NCBI GenBank assembly: GCA_963922205.1
Contig: CAWUHX010000306.1
Span: forward strand, 62,001-126,000
Direction of reading: 5' to 3'
Source: Romanomermis culicivorax
Taxonomy: Eukaryota > Nematoda > Enoplea > Mermithida > Mermithidae
Length of the DNA stretch: 64,000 bases
A program made the position numbers and the translations under genes. Under the pieces are notes generated by a model that ran no database searches, was not told where the DNA came from, and saw only the letters and a list, made by a program, of their open reading frames with translations. This document shows, piece by piece, positions 1 to 64,000 of the stretch. Each line of letters begins with the position of its first letter. Position 1 is the first letter of the stretch.

Positions 1-1560
1 TGTATACTTTCCCACATGGAGCCATAGGTACTTGGTATACTATACCCTGTGTATCTTCTTTATTTCTAGGTGGTGCTACTTTGCTGACTCCTTTCCTGAT
101 TGTGTCTTTACTTGTGGCAACTAGTCGAACCTTGTACTTGTGGCGTATTCGCTTCAGTTTCTGTGTTAGTTGGCCACTGTAAGGTATTACAACCGTGCCT
201 TTGTATTCAACTTTTTGTTGGTCATTTGCATTTCTTCTTATATTTGCTTTGTTAATGATTGCTGTGGGATAACCATTTTTCTTGAAGACTTGCCTGATGT
301 TATTTTCTTCCACTTTCTTGGTTTCTTCAGTTGAGCATAGTGTACCTGACTGCAATATCATTCCCTTTACAATTCCTGCTTTGGTGTTTACAGGATGGTT
401 TGACTGGAAGTTCAGATATTGGTCTGTGTGCGTTGGTTTACGGTAGACACTTGTTGCCATTGTCTCTCCTTGCTGTTTGACAAGAACATCTAGGAATGGT
501 AACTGCCCATTGATTTCTGTTTCCATGGTGAACTGTATGGCTGGATTCTGTTGGTTCATATGTTCTAGGAAGGATCTTAGTTTTTCCTCACCATGCTCAC
601 ACAGGATGAATGTGTCATCCACATATCGCAGCCAGATTCTTGGCTTGTCTGGTGCTGTTTTCAATGCTGATGTTTCAAGTTTGTCCATGAACAGGTTACA
701 AAGTGCGGGGGATAGTGGTGAACCCATTGCCATGCCATCTGTTTGTTGGTAGAATTTGTCTTTGAACTGGAATATGGTGCTGCGCACACAATACTCAGTT
801 AGGTCTCCAACCTGTTGTGCTGTTAGGCTAGTTCTTTCTGCTAGGCTGCAATCTGCTTCCAATTGGGCCCTAAGATAGCTTATTGCTTCTACTACTGGAA
901 CACTTGTGAACAAGCTTACAACATCCAGGCTTACCAACTCAGTGTTCTGATCTAACTTTATGTCCTTGATCTTGCTTACAAAGTCCTTGCTGTTGACTAT
1001 GTTAGATTCTATATTGTTCTGCAATGGACTAATGATCTTTACTAAGTGCTTAGCCAATGGATGGATTGTTGTCCCAATGCAGCTCACTACTGGTCTTAGT
1101 GGGATTTCTGGCTTATGGATCTTTGGCAGGCCATATATGTGAGGGGCCTTACATCGTTCTTTTATTGTTACTGTTTTTTCTAACTTGGCATCTCATACTT
1201 GCTTTCTAACTTCTTTCTCTATTCGGCTAATTGGATTTCTTTTTCCCAGGCATTTAAACTTTGTTCCATCATCCAGTATTGCCATGATCTTCTGGTCATA
1301 CTCATCAGTGTTCAGTAGTACTGTTGCGCGACCCTTGTCAGCTGGAGTGCTGCACGAGCCTCAGGTCTGGGGGAGTGCTGTTTTTCTGGCTTCATCCATT
1401 GCCCTCTGGCACAGTAATCAGTGTGCTATGCTCTCTGTTTTTACTCCTAGGGCCATGTCACCCTAAAAGAGAAGTTTCAGTGTGCATTCTTATGCCCACA
1501 GTTCACCAGTGCAACTCTCACCTTCCTGGTGTTCTTTTTTGGCAGTTTTCTGTCACTGAT
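1..1560 (-). mobile_element. Penelope-like retroelement, RT region, truncated by window edge
   Basis: Read on the minus strand, about 1180 down to 1 is one open frame encoding a Penelope-like reverse transcriptase that runs off the left edge. Visible motifs are a GLPKIHK block (about 1110), a SLDVVSLFTSVP block (about 920), a GMAMGSPLSPALCNLFMD block (about 700) and the catalytic RYVDDTFI (YVDD, about 620), then an HTDQYLNFQSNHP block (about 410). The frame matches the second copy at 55857-56846, which continues into a GIY-YIG endonuclease. Upstream of about 1200 the same frame is broken: a TGA near 1194 follows VRKQV, and further stops lie at 1340-1420, although the DKGRATVLLNTDEYDQ block (about 1320) is still recognisable. 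This is a decayed copy with an intact-looking catalytic core. The element class is firm; the 5' boundary near 1560 is approximate. Confidence 0.88.
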
Positions 1561-3540
1561 CTTTAGAGTACTTTCCATCCGCGTGCTTTCGCCAGCGGTA
1601 TTCTTATTAGAATAAATTGATTCTGATATCTAAAGACACAATTACTGACACTGTCAGTGTGACACTGATATGTACCATGTTGCCCCTATTTTACACCTTA
1701 CAAATAGATACGAGCTCTGGGGTTATATTCACATATATAAGCCACAACATTGCACCTTGCTCAAATAAATATTCAGACTGTTCTGCCTTGTCGTATTCTC
1801 ACACTGGACTGCACCCTCTGGACCTTGCCCCTGTGCTTTCTTGGTGAGCTACTTGTGCTGTGACTGACACGTGATGCTCACTTCTGGTCTCACCTATGAG
1901 CTGACTTACTCAAGGTACCAGTACTGCCCCTGTCTGCTGCAGCTCTCAGTGTGGACTTGGAAAAAAAACCCAGCCTGTTATGTCCAGACCTGTTTGCATA
2001 TTGATTATGCAAATTAGTTTCAAAAAAACATCTGTCCACCCTATCCAGGGTGAACAGTGATGGTCTGTGTTCCATCCTTTTCCCTTTCTAAGCAACAACA
2101 AGGCATACGCAGTAACACTGTTTATTGTTTTAACTAACAATAAAAACAAAAAAATAAAAACTATAGAGGAGCACCTACATGCTACTTCTATCATGCCTAT
2201 GTTTAGATGTCTTTGGCCACTCTGTGGCACCTACTTTGTCAATGCTCTGCGTTCCATCCTGATTTCCATCCCCAGCCATGGAGATGCTCGGATCATAATT
2301 TGCTGTGCTTGCGCAGGGCCCTTGACCAACACCCCCTTGATCTTTACATCTATCAAGGCCTGAAGCGCATCATTAACCTCCTCCTTGTGGGTGTGCTAGG
2401 GGTTGCCAGCCTTCATCAACTGCTGGCTCCTTTGAGCCCTTTGCAATTGGAAACTAGAACATATACCTATTGACAACCCTGTTCTAACACTGACATAACC
2501 TTTCTGCTCACACTTCCGCTTTTTCTTGTTCCATTTGTCCTAAGTTGTAGGACCAATTAATGTTTCCCGTGGAAAAGATTTCCATAAACTGCCTGTGAGA
2601 CATTGTCCCCCTTATTCCACCTACCCGCCTCTTGGCCATATAGTCATTTTATGACCAAGAGGAAGAAGTGTTCGAACAAACAAAAATTCACTAGAAATGT
2701 TGCAAAATCTCTGAAATGAGGTAAACTTTAGTGAAATTAATAAAGCCTGTGTCAAAACTAATTTTGCTACACATAGAAAATTTGCATAAGAAATATTTTC
2801 CTGAAAGATCAATTTTTGTGAAAATTCTAAAAAGCTTGTAATAATATTGACCAAAGTTTTGCACAAATGACAACAATTTCCTTGAAATGAATATAAGATG
2901 AGATGTAAATAAACAAAACATATGTTAAAATTCAATGCTATGCAAAAGATTTCTAGTGGAAAAAATAGAAAAAATTTTTAACTTCTGTGTTGTTTTTCAA
3001 AATTTGTTCTAAAAATGAACAAAATCTGAAATGTTAATAATCATAATGTGAAACGGAATTGAACAGGATTCCTAAATAACCCGAACTGATATGATCAAAA
3101 ATATATAGATGCTACATGCATATCCATATATGCTCTATGGATAAGGCATAGTACAGTAAAATAGGTCCCCTTTGGAACTGATCATTGATGAAAAATGTCC
3201 AATTAAAAAATAATATTATTTAGCATGCACACTTTTATTCTTTATATGATTAAAATTAGCATTAAAATTTGCATTTGACATCTACTTCTATTCACTCTTC
3301 AATACTGTCTAGGCTGAAGTATACCATAAGAATAAATAGAAAATGAGTGGAAAAATGAGAAAAGAATAAATGGTCACCAACCATTTCACCTTCAGCAGCT
3401 ACTGAAGGTGAAGTAGGATGTTGGATTTTCTCTTGAAATTGAACATAGCTAACACAGTTTTAGATGGAAGTGAGAGTGAAAAAGGGCATGTGTTTCCACA
3501 AAGTGGGAAGGTTTACCAGACAGAAAATATACTGAGTTAC
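1561..3540. other. No gene recognised
   Basis: AT-rich sequence with only short unsupported ORFs on both strands. No splice-consistent coding, RNA gene or element end was seen. Confidence 0.5.
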
Positions 3541-3589
3541 TACAGTCAATGATAAACCAGCTCAATGAATACTTGAGTACAGACAATTT

Positions 3590-4992
3590 TTGCTCAGAAA
3601 CAGAATGACAACAGCCGAGAAATCATAACTACCAAATTAATGGAATTCGAACCTACCAATACATAGGTTAAAAACATTTTCCAAGGTGAGCACCTGCCAG
3701 TTTTCTTGGTATATTACCTTTGACAAAATAGCTTTGTGCTGTGAACTCAATTTTCACTCAGGATTTGAATGACAAAAGCCAAGAAGTTATAACCACCAAA
3801 AAGCAGAAGATCAAAAGCAGACCCGCAGAAGAATTAATGATGGAAGTAGTTTTATGTCTAACAATACGAAGCTTAATTTTTTGTTCCCCTTTTGCTTAAG
3901 TTAGGGGGGATGTAGTGGCAAATCAGAATCCCAGAACAAGTGTGAGAATATAAAGTTTGTAAATTTAACATCTTTTATCAGTCTTTTTACTATTTCACAA
4001 AAAAAGAGTCCTGAAAGAAAATTTCAAGCATCAGGGGCAAAAAACACCTAATTCCAAAAATTTCACAAAAAATCTTATAACACTACCCACTCTCAAGCAT
4101 AGCTTACTCACCCTTTTTTTATAGTGGCTTCTCTGAAGCTTCTCATGATCAATATAGGTTACTCCTTCAGAGAGATTTTAGCATCAGTCTCAGTGCTGGA
4201 AAAATAAAACCTGGTGCAATCATCAGTGTTAAAAAACTTATGAACTAAAGACTTTAGATTAGGAAAAAGTACACCCTTCGATGAAGAACATTGATCTCAT
4301 TGTGAAAAAAACAGGAGAGATAGCAGCAATTCTCAGCCTTGCAAAACTAATGAACTGAAAGCTTCTGACAAAGAAAAAATACACCCTAAGGTGAAGCATA
4401 CAAAACTACATATGTACAGTAGAAACAAAACCAGGATTAATTAAACTGGCATCTCCAAAAATAGTGCCTGGAGAAAAAGCAGAATCGTGTTCGATACCAT
4501 AGAGTACAAAAAACTGAACAGGATGATAAAAATGGAACAGGAACTAAATTAACCAGGTCCTATAGTCAATAGATGACCCATTCAAGCCTATCATGGAATT
4601 TGAACAATAAGCCTCAATCATGAATAATTCAGGAAATAATGAAATAGAACCAGAACCCTAAACCTCATTAGATAGAGCAGAAAAACTGCACATGATGAGA
4701 AATAAAAAACTAGGCTCAATTCAATCTGACCCATGTGCATGTTGTACAGTTGAGACATTTATGGGACTTTTTAGCCTTCCATAAGTGATCAACCCAAAAG
4801 TGTGATGAGATGAGCTTTATACCTTTAGAGCTCAAAAAGCTACATATGATGAAAAAGCCCAACTGAGACTAAGTTAACCTGACCAACTTAGATGACCACT
4901 TCAAGATTATAATGGAATTAGAGCAGTACCCCTAAATCTTGAATCATACCTGGAATCTGGAACCAAAATCACCAACGCCATTAGATAGTGCA
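3590..4992. repeat. Field of degenerate direct repeats
   Basis: Three diverged direct-repeat pairs are visible: about 3593 and 3759 (a 'gaatgacaa..gccaaga' block, offset about 165), 4235 and 4345 (an 'actaatgaactgaaa' block, offset about 110), and 4500-4690 with 4828-4992 (an 'aactaa-ttaacc' to 'cattagatag' block, offset about 326). No coding frame survives. They look like old tandem duplications that have diverged heavily. Confidence 0.5.
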
Positions 4993-5059
4993 TGTTTATT
5001 AGTTATTCTTTCTAATCTTTTCATCTTTTAAAAATTTTTCGAATACCTTTTCCACTTTT

Positions 5060-5600
5060 TAAGTTATTGTGCATGTAAACAAGTATATTTTCATGTTTTT
5101 TTGGTTGAGCAGTTATCTGACCACTGGAAATTCAATGTCACTTTACACAAAAAGTTATCTCAGGTGTTCACAAGGGTATTTCCATAATTTGTTTATTGAA
5201 GGGGTTTTCCAAAATTGTCCCCAGTATAAACAATGCATTCACATAAATTTTCAGTGGAGGAGTTTTTGACTATTTCAACGGGTATGACCACTTTGTACAA
5301 AAAATTATCATAAGTATAAACATATGTATCCCTGTAATTTCATGATGGGAGTAGTTTTTGACCATGGATAATTTGATGAATGCAGTCATATCAAACAATA
5401 AATCTTCTTGAGTGTAAACAAATGTATTTCCACAATCTTCGAAAGAAGAGGTTTCTGGCCATGGGCGAATACAATGGATGCAGTCACTCAAGACAGAAAG
5501 TTGTTCTGCATGTAAACAAAGTATTTCTGTGATTTTTGGGTCGAGGGCTTTTTGATTATGGGGAATTTAATGCATATTTACACCTCATTCACAATAATTT
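5060..5600 (+). repeat. Degenerate ~96-bp tandem repeat
   Basis: Around five to six diverged units share a 'gtaaacaaatgtatttcc' word (about 5072, 5168, 5227, 5316, 5412, 5512), a 'gtttttgaccatgg' word and an 'aatgcagtcac' word. Spacing is mostly 90-100 bp, with one short unit. Inverted units of the same family lie at about 7340-7560. No reading frame is conserved between units. Confidence 0.6.
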
Positions 5601-7100
5601 TTAAGTGTTGCACAGTTTGCACATCTATTACTTTCGCCAAAAGTGAGAATTCATAGCTTTAAAATTGTTTTATGTTGGTTTTTTGATGTGAAAATGGCCC
5701 AATTTGAAACTTCAATGTGCCATTGTCAATGTTGTCATGCATGGTCAAGGTCCACTAAAATGAGATGGACTAGTGCACTTGAAATTGCTCATATGGGGCA
5801 TAAAAAGGAGAATATACTTGCTTGGATAGTTGCCAGACTGGAAAAAAGGGTCCGCTAGGTTTTTGGGAACTTGGGTGAGAGTTTAAAAAAACCACTTTTG
5901 TAATATCAAGTTTTTATTCTTAGTCATTAGAAAATTTTGTTTGTAAAAAAATATATTTTGCAATTGGGTGCATCAACACATCTTCCAACCATATTGTACA
6001 GCTCCAAAGATTTGAGAGGTAATCGGAGGTGGACCATGTCTATTGGATGCTTTTTGAGATAAGAATTACATAAATTTGGCCAAACATAATTTTCACCCCA
6101 ATGCATATGTGTGCATCTAACTGAAAAGAAGTTTTTTGCTAAATTTATTTTTCATAAAACAGGAATCAACTGTGGGAAGTAAATAAATAAAATATAACTT
6201 AGTCTTTGAGGAAAAAGTTAGGGCACAAAGTCTTCTCACAACTAAATCATTGGTGTGAATATATTCCAAGCATTAAAATTGTGCAAATAAAGGAAAAATC
6301 AACAATTGTGTCAGTCGAATACATAGCTTATATATTCTTTTCTAGGTTTGACTCAATCAGTATTTTCAATGATATTTTTTTGTTTGATCATGTTCCCTCA
6401 TTTGTGGGTAGTGCCCAATGACTGTAGCCCGAACCCAGTTGCCCTAAATGGGTCTAAGCTCAAGATAATCTCGATCAAAAAGACAACCACCTCAGTTCCA
6501 GTTACTGCAGAATATGTTGATATCAGAATTACCCCACATCTATTCCCCAGCTCAAACTGTTGAGTTGCACTAAAATTTTCTCAGGATTTTTTACAAAGCA
6601 AATGAATATAAAAATGTATGTGATTCCAGAACCTAAGCCTATACCTCAGCAGTATTAAATCCTGATGTGAGGATTATTAGTTCAACTCTAACAAACTAAT
6701 CTCAAGTTTGCCACTGAAACTGAAGATTACCATTTTAGTCCCTCTATCCGTCACTTTTTTCAGCTAGAGGGAGAAGCACAGTTTCAAATCAGTTAGGAGC
6801 TAGAACGCTATTGGTTCACAATTTCTACACATTTGAATGCTGTCAGCCATCACCAGCATAATTGCACATGATTTTCATTCAGATCAATTTTAACATACTC
6901 GACACAATTCTAGGGGAAGGACAAAATTTACAAAGCTGCAGAATTTACTTTTTCACAAACATGGAAAATTTCTTAATGAGGAAGAATGAAAATCAAATAT
7001 CACAAAACTGAATTTTTAACTCTCACTGAGGTTCTCAAAAACCTAGTCAACTCTTTTTCTAACTTGACAAAGATCTAAGTAAGTGTATTCTTTTTTATCT
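5600..7100. other. No gene recognised
   Basis: AT-rich sequence. The short ORFs here show no recognisable motif and no plausible splice partners. Confidence 0.45.
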
Positions 7101-7101
7101 A

Positions 7102-7258
7102 CTGCATTCTGGACATTTCCCAAAAAACTTGTCCATTGAAGCACATTGAAGTTTTAAATGTGGAAATCTTCAAGTTGAAACTGCACTCTGGACATTTCCC
7201 AAAAAACTTGTCCATTGAAGCACATTGAAGTTTTTAATGTGGCAATCTTCAAGTTGGA
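7102..7258. repeat. Two-copy ~78-bp tandem duplication
   Basis: Two adjacent near-identical units, each containing 'ctggacatttcccaaaaaac' and then a 'tccattgaagcacattgaag' block. Few mismatches separate them, so the duplication is recent compared with the other repeats nearby. Confidence 0.85.
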
Positions 7259-7339
7259 GAAAAAATAAAAAACAATCTTAATGCTATGAATTCTCACCTC
7301 CTGTGGGAAAAAAGTTCTTCAAACTGCACTGTACTTGAA

Positions 7340-7560
7340 ACACACTGTGAACAAAGTGTAAGGTGACCATATTCATTGAATTATGGTCAAGAACCTCTCA
7401 AACAAAAACATCACAGAAATACATATGTTTACACAGAACAATTTTTTGTGTGATGTGACTGCATCAATCCGATTCTCTATAGCCAAAAACCTTTCCATTA
7501 GAAAAATTGCAGAAGTACATTTGTTCACACTTTGGATAATATGTTGTGTGAAGCATCATT
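7340..7560 (-). repeat. Inverted copies of the 5.1-5.6 kb repeat
   Basis: The reverse complement reads through the same words as the array at 5060-5600: 'gtgaacaaatgtacttc', a 'gattgatgcagtcac' block, 'gtaaacatatgtatttc' and 'gaggttcttgaccata'. About two units are present in opposite orientation. Confidence 0.6.
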
Positions 7561-7569
7561 GAGTATTGT

Positions 7570-10500
7570 TGCTCGGAAGAAAAAGGTGTTCTGGGGATTG
7601 ACCACGTCGTTTTTGGTTTGAAACTCAGAGTTGATCATAGGTAAAGGTTGTTTAACTATCTGTTGAATTCGAGCTTATGAAGCAGTGTTAAAGCTTCCAT
7701 CTTATCAATTTTACATACATCCAAAAGCCACACCCTCGTATCACAATATTGCAAAGCAATTCATCGCTTTCTACACTTCATTCAATCACAAATTCTAGTC
7801 GAAAAATCAGGGGGCAGGCCCTTTATACTATCTGCAGTATATTGGATGATCAGCTGTCATATTGGAACAGTCGACAGCGATGGATGGGTGCACAAATGGA
7901 TGCGTAGGGCACAATACAACTACAATGCTGCAATGAAAATTACACATTACAAAACACTGCATGTGGTCATGACCCATAATAGATTCTGATGAGTAGGAAA
8001 CAAAATCACTGGTTTTGACGCCATTTATCATTGCTGATATGAAAAATTAAATCTGTCTCTAGTATACCAAAAATGCTGATAAAGTTGGTAGAAATCTGGA
8101 AATTTCGGAACCATGAGGATTGTGAAATTTTTTGCGCAGCATTGTAGTGACCACCTGTACTTTGGGACACTGGAATTTTGACTTGTAGGCTCCGTCGCAC
8201 CAAAAAACCATTGCTTCCACCAGCGTCATACGGGGATTGTTTGACTTTCTGTCATAGTGACCAAATGTTACAAAAGTTTGAATTGATTTGCAAAAAGAAA
8301 CTTGGCTTTTGTCAAGCCAATTATGCGATTGTGTTGAACTACACAATAATTCCACTCATATTCTCAAATGCCACTCGACCGGAAATGATTTACAAACTGA
8401 GGCTGGCCAACATCCACCCATGCGTCTTTTGCGAGAAAGAGTTTAATTTAATAAAAGTGCCGAATTCAAAAAACGGTTGAATAAATGCAAACATTTTGTC
8501 ACCCGAGGACTTTCAAATTTTTAAAAGATACCAGTGTGTCTGCATAGCCGTTGCTCGAGAAAATGGGCTGCTCGACAAAAAAATTTTATGTTTTGTATCG
8601 TACAATATGAAGAAACTGACACATCACATAAGCGAAAATCTCGGCAAAATAATGGTTTCTCAATCAAAATTACACATGCAGTGCGGAATATTTCATTTTT
8701 TCATACAACAAAATTTTGTCTTTTTACTTTTTTGAATTTCTATCATCGAGTTTTGCTAACAAATGAATTCCACTTCAGTGCATGTGTAGTGTAGTCAATA
8801 TATTGACTAAATCGTTTTTTACTTTGTAGAAAATCAATGGTTTCAAGCCCCTCTTGGCCTAGGAAGTCTGACAAGCTAGCTGTACTAGCTCTCGTGTAAG
8901 GGAATCAAGCTTTGAAAGTTATTTATGGTGAATACTTTAGTCTGGAGTTCAATCCGATTTCTCAATACCTGATTCATTCAAACATTTGATTTGATAACTG
9001 GAGCCCTCAGAATTTTCCATGATTAGCAAATTCAACTGCAACAGCTGAAACAAGTCATGAAGCTCCTCCATGTGTATCAACATTTGTTGACAAGAAACAA
9101 TTTGAGCCAACCAAATTATCAGATAGATACAATATATTCCATCATTTGAATGTTTAAAGCTAATCATTATTGAAGAAAACATAAAAGTAATAGTAACAGA
9201 GAAACTTGATCATCAAACAATTTTAACCAATAAGTTCAATTTTAATTTCTAAATTATTTATTTTTCCACAACTTGTTCGAAATTGTCTGAATTTGCTGTT
9301 TGAGAATTTTGTGGATCATCCACCTTCCTGCATTTAAATTGGGGAGTCTTTGTTGCTCCTGCTCCATTGCTACCAACGTGGGCAATCCCTGAAACTCTCA
9401 AAACCATTAATGTTGAATTTCGAATAATCTGCATATTTCCATCAGATTTACCTCCCTAGATGGAGGTAAATAAATATATTTTCATGCGCATTGTATCTTG
9501 TAATGCTCATCTTCACTCCATGATGAAGACATTGAGCTTTCTACCTACATATTTCTACCCACTTTGATAGGACTTTGTTTGGGCAGCTCACTGGAACTGG
9601 CAATGAATGCCTAAGAATATGAATACATGTAATGTATTGGTCAAACAGCTGTTATGGAAATTTACTTTTTGGGGTGAACCCATTTTCAAAATTTCTTCAT
9701 TTTGTTTTTCCCATCTTTGCTGTTCTTCTCTACAGCAGCTTTTTTTCTTTTTTTTGCAGTTCTTCTCTACAGCAGCTAGTTTCAAAGTTATTTTCTGTCA
9801 CATCTTTGTTTCCTCTTCTTAAAAGATATACTAAAACTTTCTACATAAGAGCAATACTCATTTCATCACTCTTTCCAATTTTGTCATTGTTCGTCATCAT
9901 CATCTTCTTGTTGAAAATTATCAATTTTTTAAATTTTCCAAAAATCAGTAAAAATAACACCTTGATGAATTGAGCAGTGATAAATTCATATGCTTTGATC
10001 TTTTTGATCACTCAAAACTCAAAATTTGAATTATTAGAATAATTTTTTGTCACATACTGTGTGTGTGTGCACTACTTAGCTGAATAATGTCATTGCCAAA
10101 CTACAGAATACTGAACTGCGTTTCCAAGCAGTACATATTAACAAAATATATATTCAACTATCCAGCTGATAGAGAAAAATGTGATGAAATAAACAATAAA
10201 AAAACTGTAAAATTAAATTTTAATGATTGAATAGCAGTAATACAAAATCAGTGCCCATGAATACAAATCTGACATAATTATTTCTCAGTTTTTAGAATAA
10301 ATTATAAATGACATGTGCAATTAGTAAAATGACAAAGACTTGGATAGCCCAGAAAATTTTAAAATTTTCCTTCAAAGCCTTGTAGATTTAAAGTTTTTTT
10401 CTTCATCCCTTCCATGCTGTCAAATGATTGATTTTTACCATCAATATCAGCTTGTTATTCCTTTACCCATTCTCTCAACATCTTGAATGTGCTTGACCTC

Positions 10501-11350
10501 TCCTCCTGTCAATGTGAAAAACAAGAAAATTTTCGAAAAAAATTTCTGTATAAAATTAGATAGTTTAGTTTATGATGCATCTTTTTCTTCTTTCCTTCAC
10601 TCCCATTCACATCGTTTAATTCTTTTCTGCCCAGTTTTTGCTGCTGACAGCAGTCACTCAGTAGAGTTGACTGATTGTTAGGTACCCAATTGTAGTGATG
10701 TTTAATATCTAAAAGAATTGAAACTGAGACTGAATATTTGACCTTATTTTGCTTGTAGTTCTACCTCTGGTTCCTTTTCCTTCCTTCCTCAAAATTTTGG
10801 TTGTTACATCATCAGCATGAATGCGGAAAGCTCCCATGCTTTCTTTTAATGGCTGTTAAAGGATATTATTATTGGCTATGTTGAGAGTCAATTCCATCAT
10901 GTCATCTAAGGCAGCCTAATTGGAAATGAATAAATTAGAAAGAGCAATAAAGTGGATAATCAAGTGTATTATAAAGGCTTTCGCCTGATGTTTCAAGCCC
11001 TGGGCTAAGCTGGCGTAGTTAAATGTGAAGTCCAGCAATCAAAATTTTGCCACTTCCCGAAGATGATTCAAATCATAATCATCATTCTCATCCTGTATCA
11101 ACATTCTGGTATAATGGATCAAAGTGATGGCGTAATTTTTGTTGGATATTGCAAAACAGGTTATCACAATCGATCAAGCTTTTTCATCTGTCTAATAAGC
11201 AAGGCCAAATGTTTCATCTGAAAAAAAATTCGTAAAAATTCATAGGACAGTTGAAGATTATAATAAGTACCAGTATTAATAAATTGGATTCAGCTAGTAT
11301 TGAATCTAATCTCTAGTAAAATGGGGCAAAAATTTCTCAGCTTGCTCAGC
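7570..11350. other. No gene recognised
   Basis: Long AT-rich stretch. ORFs of 65-113 codons occur (for example 8178-8480 plus and 9632-9973 plus), but they are low in complexity or lack any recognisable motif. No element ends, tRNA or repeat arrays were seen. Confidence 0.45.
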
Positions 11351-11359
11351 TTTTTCTTC

Positions 11360-11575
11360 AGACTGAATACTTTTTTGCTTTATATTTTGTTTCAGCCATG
11401 GTGTTATATGTAAATTTTGCTCGTCCCAGAGTCATTTACAAAAGCCAATTAAAATATATTTATAAATTTAAAGCTGATGATGGGATTGAACACAAATTGA
11501 TAAAATATCCAGATACCAAATGTGGCTTATGGATGACCATAATGAGCACAGATGCATAAATATATTTTGACCTTT
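11360..11575 (+). repeat. Dispersed repeat with coding-like frame, copy 1
   Basis: About 210 bp that reappears inverted at 24205-24410 with high similarity ('ccatggtgtt', 'catttacaaaagccaatt', 'gctgatgatgggattga', 'gaccataatgagcacagatg'). It begins after a splice-acceptor-like 'ttttgtttcag' and is open on the plus strand with the frame ...KFKADDGIE...TIMSTDA, ending at TAA. It is probably an exon-like fragment of an unidentified transposon or of a duplicated gene. Confidence 0.6.
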
Positions 11576-12131
11576 ATCAACTCTGCAGAAAAAATACGCA
11601 CAGCATAAACACTAAGCACGGTGTTTTCAGTCTGCCATTGGGTGTCACGTGACCGCCTTCCTCAAAAATCAATTAACCTCGGATACTTTTGGTACTTCTA
11701 AATCTTTTTTGTGATTTACTGTAGTCAATTAAGTTTCAAAGCAAATTATTGGTTTATTTCGGGCCAAATGTACGAACTTTCTGTTTTCCAATAAGTGTTA
11801 AGTCAGAGTGGAGGAAAATTTTGGGTTTTTTCATGTATTAAATTTTAGAACATCGATTTGATGCTGCTTAAGCTGATTAGCAGAATCGAAAAATGGATGG
11901 TTGTGCGCGGCGCTCTTTTTCTGCTTTTTCCACTGACTAGCTTGGAATTGTTGAGTTAGCGTTTTTCATCTCTAAAAAAAGGCAGCCAGAAATTCGAACC
12001 TTGTCATAAGATTCTTTTTCTAATTGACGAAAGAAAAAGCATTGCTGCGTGCTTTTTTCGAAGTGGCGTTTTGAATCACAGAAATTAGTTCAAAACTTTT
12101 TATATAGGTTGGTTTTACCTTAGTATTTAAG

Positions 12132-12230
12132 CCCAAAGTTTTTTTGCACACAGCAATCAAATTCCGGGTATGCAACTGAAGTTTACTACAAGTTGCAAGG
12201 TGCAACCATAAGTCTGACAACCCTCTCTTT
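12132..12230 (+). mobile_element. Terminal fragment of the 'gggttttttgcacacagcaa' MITE
   Basis: Contains 'tttttttgcacacagcaatc', 'aaattccgggtatgcaac' and 'aagttgcaaggtgcaacc', matching the left end of the complete element at 49834-50704. The opposite terminus was not found nearby. Confidence 0.6.
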
Positions 12231-12370
12231 GGCCTGTGAATCTTTTATGTAATCTTTTTGCTATTTGTTTCAATTCATATCAAATCTGATAGATTCTGAG
12301 ACAAATTGACATAATAGAAGTTCTCGAGAGGAAAAACTGCACTTCTTCAAGTGAAGATAACAATTACGAA

Positions 12371-12550
12371 CATACCTGAAGAGGTCCGATCTCTGACCAT
12401 TTCAGCTCGGGGTTAAATAACCCTGAATTTGTGGGGAGGGTGAGTCCAGTTTCCCTAAAATCTCGGAGGGAATCGCGAAAATTCTGAAAATGTTCCCTAA
12501 AAAGCCAAAATTAGCTATTTTTGCCCAATTTTTCGAGTTGCAGGTACAAA
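12371..12550 (+). mobile_element. Degenerate family-A MITE
   Basis: Starts with catacctgaagaggtccga, close to the family-A left end at 12650 and 23282, and ends near 'gcaggtac'. Internal 'ttccctaaaaag' and 'caatttttcgagt' words match the family. No clear target duplication. Confidence 0.5.
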
Positions 12551-12649
12551 CATGGACTTATGGATTTTTTGGATTTTTTATATTTGCTTTCTTTTTTCTA
12601 CAACTAGTAAACAAACAAATAACATTTCGGTACTAATCATGCTTGTAAC

Positions 12650-12826
12650 CCTACCTGTAAGAGGTCCGAACAGTTGCAATTTTGGGAGGGGGGTCAGAAA
12701 AAGTCGAAATTTTTCCTAAAAAAGGCACTTTCTTGCCAATTTCTTCAAGTCTGAGGGGGGGTGTTGGGTATATGGTTGGCCAAGTTGGGGGGGGTCCCCC
12801 AACCCCCCCCCCCAATTACAGGTATG
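12650..12826 (+). mobile_element. Family-A MITE (hAT-like ends)
   Basis: Left end cctacctgtaagaggtccga and right end ..aattacaggtatg are imperfect inverted repeats. Long G and C tracts lie internally and there is no coding capacity. The 8 bp before it (cttgtaac, 12642-12649) and after it (cctgtaac, 12827-12834) match at 7 of 8 positions, but the right-hand copy also coincides with the start of the adjacent family-B element, so the target duplication is uncertain. Confidence 0.65.
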
Positions 12827-13090
12827 CCTGTAACGGGCTCTCGAGGTGTTGGGTGGATTCAGGCGACTTTTTTGGGGCTGGCGTCACTGATTCAATTTTA
12901 GGAGGTCTTCGAAAGAAAAAAATTCGATCTTTTTACTGAATGAGTCCCAAAAAACGGTTTAAAAAATGGTAATTTCTGTCTAAAAACCGTGAAACTATAT
13001 TTATAGCGCGAAACGCCAAGAAAATTGACGTTTTTTGGCCATTTTTGTTGAAAAAAGATCATTTTTCATTGAAAAATCGGCATTTTTCAC
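12827..13090 (+). mobile_element. Family-B MITE
   Basis: Begins 'cctgtaacgggctctcgagg' and shares with the copies at 37960-38050, 48301-48906 and 52320-52572 a G tract, 'gacttttttggggctgg', a 'gagg-tct-c' block, a 'gcgcgaa-cgcc' hairpin and an 'aagaaaattgacgtttttt' block. No ORF. It abuts the family-A element directly. Confidence 0.6.
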
Positions 13091-15740
13091 TATTTTTCCG
13101 AACAAAAGTATGGGCGTCTCAATGACTATGATATGGCTAGCCGTAGGATGTGAAAACTTGAAGGGGTTGCTCAATGCCTAGACATATTTCCATTGATTTC
13201 TGACACCGTTCCAATGGCACTCCCCTCAAATACAAGTAGGTTTATGAAGTTTTCGACACCATTCTAGAAATCGAAAATCTCGAAATTATTTGCTCCTATG
13301 TTAGAACCCTCATAATTACAAATCTCAAAATAAGTCAAATCAATTGTACCTCATTTGAGGTAAGTTTGAGTTTTATTCTGAGGAAAATGTCACCTTCACA
13401 TACTCGGACAAATATTTCAGGTAACCGCATTCACATATTGTAGAATAATAAGCTGAAAAATGTATTTTTCGGATTTAAAAACCTGTTAATCTGTTTTTCT
13501 GGTGCTACATGGCGTCGAACAAGGTATATTAGCCATTCTACTCATCATTTCTTCAGAACTCAAGAAATTCAATTTTATAAGTCTGAAAATGAGGTGAGTC
13601 GGTTGGATGAAAAACTAGAAAAATTGATTTTTAGAAATTAAAATACTTGTCAGCTTCAGTGTGAGCAACCAATATATCTGTCTAAAGAACCTAATTTTTC
13701 CTCAAACCAAAACTTGGCTCGTGTAAAAAATCACTTTTCAAACTCATTAAAAAAAATTATAGAATTTGATAATTAGGCACAATGTATGGCAATTAAATCG
13801 ATTACGTTGACAAGCTACCTTTTCAAAGCATGTATAAACTATAGAACTTTAAAAATTTAGGTGCGTTTCGCTCCTTGCTTATTAATTTTCGATGCAAAAT
13901 TTTTTTTCTGACTGTTTTGCTATTTTTCAACTATTTCCGGCCATTTTTTGACTATTTTGAGACTAGCAAGATTTTGGAGACAATGGGTACCCCAGACCTA
14001 TCCCACTAACCCTCTCCCAATTGATTGGAGGTCTTACTGGTATGCTATTTTTGAAAGCGTTTTCAGGACATCAACAAATCCAAAATTTTAGGAAATCAAT
14101 AATCCTCCACCTCAGAAAAGGGGCTCTGTTACATGCATGAGACAGATGTATATATTCATAGGCGCGAAGTTTTGAGCTTGATTATCAAATACACCAATCA
14201 TTCAAATCAGACTGAACAGAAAAAATTGATACTTTTGATTCTCAAATCACTTTCTTACTATTTATGACTGATTTTCGATTGAATAATTCTTTTTTGGTCA
14301 GAATTTATTGTTATTCGAATTGAAGAACCGAGTTTTAATAAATAATCATTGCGCGCTGCATCTATCTATCTCAAATATTCTGCAATATAACTTATGTTCG
14401 GATTTCTGAAAATATTTTTCCTTCACCACCAGTTGCAACTTTTAAAGCAATTACTTTTTCTCAAAGTTCAGATTCAGAAATTCTGTGAAAGTATTTTTTG
14501 TGAATCAATCATTTTCGAAAATATGAAACTGATTTGTTTGAATCTATTTAAATGGAAATGTGTTTTTGATCGCAAAAGTTGAATCTGTTTTTTTTAAATG
14601 AAGATTCTTAGATGTTGCAACCAGTATATAAGTTTTCAAGTACATCGTTTCCAAATGCTCTCTGCGTGTTGAAGTTTTTTGATTTTTTTAATGTTTATTT
14701 TGCTACATTTATCGCGACTCAATTTTAAGAATTCATCTTTATCCAATTTATGTTGAAAAAATTTACTTTTTTACTGATTTTTCAGGAAATGGTTGCTACG
14801 GAATGTTTAGTTGAGTTAAGCATCAAATCCCATCTTTAAACTGGATGTGGAAAAATGTGAAGAATAATTTTATGTCCTTATTCACCTGAGAAAACTTTGG
14901 TGCAAAAAAAGTTGGTAATTACCTTTCATCATGATGTGTATTTTTAGTATCCATTTAGTAAGATCTTTTCAATTAAAATTCAAATTATGAGAGATTTAAT
15001 AAGATTTTGAGTTGTTGATTGAACTGATTATCTACATTCCTGCAATATTTCTTTCAGTTGAGCGCTAAATTGTTGTTTGCACATTATATATGATTTATAA
15101 GTGTTATTCTGGGTTTCTATGTAGCCATGCACACATTTAGTCGCTGTTAATTATTTGGTCCAGCAGTTTTTTGTGTTCTGGCTATCAAGGCCCATCATTC
15201 ATGTTATATCATATTTGTGTATTGTGTTTTAATGAATGCCACGAGTTTATTTCTAGCAAATTCTCATTCACAAAAGCCACTTTTGGCTTGACCTAGGCGT
15301 TGAAATAATATTTGTAAAACGTTGGTATTTTTTCCTATTGTAGTTTGATTGAGCGTCCTTTTGAATTTTTCAACCTACTCGATGGCTGAGCCAGTCAATG
15401 GGCAGCTTTTCAATTCGGAAAATGATTTCAAGATATTATATCTAAACTTGGCACCTGAATTGGCTTAAAAGATAATCTGTTTGTGCCATTTGTTTTTTCT
15501 TCTCAGGGTGCCAGGTTTTTTTAGCCTTACGGAATCTTTTCTGTACATTCTCAGTACTGATCAGCGATTTCGACCAATTTTCTGCTGTTTAAGGTGTTGT
15601 TCCCTAGGAGTATATATAGATGTATTTTCAGAATTTTATGGCTCTGCCAGTGATTTGGCTGATGAACTAATTTATGCCTCATGAGTCCTAGTTGCAGTCA
15701 TAAAGTTTGCTCACCTTGTTACGCCTCTTGGTTATTTGAA
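13091..15740. other. No gene recognised
   Basis: AT-rich, unique-looking sequence. ORFs at 14394-14582 and 15481-15684 have no recognisable motif. Confidence 0.45.
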
Positions 15741-15750
15741 GTTGGCGAAA

Positions 15751-16128
15751 TCACTCACAGTATTTGAATGAGTCGAAATTTTGCATAGACTCATAGTTAA
15801 TTAGCGATAGAGGTGACTTATTATTATGATTATTACAAATTAATAGTTTCTTTTCGGTCTTTCCATTCTCGACAAAATTTTTGGATAGAGCTAACATTTT
15901 GTGGCCCAAATCAAGTTCTAAGGGGCTGGGCGATTGTAATCCATCAATTATTTCAGTAGAATAGCCCTTGAGGAGTCTATACTGGGGCAGTATCATATTT
16001 ACCCCATCCACAGTAGGAATAACACATCCATTTTTAACAATACAATGTTGAAATCCGATGCTTGGAAAATTATTGAATTTGGAAATAAGTACATGCAATG
16101 AAGAGCCAAGTGAAAATTCGGTACCCAT
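15751..16128 (-). CDS. Unrecognised 125-codon ORF
   Basis: An ATG-initiated ORF on the minus strand whose composition is more protein-like than most short ORFs here, with Gly, Pro and Asp spread evenly and no low-complexity runs. No domain was recognised, no signal peptide is evident and no splice partner was found. It ends in ...FDSFKYCE. It may be a real small gene, an exon of a larger one or a chance ORF; chance is the default view in an AT-rich genome. Confidence 0.2.
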   Translation of the reverse strand: MGTEFSLGSSLHVLISKFNNFPSIGFQHCIVKNGCVIPTVDGVNMILPQYRLLKGYSTEIIDGLQSPSPLELDLGHKMLALSKNFVENGKTEKKLLICNNHNNKSPLSLINYESMQNFDSFKYCE

Positions 16129-16227
16129 ATCAATAAATAAGAAGAAATATGATAAAACACCTATTTCACAATATTTGAGCTTGAATGAATGAATGTACTC
16201 AGATTGGCCTTAATATTCCATTTTTTG

Positions 16228-16810
16228 AGGTGGGTGCATTTCATATGCCTCTCTACAGTGTTCTATTTTTAGAAAGTCTGTGCAGAAATCCTGCATATTT
16301 TCTACATGCACAGGCTTGCCATTATGTGTTGTTACTTTTCTTTTTAATTAATCAATGTTGATGAGCACGTCTTCTATCCATAGAGGCTCGCTGATAAGAA
16401 AAATATGACACATCATTAGGTGTTGCAATGTCCTTTTGCAGGCACACAGGCATGCACGTCTTCTACCAATACATACTTGTCAATAAGCAACTTTTTATTC
16501 GATTTTTTAGGTGGTTACATTTCACAGGGCCAAAAATCCTGCACATTTTCTACATGCACAGGCTTGCCATTATGTGTTGTTACTTTTCTCTTCAATAAAT
16601 CATTGTTCATGAACATGTCTTCTATCCACAGAGGCCAGCTGATAAGAAAAACATGTCGATTATACATCATTAGGTGTTGCAATGTTCTTTCCCATGCACA
16701 CAGGCACCCACATCTTCTACCAATACATACTTGTCAATACACAATTTATTATTCTATTTTATGGGTGTGTACATTCCACAGGACTCCCTTCCGCGCTTTA
16801 TTTTTAGAAA
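16228..16810. repeat. 248-bp tandem repeat, about 2.2 copies
   Basis: Two adjacent units start at about 16287 and 16535 and share, in order, 'tctacatgcacaggcttgcc', 'attatgtgttgttacttttc', 'gtcttctatcca', 'catcattaggtgttgcaatg' and 'taccaatacatacttgtcaa'. A partial unit precedes them: a 'gtgggtgcatttcat' block and an 'atttttagaaagt' block, which recurs at 16799. The 135-codon ORF at 16420-16827 is a by-product of the repeat. Confidence 0.85.
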
Positions 16811-17314
16811 GTTCAGTTAATTCTTGAGAAGTCGAAAATATTTTGTCCCTTCATTCTTCAATCATCCAGTCCACTGTAGTATATTTTTCCCCCAAATTTA
16901 TTTCTTATTATTATTATTTACGTGTCCCCATTAATCTGTTTTTCTGCAGTTGAAGGCAGAATGGTTTTATGTTATTATGAAACCACAAAACAGGGTAAAA
17001 AGGAGTGTGTGAAACATAAACAGCAAAAGATAAGGAAGTGATAAAGGAAGGAAAGTACAAAAAAAGAAAGGCGTATTTCTTAAAATGCCTATAGAACAGA
17101 AACACAAAAAAAACTGAAAAGAAAATATAGAATATGAAGATTACAATACAGAGAAGAGATATACAAAAATAGAAAAAGCATCAAAGACAGAAAATTATGA
17201 GAAAAAACGAAAAATTCAGAGAAAAATCCGGAAATGTGACGAAAACACTTCGTCATCATCACTTGGATTCTTCTATCTATACAATACATTAACTACCACT
17301 TCTAAGATCACATG

Positions 17315-20300
17315 CAGTAGCGTAGCCAGGATTTTTTTTCATAGGGTGCTCACAAATTTTTTTGGGTCAAATATGTTAATTATTTTTAATCAATGATCAG
17401 CAATAACAATACATAACAAATTTAAGAAATTCTTCAATACAATGTGACATGATTCTATAAATCACAAAATATTACAATATTAGTTAAAAATCTAGACGTC
17501 GTTTTTCAATTTTAAATTTTTCAATAATTTTATCTTTGTCCAGACTAGTTGGTCGATAAATATTCAGTAAAGCCAGTCCAGTTACTCTTTTTTCACCCAC
17601 GGTATTTGGCAGATAAGTTTTGACTCGTTTCAGGGTTGAAAAACTTCGTTCCCTGGTGCAAGTTGTGGCAGAAATTGTGGCGAATAACTGAAAAGAATGA
17701 AACATAAGCTTCAATCATAACATGAATGTGTTTTATTACTTGTAATAAATGAAACATATTTGGCTCAAAATTTGGGTTGCAGACGGATAAAGTATCCTCA
17801 ATTGTAGACGGTAAGCTATCTTGACTAGAAAATTGCGATGCCCACATGCTATATTCAGCTTCAAACTTGCTTCTGGTACAGTCGAGATCTTCTACAAAAT
17901 CACATACTTTTTTACCTACCAGGAAAATAAGCTGGTATCAACCATTGCAAACGATAGATCATCTTTGTTTCTTGATTAAAACGCAATTTCAGATTGTCCT
18001 TGACTTCCCATAAATATGCTTTGTAAAATTCATGATGATACTGCTGTCGAGCACTGGTATATTTCTGTTTGTTGAATGATGATATTGATCCAGACATGCC
18101 ATCGATTTTGCCCATAGCTGCGAATAATTTAATAAAATTGAAACTAGAGTAAATTAGACATTTTAAACTAAAAGGCTAAAAATCTGCTTACCAACAAATG
18201 AATCGTCAAAAATATGGTTAAACTGTTTTTCATCATTCATCGCAAGTTCAACAAATTCAATAAATCGGGATATCTTTGAGTGCATTTCCATAAGATCGAT
18301 ATTTTGCTTCTGTAAGCTTGAACTGATTATGATAAATTGGTCCAAAAATTTTGAAACCATTTTTAGCACAAAAATGAATTCAAAAGTACACATATAAGCT
18401 TTGAATGATGCTGCCTGTAAACATAAATGCTACATTTTTATAAAGACAAAAAATAGATTTACATCAGCATCTTTTGAGATATTTTTAATTTGTTCAAGTG
18501 ATTCAATAATTGCCGAAAATAGCTCATTGAAACGATCGATTGAATGATGTTTTTCAACCCATCTGAAACAAGCATAAATTACATTAAGCTTACTGGGATT
18601 GATGTTATTACATACCTCATAAGGCATAATTTAATCAACTTATCATGTGCATATGATGGATGGGTTTCGATTATTTTCCGTAAAATTTCTTTGCATTTTG
18701 GCGAATTCAAAAAGTAGAAAGTTATTTCCTGGAAAAATAAGAGTAATCAAGCTGCAAAAGCAGGAAATACAGAAATTACTTGAATTTTAGATATAACAGT
18801 GCCGACTGAGGTGACTGAGGATGCTTTACTAAGTGCCTAGTTTAGCTGATGAGAAGCGCAGTGAATATATCTTGCAGTAGGGCATGTTTCTCGTACCACT
18901 GATTGCGCACCTTTGATGCAACCTGTATGACATAAAGAACACATATAGATTTAGAAAAGACACCAGAAAGGTCACAAAATCAGATACCTGACATTGAAGA
19001 AGCACCATCATAACATTGTGCCTTCAATTTTGAAAGATGAAGTCCTGTTTCTCGCAAAAATTTCAATAAAGCAATGGCAATTGATTTTCCAGTCATTTCT
19101 GACAAATGACTGGAACCAAGAAAGCATTCTTTAATTTTTTTCTAGGCAATATAGAAACATTTACATTAGCATACAGTATGAAGAATTTTAAAGGCCTTCT
19201 TACTTCATAGACGTAACCTATACTAACGCTCATGATTTCTGTGCCACAGCAATCTGTGGCTTCATCAGCAATTACAGCGAAAATTCCGGCTTTGTTTGCT
19301 TCTTCAACATATGTACTCTAAGAAAAAATATTTGACTCGTGACATGTAAATTCTGAAAAAATGCAGCTATCACCTGCAGCACACTGGCACAACAATTGAT
19401 CAAATCCTTCTGGATTTCGGGCGAAATATATTGGGCATTTTTTGCAGCATTCATAAAGTGGTTATGCAAAGCCGAATTTGGATTCTCTTTTATAATAAAT
19501 TTTAGAACTTCAACAAAATTTCCATTATTGTGGTCTGTTTGCGCGTCTAGATCAAAATTTTCTCGGTGTCCACGAATATTTTGAGAGCCAAACAGAATAA
19601 TCAGGTCAATGAGTTCAGACAAGCTGAAAAATGCAATTAATATTTGACAAAATTATGTTATGCTTAGATTCTCACAATTTTCTGTTCTTTTCGCGGTTTT
19701 CTCTATCCTTTCTGTTGCATTGTTGAGCAACATTTTCAGAAGCAGCATTGCTTGTTTCCAAAAAGCTGGCAGCTTTAGACATGCTAAAGCAGTGGTATTC
19801 ACGCTTTTCATGTTGGGAAAAACTTTCGAGCGCTTTCTGAAGAAAAGAACGTAAAATGTTTGAAAAATAAATTCAAAAAATTTAAGCTACTTGGTAATTT
19901 GTGAAAGGGCGTTTTACAAGCAATCCAAGCTGTTTATTTGATTGAATTCCTGTTGCAAACAAAGCACACGGAACACAAAAAGCACCACTTTTCAGCTGAC
20001 TATATTTTAACCAAGAAAACTCTTTTAGCCAATTATTCTGAAAAGATCTTCTATCATTTCCCTTAGGAAAATGAAAATTTTCTGGCGGCATCCAATGATT
20101 TTCGAGTAATTCTTTTTTGACAGCATCAGAAATTTGTTGTTCAATATGATTTCCAATATCATCTGAAAAATAAAAATGTTATTCTTATACAATGTATCAT
20201 GTATTTCTCATACTTTTATTGCTCCAACACACATCAGATTCATTGCTTATAGGATCGTCCGTAGTTGGGGACAATGCTGCATCCACTTCATCCCCTTCAG

Positions 20301-20742
20301 GTTCGTCTATCATCACACTGCTTGACGGCATAAAACGGAAAGCATCCAGAGTCTTCTGACGTTTTGTCATTTTAGCCTGAAAAAAATAGATTATACTCAG
20401 GGTTTTTTTCTGTGCACACCTTGATGTGAAAATAAAATCAGTCACTAAGAGGAATAAAACTGAGAAAAACGTCGTGCCAAATTCAGATTAACTATAGTCC
20501 CTCATTTTTATTTGAAATATAAATGATTATTCTTTTTATTCAGCATCCTAGCAGCAGCCAGATATTTGTCAAAAAAATCCGATAAAATTATTATAGGAAT
20601 CCTATAAAATTATTACAGTAACAACGCACAGCTTTGGATTTGTTTTAGCAACAATTAAACCATGACAATTTTTCAACATAATTCATAAATTCCGTAGGGT
20701 GCTCAAGCACCCAAGCACCCCCCCCCCCTGGCTACGCCACTG
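17315..20742 (-). mobile_element. hAT transposon, full length (TTF/ZMYM-type transposase)
   Basis: Terminal inverted repeats are cagtagcgtagccagga at the left and cctggctacgccactg at the right, which reads cagtggcgtagccagg on the minus strand: a typical hAT terminus. The element is 3428 bp and holds one minus-strand transposase gene. Simple C and T runs lie just inside both ends ('gcaccccccccccctgg' at the right, 'attttttttcatagggtgct' at the left). The flanking octamers (atcacatg and gcatggcc) do not match, so no target duplication is visible. Either the ends were altered after insertion or the right flank was replaced by the SINE-like sequence that starts there. Confidence 0.9.
17484..20370 (-). 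pseudogene. hAT transposase, 13 exons, one nonsense codon
   Basis: Exons read on the minus strand: 20370-20214, 20162-19891, 19836-19676, 19623-19374, 19317-19204, 19141-18988, 18922-18780, 18728-18616, 18562-18463, 18414-18192, 18117-17920, 17891-17740, 17687-17484. All junctions are GT-AG and the phases agree throughout, giving 747 codons. Visible parts: start MTKRQKTLDAFR; a TTF-type zinc finger with FCVPC (C115, C118) and a WLKEFSWLKYS block; first catalytic Asp in VIADEATDCCGTE (D298); second in QCYDGASSMSG (D363); HCASHQLN block (about 390-397); C-terminal dimerisation block TTCTRERSFSTLKRVKTYL (about 688-706) followed by GLALLNIYR. Codon 398 is TAG (18839-18837), directly after HQLN where a sense codon is expected. 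Eleven introns are 48-74 nt; the one between exons 11 and 12 would be only 28 nt. Family: hAT transposases related to ZMYM1 and the '52 kDa repressor' proteins. Probably inactive because of the stop, otherwise intact. Confidence 0.88.
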
Positions 20743-20812
20743 GCATGGCCGATTGGCAGTATCCCCGACTGCCAATCCGAAGACCCGGGTTCGAATCCCT
20801 GCAGCGACAGAA
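20743..20812 (+). repeat. tRNA-like SINE head
   Basis: Carries a perfect B-box/T-loop core (gggttcgaatccc, about 20786) and an A-box-like gccgattggcagta segment with an anticodon-loop-like 'ctgccaa' (GCC would be Gly). Acceptor-stem pairing is poor, so this is a tRNA-derived repeat rather than a functional tRNA. It starts exactly at the right end of the hAT element. Confidence 0.55.
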
Positions 20813-20829
20813 TTTTTCTATCAGTGGAA

Positions 20830-20943
20830 CTGAGCGAGACATGACGTCAACAGTCACACGTAGTCACGTGACGACACGTAGTCACGTGACTACGCGTGAC
20901 TCGAAAAAGTGGATGACGTCAAAAAACGCCCAGTTCCACCAGC
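20830..20943. repeat. Palindromic mini-element with gtcacgtgac repeats
   Basis: Ends 'cagtggaactg' and 'cagttccaccag' are near inverted repeats. Inside, 'gacgtca' words and two copies of 'gtagtcacgtgac' make the unit almost self-complementary. Too short to encode anything; probably a MITE or foldback unit. Confidence 0.55.
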
Positions 20944-20945
20944 CT

Positions 20946-21182
20946 TACTACTAGTCTTCATTGAATTGTTCTTCTTCATTGATGGCTTCTGTTTCTTGAA
21001 ATACAATTTGTTGATTTTCTCCACTGAAAACTTCAGCTTATGTTCATATGAAGAATTCTTGCCATCCTCATCATCAATATTAGAATTTTCTTCCCCCTCA
21101 TCATCCAGCAATGCATTTTCAATGTCCACTTCAATCATAAAAAACACTTTGAGTGCACCACGTTCTCTTGGCTGTTCATTCT
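20946..21182 (-). CDS. Possible exon, acidic then Lys-rich
   Basis: Minus-strand open frame directly after a good splice acceptor (ttgtttccacttcag). It reads NEQPRERGALKVFF, then an acidic stretch with DDEGEENSNIDDEDGK, then a Lys/Ser-rich tail with SSKAGGTGR. It runs toward the palindromic mini-element at 20943, where the native 3' end may have been replaced. No family recognised. The alternative is a chance ORF extended by the repeat. Confidence 0.25.
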
Positions 21183-21479
21183 GAAGTGGAAACAAAACTA
21201 CAACACTCAAAAAAATGAATACTGGAGCGAACTTGTATTGGCATCCTGCTGTGGTTGGGTGCACCAAAATGAGTTTTATGTTCTGATACACAGTCCAGTT
21301 GCTTGGGTGTGCTGTGCTTGTTATAGATAGGAATGGAACCACAAACCATAAAGCATCAAACAATAGACAAACTGTACAAAAGATACAGCATTGAAAGTTT
21401 GATAGATACTGTGCAATATTATTGTATGGTACTGTATAGTAAAGCTGAAAAATCAACAAAAAAGTGTACTGTTGTGCCT

Positions 21480-21800
21480 ACAGGCCTACTGTAGCCCAAC
21501 AAGTAATGTTTAAAGCTTCACCAAGCATCAGACTATATGTTATTTGCATCAGACACATGTACAAATCCATCTATAGGCATCAGAAAAACTTGATAAGCAT
21601 CAGATCACTGTCACTAACCTTCAGATAACTGTCACTAAGAGTCAGATTACCCTCTGACATTTGTTGAAATACTTGACACATGTAAACACTAAGCATCAAA
21701 ATGCATGCTCAAGCCCTCACTATGTGTTGAAGAAACATCTGACACTAAGTAACATCTCCAAAGTATGTGAACACTAAGTTTCAAAATGCATGAAAAAAAA
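21480..21800. repeat. Degenerate 'agcatcaga' repeat
   Basis: Recurrent 'gcatcaga', 'aagcatcaaaatgcatg' and 'ctgtcactaa' words at irregular spacing. Old simple-repeat remnant without coding potential. Confidence 0.4.
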
Positions 21801-23273
21801 TCAAAAATGCCAACAGAATTTCAAATTGTACCCACTAGACAGACATACATATCCTGTTGATTTCCTCATCTGATGGAATTTAGGATAACTGTGATCTACC
21901 CCAAAGAACTCTTCTGAATAGTTTATTCAGTGTGTATTCAGCTTGAAAAGTTACAAAACCTAAATGCAATGCCCTGTAGTACAAGATTCTTTTCTTCCTA
22001 GGCATCTTTACAACTTGATTCCATTTGAAGACTGTTGAATGTGGTTTTCAAAACCAAGTTTTGGGATGATTCGATGTTGAGCTGATCTATAGTGTATGTA
22101 ATAACAACGGCAATGGCTGTACTGGACAATATCCGAAAATAATTGAAACTTAACGTGATGGGGTGTGAGAGTAATCTGAAACAACTTTAGAATATTTGTC
22201 TGGAATAAACAAAGTGTAAACAGTGTTTAAGACCTTCTTCAAGATGTCTGCACAAGTCATGTTTTTCTGGATATCCTAAATTAAAAATTTTCCCGGTCAT
22301 ATATAAAACTGATTGAGTAATGAGTATAAAACAAATGATGCCTGACCCTACTGATATTTATTGTTTAGCACTTGATTCAATAAACACATATCTATACATC
22401 CTGAACACTGGTAAAATTAGTCACATTTTTCACATTCACTACTAATAATCACTCTTTTCCTACAAAATTTCATACACATTTTTATTGATACAATTTTAGA
22501 GCTGCTCAAGAGCTATCAGTTACTATAATTTTACCAGTAGTTAACATGCCAATTAGGAGAAAATCTTTATGAAAGACTCTTATATGTTTTGTGTTGTGTG
22601 ATGTCGAAAACATGGATGTTGGAATAAAACACAGTATGATGCAGCATCACTTAAGGCAACAATGGTTCAACTCCAGGTACAACCAAATTTTATTCCTGGA
22701 ACAAAGATGCCAATGTAGCACTAAAGAGGCAGTGTCAGCTAAAATAATCATTGCTCAGTATGAAAGACCTATCAATAATGGATGTGTATGTTGTAGCAGC
22801 TGAGCTATGTCCTAATTTTAGTGATAGTTATAACCTGATGTAAGAAAAAAATTAATCTATCTTCATATAGAGTTGTTTGAGGCTTTAAATTGGATAATAA
22901 GCCTATAAGTATGAGGACATAGAAAGTAGGGACAGATTACAACCTTTCATTGTGTTAAAATCCTTACCTACAACCTTTCATATTTTTCGGAAGTCCTGGG
23001 AACAGATGACATTATGAGAACTTAACTCATCCCATTCAAAGTCTCCTACCAATTGCACAAAAGGTAATGTCATATACTTTCTATGGACATCCAAGGGCAT
23101 TAAAACATTACTTCCAAAAAAGTTATGAGGTTATAAAATTATTGACTGGTCTGAATGCCTGCATGACTGATAATTAAAGCTTTTGGGAAGCAATACATAA
23201 AGAATTGTTTGATATATTTCAGGTGGTTTTGAAATATTTCCATTGCTGACTGTCTCCAATCTATTAAATGTCT
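21801..23273. other. No gene recognised
   Basis: AT-rich; no supported ORF, RNA or element end. Confidence 0.45.
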
Positions 23274-23281
23274 TTGGCAAT

Positions 23282-23499
23282 CACACCTGTAAGACCTCCG
23301 ACCAGTTGGGGGGGGGGTAGAAAAAAAGTCGAAATTTTCCCCAAAAAGGCGAAAAAACATACACTTTTTTGCACATTTTTTTAATTTTTTCCAAACTGGG
23401 GGGGGGGGGGGGGTTGGGGGGGTAAATGATTTTGGGTACTGGGTTGGCCAAGTTGGGCGGGGGGTCCCGCCCCAACCCCCACCCCCAAGTACAGGTATG
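23282..23499 (+). mobile_element. Family-A MITE with perfect 8-bp target duplication
   Basis: Starts cacacctgtaagacctccga and ends ccccaagtacaggtatg; the outer ten bases are inverted repeats. Both sides are flanked by ttggcaat (23274-23281 and 23500-23507), a perfect 8-bp duplication as expected for hAT insertion. Internally it has G and C tracts and a 'ttggccaagttgg' word, and no ORF. This copy defines the family-A termini. Confidence 0.88.
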
Positions 23500-24204
23500 T
23501 TGGCAATATAAATCTTTAAATAGTGAACAAAAAATGATATCCTTCATTCAAAGGCTCTAAAACATTGTTGTTGAACATTTTGTCTCACCTTGTCCGATCC
23601 ATCAGCTTTCAAAAGTTCATTCAATATTGCTCTTTATTGGCCAACTAATTGTTTGTAGAAAATTTTACAATGTTGAATCAGGGCTTTAAGTGCACGTCAA
23701 CAGTCGAAGCAGATGCATTTGAGATGGTTTATACCAGAATGGGTTCCACATCTTTGTTTCTTCACCATTTGTTTGTTTCCTGTTATAGTTGGTGCATCTT
23801 TTTGTGCTGGCTTGATGACAAGCTCCACATAGCACCAGTATTGTCTATGTCAGATCAGTGTAGTCTCTATGTCAGATCCTATACTGCATGCTTTCACTGA
23901 AAAACAGATATTGAACAAAACAGTCTGTGAAACTTTGATCCCAAAGAAGACTGTAGCTTTTGAACTCAGTGATGTGGATTTTTTAGTTTTCAACCCTTTG
24001 GACATTGGAAAATTAAAATTCCAATTTCCGCAATTTCTTTTCTGTGTAATGGCATTATAAATAATTTTCCAGCTGAAAATTGATAATTTTTTTATTCCCA
24101 AAAAATTATACAAACTTAGGTGGAAACTAATTCCACTAATGAATTCAGCTATGTGGATTTGATATTTTTCTGCATTTGGTAAATCACAGTACTAAAATTG
24201 GAAT

Positions 24205-24410
24205 TTTGGGAGGGTGCATCTGTGCTCATTATGGTCATTGATAAGCCACATTTGGTATCTGACAATTATATCAATTTTTATTCAATCCCATCATCAGCTT
24301 TAAATTTATGAATGTATTTCAATTGGCTTTTGTAAATGACTTGGGGACAAGCAAAATGTACATAGAACACCATGGCTGAAACAAAATCTAAAGCAAAATA
24401 GTATTCAGTC
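24205..24410 (-). repeat. Dispersed repeat, copy 2 (inverted relative to 11.4 kb)
   Basis: Minus-strand match to 11360-11575. Here the coding-like frame has two in-frame stops after KFKADDGIE, so this copy is more decayed. Confidence 0.6.
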
Positions 24411-27010
24411 CTTGAAATATGACTGTTTTTAGCACAATTTTCTCAAAATTTCACCAAAACATTTCCATGGTGGATTAATGACAAGCATTTCTTGTAACTA
24501 ATTGGAACCATTGAAGCTGCCTCCTGAAAAACAAAAAATTACTTTCTAACATTTTTCAAATTGCAAAACACATATCTGAATAGAGTTGGGTTCTACTCTT
24601 TCATAGAAGATATCCAAAAAACAATGAAAAATGAATATTTCAACCAAAATTGTGAAAAACATCAAATAAAAACTTTCTAAAATCAAACAAGTGGAAAGGA
24701 GCAAGTTTTAAGTGGAGCATAAAAATTGAATAGGAATATTCAGAATTTGTATTTGTCAAAAACATGAAATACTTGGACAAGATGCTCAATTTCCAATCTG
24801 AAAGTCACACTTTTCGATTTGAATCCTTTTTGAAAACATATTTTGCATGCTTAGAGCATTTGTTCACATGTTCATGAATTTTTTTTCAATTCAGTTGCTA
24901 TCAGGACAAATGGTATAAACTCTCAATCACAAAATTTAGGAACCAAATCAATTTACTCATATAGCCATTGGCTGAGGAGAATGATCCAGCTTTCCTTAAT
25001 ATTCTGAAAAAACTTGTCATGTTCATAGAGAGGCCTGTAAAATAGATAATGTAAAATGTGATAAACAAAACCAACAATTTTACCCTCAGCACCTGCCTTC
25101 AGGGAAAGCAGTTCTACATTCAGGCAACAAAAATTGAAAATGCAGCCTATGTCCTTACAATAATTTGTATTATCAGCCAACAGAACATGGATGATCCACT
25201 TTAAATGTTGAGCATACATGATAGTGGCCTAGTGCCACTGCAGCTATTCATCTTTCATATCCTTGTTAAATCCAATGTGCTCCACTTTTTTCAATCAGTT
25301 CAGTTCCATTTTTTTCTATAGCATCAATGATGTCCCAATTGAACTGTTGAATGTCATCATCACATAGAAATTTTTTCGGAAGATGAATATCATTTGGGTA
25401 TTTTTTGTAATCAGCATCATTGTGAAATTCATCAAAGTAGACATCTAAGTCCTGATTTCAATGTTTTTGGTAGAGTGGGCAAAGTGAATTTGATGCTGAT
25501 TCATCTTCTTTTTTTCAAAAGCACTTTCTTGAAAATATTGACCTGTTCGGTCACTTTATTAGTCATGTATGACTTTAACTCTGATTGAGACGATGAACTG
25601 GAACTTTTAGACGATAGATTCAAATCATTAGGCAACTCTTGCGGACATTCTTCATGGTCTGTGAATTAAAAAAATGATTGCTCTGGGCAAATTAATGCAT
25701 GTGTTATATGCATATAAAAAAATGCCTGAATATTTGAATTTTGAGTTTTCTACAGTACACCACCAACATTAAACAGATTTTTATGTATATTTTGTTTGAA
25801 AAACAAGCTTCCAGAATTTTTTCATTTTTTCACCCACCAACCCACCATGCCACTCAATGAGAAGTTCAAGGACCCTTCCCATGGAATATTGTTGCCATGC
25901 ATGTCTACCTGATATAATCGCCTAAACTAAATGTAGAACCTATAAGACATTAACAAAGTAGAAAATTAATGCTTGGGCAAATTGAAATCTTAATTTATTT
26001 TATGTCTGTAGGAACCAAAATCAAACTCATTACAGCCTACAAAAAGGTTGTAGTCACACTAAAGACAACACTCAATTAAAAACATTTGTTAGAGCACAAA
26101 AACAAAACTATAACCATAACTACATTCATTTTGACATGATAGGTTCCAAAAAAGTGAGTTTCAAAGTAAGTAGTGAATGATCTTTCACAAAATCTTGCCA
26201 ATATATGTTCACATTTTTCATTTCAAAATACGAGGAATTTTTTATGAAACTCACTTACCCAAATTTAAATCCTGATGATGATGGAAGACATGAGCCAGCA
26301 TGGGAATCTGACCACCATTGGTTACATCGTCCAATCCACTGTCTAATCATCTGCAAAATTTGCTGCCAATGTCAATATCATCATCATTATGGAAATCTTT
26401 TTAATGCTCATCATTGTGGTTCACATCATAGTCAGGATTTTCATTGTTCAGCCAGTCAGGAATCTATTCGCCCTTTTATGTGTAACAATTTTTGAAAAGT
26501 TTCAATACTGAACTACTCAAATCTATACCCCTAGTCACTCCTGTAGCCAAGAATTTTCTTCCTGTGGGGCACATATTTTTTCACTCAATTTACTGGAAAA
26601 ATTGGCATTTCTGACTTGACTTTTCCTTAGAGAAAAAACCAAACATTCTTTCAACACTTGAAACATTTTAGTGGAGGCAAATTTCCAAGCCCCTCTGCCT
26701 ACAGCCCTGCCTATAGTCATGCATTGAGTTTTTGTTCCCATTCTTCTGATGGCTATTTGCAATTTTTCACAAACAACAAGATAAATTACTAACCATCAAT
26801 CAAGGTTTAAATTTTTGTGCAATAAACATTTTCTAATTTGCAGTGATGAATTTTCAATTGTTAGTAGAACAAAGCTTCCAACTACATTACATACTTTTAG
26901 ATTAAACTTCTTACCACATGAGGCAGTAGGTCCAACTGGATGCAACTCAATACCAAATGACTCAACTGACAACACCAGATTATGTTTTGTGTGTGAATAG
27001 ATTTTAAATG
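24411..27010. other. No intact gene; possible old exon at 24953-25219 (minus)
   Basis: AT-rich. The minus-strand ORF at 24953-25219 contains a protein-like HLKWIIHVLLADNTNYCKDI block followed by FNFCCLNVELLSLKAG, which could be a fragment of an old gene or transposase; no family was recognised. The rest shows short unsupported ORFs. Confidence 0.3.
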
Positions 27011-27019
27011 TGAAAACAG

Positions 27020-27235
27020 GATTGAAGACTTACAGATATGCCATCAATGACTAGATGATCTAACCAACTAGGAAATAAACAAACTAATCAACTTATCAAT
27101 AAATAATCAATTAATCAAAAATATGATCAAGAAATCAACCAATGGAAACTGTAATCAGTGAACTAATCAACCAATGAAAACTGACTTCAATTAACCAATG
27201 AACCACAAAATAACCCAATCAATCATTTACCAGGT
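27020..27235. repeat. Degenerate 'aatcaaccaatgaa' simple repeat
   Basis: Repeating 'aatcaa', 'aaccaatgaa' and 'actaatcaac' words over about 215 bp with no constant period; decayed short tandem repeat. Confidence 0.6.
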
Positions 27236-27828
27236 TATCAAATAACTGAACTCAGGAAAGATTGTGTCCTTTAAAGCATCCTCAACAAATTGGTCTTTTA
27301 TTTGTTCCCGAATATCTGTCAATAGCTTTTTGCTATCCTACTCCACAATTCACAGATGCTGGAAACTCTTTAGTTTTTTCAAACTCATAAGTTGTAATGC
27401 AAACAGAATTTTAGCCCAAGTACTCTCACTCAAAATATGTAAAAAAGTAGCCCCCAAAAAAATCGCCATAAAAGAAGCATAATTTTTTCCCTAGATGCGC
27501 AAGTGTTTGCTGTCTCAATGAATAACTCCTTAAGAATGCCATTACTGTGACTGATTGAGAAAATTAGAAGCACTAGCAAGCAATTTTTCCCCTACTTTTT
27601 TCTATGATATTTTCATTTCATGAGGAAGATTGTGCACATAAAACTCATTTGTCACTATTTTATTATTTTTCTGCATTATTTTTTCTATAAAATAGTATAT
27701 TATACTAAGAATATATTCAGTAGTCATTTATCAAGATGTTTTTAAAAAGTTCTATCCTAATATTTTTTTAGAATTAGCATATGAAACGTTCATGCAAAAA
27801 ATTCATTTGGAATATATTGAAACCACTG

Positions 27829-28013
27829 TGAGTCAATTTGACTCTCAGTCAAATTTGCATATTTCATGTGGTATATTTTATTATAATGATAATAAATAAT
27901 AGAAGACATTGTTTATATGAACAGTTTGAAAGTATTTGAATCACTCTGACAATAGGAAATATGGAAAAACGTGTGAGTGAGTCAATTTGACTCACAGTGG
28001 GAGTGCTAGGGTT
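27829..28013. mobile_element. Possible piggyBac-type MITE end
   Basis: The right end reads gtgggagtgctaggg followed by ttaa, the CCC..GGG/TTAA arrangement of piggyBac-superfamily ends. Subterminal 'gtgagtcaatttgactc' palindromes occur near 27838 and 27974 in opposite surroundings. A matching TTAA-CCC left end was not found, so only the right boundary is supported. Confidence 0.4.
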
Positions 28014-28519
28014 AAAATAAGATTACCAGTGAATCACACAAAAGACTAACTGATCATGATGGGACAAACTCGTTTTTCCCATGTCTTCCTTTGTATTTTG
28101 GCCAATTTTGTATTTTCTAGATTCCAAATTGACAATCTCATCAATAAACTTCTCACCTCAAACAGTTATGCTTGATCCGCAAATGTCGTAGAAACTGTGT
28201 TCGGGCAAATCACTACATTTCTGTAATCATCATAAATCCTTGACAAATTTAAAAAATGTAATGTTTTTCTGAAACAACTCACCATGACCACCTTCCCTCG
28301 ACTGGAGATATGTGCCATCAGCAGCTTCATATCAAAATTCTTGAAATACGTTCCAGATTAGTCTGGATTTTCAGTTTGTTTCACCAACCACAACTGATAA
28401 TCTTGATACTCTTGATAGTAGTTGGCATCTTCTTCCATAAGCACATGCATGGTCATTTTCAATTTGGCATTTGGAATTTTTATCATCCTATGCATGGAAC
28501 CTCGAACCTTTATAGCATA

Positions 28520-28660
28520 CATGTAATTGGGGGGGGGAAGTGCTATTGGAACCCCCCCCCCAGAAATTGTCGGCCATATGGCTAGCCATTGGGCGATCCC
28601 CCCCCCCAGGATTTTCCAATCCAATGGCTAGCCATAGGGTAGCCATGGGAACCCCACCCA
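28520..28660. repeat. G/C-tract repeat related to families A/B
   Basis: Contains 'catacatgtaattggggg', like the reverse of the family-A right end, C tracts, and duplicated 'atggctagccat' palindromes. Likely a decayed MITE. Confidence 0.4.
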
Positions 28661-28777
28661 GTCAGCAACCATTCAAATGAACTTCAAATAGAAGAAATAT
28701 CTACAACAGTTAATCAATTTTTTTATGACTAAGAAATACTATCATAAGAAGACTAAATATATGTTCAATATCAAGCT

Positions 28778-31737
28778 TCACAGAAAAATATTGCTTTCTT
28801 CCATATGCTTCTTCCAAGACAGCAAATGTTCTGGCAAAGATTCTTCCCAGTTTTTCAATAGAGTACGTTCTTTTTCATTCAATGTGATTGGTTTCCTTGA
28901 AGTTGAATCAGTTGATAGATTGCCTTTTAATAACCAATCCTTGACAATAGGAATGGCATTGAACTTTTTGATAGATGGTCCATTAATTCGTATATGCAGT
29001 ATGGTATCTAAGCTTTCTGGCCCTAGTCTTGATCTTCGGTCATACTTTGAATGCTTCATTATACTGAATCCTCGCTCAGCATCAGCAGATGAAACTGGCA
29101 CTGCAAGCATAGCACGAATGATATACTGCATGTCTGGCTTAGTACGCCATTCTATGCTGCTTGAACCCAATGCTGCAGCCCAAAATAGGTCTAAACCAGC
29201 ATTGCCAAATTGATCCATGATTTCGTGAGTACACAGTATTGCTAGCAGGTCGCACCACTGTTCAAGGACGTTTTCAATGTCGAGGTTAAAGTGAACTGCA
29301 AGCTGGGAAATTTCATCAAGCTTGAAGTTCCTAGTAAGATCAGCGTCGTTGGGAAAATTTTGAGGATTCAATGCATCAAAAGCCAGAATTTCGCTCTCTG
29401 GATAATATTCATTCAAACCAGATATGAGCTTATCAATGTATTCACCAACGATTTGACTCAAAGGACTGTATAGCTGTGGACGGCGTCCAACTGACGTTTC
29501 TAGCTTGACACTATTATATGTGACAATTTGATACTCTTGATAATTGGTCAGGGTCAAACATGCTACCAGATTGTCTTCTTCTGTACCACATTGTGCCTGA
29601 TTGAGTAATTTTCGCATATATATTCCAAACTGTTGTTTTTTGAAGTCTAGCAAGAGGGTCTTCAACTTCTGAATACGAGTAGCCTGGTTAATAATCACGG
29701 CACTTGTTGATTGGAAGTGACGAGAAACTACACCAAGTTAAAAAAGCTACAAAGTTAAAAAAGCTACAAACTAAAAACTAAAAAAGCTACAAAGTTCCTC
29801 TGTTTCAACACACTCAGGTGACCCCGAGCTTTGTTTCTGTTGTCTGACTCGAATTCATCAGGCAACTCTGCAATAGTTTCTAGTGCATTAATCAAGGTCT
29901 TATACATTGCGAAAATTTTTTTCATTGCTGTAAATTCGCTGGCCACCCATCGAATTGAGAAAATGTAATTTAGATCGAAATATTGCTCCTCAAATGCTTC
30001 TGCTGCTTCCATCAGGATTCTTCTCCGTTTGTTACTCATCAAAAATGAGTAGAGGCTGTTAATGAGGTCTTCCATTTGTTTGAAATTACTCTTGCTGCTC
30101 CATGCATAACCCACTGCAAGTTGTAAGCGATGTGCCATGCAGTGCACTGGTATGATTTTCCGGTTTTTTGTCCATTCTCGTAGTTTCATAATGATACCAT
30201 TATGATGTCCCAAATTTACTGATGCCCCATCACTGCCGAATCCAATTAGGTTCTTCTTTATTTTCTGTGTGAAAGACGGGCATATTTCATCATCTTCAAC
30301 AAATGCTTTAGTTAGGGCCTCCATATGTGCTTCAGCTGTTTCTCCTTGGTTGAGTATGATAAGTTTGTAAAAGTAAGTCACTGGACGATGCAGTTGATCT
30401 CTGTCTGAATCTGTGGACTCTCTTCTTGTTGACTCGATTGCTCGGAAATAAGTGATGATATAGTGACTGCCTTTTTTGTCGGTTGATCCATCAATTATTA
30501 AAGAAAAAGGTTTACTTTCATCACTGCATAAATGTTGAACGAGTTGCCCATGGAAATAACTGCTGATACTGTTGGCCATTTTGATTGCCGATTGGCGGGT
30601 TCGATGAAGATTTCCAATCTGAGCATTGAAATTTTCGGTGAGTTCTACCATTTCAGCATGATTGAGGAAGGGTATATTCAGCTTGACTTCAGCATAAACC
30701 AGTGTGAACATAAGCACTGTGGCAGAATGTTTTTTTCTTATGTCACATTCCACTTTTTCTTGAATCTTCTCGGAAGTTTTTGGCATAGTTTGCTCGAGCA
30801 ATGGGAGTTCAGAGAGTATACGTTGATGAACTGTTTTACCACTCCTCCTGTCTTTTCCCACACCACCCGATTCTGATCGAACAATGTGTGCCTTCAGGTA
30901 CTGCAAAAATGCATCTCTGGATTTTGTTGATGGAAGGCTACTGAATGTTTGTGGTGCAGCCATTCTTGGCATATGCTGCTTTGCTATGTTGATTTTTCCT
31001 TCTGCAATGGCTTTCCGACAAATTCGGCAGAAAACTACACTCTTCGATAAGTCCTGATGGTCAAATTGGAAAGTAACCCAATCTTTAAACCTGAGAATTT
31101 TTCTGTCACTTCTTCCATTACTCCATTCATTGCTGAACCATCTTGGATCAATGAATTTAGTTAGATAGGTTGATTTTTGTATTGTTTTGAGCCAAGTTTT
31201 ATCGAAGTATTCACTAGATTCCCACCAATTTGTAATTTTTGTCGGTTCTTCCAGATCCAGCCTGATCTGCTTTGCTGATGAGATTGATGCCGTTTCTGGA
31301 CAGTTGGAAGAAGCATCTGTTTCGGTTTCTAAGCGCCTTTTTCGGTCTACTTCAAGTTTGTTACGAATAATTGCTGTTGCAGAGACGGAACTAAGAGCAG
31401 AATGGTGTTGCAGTAGTGCTTCTGGATCTTCATCATGAATAGAAGAAATCGACGATTGTTCTACTCTGTGTCCATGTCCAACTTTTCTAGTAGCTAAATG
31501 TGGTGATTCCAAAGTCACTGATAATACTGATGATATAGTATTATCAGATTCATCATCATAATCTGGAATTAGTTCTCCTGCATTTTCACTATGGATTGCA
31601 TAGCATGCTTGATCTACTTGTAAAAGTGAGCTAGTAAGACTGCCTGATGTGCATGGTTCATCTTCCTCTTCCTCTTCTACTTCTGTCTGTAACCTGCTGG
31701 CAGGATCATGTGATGTTCTGGAGGAGTGAAGTATAAC
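28778..31737 (-). pseudogene. Second hAT transposase (KIAA1586/ZNF862-like), frameshifted
   Basis: The minus-strand frame is open from 31737, directly after the TGA of the upstream ORF, to 29764. It continues in another frame from about 29750 to 28778. Order of features: acidic/Ser-rich N-terminus (EVEEEEEDEPCTSG); a WWESSEYFDKTWL block; a Cys-pair finger VVFCRICRKAI; a SLIIDGSTDKKGSHY block with the likely first catalytic Asp; NLIGFGSDGASVNLGHHNGI with the second; PVHCMAHRLQLAVGYAW; and, in the shifted frame, the C-terminal dimerisation block SSADAERGFSIMKHSKYDRR. The break at 29745-29800 coincides with two to three tandem 'aaaaaagctacaaagtt' copies, so slippage or duplication caused the frameshift. 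No ATG lies at the expected N-terminus; the first possible starts are internal. No TIRs were found. It is unrelated in detail to the 17.3-20.7 kb element. Confidence 0.85.
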
Positions 31738-32724
31738 TCATTGGTTGCACCTCGCTTCTTCACTGTCAGAGTAGATACGTGTTGTCTTCTTTTTGCTCAT
31801 CAAACCAGTGATATCTATGTTTGCTATTATGTAGTCGTGACGGCTGCAGTCATTCACTTTTCCAGGTATGATTCTGCCAATTTTGAAAAGATATGGTTTC
31901 ATTGGTGAGAAGAGAGGTTCCCCACAATAGTTGATTGAATTATCAGATGTCTGGCCATCAATTTCACGTAGAATATATTCTTTAAAATTTGAGAGTTCTG
32001 GAGCAAAAAGTGTGAAACCTTCACAACTCGTGTACGGTGTTTTTGACCCCACCACAACGATGTCAATTACGATTGATGGGTTATCCTTGAACAGATTTTC
32101 AAGTGATCCTTCGATAGTGATGTATGGTACTGATGCAGAAAATCGATGAAATCTTTGATTGAGTTCTACAGCAGTCGAACCAGTTGCATGGAGCAGGACT
32201 ATAGCAAAAGGTATCTCTGGACGTAATGCGCTTTTAGCTAAATTCAGATGCGAAAATAAACTTGATTGTCCTCTGACTAAAGTTGTGCTATGTTTCGAGC
32301 CACTGCGAACACTGTTGTGTGTGAAGTCCAAATCAGGGGGGATGATAGTACCCCCATCTGTGGTCACTGGGCTACCGAAGAAGAAGAAAAAATCTAACTC
32401 GTCCTGTGACTGATCATTCCAAGACGCAGGTGCTTGATCTTTAGCCAGATTTACATAAACTTCACAGACCATCTTTGTATGTTTTGATGTAAATGGACGC
32501 ACTATCATAATTTTGTAGCCATCAAAATTAGGTTTGTGGCCTTTCTTGCAGTTGAAACGTATCTCGATGAAACTGTTTACATCTTTATTTTGGAATGATG
32601 CCGGTGACTTCATATTGACCTCGGAAATGATTGCATTACATTCTGATTTAGATGGAGGTGCCGCATACAACATACCAATCGTAAGACCAACAAAAAACCA
32701 TAATGTAGCTCGCCCGATTTTCAT
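31738..32724 (-). CDS. Secreted protein with lamin-tail-like domain, 328 aa
   Basis: Starts with a signal peptide (MKIGRATLWFFVGLTIGMLYA, cleavage likely before residues 22-24). Residues about 30-160 resemble the extracellular lamin-tail domain (LTD) fold: IISEVNMKSP, an acidic-hydrophobic FIEIRFNCKK strand, then FDGYKIMIV and later PFAIVLLHATGS. The LTD assignment rests on this motif order only. Cysteines at about 28, 58 and 87 and near the C-terminus fit a secreted protein. A 56-nt GT-AG intron (32801-32746) sits in the 5' leader just upstream of the ATG, which supports transcription. The ORF ends in TGA (31740-31738), and the same frame continues without another stop into the hAT transposase coding downstream. 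It may be a host gene, or the 5' part of a broken secreted-domain/transposase fusion. Confidence 0.7.
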   Translation of the reverse strand: MKIGRATLWFFVGLTIGMLYAAPPSKSECNAIISEVNMKSPASFQNKDVNSFIEIRFNCKKGHKPNFDGYKIMIVRPFTSKHTKMVCEVYVNLAKDQAPASWNDQSQDELDFFFFFGSPVTTDGGTIIPPDLDFTHNSVRSGSKHSTTLVRGQSSLFSHLNLAKSALRPEIPFAIVLLHATGSTAVELNQRFHRFSASVPYITIEGSLENLFKDNPSIVIDIVVVGSKTPYTSCEGFTLFAPELSNFKEYILREIDGQTSDNSINYCGEPLFSPMKPYLFKIGRIIPGKVNDCSRHDYIIANIDITGLMSKKKTTRIYSDSEEARCNQ

Positions 32725-32745
32725 ATTGATAATCTTCTTTTGTCA

Positions 32746-32801
32746 CTGAAAGCAAAAAATTCATGGAATAGGAATTGTCATATAAAATCTGTGTAACTTA
32801 C
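32746..32801 (-). other. 56-nt leader intron
   Basis: On the minus strand, donor cattaca|gtaagtt and acceptor gctttcag|tgaca. Length and signals match the short introns elsewhere in the window. Confidence 0.55.
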
Positions 32802-32829
32802 TGTAATGACGGATGTTTATGGAGCCTTG

Positions 32830-34009
32830 CAGTCTGTATCTTCAAACTCCGAAATATTTAATTCAATTAAATTGCCTTCGAAATAATCTTCTCAAAAATG
32901 TATAAAAATCTGCTCTCCTATATAGAAAAATCCGCACTCGAGTGAAGAAAATTGGGCTCTGCAATATAGAAAATTTTTTTCAAAATCCTACTCTTTCTCG
33001 TTTGTCAAAGAGAAAGAGCACCAGACCTGAACCAACAAAATCAATATTTTTTTTGAATGGTATGGTAACTAGATAATTTCTCTGCCGAGGCTGATAAAAA
33101 AGAATGTGGTCTATTTATAAAGTCAGTTGCTGGATAATTCATCGCGAAAAACAGAATAAATGCTACGTCTATAGTCTGTTTTTCAAGAAATACTTTTACA
33201 TAAATAAAAGTGGAAAACAAGTTAGTATTTTAGTTTTGACGATTTTCTGAATAACAATATGTTGTATCGGGACTGGAAATTTGTGTGCATACTGACCTCA
33301 CCTCTAAGAATTTTTCGAGTAAAAAATTTTATGATGAGAGCACTATGTAAACGATTTTGATGACAGTACTGATTTGTGTCACTTTTCTATTTGGAAGCAT
33401 TTTATAAGAAACAGACTATAGAAATTTGATGTCGTTGAACATCCCTGGGGAATGTTGTGACGTTTACATTCCCCTTCCGATCTAAACCTTGGCCAGAAAA
33501 GTGGAACTGGCGTGCTTCTTGATTTATATTTTGAAACTGACTGCTTATAGAAGGGAACTGTGAATTGCGTCTAGCCGTAACAACAAGTTTTGCTAGTTCG
33601 TGCATGATGTGTGTTCGTTTCGTATAGCTGACAATTATTTATATTTTATAGTTAACAGTCTGTTTATAGGCTTCTATATAGAAAGATGTGGAAACCCTGC
33701 AGAGAACTGTGCTATTGTCGACTGCTGGAATTTTGTGTCGTGGGCTGTGGAAAAAAAATATCTATTACCATTTCTCCATTTTTAGGCCCATCGTTTCGTG
33801 AGTGTGTATGCTGGGAAAATTGAATTTAGACCCTTACTGCTTTTTGCCAAACCTTTGCTTGTCGGAGGACTGGGCTCATTTAGAATTTGCATAAAAAGTA
33901 GACACGAGAATATCTCTCCTTTTTTTTTGATTAAATTATTTCTGGTTGATTTGTTTGTGTATACTTTGCCGTAATTTTTTTCGATGATATAATACACACG
34001 ACGTCAAAA
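32830..34009. other. Intergenic region between divergent genes
   Basis: Separates the minus-strand secreted-protein gene from the plus-strand membrane-protein gene, so both promoters should lie here. No confident TATA box or initiator was identified. A short minus ORF (33402-33605) has no recognisable motif. Confidence 0.4.
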
Positions 34010-36898
34010 ATGATGGATCACGGATCACCGCGTAGAATGAACAGTTTTCCGGGATTGAGTGGCGCCAGCAGTTTATCGAGCAGTTATTTCGACAACCGAA
34101 ATTCCAGTGGTTCGGCATTTTCGGCTGCCACGACCAGCTCCGACGATAATGTCATGGATTTTTTAGCATTAGACGTAAATAAATTACGACAAGCTCTGAA
34201 CGATTTATCAAAAGGTCAGTGCTTAAACGCGCAAAGTTTTGTTTCACTTTTGTTTTTAACTTTTGCTCTGCATTGTTTTTTGTTCCCACTTTATTGTAAT
34301 GTGCTAAATCTATATCGTTTAACTTTTTTGGTTCTGTTTCACTTCTATTGTCTCGTTCAGATTCTTTTACGTATGTATCGTTTTCAAACTTACTATTTTA
34401 TCATCATTTTTCTACTCTTGCTTTTTGTTTCATTTTTTGCATGTTTGTGTTTGTTGGCTTTGCTTGTCTCATCAAACACTATCGCAGAATGTGCATGATA
34501 TAGAATTTTCAAACACTATTTCTATATCGTATGCCCTCTGGACCACTTGCCTATGTACCATTCGGGGCCGTGAGCCTTGAAAATTATACATTATTCATTT
34601 TTCTTTTTTTATTCATTATTGTTTTTCGATGTCTGGAATTGCTAAGTTTGTGGAATTTTTGTTACGTCTGCAGTGAAATTTTATTCCTTCTTGCCTCTTC
34701 CTCTTTGGGGCGAAACTCTATCATTAACATATATAGAATCTTCATGTAATCGATACTCGAACTGATCCTTATAAATTTGCTGTTTGTTCATATTTGCCGT
34801 GTGTAAAATTCCAATAGTTTAAGTATAGAAATTTATAGAATTCTGTTCCGAGTGAATTGGATGTCAAAAATTCGGCGAATTGGATTAAGTTAGTTGTTTT
34901 GATTTCTTTCTATTATGCATATTTCTATGTCCAAATGAGGTTTACGCTGGCAAGTGTTTGTGTTTCCCCATTGAATGATTGCGCAATTCATTCATAACTG
35001 TAGTTTTGAAGATTCCACGACTTTTCTCATTTTTTAAATTCCAAATTGTTATTATTTTAATTCCGGTTGACTTTTGATTTTTTTAAAATGTCTTTGCATT
35101 TTTCATGCGAGTTATCTGTTGATGTAGACCGAAGGTATATGAAACATGCAATTTCGTTATTCATTTTTCTTTCAAACCATTTTTTCATAGGTGCGGCGAA
35201 GATTCGCTTTTCTTCCGAACAGAATGTTGCGTCGGAGCCAAGGGAGGCGGCGATGGTGCTGACGTTCGGTGCTGCACAGTGCCGACATCCGGATTTTGGT
35301 GAGTAACATTAATTTCAATGACGCAATAAAGTATGGAATATGGGAAGGCCAATTTAACAAATTTGTTACCAGTTGAAAAAAATTGTTATCTTTGATGATG
35401 TATCACAATTTTTTCTAGATGCATCACAAAAACTTCAAGATCCTTTGTAAAAATTTCAAAATGCATCACAAAAAATTAAGATGCAAGAGTCTTTTGGTGT
35501 CCAACATTCTTTTCAAGTGTACCACAATTTTTTCAAGTGCATCGCATTTTTTTCAAAATAATGTTGAAGGCACCTTTGTTTAACTTGTTCTTCGTAATTT
35601 TTTTCGCCTTAGTAATTAGTATTGTTAGTTTATTTTCCTATTTATTTATTTATTTTCCTTCTGTTTTCTCATGGTTTTTCAATGTTGTTTTTTGATTTTT
35701 AAAATATTTTATCCTCCTTTTTTGTTATATTTTGTTTTATTGTTATTGTTTTTTCTGTTGACCTGTTGTTTGAGATTTTGTTTTGTCTTCTTTTATCAGT
35801 TGTTCCTACTTTTGACAATTTTACGTCTTTATTTTTTCTTTCTTTTTTCTGCTTTGTGGTTCTCTCCTGCTTGCTTATATTTTCCATATTTCCCTTAGTT
35901 TTTCTGAATTTTTGTTTCTTTATTTTTTCTGCTAATTTATCTTTCCTTTTGTCAAATTTTTCCATATTGTTGTTGTTCTTTTTTTCCGATTATTTGCAAT
36001 TTTTTTCTTTTTTTTCTATGTTGCTGCTGCTTTTTTTCTTTCTTCTCGTTTTTGCTGTCGTTTTATTTGTTCTAACTTATTTTCTTTTTCTCGTTTTTTG
36101 TTATATTTTGATTTGTTGTTCTTTTCTTTTCTTTTTTTATGCTATTTTCTCGATTCACATGTTTGTTTTCTGTGTTTTCAACATGTCTTGTTTCTTCTGC
36201 TTTTTTGTTGTTGATGCTTTTTCGTTTTTCTTGATTTTTTTCGTTTTTTCGTGTTTTTTTACTATTTATTTTTTTCCTGATTTTACCAATTTCAGAGCTT
36301 TGTTCTTTTATTATACTTTTTGGTAAATTTTCTGTTCTTCATCCATTTTTTGCTTTCTCTTATTTTGTGTGTTCTGTTATTTTCATTCTGCCTCTATTTT
36401 TTTAGTAAAATATCAGTTATTAATTATTTTTCTTTCTGTTTTTTGCTATTTTTTGTTATATTTCTGTGTTTTTCTCTTGTTGTTTTCATCTGATTTTTTG
36501 TGCTTTTTGGTTTTCTCTCCTGGTTTTTTGCAAAATATTATTTTTTCTTTCTGGTTTTCATCTATTTTCTGCTTATTCTTTTTGTTTTGTGTTATATTTT
36601 TGTGATTTTTTTCTTGTTTTTTGCCTCTTTTTTTGTAACATATCGATTTTTAATTTTTTTCTTTCTGTTTTGTGATTCACCACACTCCACAGTCACTATC
36701 ATTATTATCCTACTATAGTAAGCACTGCTAATTTCAAAATTTTTTAGGACGATGATGGCGTTTTTGGTGCTTTTCATTATTGGCATTTTCGTTTTGATCG
36801 TGAAATTTTTGATTAAAAAATTGCGTCAAACTTACGCACCGTTCAATCAGAATTTGTCTTTATTGCGTCAAGTTGTTTTGAACGAGGATTTGTTGTAA
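34010..36898 (+). CDS. Small single-pass membrane protein gene, 4 exons
   Basis: Exons 34010-34214, 35191-35298, 35419-35446 and 36748-36898 give 492 nt, exactly 163 codons plus TAA. The N-terminus is Ser-rich (MMDHGSPRRMNSFPGLSG...), followed by DNVMDFLALDVNKLRQALND, possibly helical. Exon 2 encodes a basic/acidic segment with AAMVLTFGAAQCRHPDF. Exon 4 encodes MMAFLVLFIIGIFVLIVKFL, one transmembrane helix, then a short basic tail ending in VVLNEDLL. With no signal peptide this would be a tail-anchored or type II protein. Exons 1, 2 and 4 have good splice signals and better base composition than the introns. The 28-nt exon 3 is inferred because it alone corrects the phase from exon 2 (phase 1) to exon 4 (phase 2), and it lies within an 'atgcatcacaaaaa' repeat. 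AATAAA follows at 36987. Family not recognised. Confidence 0.6.
35640..36680 (+). repeat. Long T-rich pyrimidine-biased tract inside intron 3
   Basis: About 1 kb of strongly strand-asymmetric sequence built from 'ttttctttctgtttttt', 'gttatatttctgtg' and 'ttttgttgttg' words. The hydrophobic ORFs here (for example 35766-36326, Phe/Leu/Ser-rich) are by-products of the T runs. It also helps explain the long polypyrimidine run before exon 4. Confidence 0.75.
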
Positions 36899-36986
36899 AG
36901 TATTTTAAGTTTTTATCAGTAAAATATGTAACTCCGTTCTTGCATTCCAATTTTACTCAGGAAAATTCTAACAACAATTTATCTAC

Positions 36987-36992
36987 AATAAA
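36987..36992 (+). terminator. Polyadenylation signal AATAAA
   Basis: Located 89 nt after the TAA of the membrane-protein gene, in AT-rich sequence. Confidence 0.45.
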
Positions 36993-37211
36993 TTTTTCTG
37001 AAAATAACAAATCATTTTTATGTTTGCATTTATCACATGCACAACAAGCATAAAGTTTCGTTTTGAGATGTGGCGTAAATACCTGGGTCAAATTTACGAA
37101 GCAGCCCCAATTCTCGACTGTAATGGCACTGTTGCTCCCTGATCCTGGCCATGTGTCAATGTGGTAGAATCTGAAAAAACAAAAAGTTCTATAGTCTTCC
37201 CATATTAGATA

Positions 37212-37625
37212 TCAAGGTGAAATAATTCCTTTCCTTGTGCAATCATGTGACTCTGGGTTTGGGTAAGCACTATCCCAATAACCAGATTTAAAAGTATTGT
37301 TGTTGACAATTTCTTTGTGCAGCTCGAATGCAATCATGTTGTTGCCATCAATGTATCGTCCTCCTATAGCATAGGTGCCTTTGTCAAGTGATGATCTTGT
37401 AACAGAGCATGTGATAGATCTGAAGTAGTGAGTGAACCTATATCTACTCATTGTTCAATCAATCAACTGATGTGCCATTTCATGTTTTACTCACCCACAA
37501 GTGATGAAATTATGATAAGCTCTACATTTCAAAATTTCACATCTTTGGCCCAGCTCGCAGTTTGATGACAATGATTCATCAAATGCAAGAATAATCCACA
37601 AAGTAACTGGCACAATTTTCATCAT
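37212..37625 (-). CDS. Small secreted protein, 2 exons, 118 aa
   Basis: Exon 1 (37625-37495) encodes a signal peptide, MMKIVPVTLWIILAFDESLS, and then SNCELGQRCEILKCRAYHNF with three closely spaced cysteines. A 57-nt GT-AG intron follows (gg|gtgagt..atatag|g). Exon 2 (37437-37212) encodes FTHYFRSITCSVTRSSLDKG, a GGRYIDGNNMIAFELHKE block and a C-terminus with SHDCTRKGIISP. Phases agree (2 then 2). After the stop the same frame contains a possible further exon: acceptor ttttttcag at about 37172, then FYHIDTWPGSGSNSAITVEN and WGCFVNL, down to a donor-like site near 37080, so the true C-terminus may differ. The family was not recognised. The protein is probably extracellular with disulphides. It is convergent with the membrane-protein gene. 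Confidence 0.6.
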
Positions 37626-37950
37626 CTTGTGTCGCAGATTTAAACTGAAAAATTATGATAATCCAGAAAATGAAGGTGTAGGCAAGCTAACTATGGTAAA
37701 AATGTGGGATGTATCTGGGAAAACAAAAAAAAACTGAACAGATAGCTTATCAGTTTAGGTGACAAGGGCAGTTAAGCAGCGTGCAATAGTAGTAATGCTT
37801 ATATTTTGTTAGCTTTCATTTTTGTCTTCCCCCTAGCAACAGAACTTCAGTTCTCTGCATGTAGCTGGAGGCTGGTTAATTTCTTCATGTTAAAAATAGT
37901 GCTCTAATGGTGAAGCATAGAGTGAAAATGTGAAAAAATCGATGTTCAGT
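37626..37950. other. Upstream region of the secreted-protein gene; nothing else recognised
   Basis: AT-rich sequence 5' of the minus-strand gene; the promoter should be here but no clear core element is visible. Confidence 0.35.
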
Positions 37951-37959
37951 TTGTCTGGA

Positions 37960-38050
37960 CCCCTCCCCCCAAAATTTTGGGAATTACTGACCCCCGGCCC
38001 CAAAAAAGTGCTCCAACCCCCCCCAGACCTCGGAGCTCCGTTACATGTAT
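37960..38050 (-). mobile_element. Family-B MITE, partial
   Basis: The reverse complement reads 'catacatgtaacggagctcc', a gaggtctgggggg tract, a 'gcacttttttggggccgg' block and a 'gtcagtaattcccaaaattt' block, matching the other family-B copies. Only the terminal ~90 bp is present. Confidence 0.65.
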
Positions 38051-39070
38051 GCAAGATTGCGACTTACAAGTTAATTTAAAACAAAACGATGTATGATATA
38101 GTGAAAAGTTACAAATGAAACACACACCTTGAAGTAAAATTTTGCAGATAGAAATCGAATCATGCTGAATTCGTAATTTGGCACTTGTTTGAGATGGTGG
38201 TCAGGAATAGGGTACGAGTCTAAAAAACATACAAAATAAGGAAATCGATATTTATGTTCAATTTTTCAACCAAATAACGGCTGAACACTAAAAAGTTTTC
38301 GAAAATTAGAAGATTGTAAAAGCTAGGTGAGAAGGCTCACAAGTTTCTAGTCCTATGGGAGTAGGAAAACGTAAAAAATACGACATAGTACTTGCTTTCC
38401 ATTCTTAACATTTACAAGCAAGGTCATACTATGCTACGGATAACATGAGTCAAGTTTAAATATCCGGACAAAAACTCAATATCTTCTCTTGAAGCAAAAA
38501 TGCCCCGTCCATGCGAGTCTTTACCAAATTGCATAATTTTAACTCACCTTGCGCTATAATGAGCATTGTTAGCTCAGGAGCAGCCTGATCACAAATTTGA
38601 TACATGATGGCTGATATTTTATTTACCTATTGCGTAGCTGTTGATACACTGGTTTTTGACAATACAGTCAGATTATTGTACTACATCCCTAACCAATTAC
38701 AAGGATCAAAGCAGCACTTCTTGTACATGCTTTAGTTAGTCATTCTTTGTTTTCCTGATGACAAAGTGACAAACAGTGCCAAAGCTTCTTCGCTGATTGG
38801 CTCTCCAATGGAATGTCTCTTTTCTGGCAACTTTTGGCCTTTCTTGAGTCACATCAGGGGACTAAGTTGTTTGTACAACTCCAGATCATGGTCTTGTCGT
38901 TGAAAATGCATATAGATGTGATCGACCATTTCTCCTCAAGGAAGGCATTTTTGGGAATGACGCCTTGATTGCTTTTGCTTTTTTTCATTTTAGGTTCTTT
39001 CTTCAACCATTGCAACAATTTGAGTCTCTATCATTCCCTGTATATTAGAACTCTCCCATTTTTCATTATC
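38051..39070. other. No gene recognised
   Basis: AT-rich. Minus-strand open segments near 38750-38950 look weakly coding (SITSICIFNDKTMIW) but no family was recognised. Confidence 0.35.
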
Positions 39071-39150
39071 ATTTGGGCAATAAAAACTTCTAAAATGCAC
39101 CAAAATGGATATTCTTTGTACCTTATCCCCAACATTTTCTTACTCAAATG

Positions 39151-40475
39151 TAGAGGTGCAACGGTTCCACTTTTAAGCAATTATCGGTTCCGGTTTCAGT
39201 TCTCAAATTTTAACTATTTCGGTTCCGGTTCCCGTTCGAAAGTTTTAGGAACCAATCGGTTTCGGTTCCGGTTCCGGTTCCATTGCTAATATATAATGGG
39301 CTGCAAAAATGTTGAGAATTTTTCAGAATTATTCATCTAATTCACATTTATTTTTTAGCGCAAAAAATAATTTCACTTACTTACCTACTATCGATCGCAC
39401 TTTGAATCATGTCAAAAACAAGGAGTTTAATTTGGGATTATTTTACCTTGACGGACGATAATAAGGCGAAATGCAACACTTGTGGTTTCAATATGTCAAG
39501 ATCTGGTGGTGCAAGCACTTCCAATTTAAAAAAACATCTAGAATGAAATCACAAACTTGCTTTCGATGAATTTACAAAGAAATCAGAGGATGAAGCATCA
39601 AAAATAAAACACAGTATCACTTTTAAGCAACTAATAGGTTATGTTTAGCCTACGCTAATCTTGAAAATATAGAAAAATTTGATAATTTTCAAAAATGGAC
39701 AAATGCAATTTTTCTTTCTATTTTAGAAGATTTGATTAAAAACGACAGCGACGATAATTTTGTTGAACGAAGTGTTGCTAAAAAGCCTAAAATGGGAGTC
39801 GATCAACAAAATATGAGCATTGACGATTTTTTTGCAAGAAGTGACGATGAAGATCTTGTTACCAACGAAAGTATCGATACTATGTCGTCGTCATTGATGT
39901 CGAGTGTAAGTTTCATGTGATGGGGAGTTTATGTACTTTGGTTTAGTTTTCTCACTTGGGTTTGAAATCCGGTGAAAAAACTTCATAATTTTTTACATAA
40001 TATAGGAATTAGACAAATTTTGCGGAATGAAAAGGCAGCCTGAATCCAAACCATTCACTTGGTGGTGACACAACCAATCGAATTTTCCAAAATTAGCCAA
40101 AATTGTGAGAAAATATTTCAGTGCGTTGCCAACAAGCGTCGCGTCTGAACAGCTTTTCAGCTCCACTGGTTTGATTTATCAGCCAAGAAGAATGAAGTTG
40201 GAGGGCGAAACCGCAGAAAAACTGCTTGTGATGAAATATAAATTGCCTGTTGTTAAATTCATATACTAGTCGGTTGAAATAAATTTGTTGAAAAATTCCT
40301 GTTCGTTTCATGTTTATCAATAGGAACCGAACAGGAACTGATTGTTCTCTTTTATTTTCTCGGTTCCGGTTTCGGTTCTTTAATTTGGCCTTACTTCGGT
40401 TCTGGTTCCGGTTCCTACATTTTCATTAGTTCTTATCGGTTACGGTTCCAGTTCCAGTTAACCGTTGCACCTCTA
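39151..40475 (+). mobile_element. Internally deleted BED-type hAT element
   Basis: Inverted ends tagaggtgcaacggttcca and ..taaccgttgcacctcta, with a perfect 8-bp target duplication ctcaaatg (39143-39150 and 40476-40483). Subterminal 'cggttccggtt' repeats occur at both ends. The 1325-bp element retains a BED zinc-finger start (ATG 39409, SLIWDYFTLTDDNKAKCNTC, interrupted by a TGA before NHKLAF), an acidic linker (39732-39920) and the C-terminal dimerisation block SVASEQLFSSTGLIYQPRR (about 40120-40210). The catalytic core is missing, so the copy is non-autonomous. Confidence 0.92.
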
Positions 40476-41143
40476 CTCAAATGGGAAGGAGCTGTTTGAA
40501 CATGTACAAATGACGACCTCAATTTCATTTGGCCCCAAAAATCATCTTTTGCCTCCAGCAAAAAAAACACAGCTGCCCTCCCTGATTTTTTCACCAACAT
40601 GATAATGGGCACTGGTGACAAAGTCCAGTGTCACAAGAGCAAGAAAAACACATAATCAGTTTGACTAAAAATACATAAATTTTGTTCATTCATACTTTTC
40701 TCCTTTTGACCACCTAATACTAGTGACACCATTGAACCATCTACCACAAACTTCAGCGCTATGTTGGGCAACCTAAATATAAGTAGGCTAAAATCAAGAC
40801 CTTAAAAATGATTATATTCTCACTCTACAGAGGCACCCATGCCCTCAATTCCAAAGAAGCAAGACCTGTTGACACTACTCCTGCTTTTGGTAAATTTATC
40901 CATTAAGATATTAGAGACCGATTTCTCAGAAATAAACTGTCCTAGGTGTTTGACAATAGTCTCATACAGAGTTTGGAAGTTGATCTGAAGACAAAAATAA
41001 TTTTGAAAATGAATATAAATGTCCAGTGTAGATTCTAACCTGGATAGCAGTGTCATTGCTTTCTCTGTACTTTTGTTAACCACGCCTCAAATTTTTTGCT
41101 TGGTAAGTATAGAAGCTTTAGTCATTTTTGATAAATCTCTAAC

Positions 41144-42344
41144 ACCATGTCCACCACTTTTCCATAATGAAATTCCCTGACTTTTCCAGGTTTTTTCCAG
41201 AATTTTTTCACAATTTCCAGGTATTTATTGATTTAGTTTCGCACAGGAGTGCTTTCAATAAAAATGAAATGAGCATTTTCATTTCATTTTTATTTATTGA
41301 TCAATTGTGGCACTGCTGGTAGTTTCAGATGGCACCAAACATGTTTGTTTATCACAGTCTGAAGGATTAAAGGTATATTTTTAAAACTATGTATATTATG
41401 CAGGTTTTAGTATGAACTAACTTTGGTTTAGTGATTGCCTTTGCATTAAAGTATGAATATTGCCAGTTGAGCTTGAGGCCTTAATTTCGTCCAAGTGCTT
41501 GATCGAAATGAAATGACTGACAATGGCTTGTCGACCTATGTTACTCAGACTAAACAATTTTTAACACAATTTGCAGTACACAGAATGTTTATCATTAGGC
41601 ACAGCACACAACCAGCCCATTTTTTGTGAAGATCAGAGTTAATCCAACTAGATTGAAAAGCAGCTTTTTTGGCCAGCATGAATATTATACAAATAGGTAA
41701 TGCTGCAACAAAATTTCAAAAGTATCTCGATATAGTGAAAAATGAAAGAATGTAAATGTGCATAGATATAATGTGAAAATAACAACAACACAATTTAATA
41801 AAAAAAATTTAATGGAAAATATTTTATAAAGAAGTTTACAGTATTAAAAATGTAAAGAATAAAAGAAAGAAAAGAAAAAAAGAAGAAAAAGGGAGAAACA
41901 AGAGGTCATCAGAGGAGTCCTAAGGAGGGGTTTTGGCACTCTAACTCCTAACCCATTAATATGTGTTTGGTAGACATAGAAAATATAAACATAGTTAATG
42001 TGTGTACTTGGACAATGGCTTGACGAGAGGCTTCATGGAATTATTTAAAAAATGTATCTGCCTGTGAAGTGATTATTTTGTTTGTGTGTTGATTTTATTT
42101 TCATCATTGAATTTTTTGTAATATTTTCGTAGAAGAAACTTTTTATAGCCTCGATTTAGTAGTGTTTCAATTAATTATCAGAAAATAGATTAAAGTCTGA
42201 GGAAAGTCTTTGAAAATAGTGTAGTTTCAGATGCTCGAAAACTGTTTAAAAAAATTCTGAAATTCTCTGACTTTTCCACGTTTTCCAGGTGCATTCTGAA
42301 ATTCCCTGACTTTTCCAGGTTTTCCAGGCACGGTGGACAGCCTG
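41144..42344. mobile_element. Non-autonomous hAT element with 'ttttccaggttttccagg' subterminal repeats
   Basis: The left end accatgtccacc and right end ggtggacagcctg are imperfect inverted repeats, each followed inward by 'aattccctgacttttccagg'-type repeats. The flanks (ctctaac and ctgtaaac) look like a decayed 8-bp duplication. The paralogous segment at about 43540 reads aaatctgtaaagaag without the insert, confirming the boundaries to within a few bases. No ORF. Confidence 0.75.
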
Positions 42345-42584
42345 CTGTAAACAAGTTATCAATCTCATGCAGCTCAGTCAATTCTGACAAACTTCTGGCC
42401 CGAAATAGCTCATTTGAAAGCCCATAAAGTTTTATGCCTAATGGTGTGAAAAAATCAGCATGATCTTCAGAAGTGACTCTGCTATTAATGATCAAATCAT
42501 CTGAAGTCAAGTTTTACTGACAATGGTTTTGTGACAGGATATACCGCCAGATCAGCTCAAATTCAACATGTAAATTTTGAGTTT

Positions 42585-43765
42585 ATGAACTTTTAGAATG
42601 CACCAAGATGCATATTTTCTGTACTTCCCAAAATTTTCTTCCCTAAACAGGGAAAGAGTTGTTTGTACATCTACAAATAACTACCCTCAATTTCATTTGC
42701 CCCAACAAATTTTCATTTGTCTCTGGCAAAAAAAACACTAGCTGTACATGGAGGAAAGATAAGCACTTTTGAGGCCATGTCAATAGCAAAAGCGTGACAG
42801 AAATCAAAAGGAACCTCCCCTAAATACACCTTATGAATAAACATTTTATGATCAAATTGGGAAAATTTTTCGAATTTCTTAATAGCAATTTCTCACTTTA
42901 CAAAGCAGCAAAAAATTAGCAAGACCTTAGCATTCAGAAAAGACTACCTTGGAAACAGTAGCTGTGAAGTTCTCCCTGACTTACTTGTCAACATAGTAAT
43001 GGGCACTGGTGACAAAGTCCAGCAACCCAGGAGCTGAAAAAACACATAATCAGTTCGACCAACAATACATCAATCTTCTTCATTCATACCTTCCTCTTTT
43101 GGACAACCAAAAACCAACGACCACATTGAACCAGCAACCACCAACTTGGGCAATACATTGGACAACCTTAGTAGTAATATAGATAAGTGAGCTATGATCA
43201 AGACCTTGAAAATAATTATATTCTCACACTACAGAGGCATCAGTGCCCTCTATTCCAAAGAAACAGGACTTGTTGGCACTGTTCCTGCCTTTGATGGATG
43301 TCTCTGATAAGATGTTGGAGACCAACTTCTCAGAAATGTCCTGTCCCAGATGTTTGACAATAGGTTCATACAGAAATTGGAAGTTGATCTGAAGATACAA
43401 ATTATTTGAAAAATGAATATGAATGTTCAGTATAGATTCTAACTTCTGTAGCGATGTTATTACTTTTTCTATATTTTTTTCTGATAATTCTTCGAATTTT
43501 CTGCTTAATAAGCATAGGAGCTTTGGTCATATTTAATAAATCTGTAAAGAAGTGATCAATTTCAGGCAGCCCAGTCAATTTTGACAAACTTTTGACACAT
43601 AATAGCTCATTTGAAAGCCCATGAAATTTTACGTCTAATGGTGTAAAAAAATCAGCATGATCTTCAAAAGTGACTCTGCTATTCATGATCACATTGTCCA
43701 GAATCAGGGTTTACTGACAATGGTTTACTGGCACAATATGCTGCCAGATCGGCTCAAATTAAATA
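42585..43765 (-). repeat. Segmental tandem duplication, copy 2 (empty sites)
   Basis: Partner of 39075-42575, without either transposon but with about 200 bp of extra sequence (42770-42960). The minus-strand remnant at 43402-43692 reads FEDHADFFTPLDVKFHGLSN, parallel to copy 1. A further remnant near 43260-43390 contains VKHLGQDISEKLVSNIL then SCFFGIEG. Intron-like boundaries separate the conserved blocks, suggesting the duplicated unit was part of a spliced gene. Confidence 0.7.
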
Positions 43766-44240
43766 AAAGGCTGAATAAAAGCTGTGAATCAGATTAGACA
43801 TAATTTTTGTAATGCACCCACTCTATTAAGTAGTATATTACACACACAACATGATCTGGAAAGCATTCAACAAATGGAGGTGAGGAGACAAAAGTCAGTG
43901 AGACACACTGTTGCATGCTAATTGTGATTAGCATATTGGAAATGGCTGAAATCTGATTTTATTTAAGATTTCTGTGATAAAAACTATCCTACATACTTTC
44001 AATTTGATGTTTTATCATCAGAAGCAAAGTTTCAGTATCATGAGGACAAAAAAGTGTTTCATCTAAATTTTTTTGTTACAAAGTTCAAGAATTATACAAG
44101 ACAACATAACAGGAAATTATAATGAATGTATGGAAATCTGTTTTTGAAGTGAGATTGGATGAATTTAGAAGAGTCACGAAAACACAAAAGATGTATTGAT
44201 AAATTTTCTGGAATAGTTCAAGTTTATGGTATTTTCTTAT
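43766..44240. other. No gene recognised
   Basis: AT-rich; nothing supported. Confidence 0.45.
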
Positions 44241-44246
44241 TTCTCA

Positions 44247-44653
44247 CAAAAAATCAGTGTTTGGGGTTTTCTACCATGCTGGACATGATTCTGAACTTGA
44301 AATAAGTGGCACTTATGAACTCTAGTGGTCAAAAAGTTGACAAAACATAAATTATGCAACTGTGCAAGAGTAGGCAATTTTCACCACTAAAATTGCATTA
44401 ACTGAAAATTTAACTACTACATGCCTAAGCCTACTCGTGAACCTAAGCCTAAGCCTGAACCTAGGCCTAAGCCTGAACCTAAGCCTAAGCCTGAACCTAA
44501 GCCTAAGCCTGAGCCTAAGCCCAAGCTTGAACCTTAGCTTAAAACTGACATTTTCGACTTTTTGACTACTAGAGTTCATGAGCACCACTTATTTCGAGTT
44601 CAGATCATGTCAAGCATCATTGAAAACCCCAGAATCAAGTTTTTTGTGTGTCA
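44247..44653. repeat. Foldback repeat with AAGCCT minisatellite core
   Basis: Inverted arms of about 95 bp (44247-44343 and 44556-44653) share, in opposite orientation, 'cacaaaaaa', 'ggggttttc', 'tgaactcgaaataagtgg' and 'atgaactctagt' words. Between them lies 'cctaagcctgaacctaagcc', repeated with a 6/12/18-bp period (44420-44540). The ORF that reads Arg/Leu repeats on the minus strand is a by-product. Confidence 0.8.
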
Positions 44654-46930
44654 CATTAAGTAGAATTTGGAGCCATGTCACATTAAACGAATACGTGAAC
44701 AGTCACATTGATGGGAGAACCCATGCCATATCCATAGGAAATATGGTCATATCACTGCAAGTGGCATGCTGTGACCCCATTGGGTGGCTCGCTTAGATTT
44801 ATCTACTTCGGGAACCTAACCCAGCTGGTACTACCACAGGAAAAACCCATGGTGTACCTCAGCCTTGTCCTAGGGTTCAGCTGTAGAGTAATGGACAATG
44901 CAGCCGGGTCAGGGGTGGCAATCCCTAGTCCTCATTCACTGAGAATGAGGGACCATGCCACTCGTAGAATGGCATACTGTAGGGGACCCGATTGTTAACC
45001 TAAATCCCCTAATTGGCCCTGACCTTAAGGGTCCGAGGGCTTTCTTAAATGAGGGTACTCTCAAGGGAAAACTAGCTTAAGGAGGATTCCCACAAATATA
45101 CCCTCAACAACAATAACCTCTGAGAAGACTCACTAAATCCTCTTCTCAAAGTACTCGGCGCTGGGTGACGGGTTCAAGGGTCAAAGCGTGGGTCCTACGG
45201 ATGGGGGGGGGGAAGCAGGTACGGTAATCCGAAGCGATTCGGCGTGGAAGGTAGGCAAATGTGAGTCGGCGGGCGATGGTATTAAAATGTTTCCTCAGGG
45301 AGGCGACAGGAGTTCTTGATTGACAGGGGACGGGGTAAACTCCTACAGTTGGGTTACAGTCAGGCTTTTTTTAGTCATTTTAGGGGCCTGGGCCCCTAAA
45401 AGTCCGGAAATGGCTCCTAAAATTTTAGGTCTAGGAGCCATTTTGGCTCCTAAAATTTTGACATATTCATTTATATTACAGTTAATTGTAGCTGTTTTCA
45501 TTCAATTTTAGATTTAAAGTAAGTGTTTTACAGGCTCTAAAATCATAAAACATCGAAAATTTTCCGGCACTTCCTGCCGGATCTTATTATATAATTTTTT
45601 AATTCCTCTATTCACTGTTTCTCTACAAATCAAACTTTTGGAGGAAAAAATTCTCGATGAAGGGAAAAAACATGGGGGTTCGACATGGAAAAGATGAATT
45701 TTGGTGCATTTGGTGCAAAAGAATTCTGGTGATCAAAATCTCAATTTTTCCATTTTTGTTACCATTATTTTAAATATGGAGCCGAGTTTGAATTCATGAT
45801 TATAATGGAGGTGATTTTCATAAATTTCAAGTTTAATTTGAGCTTTTCAAACTTATGAAAGTATGAACATATTTTTTAGTTTGTAAAATGATATAATACA
45901 TGTTTTCGAACCTTGTATGTTTATCGAACAAGTTATCCTTAAATTGATTTTCCAGCATTTAGAGTGTCAAAATCTGAAAAAAATTGTTGCATAGCGCCGG
46001 AAAGATATAGGAAACAACAGAACAATGAGAACAGAAGCTGCGATTTCAAAACCCTATACTTTTGAGTCCGAAGGAAATGAACTCAAGTGCAATCTTCGAT
46101 GAAGATTTGTACAAAATTAAACCAAATATCGCGTTTTTTGCATAAAAAATTTTCTTTGCACAATGATTTCTCAGCTGATGTTTGTACATGTGGAAAGATG
46201 CTGGTAACTGAAAACGCTGGGTAGAAATCAAATTTTGAACAGTGATTTTTTAAAACTCGTATCAACCGATTGAATATCTATACATAATTTAATTATATAG
46301 TACGTTCTACAGTGTGTTACAAGCACGTTTTTCAATATTCTTCAATTAAAAATTTTTGGCTCCCAAAATTTTAATTTGGCCCCTAAAAATTTAGGCCTAG
46401 GAGCCATTTGGCTCCTGGTTTTCAAACCAAAAAAAAAGCCTGGGTTACAGTATCTGGCAATGCAAGGGAGACTGAAGGTGAATATGTAAATTTATTATAA
46501 AGGCGGCGGACGCAGGTACAATATGCAAATTTAATATAAAACGATGCAGGCAAATGCAGGAACGCAGGCTGTAAAACGCAAAAGATGATTAGGCCAAAAA
46601 ATGAGTGCAAAATTAACAAAACAAGCCCTTTTAAAGGGCACCGTAATCTACAGTATGCCTTGGGCAGAGCCAAGACACACCCAAGCTAACTTCTGCAGCA
46701 GAAATCGCTGCTGAAGATGCCTATGGTCACATAGACATTTTCGAGTTCACTACGTTAAGCATTCGGGCGAGTTTTCACTCTCCATGCTTAGCATAGGAAC
46801 GTCATCTAGTGAGAATTTTCAACTAGGCATTTCATGTTGCGAAATGTCGCTAGTTTTTACTGATAAGAGGTGCACATTGTGCTCCAATTACAGCGATGAG
46901 CTCGAAGAGCTTGACTAGGGGGTTACATAC
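44654..46930. other. GC-richer unclassified segment, interrupted by a MITE
   Basis: Excluding the insert at 45361-46442, about 1.2 kb is clearly less AT-rich than its surroundings (for example 'gtgacgggttcaagggtcaa', 'gattcggcgtggaagg', 'gtgagtcggcgggcgatgg'). It contains small perfect palindromes such as gccctttt-aaagggc (about 46625). No ORF. It could be the untranslated end of a non-LTR retrotransposon or other mobile sequence; no hallmark proves it. Confidence 0.35.
45361..46442. mobile_element. 1082-bp MITE with 'ggcccctaaaa' ends
   Basis: Begins caggctttttttagtc and ends ccaaaaaaaaagcctg. Both ends continue inward with 'cctaaaattttaggtctagg' / 'agccatttggctcct'-type repeats. A 9-bp direct repeat ggttacagt flanks it (45352-45360 and 46443-46451). 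No transposase. A related end starts at 63874. Confidence 0.85.
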
Positions 46931-48155
46931 CGTAGTCTACATGCGTAATGTAAAATAACAAAAAGGTAATGGAAATAAAAGTGTGAAAGTAAACCAGAAA
47001 CAAAACACAAAAAGTACACACAGAAAATGCATGTAAAAATTATAAAAATGAAACCTAAAATTGACGTAAATTACCGTAACACAAAACGTGGTGAAAAACA
47101 TAATGGAAAAATATGATGTGAATCATGTGATGCTGGGCGAAATTCGTCGGCACGTGACATGTGGAAAATGAGAGGAAATGACAAAAAATTTGACAATATC
47201 ACTTCAAAAAAGCATTTAAGATATCCATTTTCTCAATTACTCAACCCCCCATTAATCAGTTCCCAATTTTCGCTGCCATCTAAACTAAAGTTTTCCTTAT
47301 GTTTCAGGCCTTCCTCAACATGGTCAGGTTTCCAGCACTGGCGCAATACAAGGAACTTGAATATACTCAATTCTCTGAGTAATTCATTTCACCTAAGAAA
47401 TAGTACTGTTGTTAATACACTCAGATAAAAAATCATAATGAAAACCCAAAAAAGAGCACAAAATGTGAACCTCAAGAGAGGATAAATTCAAAACAAGGAC
47501 AACAACTGAAAATTAGTCAATAAAAGCTTAACATGTTTATCACTGATTTAACAAATCTTTTTAGAACTCTCATTTTCTCATTTTCATTTGTCATTTGTGC
47601 AACAAGTTTTGAATGAGAGGTTATGATCTCCAGATACACAATGAACTTCACTTTACACACACACCATAAACACAATCCCATCAATCAAAAAAAATCATTG
47701 TGAGACCCTGAGCAAATCTACTTCACTTAGTAGTTAGTATTTGGTAGTTGTAACCACCTAGGATGTCTCCTGTCATAATTAAATCAGTTTGTCTTCAATA
47801 CTCCCTCTTATTAATGGATGCAAATCAAGATTTCTTTGATTTTTTGATAAAATTATTCTGTTAATTTTTTCAGCCTTTTTTATAATTTTCTTTGCATTCA
47901 AAAAAAGGATTTAAGCACCATCAGTTTTGAACAGTGATGATGTTCTTGCTGATTGAAAAAATTCAAATTTTTAGTTGCTTACCTAATTTTTCAATTCATG
48001 TCACATGCTTCATTTTCCAGCATTCTAGGATAAGAAAAATTCAACAATGGCACTCAGGGTCGGATGCTTATTTATAAGTGATTTCCAATCAGAAATTTCC
48101 ATGTATTAGATCATTCAAAATCATTTTTTTGACATTTTGGCATCATTCAATGGAC
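46931..48155. other. No gene recognised
   Basis: AT-rich; the ORF at 47159-47428 (89 codons) shows no recognisable motif. Confidence 0.45.
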
Positions 48156-48163
48156 CATTTAAA

Positions 48164-48300
48164 CATACCTCTAAGAGGTCCAACCAGTTGAGGGGGGTTG
48201 GAAAAGGTTGAAAATTTTCTCAAAAAAGGCACCTTTTCACCAATTTTTTCTAATTTATCCAAGTTTGGGGGAATTAGGTATAGGGTTGGCCAAGTTAGGG
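48164..48300 (+). mobile_element. Family-A MITE, left part
   Basis: Starts catacctctaagaggtcc and carries the family words 'ggcaccttttcaccaatttt' and 'ggttggccaagttagggg'. The right part is replaced by a family-B element; a family-A-like right end ('ctattacaggtatg') appears at 49818-49831. Confidence 0.65.
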
Positions 48301-48906
48301 GCATACATGTAGCAGGGTCCTGAGGTCTGGGGGGAGTTGGGCGAGTTTTTCGGGGCTGGGGGCAGTGTTTTTTTTTGTACTCAGTCTATTTGTACTGGTA
48401 CAAATGACCTCTCAAAAACGGTTTGTACTCGAAAATTTGTGAAAAATTGCTAAAAAGAGCATTCATTGTAATAAAATGCAAAAAACATGCTGTGAAATAC
48501 GTTGGCTATCTTCACGAGCCACATAGGAAGGCTACAAATTCAGACACATAAAACACTTGATCATGAGACACAGAACATGCACTAGTGAAATACTCCACAA
48601 AAAGCTTTTATTATGCTATAGCTGCTAGTAGGTCCTTATTGATGGGGATGCATAACAAACGAGTCCATTATTGATACTGATGGCTGTTGGGTGACAAAAA
48701 ATTTTTTCGTCATAAAATTTTTGTTTGTACCAGTACAAACGAAACCAAAATTTTGGTTTGTACTTTGAACCATTCTGTTCGTAAAGTACAAATGAAAAAA
48801 ACACTGGCCGGGGGGTCAGTAATTCCCAAAATTTTGGGGGGAGGGGTCTCTCCAAGAGAAAAAATGCGATTTTTTCACGAAAAAATTCCGAAAAACAGTT
48901 TTTATT
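48301..48906 (+). mobile_element. Family-B MITE, split by insertion
   Basis: 'catacatgtagcagggtcct' and a gaggtctggggg tract at the left; after the insert at 48363-48806 it resumes with 'ggtcagtaattcccaaaatt' and a ggggggaggggtctc tract, continuing to about 48906. Confidence 0.7.
48363..48806. mobile_element. 444-bp hAT MITE nested in family B
   Basis: Ends cagtgtttttttttgtac and gtacaaatgaaaaaaacactg are inverted repeats. Flanking octamers gctggggg and gccggggg match at 7 of 8, and the family-B sequence is continuous once the insert is removed. 'Tttgtactggtacaaa'-type palindromes lie inside; there is no ORF of note. Confidence 0.85.
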
Positions 48907-49807
48907 TTTAGAGAATGCCAGATTTTTTAGAGAATAGTGCCAGATAAATGCCAGATTGAATGAAATAATGCCAGAATAGTGCCAAATTTTCAATGCTAAA
49001 AATTATGAGACAAAAGCACTTTTCAAACATAAAAATCACCAAATTGATACTACACTAGAAACTTTATCCAAAAATGTGCACATACCAGGAACTATAAATG
49101 CTTGAATGTTCTCAAAATTTCAACAAAAATTAAGTCGAAAGTTGGGCAAATTTTTGGTCGAAACATTGTGCCAACAATATCAATTTTTCTATTTGAACCA
49201 AACACCAAAAATGAGGATTTTTCTATACGAATCCCACTGAATGAACAGAGGAAGTTGAGATTTTCTTCATAATTTTTCAGTTTTTGAATTTTTTTCAGAA
49301 TTTTTCAGTTTTTGACAAAATATAAATTTGCTGTGACAATGCAAGCATACTTTTGGAAAGAATTCACCAGCAATCGAGCGAAGTAAAATTAGTAAGGAAA
49401 TTTCACGTTTTCAGCCCCTAAAATGCTGAAAAATCCAGCAAATTTAGTTTTTGACTAGTCAAAAAGTTAGTGCTCATTGTCACAAAGGTTCAAATTTTTT
49501 TGTGCAGTAACCATATTTTTTTGTACGAAAAAACATGTTTTGGCATCAAAAAACAAATCACTTTGCTTCTATTCAATAGTAAACTTCACCTGGAAACTAA
49601 AATGCAAAGCCAGTAAAAACTTGATTTTCAAATAATGCCAGAATTATGCAAAAAATCAGAACATTATGCCAGAATTTCGCCAGATTTATGCCGAAAATCA
49701 GGACATTATGTCAGAATTAGTGCCAGATTCGAATAATGCCAGATTGATGCCAGATCATTCCAAACAGTGCCAGATCTGGCATCGAAAATGCCAGTATGGC
49801 AACACTG
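48907..49807. mobile_element. hAT-like element rich in 'tgccaga' repeats
   Basis: The right end reads tgccagtatggcaacactg, a typical hAT-type terminus (cagtgttgcca on the other strand). Dozens of 'tgccaga' words cluster at both ends (48915-48985 and 49630-49790). The left tip is not intact, so the start is approximate. Confidence 0.6.
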
Positions 49808-49833
49808 CCCCCCCCCCCTATTACAGGTATGGG

Positions 49834-50704
49834 CAGGGGTTTTTTTGCACACAGCAACCAAATTTCGGGCTGTGCAACCAAATTTTTTCTGCCAAGTTGG
49901 ACAGTGCAACTTGAGTCCTGACTGCTCTTTTGATTAGGTTATTTGGTTTTCTGTCCGGAGATGCGTTTTTATGCATTCTAAAATGCGAAAAAGTGAAAAT
50001 TTTCCAGCACTTTGCGCCAGGTTTCAATTAATTAATAATTTTTTATAATATTCTAGTGTGCAGTTAGGAAAGGTCATTCTTGTTGGTGCTTATAGCTTCT
50101 AGTTATCAACATGTTATGGATAAATGTTTGATTCTGTATTGTTTTTTGACGAATCTGATGAAAACTTACATTTCTCTCGGTCATTTTCTCAAATTTTTTG
50201 TGATCCTCAAGAAAGCTTTGACCTTCATGTGATAAAACATTTTGAGTGTGAGACAATGCTAGAAATGTCTGATCCAAATTGTTTGTCGCTAGTTGCTAGT
50301 TTTTGAATTTTAGTTTGTACGACTGAAAATTCAACTAATTCACTGAGAAATCAAACCGTCTGTCCACTGGGAAATAAAAGGTGAAATTGTGAAAAGATTC
50401 ATTTTCCAGCATTCTAGAATATTGAAATCCTGAAAAATTTTCGGCGCTACGCGCGGAACACATTACTATAGTCTAGTTATATTAATCTTTTTATTTTCTC
50501 TCCAAAATTCAAAAAATTGGGGTTTAAATGCCTAAAACTGACGCGGATCAAATGAAATTACAAGAAAACTAGTTTGCGATGGTTTTTTCCGATAAATTTA
50601 AGCAAATTTATCGATTTTAGAGTGAGCAACCAAAAAATTATCTGTGCAACCAAATTTTTTCCCAAGTTGCACATTGCAACCTGGCCTGTGCAAAAAAACC
50701 CCTG
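49834..50704. mobile_element. 871-bp hAT MITE with perfect target duplication
   Basis: Ends caggggtttttttgcacac and gtgcaaaaaaacccctg are perfect inverted repeats over about 17 bp, with inner 'gcaaccaaatttt' repeats. Flanked by ggtatggg (49826-49833 and 50705-50712), a perfect 8-bp duplication. The longest ORFs are short and unsupported. Defines the family of the fragment at 12132. Confidence 0.92.
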
Positions 50705-50712
50705 GGTATGGG

Positions 50713-51155
50713 TTTGGTGCTTCAAAAATTCTATTTTCCTTATTTTTTGGTGGATGACATCAGAAAAATTCGAATGTTTCAATCGTTTTGGGAAGGAAAT
50801 TAATGGAGAAGGTAGAAGCTGTGGACATTTTTACGCAGCAAAAAACGAGGCGATTTGGTGCAAATGACGAAAAAAGTTTTGACCTTTTCCGCCAAATGTT
50901 GACGAAAAAGTCCGTGCAAAAAAAGAAAACACTGGACCGGACCCAGAAAGTCAAAACTCTTTTTTCTTCATTTCAAACAAATTACCGGCTACAGAAGCAT
51001 GAATATGTTTTGCAAAGGTCAAAAAAGCATAAATAATTTCTAAGCGAAAAAAAACAATACGGCAAGAAAATTATGAATTGTGCCCTTCGCCAAATGGCCA
51101 GAGGGAGCGTATCCGTCGGCACGGCCATCGGTCGCACCAGCCCGCAGAAAAAACA
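50713..51155. other. No gene recognised
   Basis: Two overlapping 80-97 codon ORFs on the plus strand (50574-51036) are unsupported; the sequence contains Lys codon runs. Confidence 0.35.
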
Positions 51156-51160
51156 ACACA

Positions 51161-51635
51161 GCATTGCGGAGCGAGATCTGTCATCATTTTGATTGGTCAA
51201 AAAATTGTAGTCTACTCCTTCCCAGTGTTGCCAAGTTAGGGGGTTTTAACCAAATGTAGGGGTTTTTCGAGGGCGTTGAGGTTTTTCTAGGGGTTTTTTG
51301 TTTCAGGGGTTTTTTATTTTTATTTTTGAGGGTTTTTCAACAAATTCGCTTATTTGATTGATTTTCTACAACCAATTCACTTGTTTCAAAATAAGAAAAA
51401 AGCGTGATGAAATTAAAAAAATGAAAATTGAAATGAATATTGATTGAATAGTGTGGCCAGTTAGTGTAATTTAGAAACCGTGAATTTAAGCTTAAGCCCA
51501 AGCCTAACACTAAACCTAATCCTAAGCCTGTAGCCAGAAAATTTAGCAGAAACAACTATAAAAATCAATAAATTTTTTTGACCAATCAAAATGATGACAG
51601 ACAGATCTCGCTCGGCTCGGCAATGCTTTCTAAAA
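51161..51635. repeat. Foldback repeat around a MITE tip and AAGCCT-like core
   Basis: Arms at 51161-51207 and 51572-51635 share 'gatctgtcatcattttgatt' and 'ggtcaaaaaa' in opposite orientation. The middle holds a hAT-like tip (cagtgttgccaagttagggg, 51226) with 'aggggttttt' repeats, and a short run of 'cctaagcc'/'taagcccaagcc' words (51485-51535). Confidence 0.65.
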
Positions 51636-52315
51636 AATATAGTTCCCGGCTACAGTATTCTCTTTGAATGCTTTTCCGCTCCATGATAGTGCTCCAACTT
51701 CACATCTCGTGATGGAAATCGCCGCAATTACAAGTCGCTTCAAAGTAAAAATTTATACAAGGCATAGAGATTTTCACGTCATTTTTATTTTTTCCAAGCG
51801 TTTTCAAGAAAAATATACAATTCAAACATTAATATCGAGAAAAATTATATAAGTTGGCGATTGTAGTGGATTTTCGACGAAAATCGAATTTACTGGCAAC
51901 AAGTTCAACGTTGATTTTTGCGATTCTGAAAATCAAAAAGAAGCGGCTTTGTGACCTGAGAATAGCAAATCCCAAGCTAAACTGCGAATTTCGAACAAAA
52001 ATTTTCCACTGAGCTGAATCACATTTTCATTATTCTATTCGAAATTTTATAAAATTAGAAGTTTGAAACATGAATTCTGAATGATTAATCAATGCTAGTC
52101 CCGAAATTTTGTCATTTTAAAATACAACTGAGTTACAGAAAATGATTTTTTCGCGTTCTCCTGAAAATTAAACTTATTATGGGCTATTCATTCAAGTTTT
52201 AAGCACAACCTTTGACAAAGTCGATTCGACAAAACATTGTTTTGATTTATGAACAACATTTTTCCAGAATTCAATAATTTTCCCACAGAAATCTCTCTCT
52301 CTTTCGGTACGATGG
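51636..52315. other. No gene recognised
   Basis: AT-rich; nothing supported. Confidence 0.4.
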
Positions 52316-52319
52316 TTTA

Positions 52320-52572
52320 AAATTTTTTAACGAAAAATGGTAAAAAATGTGAATTTTCTTGGCGCTTCGCGCCATGGATAAAATTTTTCGGTCTTTTAAG
52401 GGAAAAATTACTATTTTTTGAACTATTTTTCAGACCTTTTTGGTGAAAAAATCGAATTTTTTTTCCTTGAGGGACCCCTCCCCCAAAATTTTGGGAATTA
52501 CTGACCCCCAGCCCCAAAAAAGTCGGCCACCCCCCCCCCCCCAGACCTCCGGGCTCCGTGTTACATGTATGG
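52320..52572 (-). mobile_element. Family-B MITE
   Basis: The reverse complement starts 'catacatgtaacacggagcc', with a gaggtctggggg tract, 'gacttttttggggctggg', 'gtcagtaattcccaaaattt', and later a 'ggcgcgaagcgccaag' hairpin. It matches 12827-13090 over most of its length. No ORF; target duplication not identified. Confidence 0.7.
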
Positions 52573-53509
52573 TTGGAGCATGACATAAAACACTGCAATG
52601 CAGCTGGCCTAAACGATAAATTTCTTTTCTGAAATTTGGAAAATTCAATTGAAAATCATTTTTTCAAAAAATTTAAAGTTTCAAGATCGTAGAAAACTTT
52701 GAGTTATTATAGAACTAGCTAACCTGAAGTCTTATTAATCAACCTTTGAGTCGACACAACTCTGTCGAAAGACAGAGAATGCTATCATGGAATAAATAGA
52801 GGAATGAAAATAACCGAAAAAAAATTGAACAAAATTTTTTGAACCTCGAATAGAGGTCGTTTTCAGTTAGAAGATTAGACAAAAAATCATTTTTCAAGTA
52901 ATGATTACAGTTCAAAATTTGCATCATTTTGAATTACATAGAATGCACATTTAACTCCCTACCTCAGAAAAACTTACTCATTATCAATGATAGGTGGATC
53001 AACTTTTTTGATCACATAAGATCCAGATCCAGTTGAAATGCCTCCATGAACAATTTTGCAACCATGGACTTCGAAAACGTTGTTTCTTTAGATAGCAAAA
53101 TTGAAGATATCAAGCAACATTCAGGATATAATTTTGATCTGAAAACAAAGCTGCAACAGTAAGATTTAAAACCTTTTATTCGCAACTCCCCTGTGCAAAT
53201 GTAGCTCTACCGATTAGTGAGAAGCTTCCATGGTTCAAAATTCAAAAATGTGGCTCGAAATTATACACTTTTTATTGTGATTTGAACCTGAGGAATTCTC
53301 AGATAATTTTTAAATTTCGGCCAAAGATGTAAAATTTTTCTCTTAAGTCTTCGATTTTGCTTCAATTCATTGATGTTCCTGCTCACTACTTTGTTGACAC
53401 CTGATTTTTTGGTAGATGGATGGATTGTTCCATGATAAGTTGGTTTGTTGGTTTATTTACCTCAGGTGTGACTTTCAGCGTGTCTACCTTCACTTTACCA
53501 ATTAATATT
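52573..53509. other. No gene recognised
   Basis: AT-rich; nothing supported. Confidence 0.45.
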
Positions 53510-54690
53510 TAAGACACGATTTCTGAGAGGTTCTACTTTCCCTATGATAAGTTGAAAATTAATTATACCTCAAAATCAGATATTTTGGGTAGTTTTGTGC
53601 GCTGATTTTCATGGTATCATTTGTTTTGCTTGTAAACAAAAATTCGCATCGCTACAGTATGCCAAAGTTTGAAAATTGATGATTTTTTTGTATTTTTCAG
53701 TGGTCTTGCTAGCCAAGCAATATTTCGAGATCGGATTGATCTTATTTAATGGATGAATATTCATTTTGTAGAGGATAGAGTAAGCTCTCTTTTGATGTAT
53801 TATCTACAGTAAATAATTGCATATTACACTTTTTCATAAAGTTTAAAGTGTCCAAAATGAGCCGTCAAAATTGAAAAAATTTCGTTTATGGGCACTCCCG
53901 AGCACCTTCCCATCGGAAGCCGCAGAATTTTATTTTCCTATGTTGTAGCCCATCCATTTTTACAGCTTTGGATAAATTTTCATCAAAATTTTTGTACCGT
54001 TTTGGGAGCTGCACAGCTCTGAAAAAGGCATACTCATGAAAATTTCATAGAAATCATTGTATTTGCCAGGTGGCCCCTGTCTACCCCTTGTGATATACTA
54101 ATTACCTAAACTGTAGAATTATCAAATAACTAACAGACTATAGTTTGATGCATTAATTGTTTCGCAAGCAAACATTTTACACTCTGCAACAAAGTTTGAA
54201 GGGTCAAAAATAAGAAGCAAAAATTAAGAAAAATGCTAAATAGAGGCACTCCGAGCACTTTCACCTACCATGCTGTAGAATTTTATCTTTTTATTCTTTT
54301 GTTCACACATTCCTACAGTAGATATGAAAGCAGCATCGCTATTCGAATACCCCTTGAAGAGCTACATAGATCCAAAGAAAGCAAAATCCTGAAAATTGTT
54401 CAAAAATCAATAAATTGTTTTTGGCATTTTTGTGTTTTCATGGAGTTGGTTCATTATTTCAATATTGGAACCAGAAAATACATTAAAAAGGTCACAGCCT
54501 TTTGGACACGTTGTAGCAAAACTGTGGTTTATGATTTTAACTGCATTTTCATCTACTTGATAAATTTTGTTCAATTCCTTTGACTAACTAATCTAAAAGG
54601 ATGATACAAGCCCCCCGCCTAATCAAACCTCACAATATCTATGTCATTCTCCTGAAAAAGATTAATCATAATGCTCCCTGTGTGAATTGT
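53510..54690 (+). repeat. Left arm of large inverted repeat
   Basis: Begins 'taagacacgatttctgagag' and matches the reverse complement of 57541-58730 over about 1.15 kb with scattered substitutions and small indels. A 116-codon ORF (54233-54583) is conserved in the opposite arm, but it lacks recognisable domains and its conservation follows from the duplication. Confidence 0.9.
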
Positions 54691-55850
54691 TGTAGTGAAC
54701 TTCGGATCAGAATTAAGCAGAATTTATTTTGTGTCTGTGTCTGATGATCTAAACCTATTAGAGTGAAATGATACAAAGACTTGCGCAAACCATAGATGTA
54801 CGGCCATCATATAAAGAAATTGTCTTTTAATCTTACAGCAATGTGCCCTGTAACAAAGATGTAGCATACCCTGAAAGGAGCAACATAAGTAAAGGAACCT
54901 CAGCCTTAAAATCAACAGGGTCTCTGCAAATTCGGAAGAACATGCAAAAATAGGCAAAAACCCTCCTGGAATATCAAAAACTGTTGGGTCCAAAATTTAG
55001 ATATTTTGTAGGTCTGATTGGGGCTGAGTTTCATTAGTAAATTTATAAGGAAATTTTGAACAAGTTACTCTGCATGGGATGATAGTAACCCAAACTTTGA
55101 GTAAAAACTTTCCTTAATACTGCACTGGTAATTAGTTTAATTTGAAAATGAAGTATATAAAATATTGTTGACCATAAGTGCTACCCATATGCTGAAAAGA
55201 TGTTGCAGAATCCACGAACCAGAAGTACAACACCTTCAAACAGACGAAATTTTCTCTACCACTCGAGTCCTTATTCAAGTTATCCGAACCATTTGTTGTG
55301 CGACTAATAACCCAATGTCAAAATTTTACAATAACATCAACATTATATCAGTGAAATGGTCTATATTCTCCTTTTGATGCTGATCGAGTGGCAATAGCTT
55401 GGTTTTCAAAATCCTAGGGCAAAGGTTTTATGCAATGACATCCAGACATGCATGGCAACAATTTTTCAGGGGGGAGGGTCCATTGACTTTTTTCCAAGGT
55501 TGTATGGTCGTGGGTGAGCAAAAAAAACAAAAAAAGTTCTGCCAGCCTGTTTTTCATACAAAGCATGCACAAAAATAATCAAAAAAGCTGTCTTGGAAAA
55601 AGTTCTCAGATATGGGGGTTTACCCCCCTATCCCCCTATGTGCATGTATGATGACATCCTCATATCATTGAAAGTTCACTGATGAAGCTCGACCCCATGG
55701 ACACCTACAAAAAATCTCGATTTTAGGCTCTACAGTCCTCAAGATTCAGGGGGATGTTGCTGCCTATTTTTACATGTTTTTTCAAATTGGCAGAAACTCT
55801 GTTGACTCTAAGGCCTGGATTTCTATACTTATATTGCTTGTTTCAGGGTA
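54691..55850. other. Spacer between the arms; no gene recognised
   Basis: AT-rich sequence between the left arm and the Penelope-like copy. The small ORF at 55165-55377 is unsupported. Confidence 0.4.
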
Positions 55851-56708
55851 CCCTACATCAATGGGCAGTTACCATTCCTAGATGTTCTTGTCAAACGGCA
55901 AGCACAGACAATGGCAACAAGTGTCTACCGTAAACCAACGCACACAGACCAATATCTGAACTTCCAGTCAAACCATCCTGTAAACACCAAAGCAGGAATT
56001 GTAAAGGGAATGATATTGCAGTCAGGTACACTATGCTCAACTGAAGAAACCAGGAAAGTGGAAGAAAATAACATCAGGCAAGCCTTCAAGAAAAATGGTT
56101 ATCCCACAGCAATCATTAACAAAGCAAATATAAGAAGAAAATGACCAACAAAAAGTTTAATACAAAGGCACAGTTGTAATACCTTACAGTGGCCAACTAA
56201 CACAGAAACTGAAGCGAAAATACCACAAGTACAAGGTTCGACTAGTTGCCACAAGTAAAGACACAATCAGGAAAAGAGTCAGCAAAGTAGCACCACCTAG
56301 AAATAAAGAAGATACACAGGGTATAGTATACCAAGTACCTATGACTCCATGTGGGAAAGTATACATAGGAGAAACGGGCAGAACACTTAAGACACGTATT
56401 GCAGAACACAGAAATGCCCTTAAGAACCTGAGCCTTGAGAAAAGTGGTGTGGCGGAACATTGCCTATCATGTGGATGTACACCCAATTTTGACAATACCA
56501 CCATACTTGCCCAAGAGCCTAATGCCTACAAAAGGAAGATCAGAGAAACCATTGAGATGGAAAAAGTGGGGTCAAAAAATGTAGGTAGTAAGAGCATTGA
56601 AATAGGCCACATATGGAACCAAGCATTCCTTAGAAGGGCAACAGACAGGTACCCAAGTCTGAACTAGTACCCCCAAGTCAGGATATATAGCACTTCTAAA
56701 CAAGTTAC

Positions 56709-56780
56709 TACTGGGCCCCATGGCCCAGTGGTAGCACTCTAGACTCTCAATCAAATGACCAGGGTTCAATTCCCTCAAGT
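56709..56780 (+). repeat. tRNA-like segment in the Penelope 3' region
   Basis: Contains an A-box-like tggcccagtggt and a canonical B-box-like gggttcaattccc, with an anticodon-loop-like ctctcaa (CTC would be Glu). The anticodon stem is poorly paired. The left edge also forms a perfect hairpin, actgggcc-ccat-ggcccagt. Confidence 0.5.
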
Positions 56781-56810
56781 AGTGAATTTTGTAAAAAGAA
56801 GTTTATTGTT

Positions 56811-56846
56811 GCCTGAGAAAGGTAGTAGGTAGACTACCGAAACGTC
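56811..56846 (+). ncRNA. Hammerhead-like hairpin motif (degenerate)
   Basis: cctgagaaa, a perfect 6-bp stem (ggtagt / actacc with a 6-nt loop), then gaaacgtc. The order CTGA..stem..GAAAC resembles the hammerhead ribozyme core known from Penelope-like elements, but the conserved G after CTGAN appears replaced by A and stems I/III were not resolved. Activity is doubtful. Confidence 0.35.
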
Positions 56847-56849
56847 GCA

Positions 56850-57540
56850 TTACTATAACCACTGTATTATTATTCGTTCATTGTGTGCCTATGGGCAAAA
56901 AGCGATTGTAAGGCCAAGGAATGGAGAATCATAATGTTATACACAAATCGCAAACAGCCTTTCGCCAAATATTAAATGGAGTGTAATAGTGGACCAGGTA
57001 ACAGGAAACTATTGTCAGATCATGATCCGATCTTTCATGACATATCAACCTGACCAACATTTTTTTAACTTTATACTAAGATAGATGTCAATTGATTGTG
57101 TCAGTAATTACAGTGAATCTCTAAACATAGAGAAAACAAAAATTTCTTACATCAAATTCATTTGTGTCAATTCTTGTATGTATGACAGTCTGACTGAAAA
57201 TAAATTACCAACTGCAATAAGAAAATGTTTTAGTTTTCAGTGAACAATTTGCTGCTTATGTTAGCTGTGCAATGCTATTGGTAATTACAAAAATTCCATC
57301 TCCAAAGTTTTGTAGATAAAAAACACAAAGTACTCATTTCTTTTCAAATAAGCAATCTAACAAAAAATTTTCCAAGATTTGCTGTATGAGTAGAAAAAAA
57401 ATTATCAGTGCTGATTTAGATTAACGATTTGCTCATGAGATTCTTTTCTTATGTTGCACGTCTTCAAACCTTGAAGATGGATCATGTCCCTAAATGTATT
57501 TGACAAATGTGAAATGACTCGCAAATACAGGTATCAAACT
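56850..57540. other. No gene recognised
   Basis: AT-rich spacer between the Penelope-like copy and the right arm. Confidence 0.4.
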
Positions 57541-58730
57541 GCTTTTCACACAGTGGGCTTCATGATTTTTTTTTCAGGTGAATAACATAGACTTTGTGAG
57601 GTTTGATTAGGTGGGGGGCTTGTATCATCCTTTTAGATTAGTTACCCAAAGGAATTGAACAAAATTTATCAAGTAGATGATAATGCAGTTAAAATCATAA
57701 ATCACTGTTTTGCTACAATGTGTCCAAAAGGTTGTGGCCTTTTTAATGTATTTTCTGGTTCCAGTATGGAAATAATGAACCAACTCCATGAAAACACAAA
57801 AATGCCAAAAACAATTTATTGATTTTTGAACAATTTTCAGGATTTTGCTTTCTTTGGATCTATGTAGCTCTTCAAGGGGTATTCGAATAGCGATGCTGCT
57901 TTCATATCTACTGTAGGAATGTGTGAACAAAAGAATAAAAAGATGAAATTCTACAGCATGGTAGGTGAAAGTGCTCGGAGTGCCTCTATTTAGCATTTTT
58001 CTTAATTTTTGCTTCTAATTTTTGACCCTTCAAACTTTGTTGCAGAGTGTAAAATGTTTGCTTGCGAAACAATTAATACATCAAACTATAGTCTGTTAGT
58101 TATTTGATAATTCTACAGTATAGGTAATAAATATATCACAATCGGTAGACAAAGGCCACCTGGCAAATACAATGATTTCTATGAAATTTTCATGAGTATG
58201 CCTTTTTCAGAGCTGTGCAGCTCCCAAAACGGTACAAAAATTTTGAGGAAAATTTATCCAAAGCTGTAAAAATGGATGGGCTACAACATAGGAAAATAAA
58301 ATTCTGCGGCTTCCGATGGGAAGGTGCTCGGGAGTGCCCATAAACGAAACTTTTTCAATTTTGACGGCTCATTTTTGACACTTTAAACTTTATGAAAAAG
58401 TGTAATATGCAATTATTTACTGTAAATAATACACCAAAAGAGAGCTTACTCTCTCCTCTACAAAATGAATATTCATCCATTAAATAAGATCAATCCGATC
58501 TCGAAATATTGCTTGGCTAGCAAGGCCACTGAAAAATGCAAAAAAATCATCAATTTTCAAACTTTGGCATACTGTAGCGATGCGAATTTTTGTTTACAAG
58601 CAAAACGAATGATACCATGAAAATCAGCGCACAAAACTACCCAAAATATCTGATTTTGAGGCATGATTAATTTTCAACTTATCATAGGCCTATGTAAAAA
58701 AAGGCAGAATCTCTCAGAAATCGTGTCTTA
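57541..58730 (-). repeat. Right arm of large inverted repeat
   Basis: Reverse complement of 53510-54690; the outermost match ends at 'gaaatcgtgtctta' (58730). The opposite-strand ORF at 57625-57996 is the counterpart of 54233-54583 with several substitutions. Confidence 0.9.
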
Positions 58731-59249
58731 ATAGTTTTCATCGTCTCAAATGTATTATCTCATTCTAATCTTCAATATTTTATCTTGATTTTCATTTAAA
58801 GATGCGCGTTTTTTGCTTGGCATATTTTTTGGGAAATATCAACACGTATCTATTCAACTTTTTTAAAGCTACTTTTCCAAGTAAATTGAACTCAGAAGCT
58901 GCATGGAAGTATTTTTGAAGGATTCCTACTCTTCCTACTGATAACTTTTCTGTCAGCTTTATGAAACTTTACGATTAAATTACTGTATTTAAAATTTTTC
59001 AGATGATGAATTTGTAGAAATTACGATTGAACAGAAAATTTGAATCTATGTAATTATTGAAATAAATGTTTGGAGAATTGATTTTCAAAGATCGCAGAAT
59101 GTCAATAGGTTATTGAAAAAAAATTTTCCGGACTTAGTGCCTGAAACATTAACATCTGTTTGAGTTCTCATTTGTCATTGTAGGGGTCTTAGTGGTCGAT
59201 TCCTCATGTAATTCAAACTCATTATGCTAGTCGATATTTTGCTGGAATG

Positions 59250-60450
59250 AAAAATTCTGAAATTAGAATATCGAATATCAAAATTAACTCTTCTCTTGGA
59301 CAGAATTTTTGAAATATTCGCAAAAATTCATCATTTGAAATGTGGACTTTGGAATCTTGAATTTTGGATTTGGAATGTTGAATCTATTCTAGCTATACAT
59401 ATTTTTACGTTTTCATCCTACAATTTACAAGCCCCATCAATTATCAAGATTCCATGAGATACTAGACTAATTTTATCTAAAATTTTGACTCCGAAATATA
59501 GCTTTCCGGAGAAACGAAATTTACAAAATTTCCTGTCAGATTCAGAAATCTCAACCTAGAATCTCATGATTTGAACTGAGATTCTACAATTTTGTCTCTG
59601 TTTCTAGAATTCCAGCTTAGCCTAGGGTTTTTCTCACAGAAACTGGAGCTTTGAGTCTAGATTCTATTCAATTTTCATTGGAGATTTTGGAATATTACAA
59701 TTTCATCCTAGATTTTAAAATATCTGGTTCTAGTTTCTCAACTTCTAACTCGAATAATCCAAAAGTTTTATTCTACTTTCCAAACTTCTGACTCTAGATT
59801 ACAGAATTTCATCTCTAAATTTTGAAATTTCAATAAATAAACCTGAAAATTTCGACTTTGAATTTTCGAGCTTAAGCTTCAGGCCATACAAATCTGGTGC
59901 TACATTTTCGACCCAAGATATAAAATTTTAATTTTAGGCACTGGAATTTCGGCTCTGGATTCTAAAACTTATTTAGACTTCAGAATTTTGATGGTATCCA
60001 ATATAGAACAGTTTAACCAAAGTCTCATTTCAACAGACTCATGAATTCATAATTTAGGTTCTATCTGGATAATAGAATTTTGATCCCCCCGCAGTCCAGA
60101 ATTAAGATTCTACAAGTTTGGAGTGCAGGATCAATTCTAGATTTCAGAATTCTGATGCTAAATATTGGAATTTGAACTCTTAATTCAATAATTTTTCACT
60201 TAGGATCTGGATTTCCGATTCTAAAGTCTAGAATTCTATAATCTTGCACATATTCAATAATCTAGAACTTTACTGCCAGAATTTGAAATTTTGACTTTTA
60301 GATCGTAGAATTGTGGCTATAGATTCGAGAATTTTAGTTCTAAAATTTTGTCTTAGATGTTCCTCAAGTTGAAATTTCAGTTTTCAATGCCCACTTTGCG
60401 AGTTTGATTCTGGACCACAGAATTTCCATCCCGATTCATACTATTTCGAA
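59250..60450. repeat. Degenerate TTCTAGAATTTTGA-type repeat field
   Basis: Over about 1.2 kb, 'tctagaatt', 'gattctagaat', 'ctagattctag' and 'aattttgactct' words recur every 20-30 bp in irregular phase. No ORF. Looks like a very old short-unit minisatellite. Confidence 0.65.
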
Positions 60451-62250
<1,800 letters not shown>

Positions 62251-62254
62251 TCTG

Positions 62255-62466
62255 TAGAGATGTATCGGGTCCAAAATTTTACGAAAATCGGGTCCGGGTC
62301 CGGGTCCAAAATTTTATGAAAATCGGGTCGGGGTCCAAAATTTTAAGAATATTGGGTCCGGGTCTGCGTCCGGGTCCAAAATTTTGAGAATATCGGGTCC
62401 GGGTCCAGCAAAATGGTCGGGTAATTTCGGGTCCTATTTCGGGTCCGGGTACCCGATACATCTCTA
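62255..62466. mobile_element. 212-bp hAT MITE with perfect 8-bp target duplication
   Basis: Ends tagagatgtatcgggt and acccgatacatctcta are perfect 16-bp inverted repeats. Flanked by atcctctg (62247-62254 and 62467-62474). The interior consists of 'cgggtccgggtccaaaattt' repeats. Confidence 0.95.
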
Positions 62467-62639
62467 ATCCTCTGCCTTCTTCGAGGCGTGGGCAAAATTT
62501 TCGTTAAAAAAATTTCCCTCTCGTTTACACTTTAGAATAAATTTTCTGGCCGGATTCCTACTGTGGTGTAATACGCGAATCATCATAAGTTGACGCCGAC
62601 TTGCAATAAATGCTAAAAAACGTTCATTCTGAAAGGAAG

Positions 62640-63330
62640 AGTTGAAAATTCAAAAAGTGTAAGAAAAACGAGTACTAAATAGACAAAACAACAGGAAAAA
62701 CAGCAATAGATGAAGAGAAAAAGATAAATTCGCGATAAAAAGCAAACAAAAAACGGAAAAAAATCAGGAAATAAATAACAACAAAAAAAGAAAAAAATCA
62801 CGAACATGAACCAAAAGAAAAACAATCAAGAATAGGAGAAGAATGAAAATGAAAAAAACGAAATACTCCAAAATAAAACCAAAGACGAAGAAAAGACACA
62901 AAAAAGAAGCAAAAATCAAAACAAAACAGTAGAAAACAAAAAAAAGAAGGGGGATAATGACAAACTGAATAATGCAAAAGATTTAAAAAACAAAGGTAAA
63001 GAACAAAAGACTATAAATAGCACCTAAGAAAACTAATCATGATAAATATAAATGCATGAAAACACAAAAAAAAGAATAAGAACAAACGAGAAACAGGAAA
63101 AAAGGGAAAATTTTAAAAGGTAAAATATAATAAAAACAAAATAATATTTACAACAAAAAGCGTCGAAAAGTAAGAAAAATAAGATGCGCAGGAAAATAGA
63201 AAAAAGAGGATCAGAGCATGGATACGTGTAAAACAAACAAAAAGAAAGCAGAAAAAAAACAGAATCATAAAAAGACAAAGAGCGGAAAAACCAACTTTGA
63301 TGCAAAAAATTTTGCTTAGTCAATGAACGA
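62640..63330. repeat. Long A-rich purine-biased tract
   Basis: About 700 bp dominated by 'aaacaaaaaa', 'ggaaaaaa' and 'aagaaaaa' words with almost no pyrimidine runs. On the opposite strand it reads as Phe-rich ORFs (62613-62825, 63033-63356), which are by-products. It is the strand mirror of the tract at 35640-36680. Confidence 0.75.
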
Positions 63331-63359
63331 AAGGGAAAAATTCGCATTTCCGACATTGA

Positions 63360-63385
63360 TTAACGACGTCTATCGGCGTCGTTAA
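63360..63385. other. Perfect 9-bp stem hairpin
   Basis: ttaacgacg - tctatcgg - cgtcgttaa. It lies at the edge of the purine-biased tract; function unknown. Confidence 0.5.
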
Positions 63386-63873
63386 CGGCAAAATGTGGGC
63401 ACTCAATCTGGAAGATGATCATTCTCCTGGAAAAATGTGGTGATTGCAGGCCGACGGAAATTTTTCGACTAGGCGAAAAGCCTGGAAAATAAAAGATTTG
63501 GACAATGGGAATCCCATATTTTTTTGGACAAATTGGAAATTCAGAAAATTTACTGCAAATGACAAATCCCTAGCTAAATATAGTGCACGATGAAAATTTT
63601 GAAAATTGAGAATGCAGGATATAATAAGACCGTGCTATTATCGAATATATAACTGAAAATTGATCCACAAGTTCAAGTTTTGAAAACCTACGCCAATGAC
63701 GGTAACAATCAAGATTTTTTCTATAATATCATTCTATTATTTTGACTTTTCAGATCATTCTTCGTAAAACCGTTCTCAGATAAATTTTGGATGATCAAAA
63801 ACGTGTTTTTCTGTTACAACTCGGTTATCGAGTAATTTCGATTTTTTTTATCCAACCTGATCAGGATTCAGGA
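63386..63873. other. No gene recognised
   Basis: AT-rich; nothing supported. Confidence 0.4.
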
Positions 63874-64000
63874 CAGGTTTCTTTAGGCCAATTAGGCGCC
63901 ATGGCTCCTAAAAATTCTGATTAGTTCATAAAAATTAGGGGGCATTAGCATTATCCTTAATTTTTGTGTTTGATTGATTCTAATAGAAAAATAGAAATTA
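63874..64000. mobile_element. Left end of a 'ggcccctaaaa' MITE, cut by window edge
   Basis: Starts caggtttctttaggcc and continues with 'gccatggctcctaaaaattc', resembling the left end of the 45361-46442 element. The rest lies outside the window. Confidence 0.45.

Follow-up and report, generated by a model that had tools for sequence, protein, structure and literature searches.

A decayed hAT transposon of Romanomermis culicivorax that very probably encodes a signal-like N-terminus, a cysteine-containing domain and its transposase as one long protein

In the 64,000-nucleotide stretch of Romanomermis culicivorax DNA analysed here (the window), an open reading frame (ORF) for a secreted-type protein and another for a hAT transposase follow one another in a single frame, split by one TGA. 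Are they a fusion gene broken by one mutation, two parts of a readthrough product, or a transposase acquired right at the stop codon of a host gene? The usual cargo of a DNA transposon is a bare nuclear transposase, and an ER-type signal set against a nuclear enzyme raises the question of how transposase supply, location or cell-to-cell spread is controlled.

Reading frames and element at the window locus

Our translation of 29740-32724 on the minus strand confirmed the arrangement: an ATG at 32724 opens 328 codons that end in TGA at 31740-31738, and 657 open codons follow up to a TAG at 29766-29764. The two ORF starts given by the sequence-only reading, 32724 and 31518, are in phase (spacing 1,206 bases, a multiple of three), and its transposase frame is indeed open down to 29764; however, 31518 is a GTG. 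At the local composition, 6.5% of codons should be stops, and 986 open codons would arise by chance at ~1e-29 on base composition alone, for a run that actually holds one stop. The window translation contains no methionine from the TGA to the CRIC motif of the zinc finger; the transposase half therefore lacks an ATG start of its own in this interval. The locus comprises:

32746-32801, minus strand: candidate 56-nt 5' UTR intron (GTAAGT...TTTCAG), predicted from the sequence
32659-32724, minus strand: signal-peptide-like N-terminus, residues 1-22; hydrophobic N-termini in two divergent families too
31810-32658, minus strand: N-terminal domain (N-domain) with conserved cysteines, 'LTD-like' (lamin-tail homology unproven); 40% and 29% identical to families B and C, Pfam and PDB negative
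31738-31740, minus strand: junction codon TGA; CGA in four of six close copies, TGA in the C5 copy too
31210-31737, minus strand: acidic, Ser-rich linker with DRKRRL at 31330-31347, a motif present in family B too
29764-31209, minus strand: hAT transposase with BED-like zinc finger (CRIC at 31018-31032; zf-BED below cut-off, E 0.049), putative D motifs at 30481-30501 and 30220-30243, HCMAHRL and RWVASE
29737-29796, minus strand: second lesion, TTTGTAGCTTTTTTA three times where the C117 copy has other coding sequence; frame broken
28778-29698, minus strand: C-terminal part of the transposase with hAT dimerisation domain (PF05699; E 8.9e-8, 32.3 bits, cut-off 21.4) and SSADAERGFS
28516-38051, minus strand: entire hAT element, 9,536 bp, with inverted ends and both ORFs inside; co-terminal C117 copy 98.3% identical
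28516-28526, plus strand: terminal inverted repeat CATACATGTAA, transposase-3' side, perfect over 11 bp
38041-38051, minus strand: terminal inverted repeat CATACATGTAA, opposite end, perfect over 11 bp
33422-34924, no strand assigned: 1.5-kb segment of the window and C117 copies, missing from the C73, C283 and C5 copies, with a 91% copy at C30

Both ORFs lie within one hAT transposon; therefore, the 'secreted' ORF is transposon sequence. The identification of the transposase as hAT holds: the PF05699 match of the C117 copy (29.4 bits) is above cut-off like that of the window, that of family C (20.2 bits, E 0.00052) falls slightly below it, and the ends are short inverted repeats, of 11 bp in the window, 13 bp at C25 and 12 bp at C177 (family C). 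Putative catalytic motifs lie at 30481-30501, 30220-30243 and 29063-29092 of the window; we take the first two to be hAT D motifs and SSADAERGFS to be the region of the catalytic E, presumably as in Hermes, Tol2 and Ac-type elements. With the family C transposase as query, a PDB sequence search returned no hAT relative and a scan of IMG/VR no relative. The 8-bp flanks of the window element are unlike (CTTTATAG / CAAGATTG), and a target duplication is accordingly absent from it; 8-bp duplications were found at three of five insertions checked (C117, a small C117 element and C177), and C25 lacks a clear one.

A search of the genome against itself found the full 1,401-bp stretch across both ORFs and the junction at five other loci, 91-98% identical, and part of the N-terminal ORF at two more; C515, C357 and C433 carry partial, hAT-only fragments. 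Four of the five other copies have CGA at the junction, a sense codon that differs from TGA by a CpG-type change, and the C117 frame is open through it for 491 aa. Because CGA is thus the codon in four of six copies, the TGA most likely reflects decay of one long ORF. Stops or frame breaks occur in each of the six copies compared, which is why an intact fusion in the window family is inferred.

The earlier proposal of a fusion gene broken by one mutation is thus upheld as to the fusion and fails as to the one mutation, because the window transposase holds a second lesion at 29737-29796, beyond which it resumes in a different frame. CGA to TGA at a CpG and this further lesion are the most likely causes of the breaks in the window frame. 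An intron at 29764 was considered and rejected: the C117 copy reads through, and the window carries a short-repeat rearrangement at about 29737-29796. We are confident that the two ORFs represent one gene fusion, and the window copy is very probably a decayed hAT transposon whose gene encodes one long fused protein.

The same order in divergent families

Three divergent families in the genome (28-49% identity) share the order of hydrophobic N-terminus, domain of about 280 aa, linker and hAT transposase. Identities between families are 40, 29 and 28% for the N-domain and 49, 32 and 35% for the transposase; on these sequence comparisons the two parts have diverged in step. Family B keeps the N-domain and linker in a single frame behind its hydrophobic N-terminus. 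Family C is recent, its copies being more than 99% identical (eight of them 99.2-99.7% to the reference copy); its element measures 4,331 bp, has inverted ends of 12-13 bp and shows an 8-bp duplication at C177. Three of its nine copies are uninterrupted, with predicted proteins of 1,098-1,103 aa across a predicted 96-nt GT-AG intron; five are interrupted and one was not scored.

Among the matches listed, a hAT match lies within 6 kb of 41 of the 74 N-domain loci, the N-domain being upstream on the same strand in 41/41. The other 33 have none within that distance, and 21 of 57 hAT loci have no N-domain match within 10 kb in the first search (again among the matches listed), many copies being fragments. 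Given that the fusion is kept in three families and is uninterrupted in copies that are more than 99% identical, we suggest that the N-terminal module is useful to the element.

Between the window and C117 copies, Ka/Ks is 0.37 for the N-domain, 0.85 for the linker and 0.23 for the hAT part, with few changes in each; the other 14 pairs of the window family span 0.14-1.43 for the N-domain and 0-4.73 for the linker, so the linker is without clear constraint in this family. Inside family B pN/pS is 0.68 and 0.86, and inside family C it is 0.49, 0.33 and 0.87. We regard the apparent selection signals as weak.

The N-terminal domain

The N-domain had been called lamin-tail-like. It begins with (I/V)I.E(I/V)N ... 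F(I/V)E(L/I) ... L.GY/K and closes in a TPG..N-like motif, which we take to be the pattern of a lamin tail domain (LTD), and it contains three invariant cysteines. Searches of Pfam, NCBIfam and PDB for a lamin tail in it were all negative, and neither the window protein nor any of the four further sequences aligned with it matched the Pfam LTD up to E 10. A genome-wide PF00932 search gave nothing above cut-off and two weak matches (E 0.081) at loci other than copies of these elements. Compared with LTD sequences, the N-domain profile gave weak matches over about 35-40 columns (E 0.017 with a probability of 2.6%, and E 0.0022 with 12.8%), and a PDB search with an LTD consensus returned nothing, though Pfam recognises this consensus as LTD. 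A single-sequence AlphaFold model of the N-domain had a mean pLDDT of 36, too low for a fold. The label has no backing from Pfam or PDB, and 'lamin tail' denotes a weak motif resemblance.

The same module of signal and cysteine domain also occurs, at 5 loci (C147, C4, C16, C527 and C73), ahead of a second, apparently unrelated multi-copy protein.

Protein products and related systems

The full protein would comprise a hydrophobic signal, a cysteine domain of about 280 residues, an acidic linker bearing an NLS-like motif, a BED-like zinc finger and the hAT transposase. The fused precursor would be the primary product, the N-domain would do an accessory job for the element, and nuclear transposase would come from molecules that evade targeting to the ER or from a signal-less isoform, made by starting further downstream or by alternative splicing. 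For a nuclear enzyme, an ER signal would be contradictory unless isoforms exist. Our confidence in the fusion does not carry over to any particular targeting route, which we hold with far less assurance: an accessory-domain fusion protein has about an even chance, and separate isoforms somewhat less.

The strongest competitor holds that each element makes two proteins, the N-domain protein secreted alone and the transposase arising from an internal start or through alternative splicing; the shared frame would be inherited, but the full-length fusion would not be the working product. We consider it a serious candidate that falls a little short of even odds. The signal-like start and the invariant cysteines fit a secretory protein, DRKRRL in the window linker is presumably NLS-like, the family C linker contains internal Met residues, and a moderate splice-acceptor match lies at 31374 in the window linker. 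However, in intact family C copies the linker stays open, without any stop separating the two parts, an open joint in three families would be superfluous under a strict two-protein design, and the window linker has no ATG ahead of the zinc finger.

Alternatively, the hydrophobic N-termini may be non-functional and the protein a large nuclear transposase that carries an additional domain at its N-terminus, a view we judge unlikely. Transposition requires the nucleus, and the simple signal criteria used, including a no-acid rule, are passed by 1.7-5.8% of random N-termini. The window and family C N-termini pass them; in family B the hydrophobic stretch is longer and residue 2 is Glu, so that this N-terminus would fail the no-acid rule. 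Nevertheless, a hydrophobic N-terminal segment is present in all three families with a readable N-terminus, and the invariant cysteines of the N-domain also argue against this view. The signal peptide proposed earlier is thus supported as a signal-like N-terminus in three families, as judged by simple criteria and no trained predictor.

Less likely still, a hAT lineage might deliberately send its transposase along the secretory pathway, either to be secreted or to be anchored in the ER or nuclear-envelope membrane, by a transposon-borne module of signal and cysteine domain that also precedes the second multi-copy protein. If this were true, a transposon would carry a cell-surface or envelope function within its own transposase.

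Readthrough of the TGA, or selenocysteine-type recoding, is very improbable as the source of a fusion in the window copy. The TGA is the sole stop between the ORFs and recurs in C5; but the codon is CGA in the remaining four copies, no stop occurs at this point in family B or C, C5 has decayed and holds additional stops, and the window transposase is broken again downstream. Readthrough is unnecessary to explain this copy and is disfavoured. Least credible is that a hAT element inserted precisely at the stop codon of a host gene for a secreted protein, an idea for which the coincidence of frames alone speaks: the N-domain lies within the inverted ends, the whole junction stretch stands at five other loci, the same order recurs in divergent families, inspection of the junction revealed no copy of the element's end at 31738-31740, and we reject capture because the N-domain and the transposase share one pair of terminal inverted repeats and have been copied as a unit.

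Annotation may split such fused loci into two genes, a 'secreted protein' next to a transposase. We know of no described hAT element with an in-frame N-terminal signal and a domain of about 280 aa, and a literature search that covered few subscription journals found no description of the architecture of signal, N-domain and hAT. In their dimerisation domain, BED-like zinc finger, putative hAT-type motifs, short inverted ends and, at three of five insertions checked, 8-bp target duplications, these elements resemble the hAT superfamily (Hermes, Tol2 and Ac type, and the derived ZBED host genes), from which their in-frame N-terminal extension sets them apart. The N-domain follows a signal-like sequence, as does the lamin tail domain (PF00932) of secreted bacterial LTD proteins and DNases, but is over twice as long as the Pfam model with its 109 positions and has no Pfam or PDB match. 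In host-transposase fusion genes, which arise by transposase capture, an extra domain is likewise translated in the transposase frame; unlike these single host genes, the fusion described here belongs to a mobile element, in many copies and several families.

One transposon and its junction codon

Minus-strand translation from 32724 to 29764 bears out the sequence-only reading that a "secreted" ORF and a hAT transposase share one frame split by a TGA: 328 codons run from the ATG at 32724 to the TGA at 31740-31738, and 657 open codons follow in the same frame up to a TAG at 29766-29764. The quoted starts of the two ORFs share a reading frame and, with a stop expected at 6.5% of codons in this region, the long shared frame is not due to chance. 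In the window translation, the stretch from the TGA to the CRIC zinc-finger motif contains no methionine. Pfam searches gave a sub-threshold BED finger match in the first hAT frame (E 0.049) and, above the cut-off, the PF05699 hAT dimerisation domain in a further frame at 29698-28778 (E 8.9e-8).

In the 359-Mb genome containing the window (595 contigs), the 1,401-bp stretch 31500-32900, which spans the "secreted" ORF as well as the junction, is complete at five other loci with 91-98% identity (one each on contigs C117, C283 and C5, two on C73) and partial at two more. Some of these elements are interrupted; the transposase part of the C5 copy lies about 7.5 kb further on. The window aligns with the C117 copy over 9.5 kb at 98.3% identity, from 28516 to 38052, with inverted ends at the limits of the alignment.

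Copies of the element end in the window
28516-28526 and 38041-38051: inverted ends CATACATGTAA, 11 bp, perfect
52561-52571, 48302-48312, 49821-49831 and 12816-12826: extra copies, exact or with one mismatch

The copies at five loci and the inverted ends bounding the alignment indicate that both ORFs are transposon sequence. An 8-bp target duplication, CCCCCTCA, flanks the C117 copy; the 8 bp on either side of the window copy do not match (CTTTATAG / CAAGATTG), and its ends may therefore be rearranged.

Two of the six copies, those in the window and on C5, have TGA at the junction; the other four (C117, both on C73, and C283) have CGA, so that paralogs with a sense codon at this position, suggested as a check by the sequence-only reading, do exist. 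Mutation at a CpG typically turns CGA into TGA. The closest relative, C117, has a frame that is open through the junction for 491 codons and breaks at other places; the C73, C283 and C5 copies each carry several additional stops. The window hAT frame is itself broken at about 29737-29796, where three copies of TTTGTAGCTTTTTTA replace coding sequence present in C117. Given CGA in the sister copies and this second lesion, the TGA most plausibly marks the decay of what was one ORF, and it is one lesion among others. The proposal of a fusion gene broken by one mutation is supported for the broken single ORF but not for the one mutation.

Several side observations concern the same regions. A non-autonomous element of about 450 bp with the same ends (L040:7531-7982, a fetched piece; C117:198531-198982) lies about 5 kb from the full C117 copy and has its own 8-bp duplication, TGTGCAAT. 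The two C73 copies (735793-743187, plus strand; 758706-764450, minus strand) are near-identical and lie in opposite orientation with about 16 kb between them; they may be an inverted duplication. The element end occurs eight times in the window, exactly or with one mismatch and including its own two ends, against 1.5 expected, which suggests more fragments of such elements. A 1.5-kb segment (33422-34924) is present in the window and C117 copies, absent from those on C73, C283 and C5, and found again at C30:127562-129110 with 91% identity; its plus-strand ORF from 34010, beginning MMDHGSPRRMNSF, may be a captured host exon, and its first 70 residues matched nothing in Pfam or PDB. Near-identical inverted ORFs beginning MLNRGTPSTFTYHAVEF lie at 54233-54583 (plus) and 57625-57996 (minus), with a similar stretch in L050 (a piece of C147), and an ORF at 56341-56667 (plus) has a GIY-YIG-like start, KVYIGETGRTLKTRIAEH, presumably typical of Penelope-like retroelement endonucleases.

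Divergent families and genome-wide pairing

Protein searches of the genome gave at least 84 matches to the N-terminal ORF (E up to 0.01) and at least 67 to the transposase (67 scored of 218 first-look candidates). Family B, a divergent relative (C10, C344, C365 and three loci on C5), is 40% identical to the window element in the N-terminal domain (N-domain) and 49% in the transposase. In several copies a single open frame runs through N-domain and linker (474 aa in L009, 514 in L010, 506 in L014, all running off the fetched piece), and the N-terminus on C10 and C365, MELFCR(I/L)MLHLL(A/V)WAF(A/V)YVTTILLIKH, is in frame with the N-domain.

Family C is recent: identity to reference copy L023 is 99.2-99.7% in eight copies, and similarity stops at one common point, followed by differing flanks. 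Its 5' end was located at CATACATG in two copies, giving an element of 4,331 bp; its matching ends measure 13 bp at C25, against 12 bp at C177. C177 also has an 8-bp duplication, ACTCTCTC; none is clear at C25. A TATAAAG precedes the ATG, and the one predicted intron (GT-AG, 96 nt) lies inside the N-domain. Three of nine copies encode uninterrupted proteins (L023 and L025, 1,103 aa each; L028, 1,098 aa); five are interrupted and one is unscorable. The second exon (905 aa) gave at least 11 full-length matches, 7 of these 11 without stops, and further matches at 39-68% identity, counts that are lower bounds (50 scored of 1,700 first-look candidates). The 24-bp terminus has 73 exact occurrences, or 86 when as many as 3 mismatches are allowed (control, 5), which suggests many shortened or fragmentary copies. 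The sequences thus show a single mobile unit that holds the two parts in a common frame, and family C includes copies without interruption.

N-domain matches merged into at least 74 loci, and all pairing counts are lower bounds. By window transposase matches alone, hAT lies within 10 kb at at least 37 of the 74, and in every pair (37/37) the N-domain precedes it on the same strand; adding the family C search gives hAT within 6 kb at at least 41, with the same arrangement in 41/41. Because the family C query carries about 60 residues of N-domain tail, part of its matches fall on the N-domain, but at the four additional loci (C26, C83, C110, C9) the match is to transposase residues. Among the matches listed, 33/74 N-domain loci lack a hAT match, and 21/57 merged hAT loci of the window transposase search lack an N-domain match. 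Five of the 33 (C147, C16, C4, C527, C73) have a different multi-copy protein 1.4-3.1 kb downstream on the same strand; at a sixth locus the nearby match is in the opposite orientation (of 110 matches, the best 78 were used).

On C147 (L050:810-4169, minus strand), a hydrophobic start and the same N-domain, which is split between two broken frames, precede a different 373-aa ORF on the same strand, whose only Pfam match is PF24456 (E 0.0014, below cut-off); this second multi-copy family keeps that order at C16, C4, C527 and C73.

Identity of the N-terminal domain and selection

The three families share a single homologous N-domain (E 6e-72, 2e-21 and 2e-21), in which an alignment of five sequences shows three invariant cysteines. 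Pfam, NCBIfam and PDB returned no credible family for it, the sole Pfam match to the aligned domain, seen for one of its five members, being Voldacs (E 0.067). With the Pfam lamin tail model, this genome yielded just two weak matches, both at other places, against matches in 4 of 14 control genomes. Against three lamin-tail-type sequences, the N-domain profile scored E 0.017 (probability 2.6%), and a changed five-sequence set including C147 pieces E 0.0022 (12.8%), over just 35-37 columns near the domain start. Given the database negatives and so short a match, the earlier label "lamin-tail-like" is a lead and falls short of identifying the domain. Lamin tail domains are described in PMC4486849 as fused to some bacterial DNases and associated with DNA binding.

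Selection figures are small and partly contrary. Between window and C117, Ka/Ks (with the numbers of synonymous and nonsynonymous changes in brackets) is 0.37 for signal plus N-domain (3 and 4), 0.85 for the linker (1 and 3) and 0.23 for hAT (8 and 7); the other 14 window-family pairs, mostly decayed copy against decayed copy, range over 0.14-1.43, 0-4.73 and 0.42-0.76, respectively (one hAT value undefined). Ka/Ks among copies revealed no clear constraint on the window-family linker. Within family B, pN/pS is 0.68 for the N-domain and 0.86 for the linker and what follows; within family C it is 0.49 (N-domain), 0.33 (linker) and 0.87 (hAT). Divergence of N-domain and transposase in step across families, together with the joint having stayed open, is a stronger argument than these ratios.

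The signal-like segment and the proposed fused protein

Window and family C proteins pass a simple signal test (10-residue hydrophobic core, small residues at the cleavage position, no acidic residue). Of 20,000 random N-termini, 335 (1.7%) pass it under one null model and 1,150 (5.8%) under another. Family B, outside the test, would fail the no-acid rule (Glu at position 2), and its longer hydrophobic stretch could be a membrane anchor. A hydrophobic N-terminal segment in all three families with a readable N-terminus argues for function of the putative signal.

A fused precursor would be translated, and transposase activity would reside in molecules reaching the nucleus, either by escaping ER targeting or through a start or splicing downstream of the signal. 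DRKRRL, which we take to be NLS-like, occurs in the linker in family B as well as in the window family. The N-domain could tether DNA or the envelope, or act as a secreted accessory; that the transposase itself is routed to the secretory pathway we consider improbable.

We found no description, in the literature searched, of an in-frame signal and N-terminal domain on a hAT transposase. By its parts the element is a hAT transposon, and the signal and N-terminal domain in frame with the transposase set it apart from the hAT elements described in that literature.
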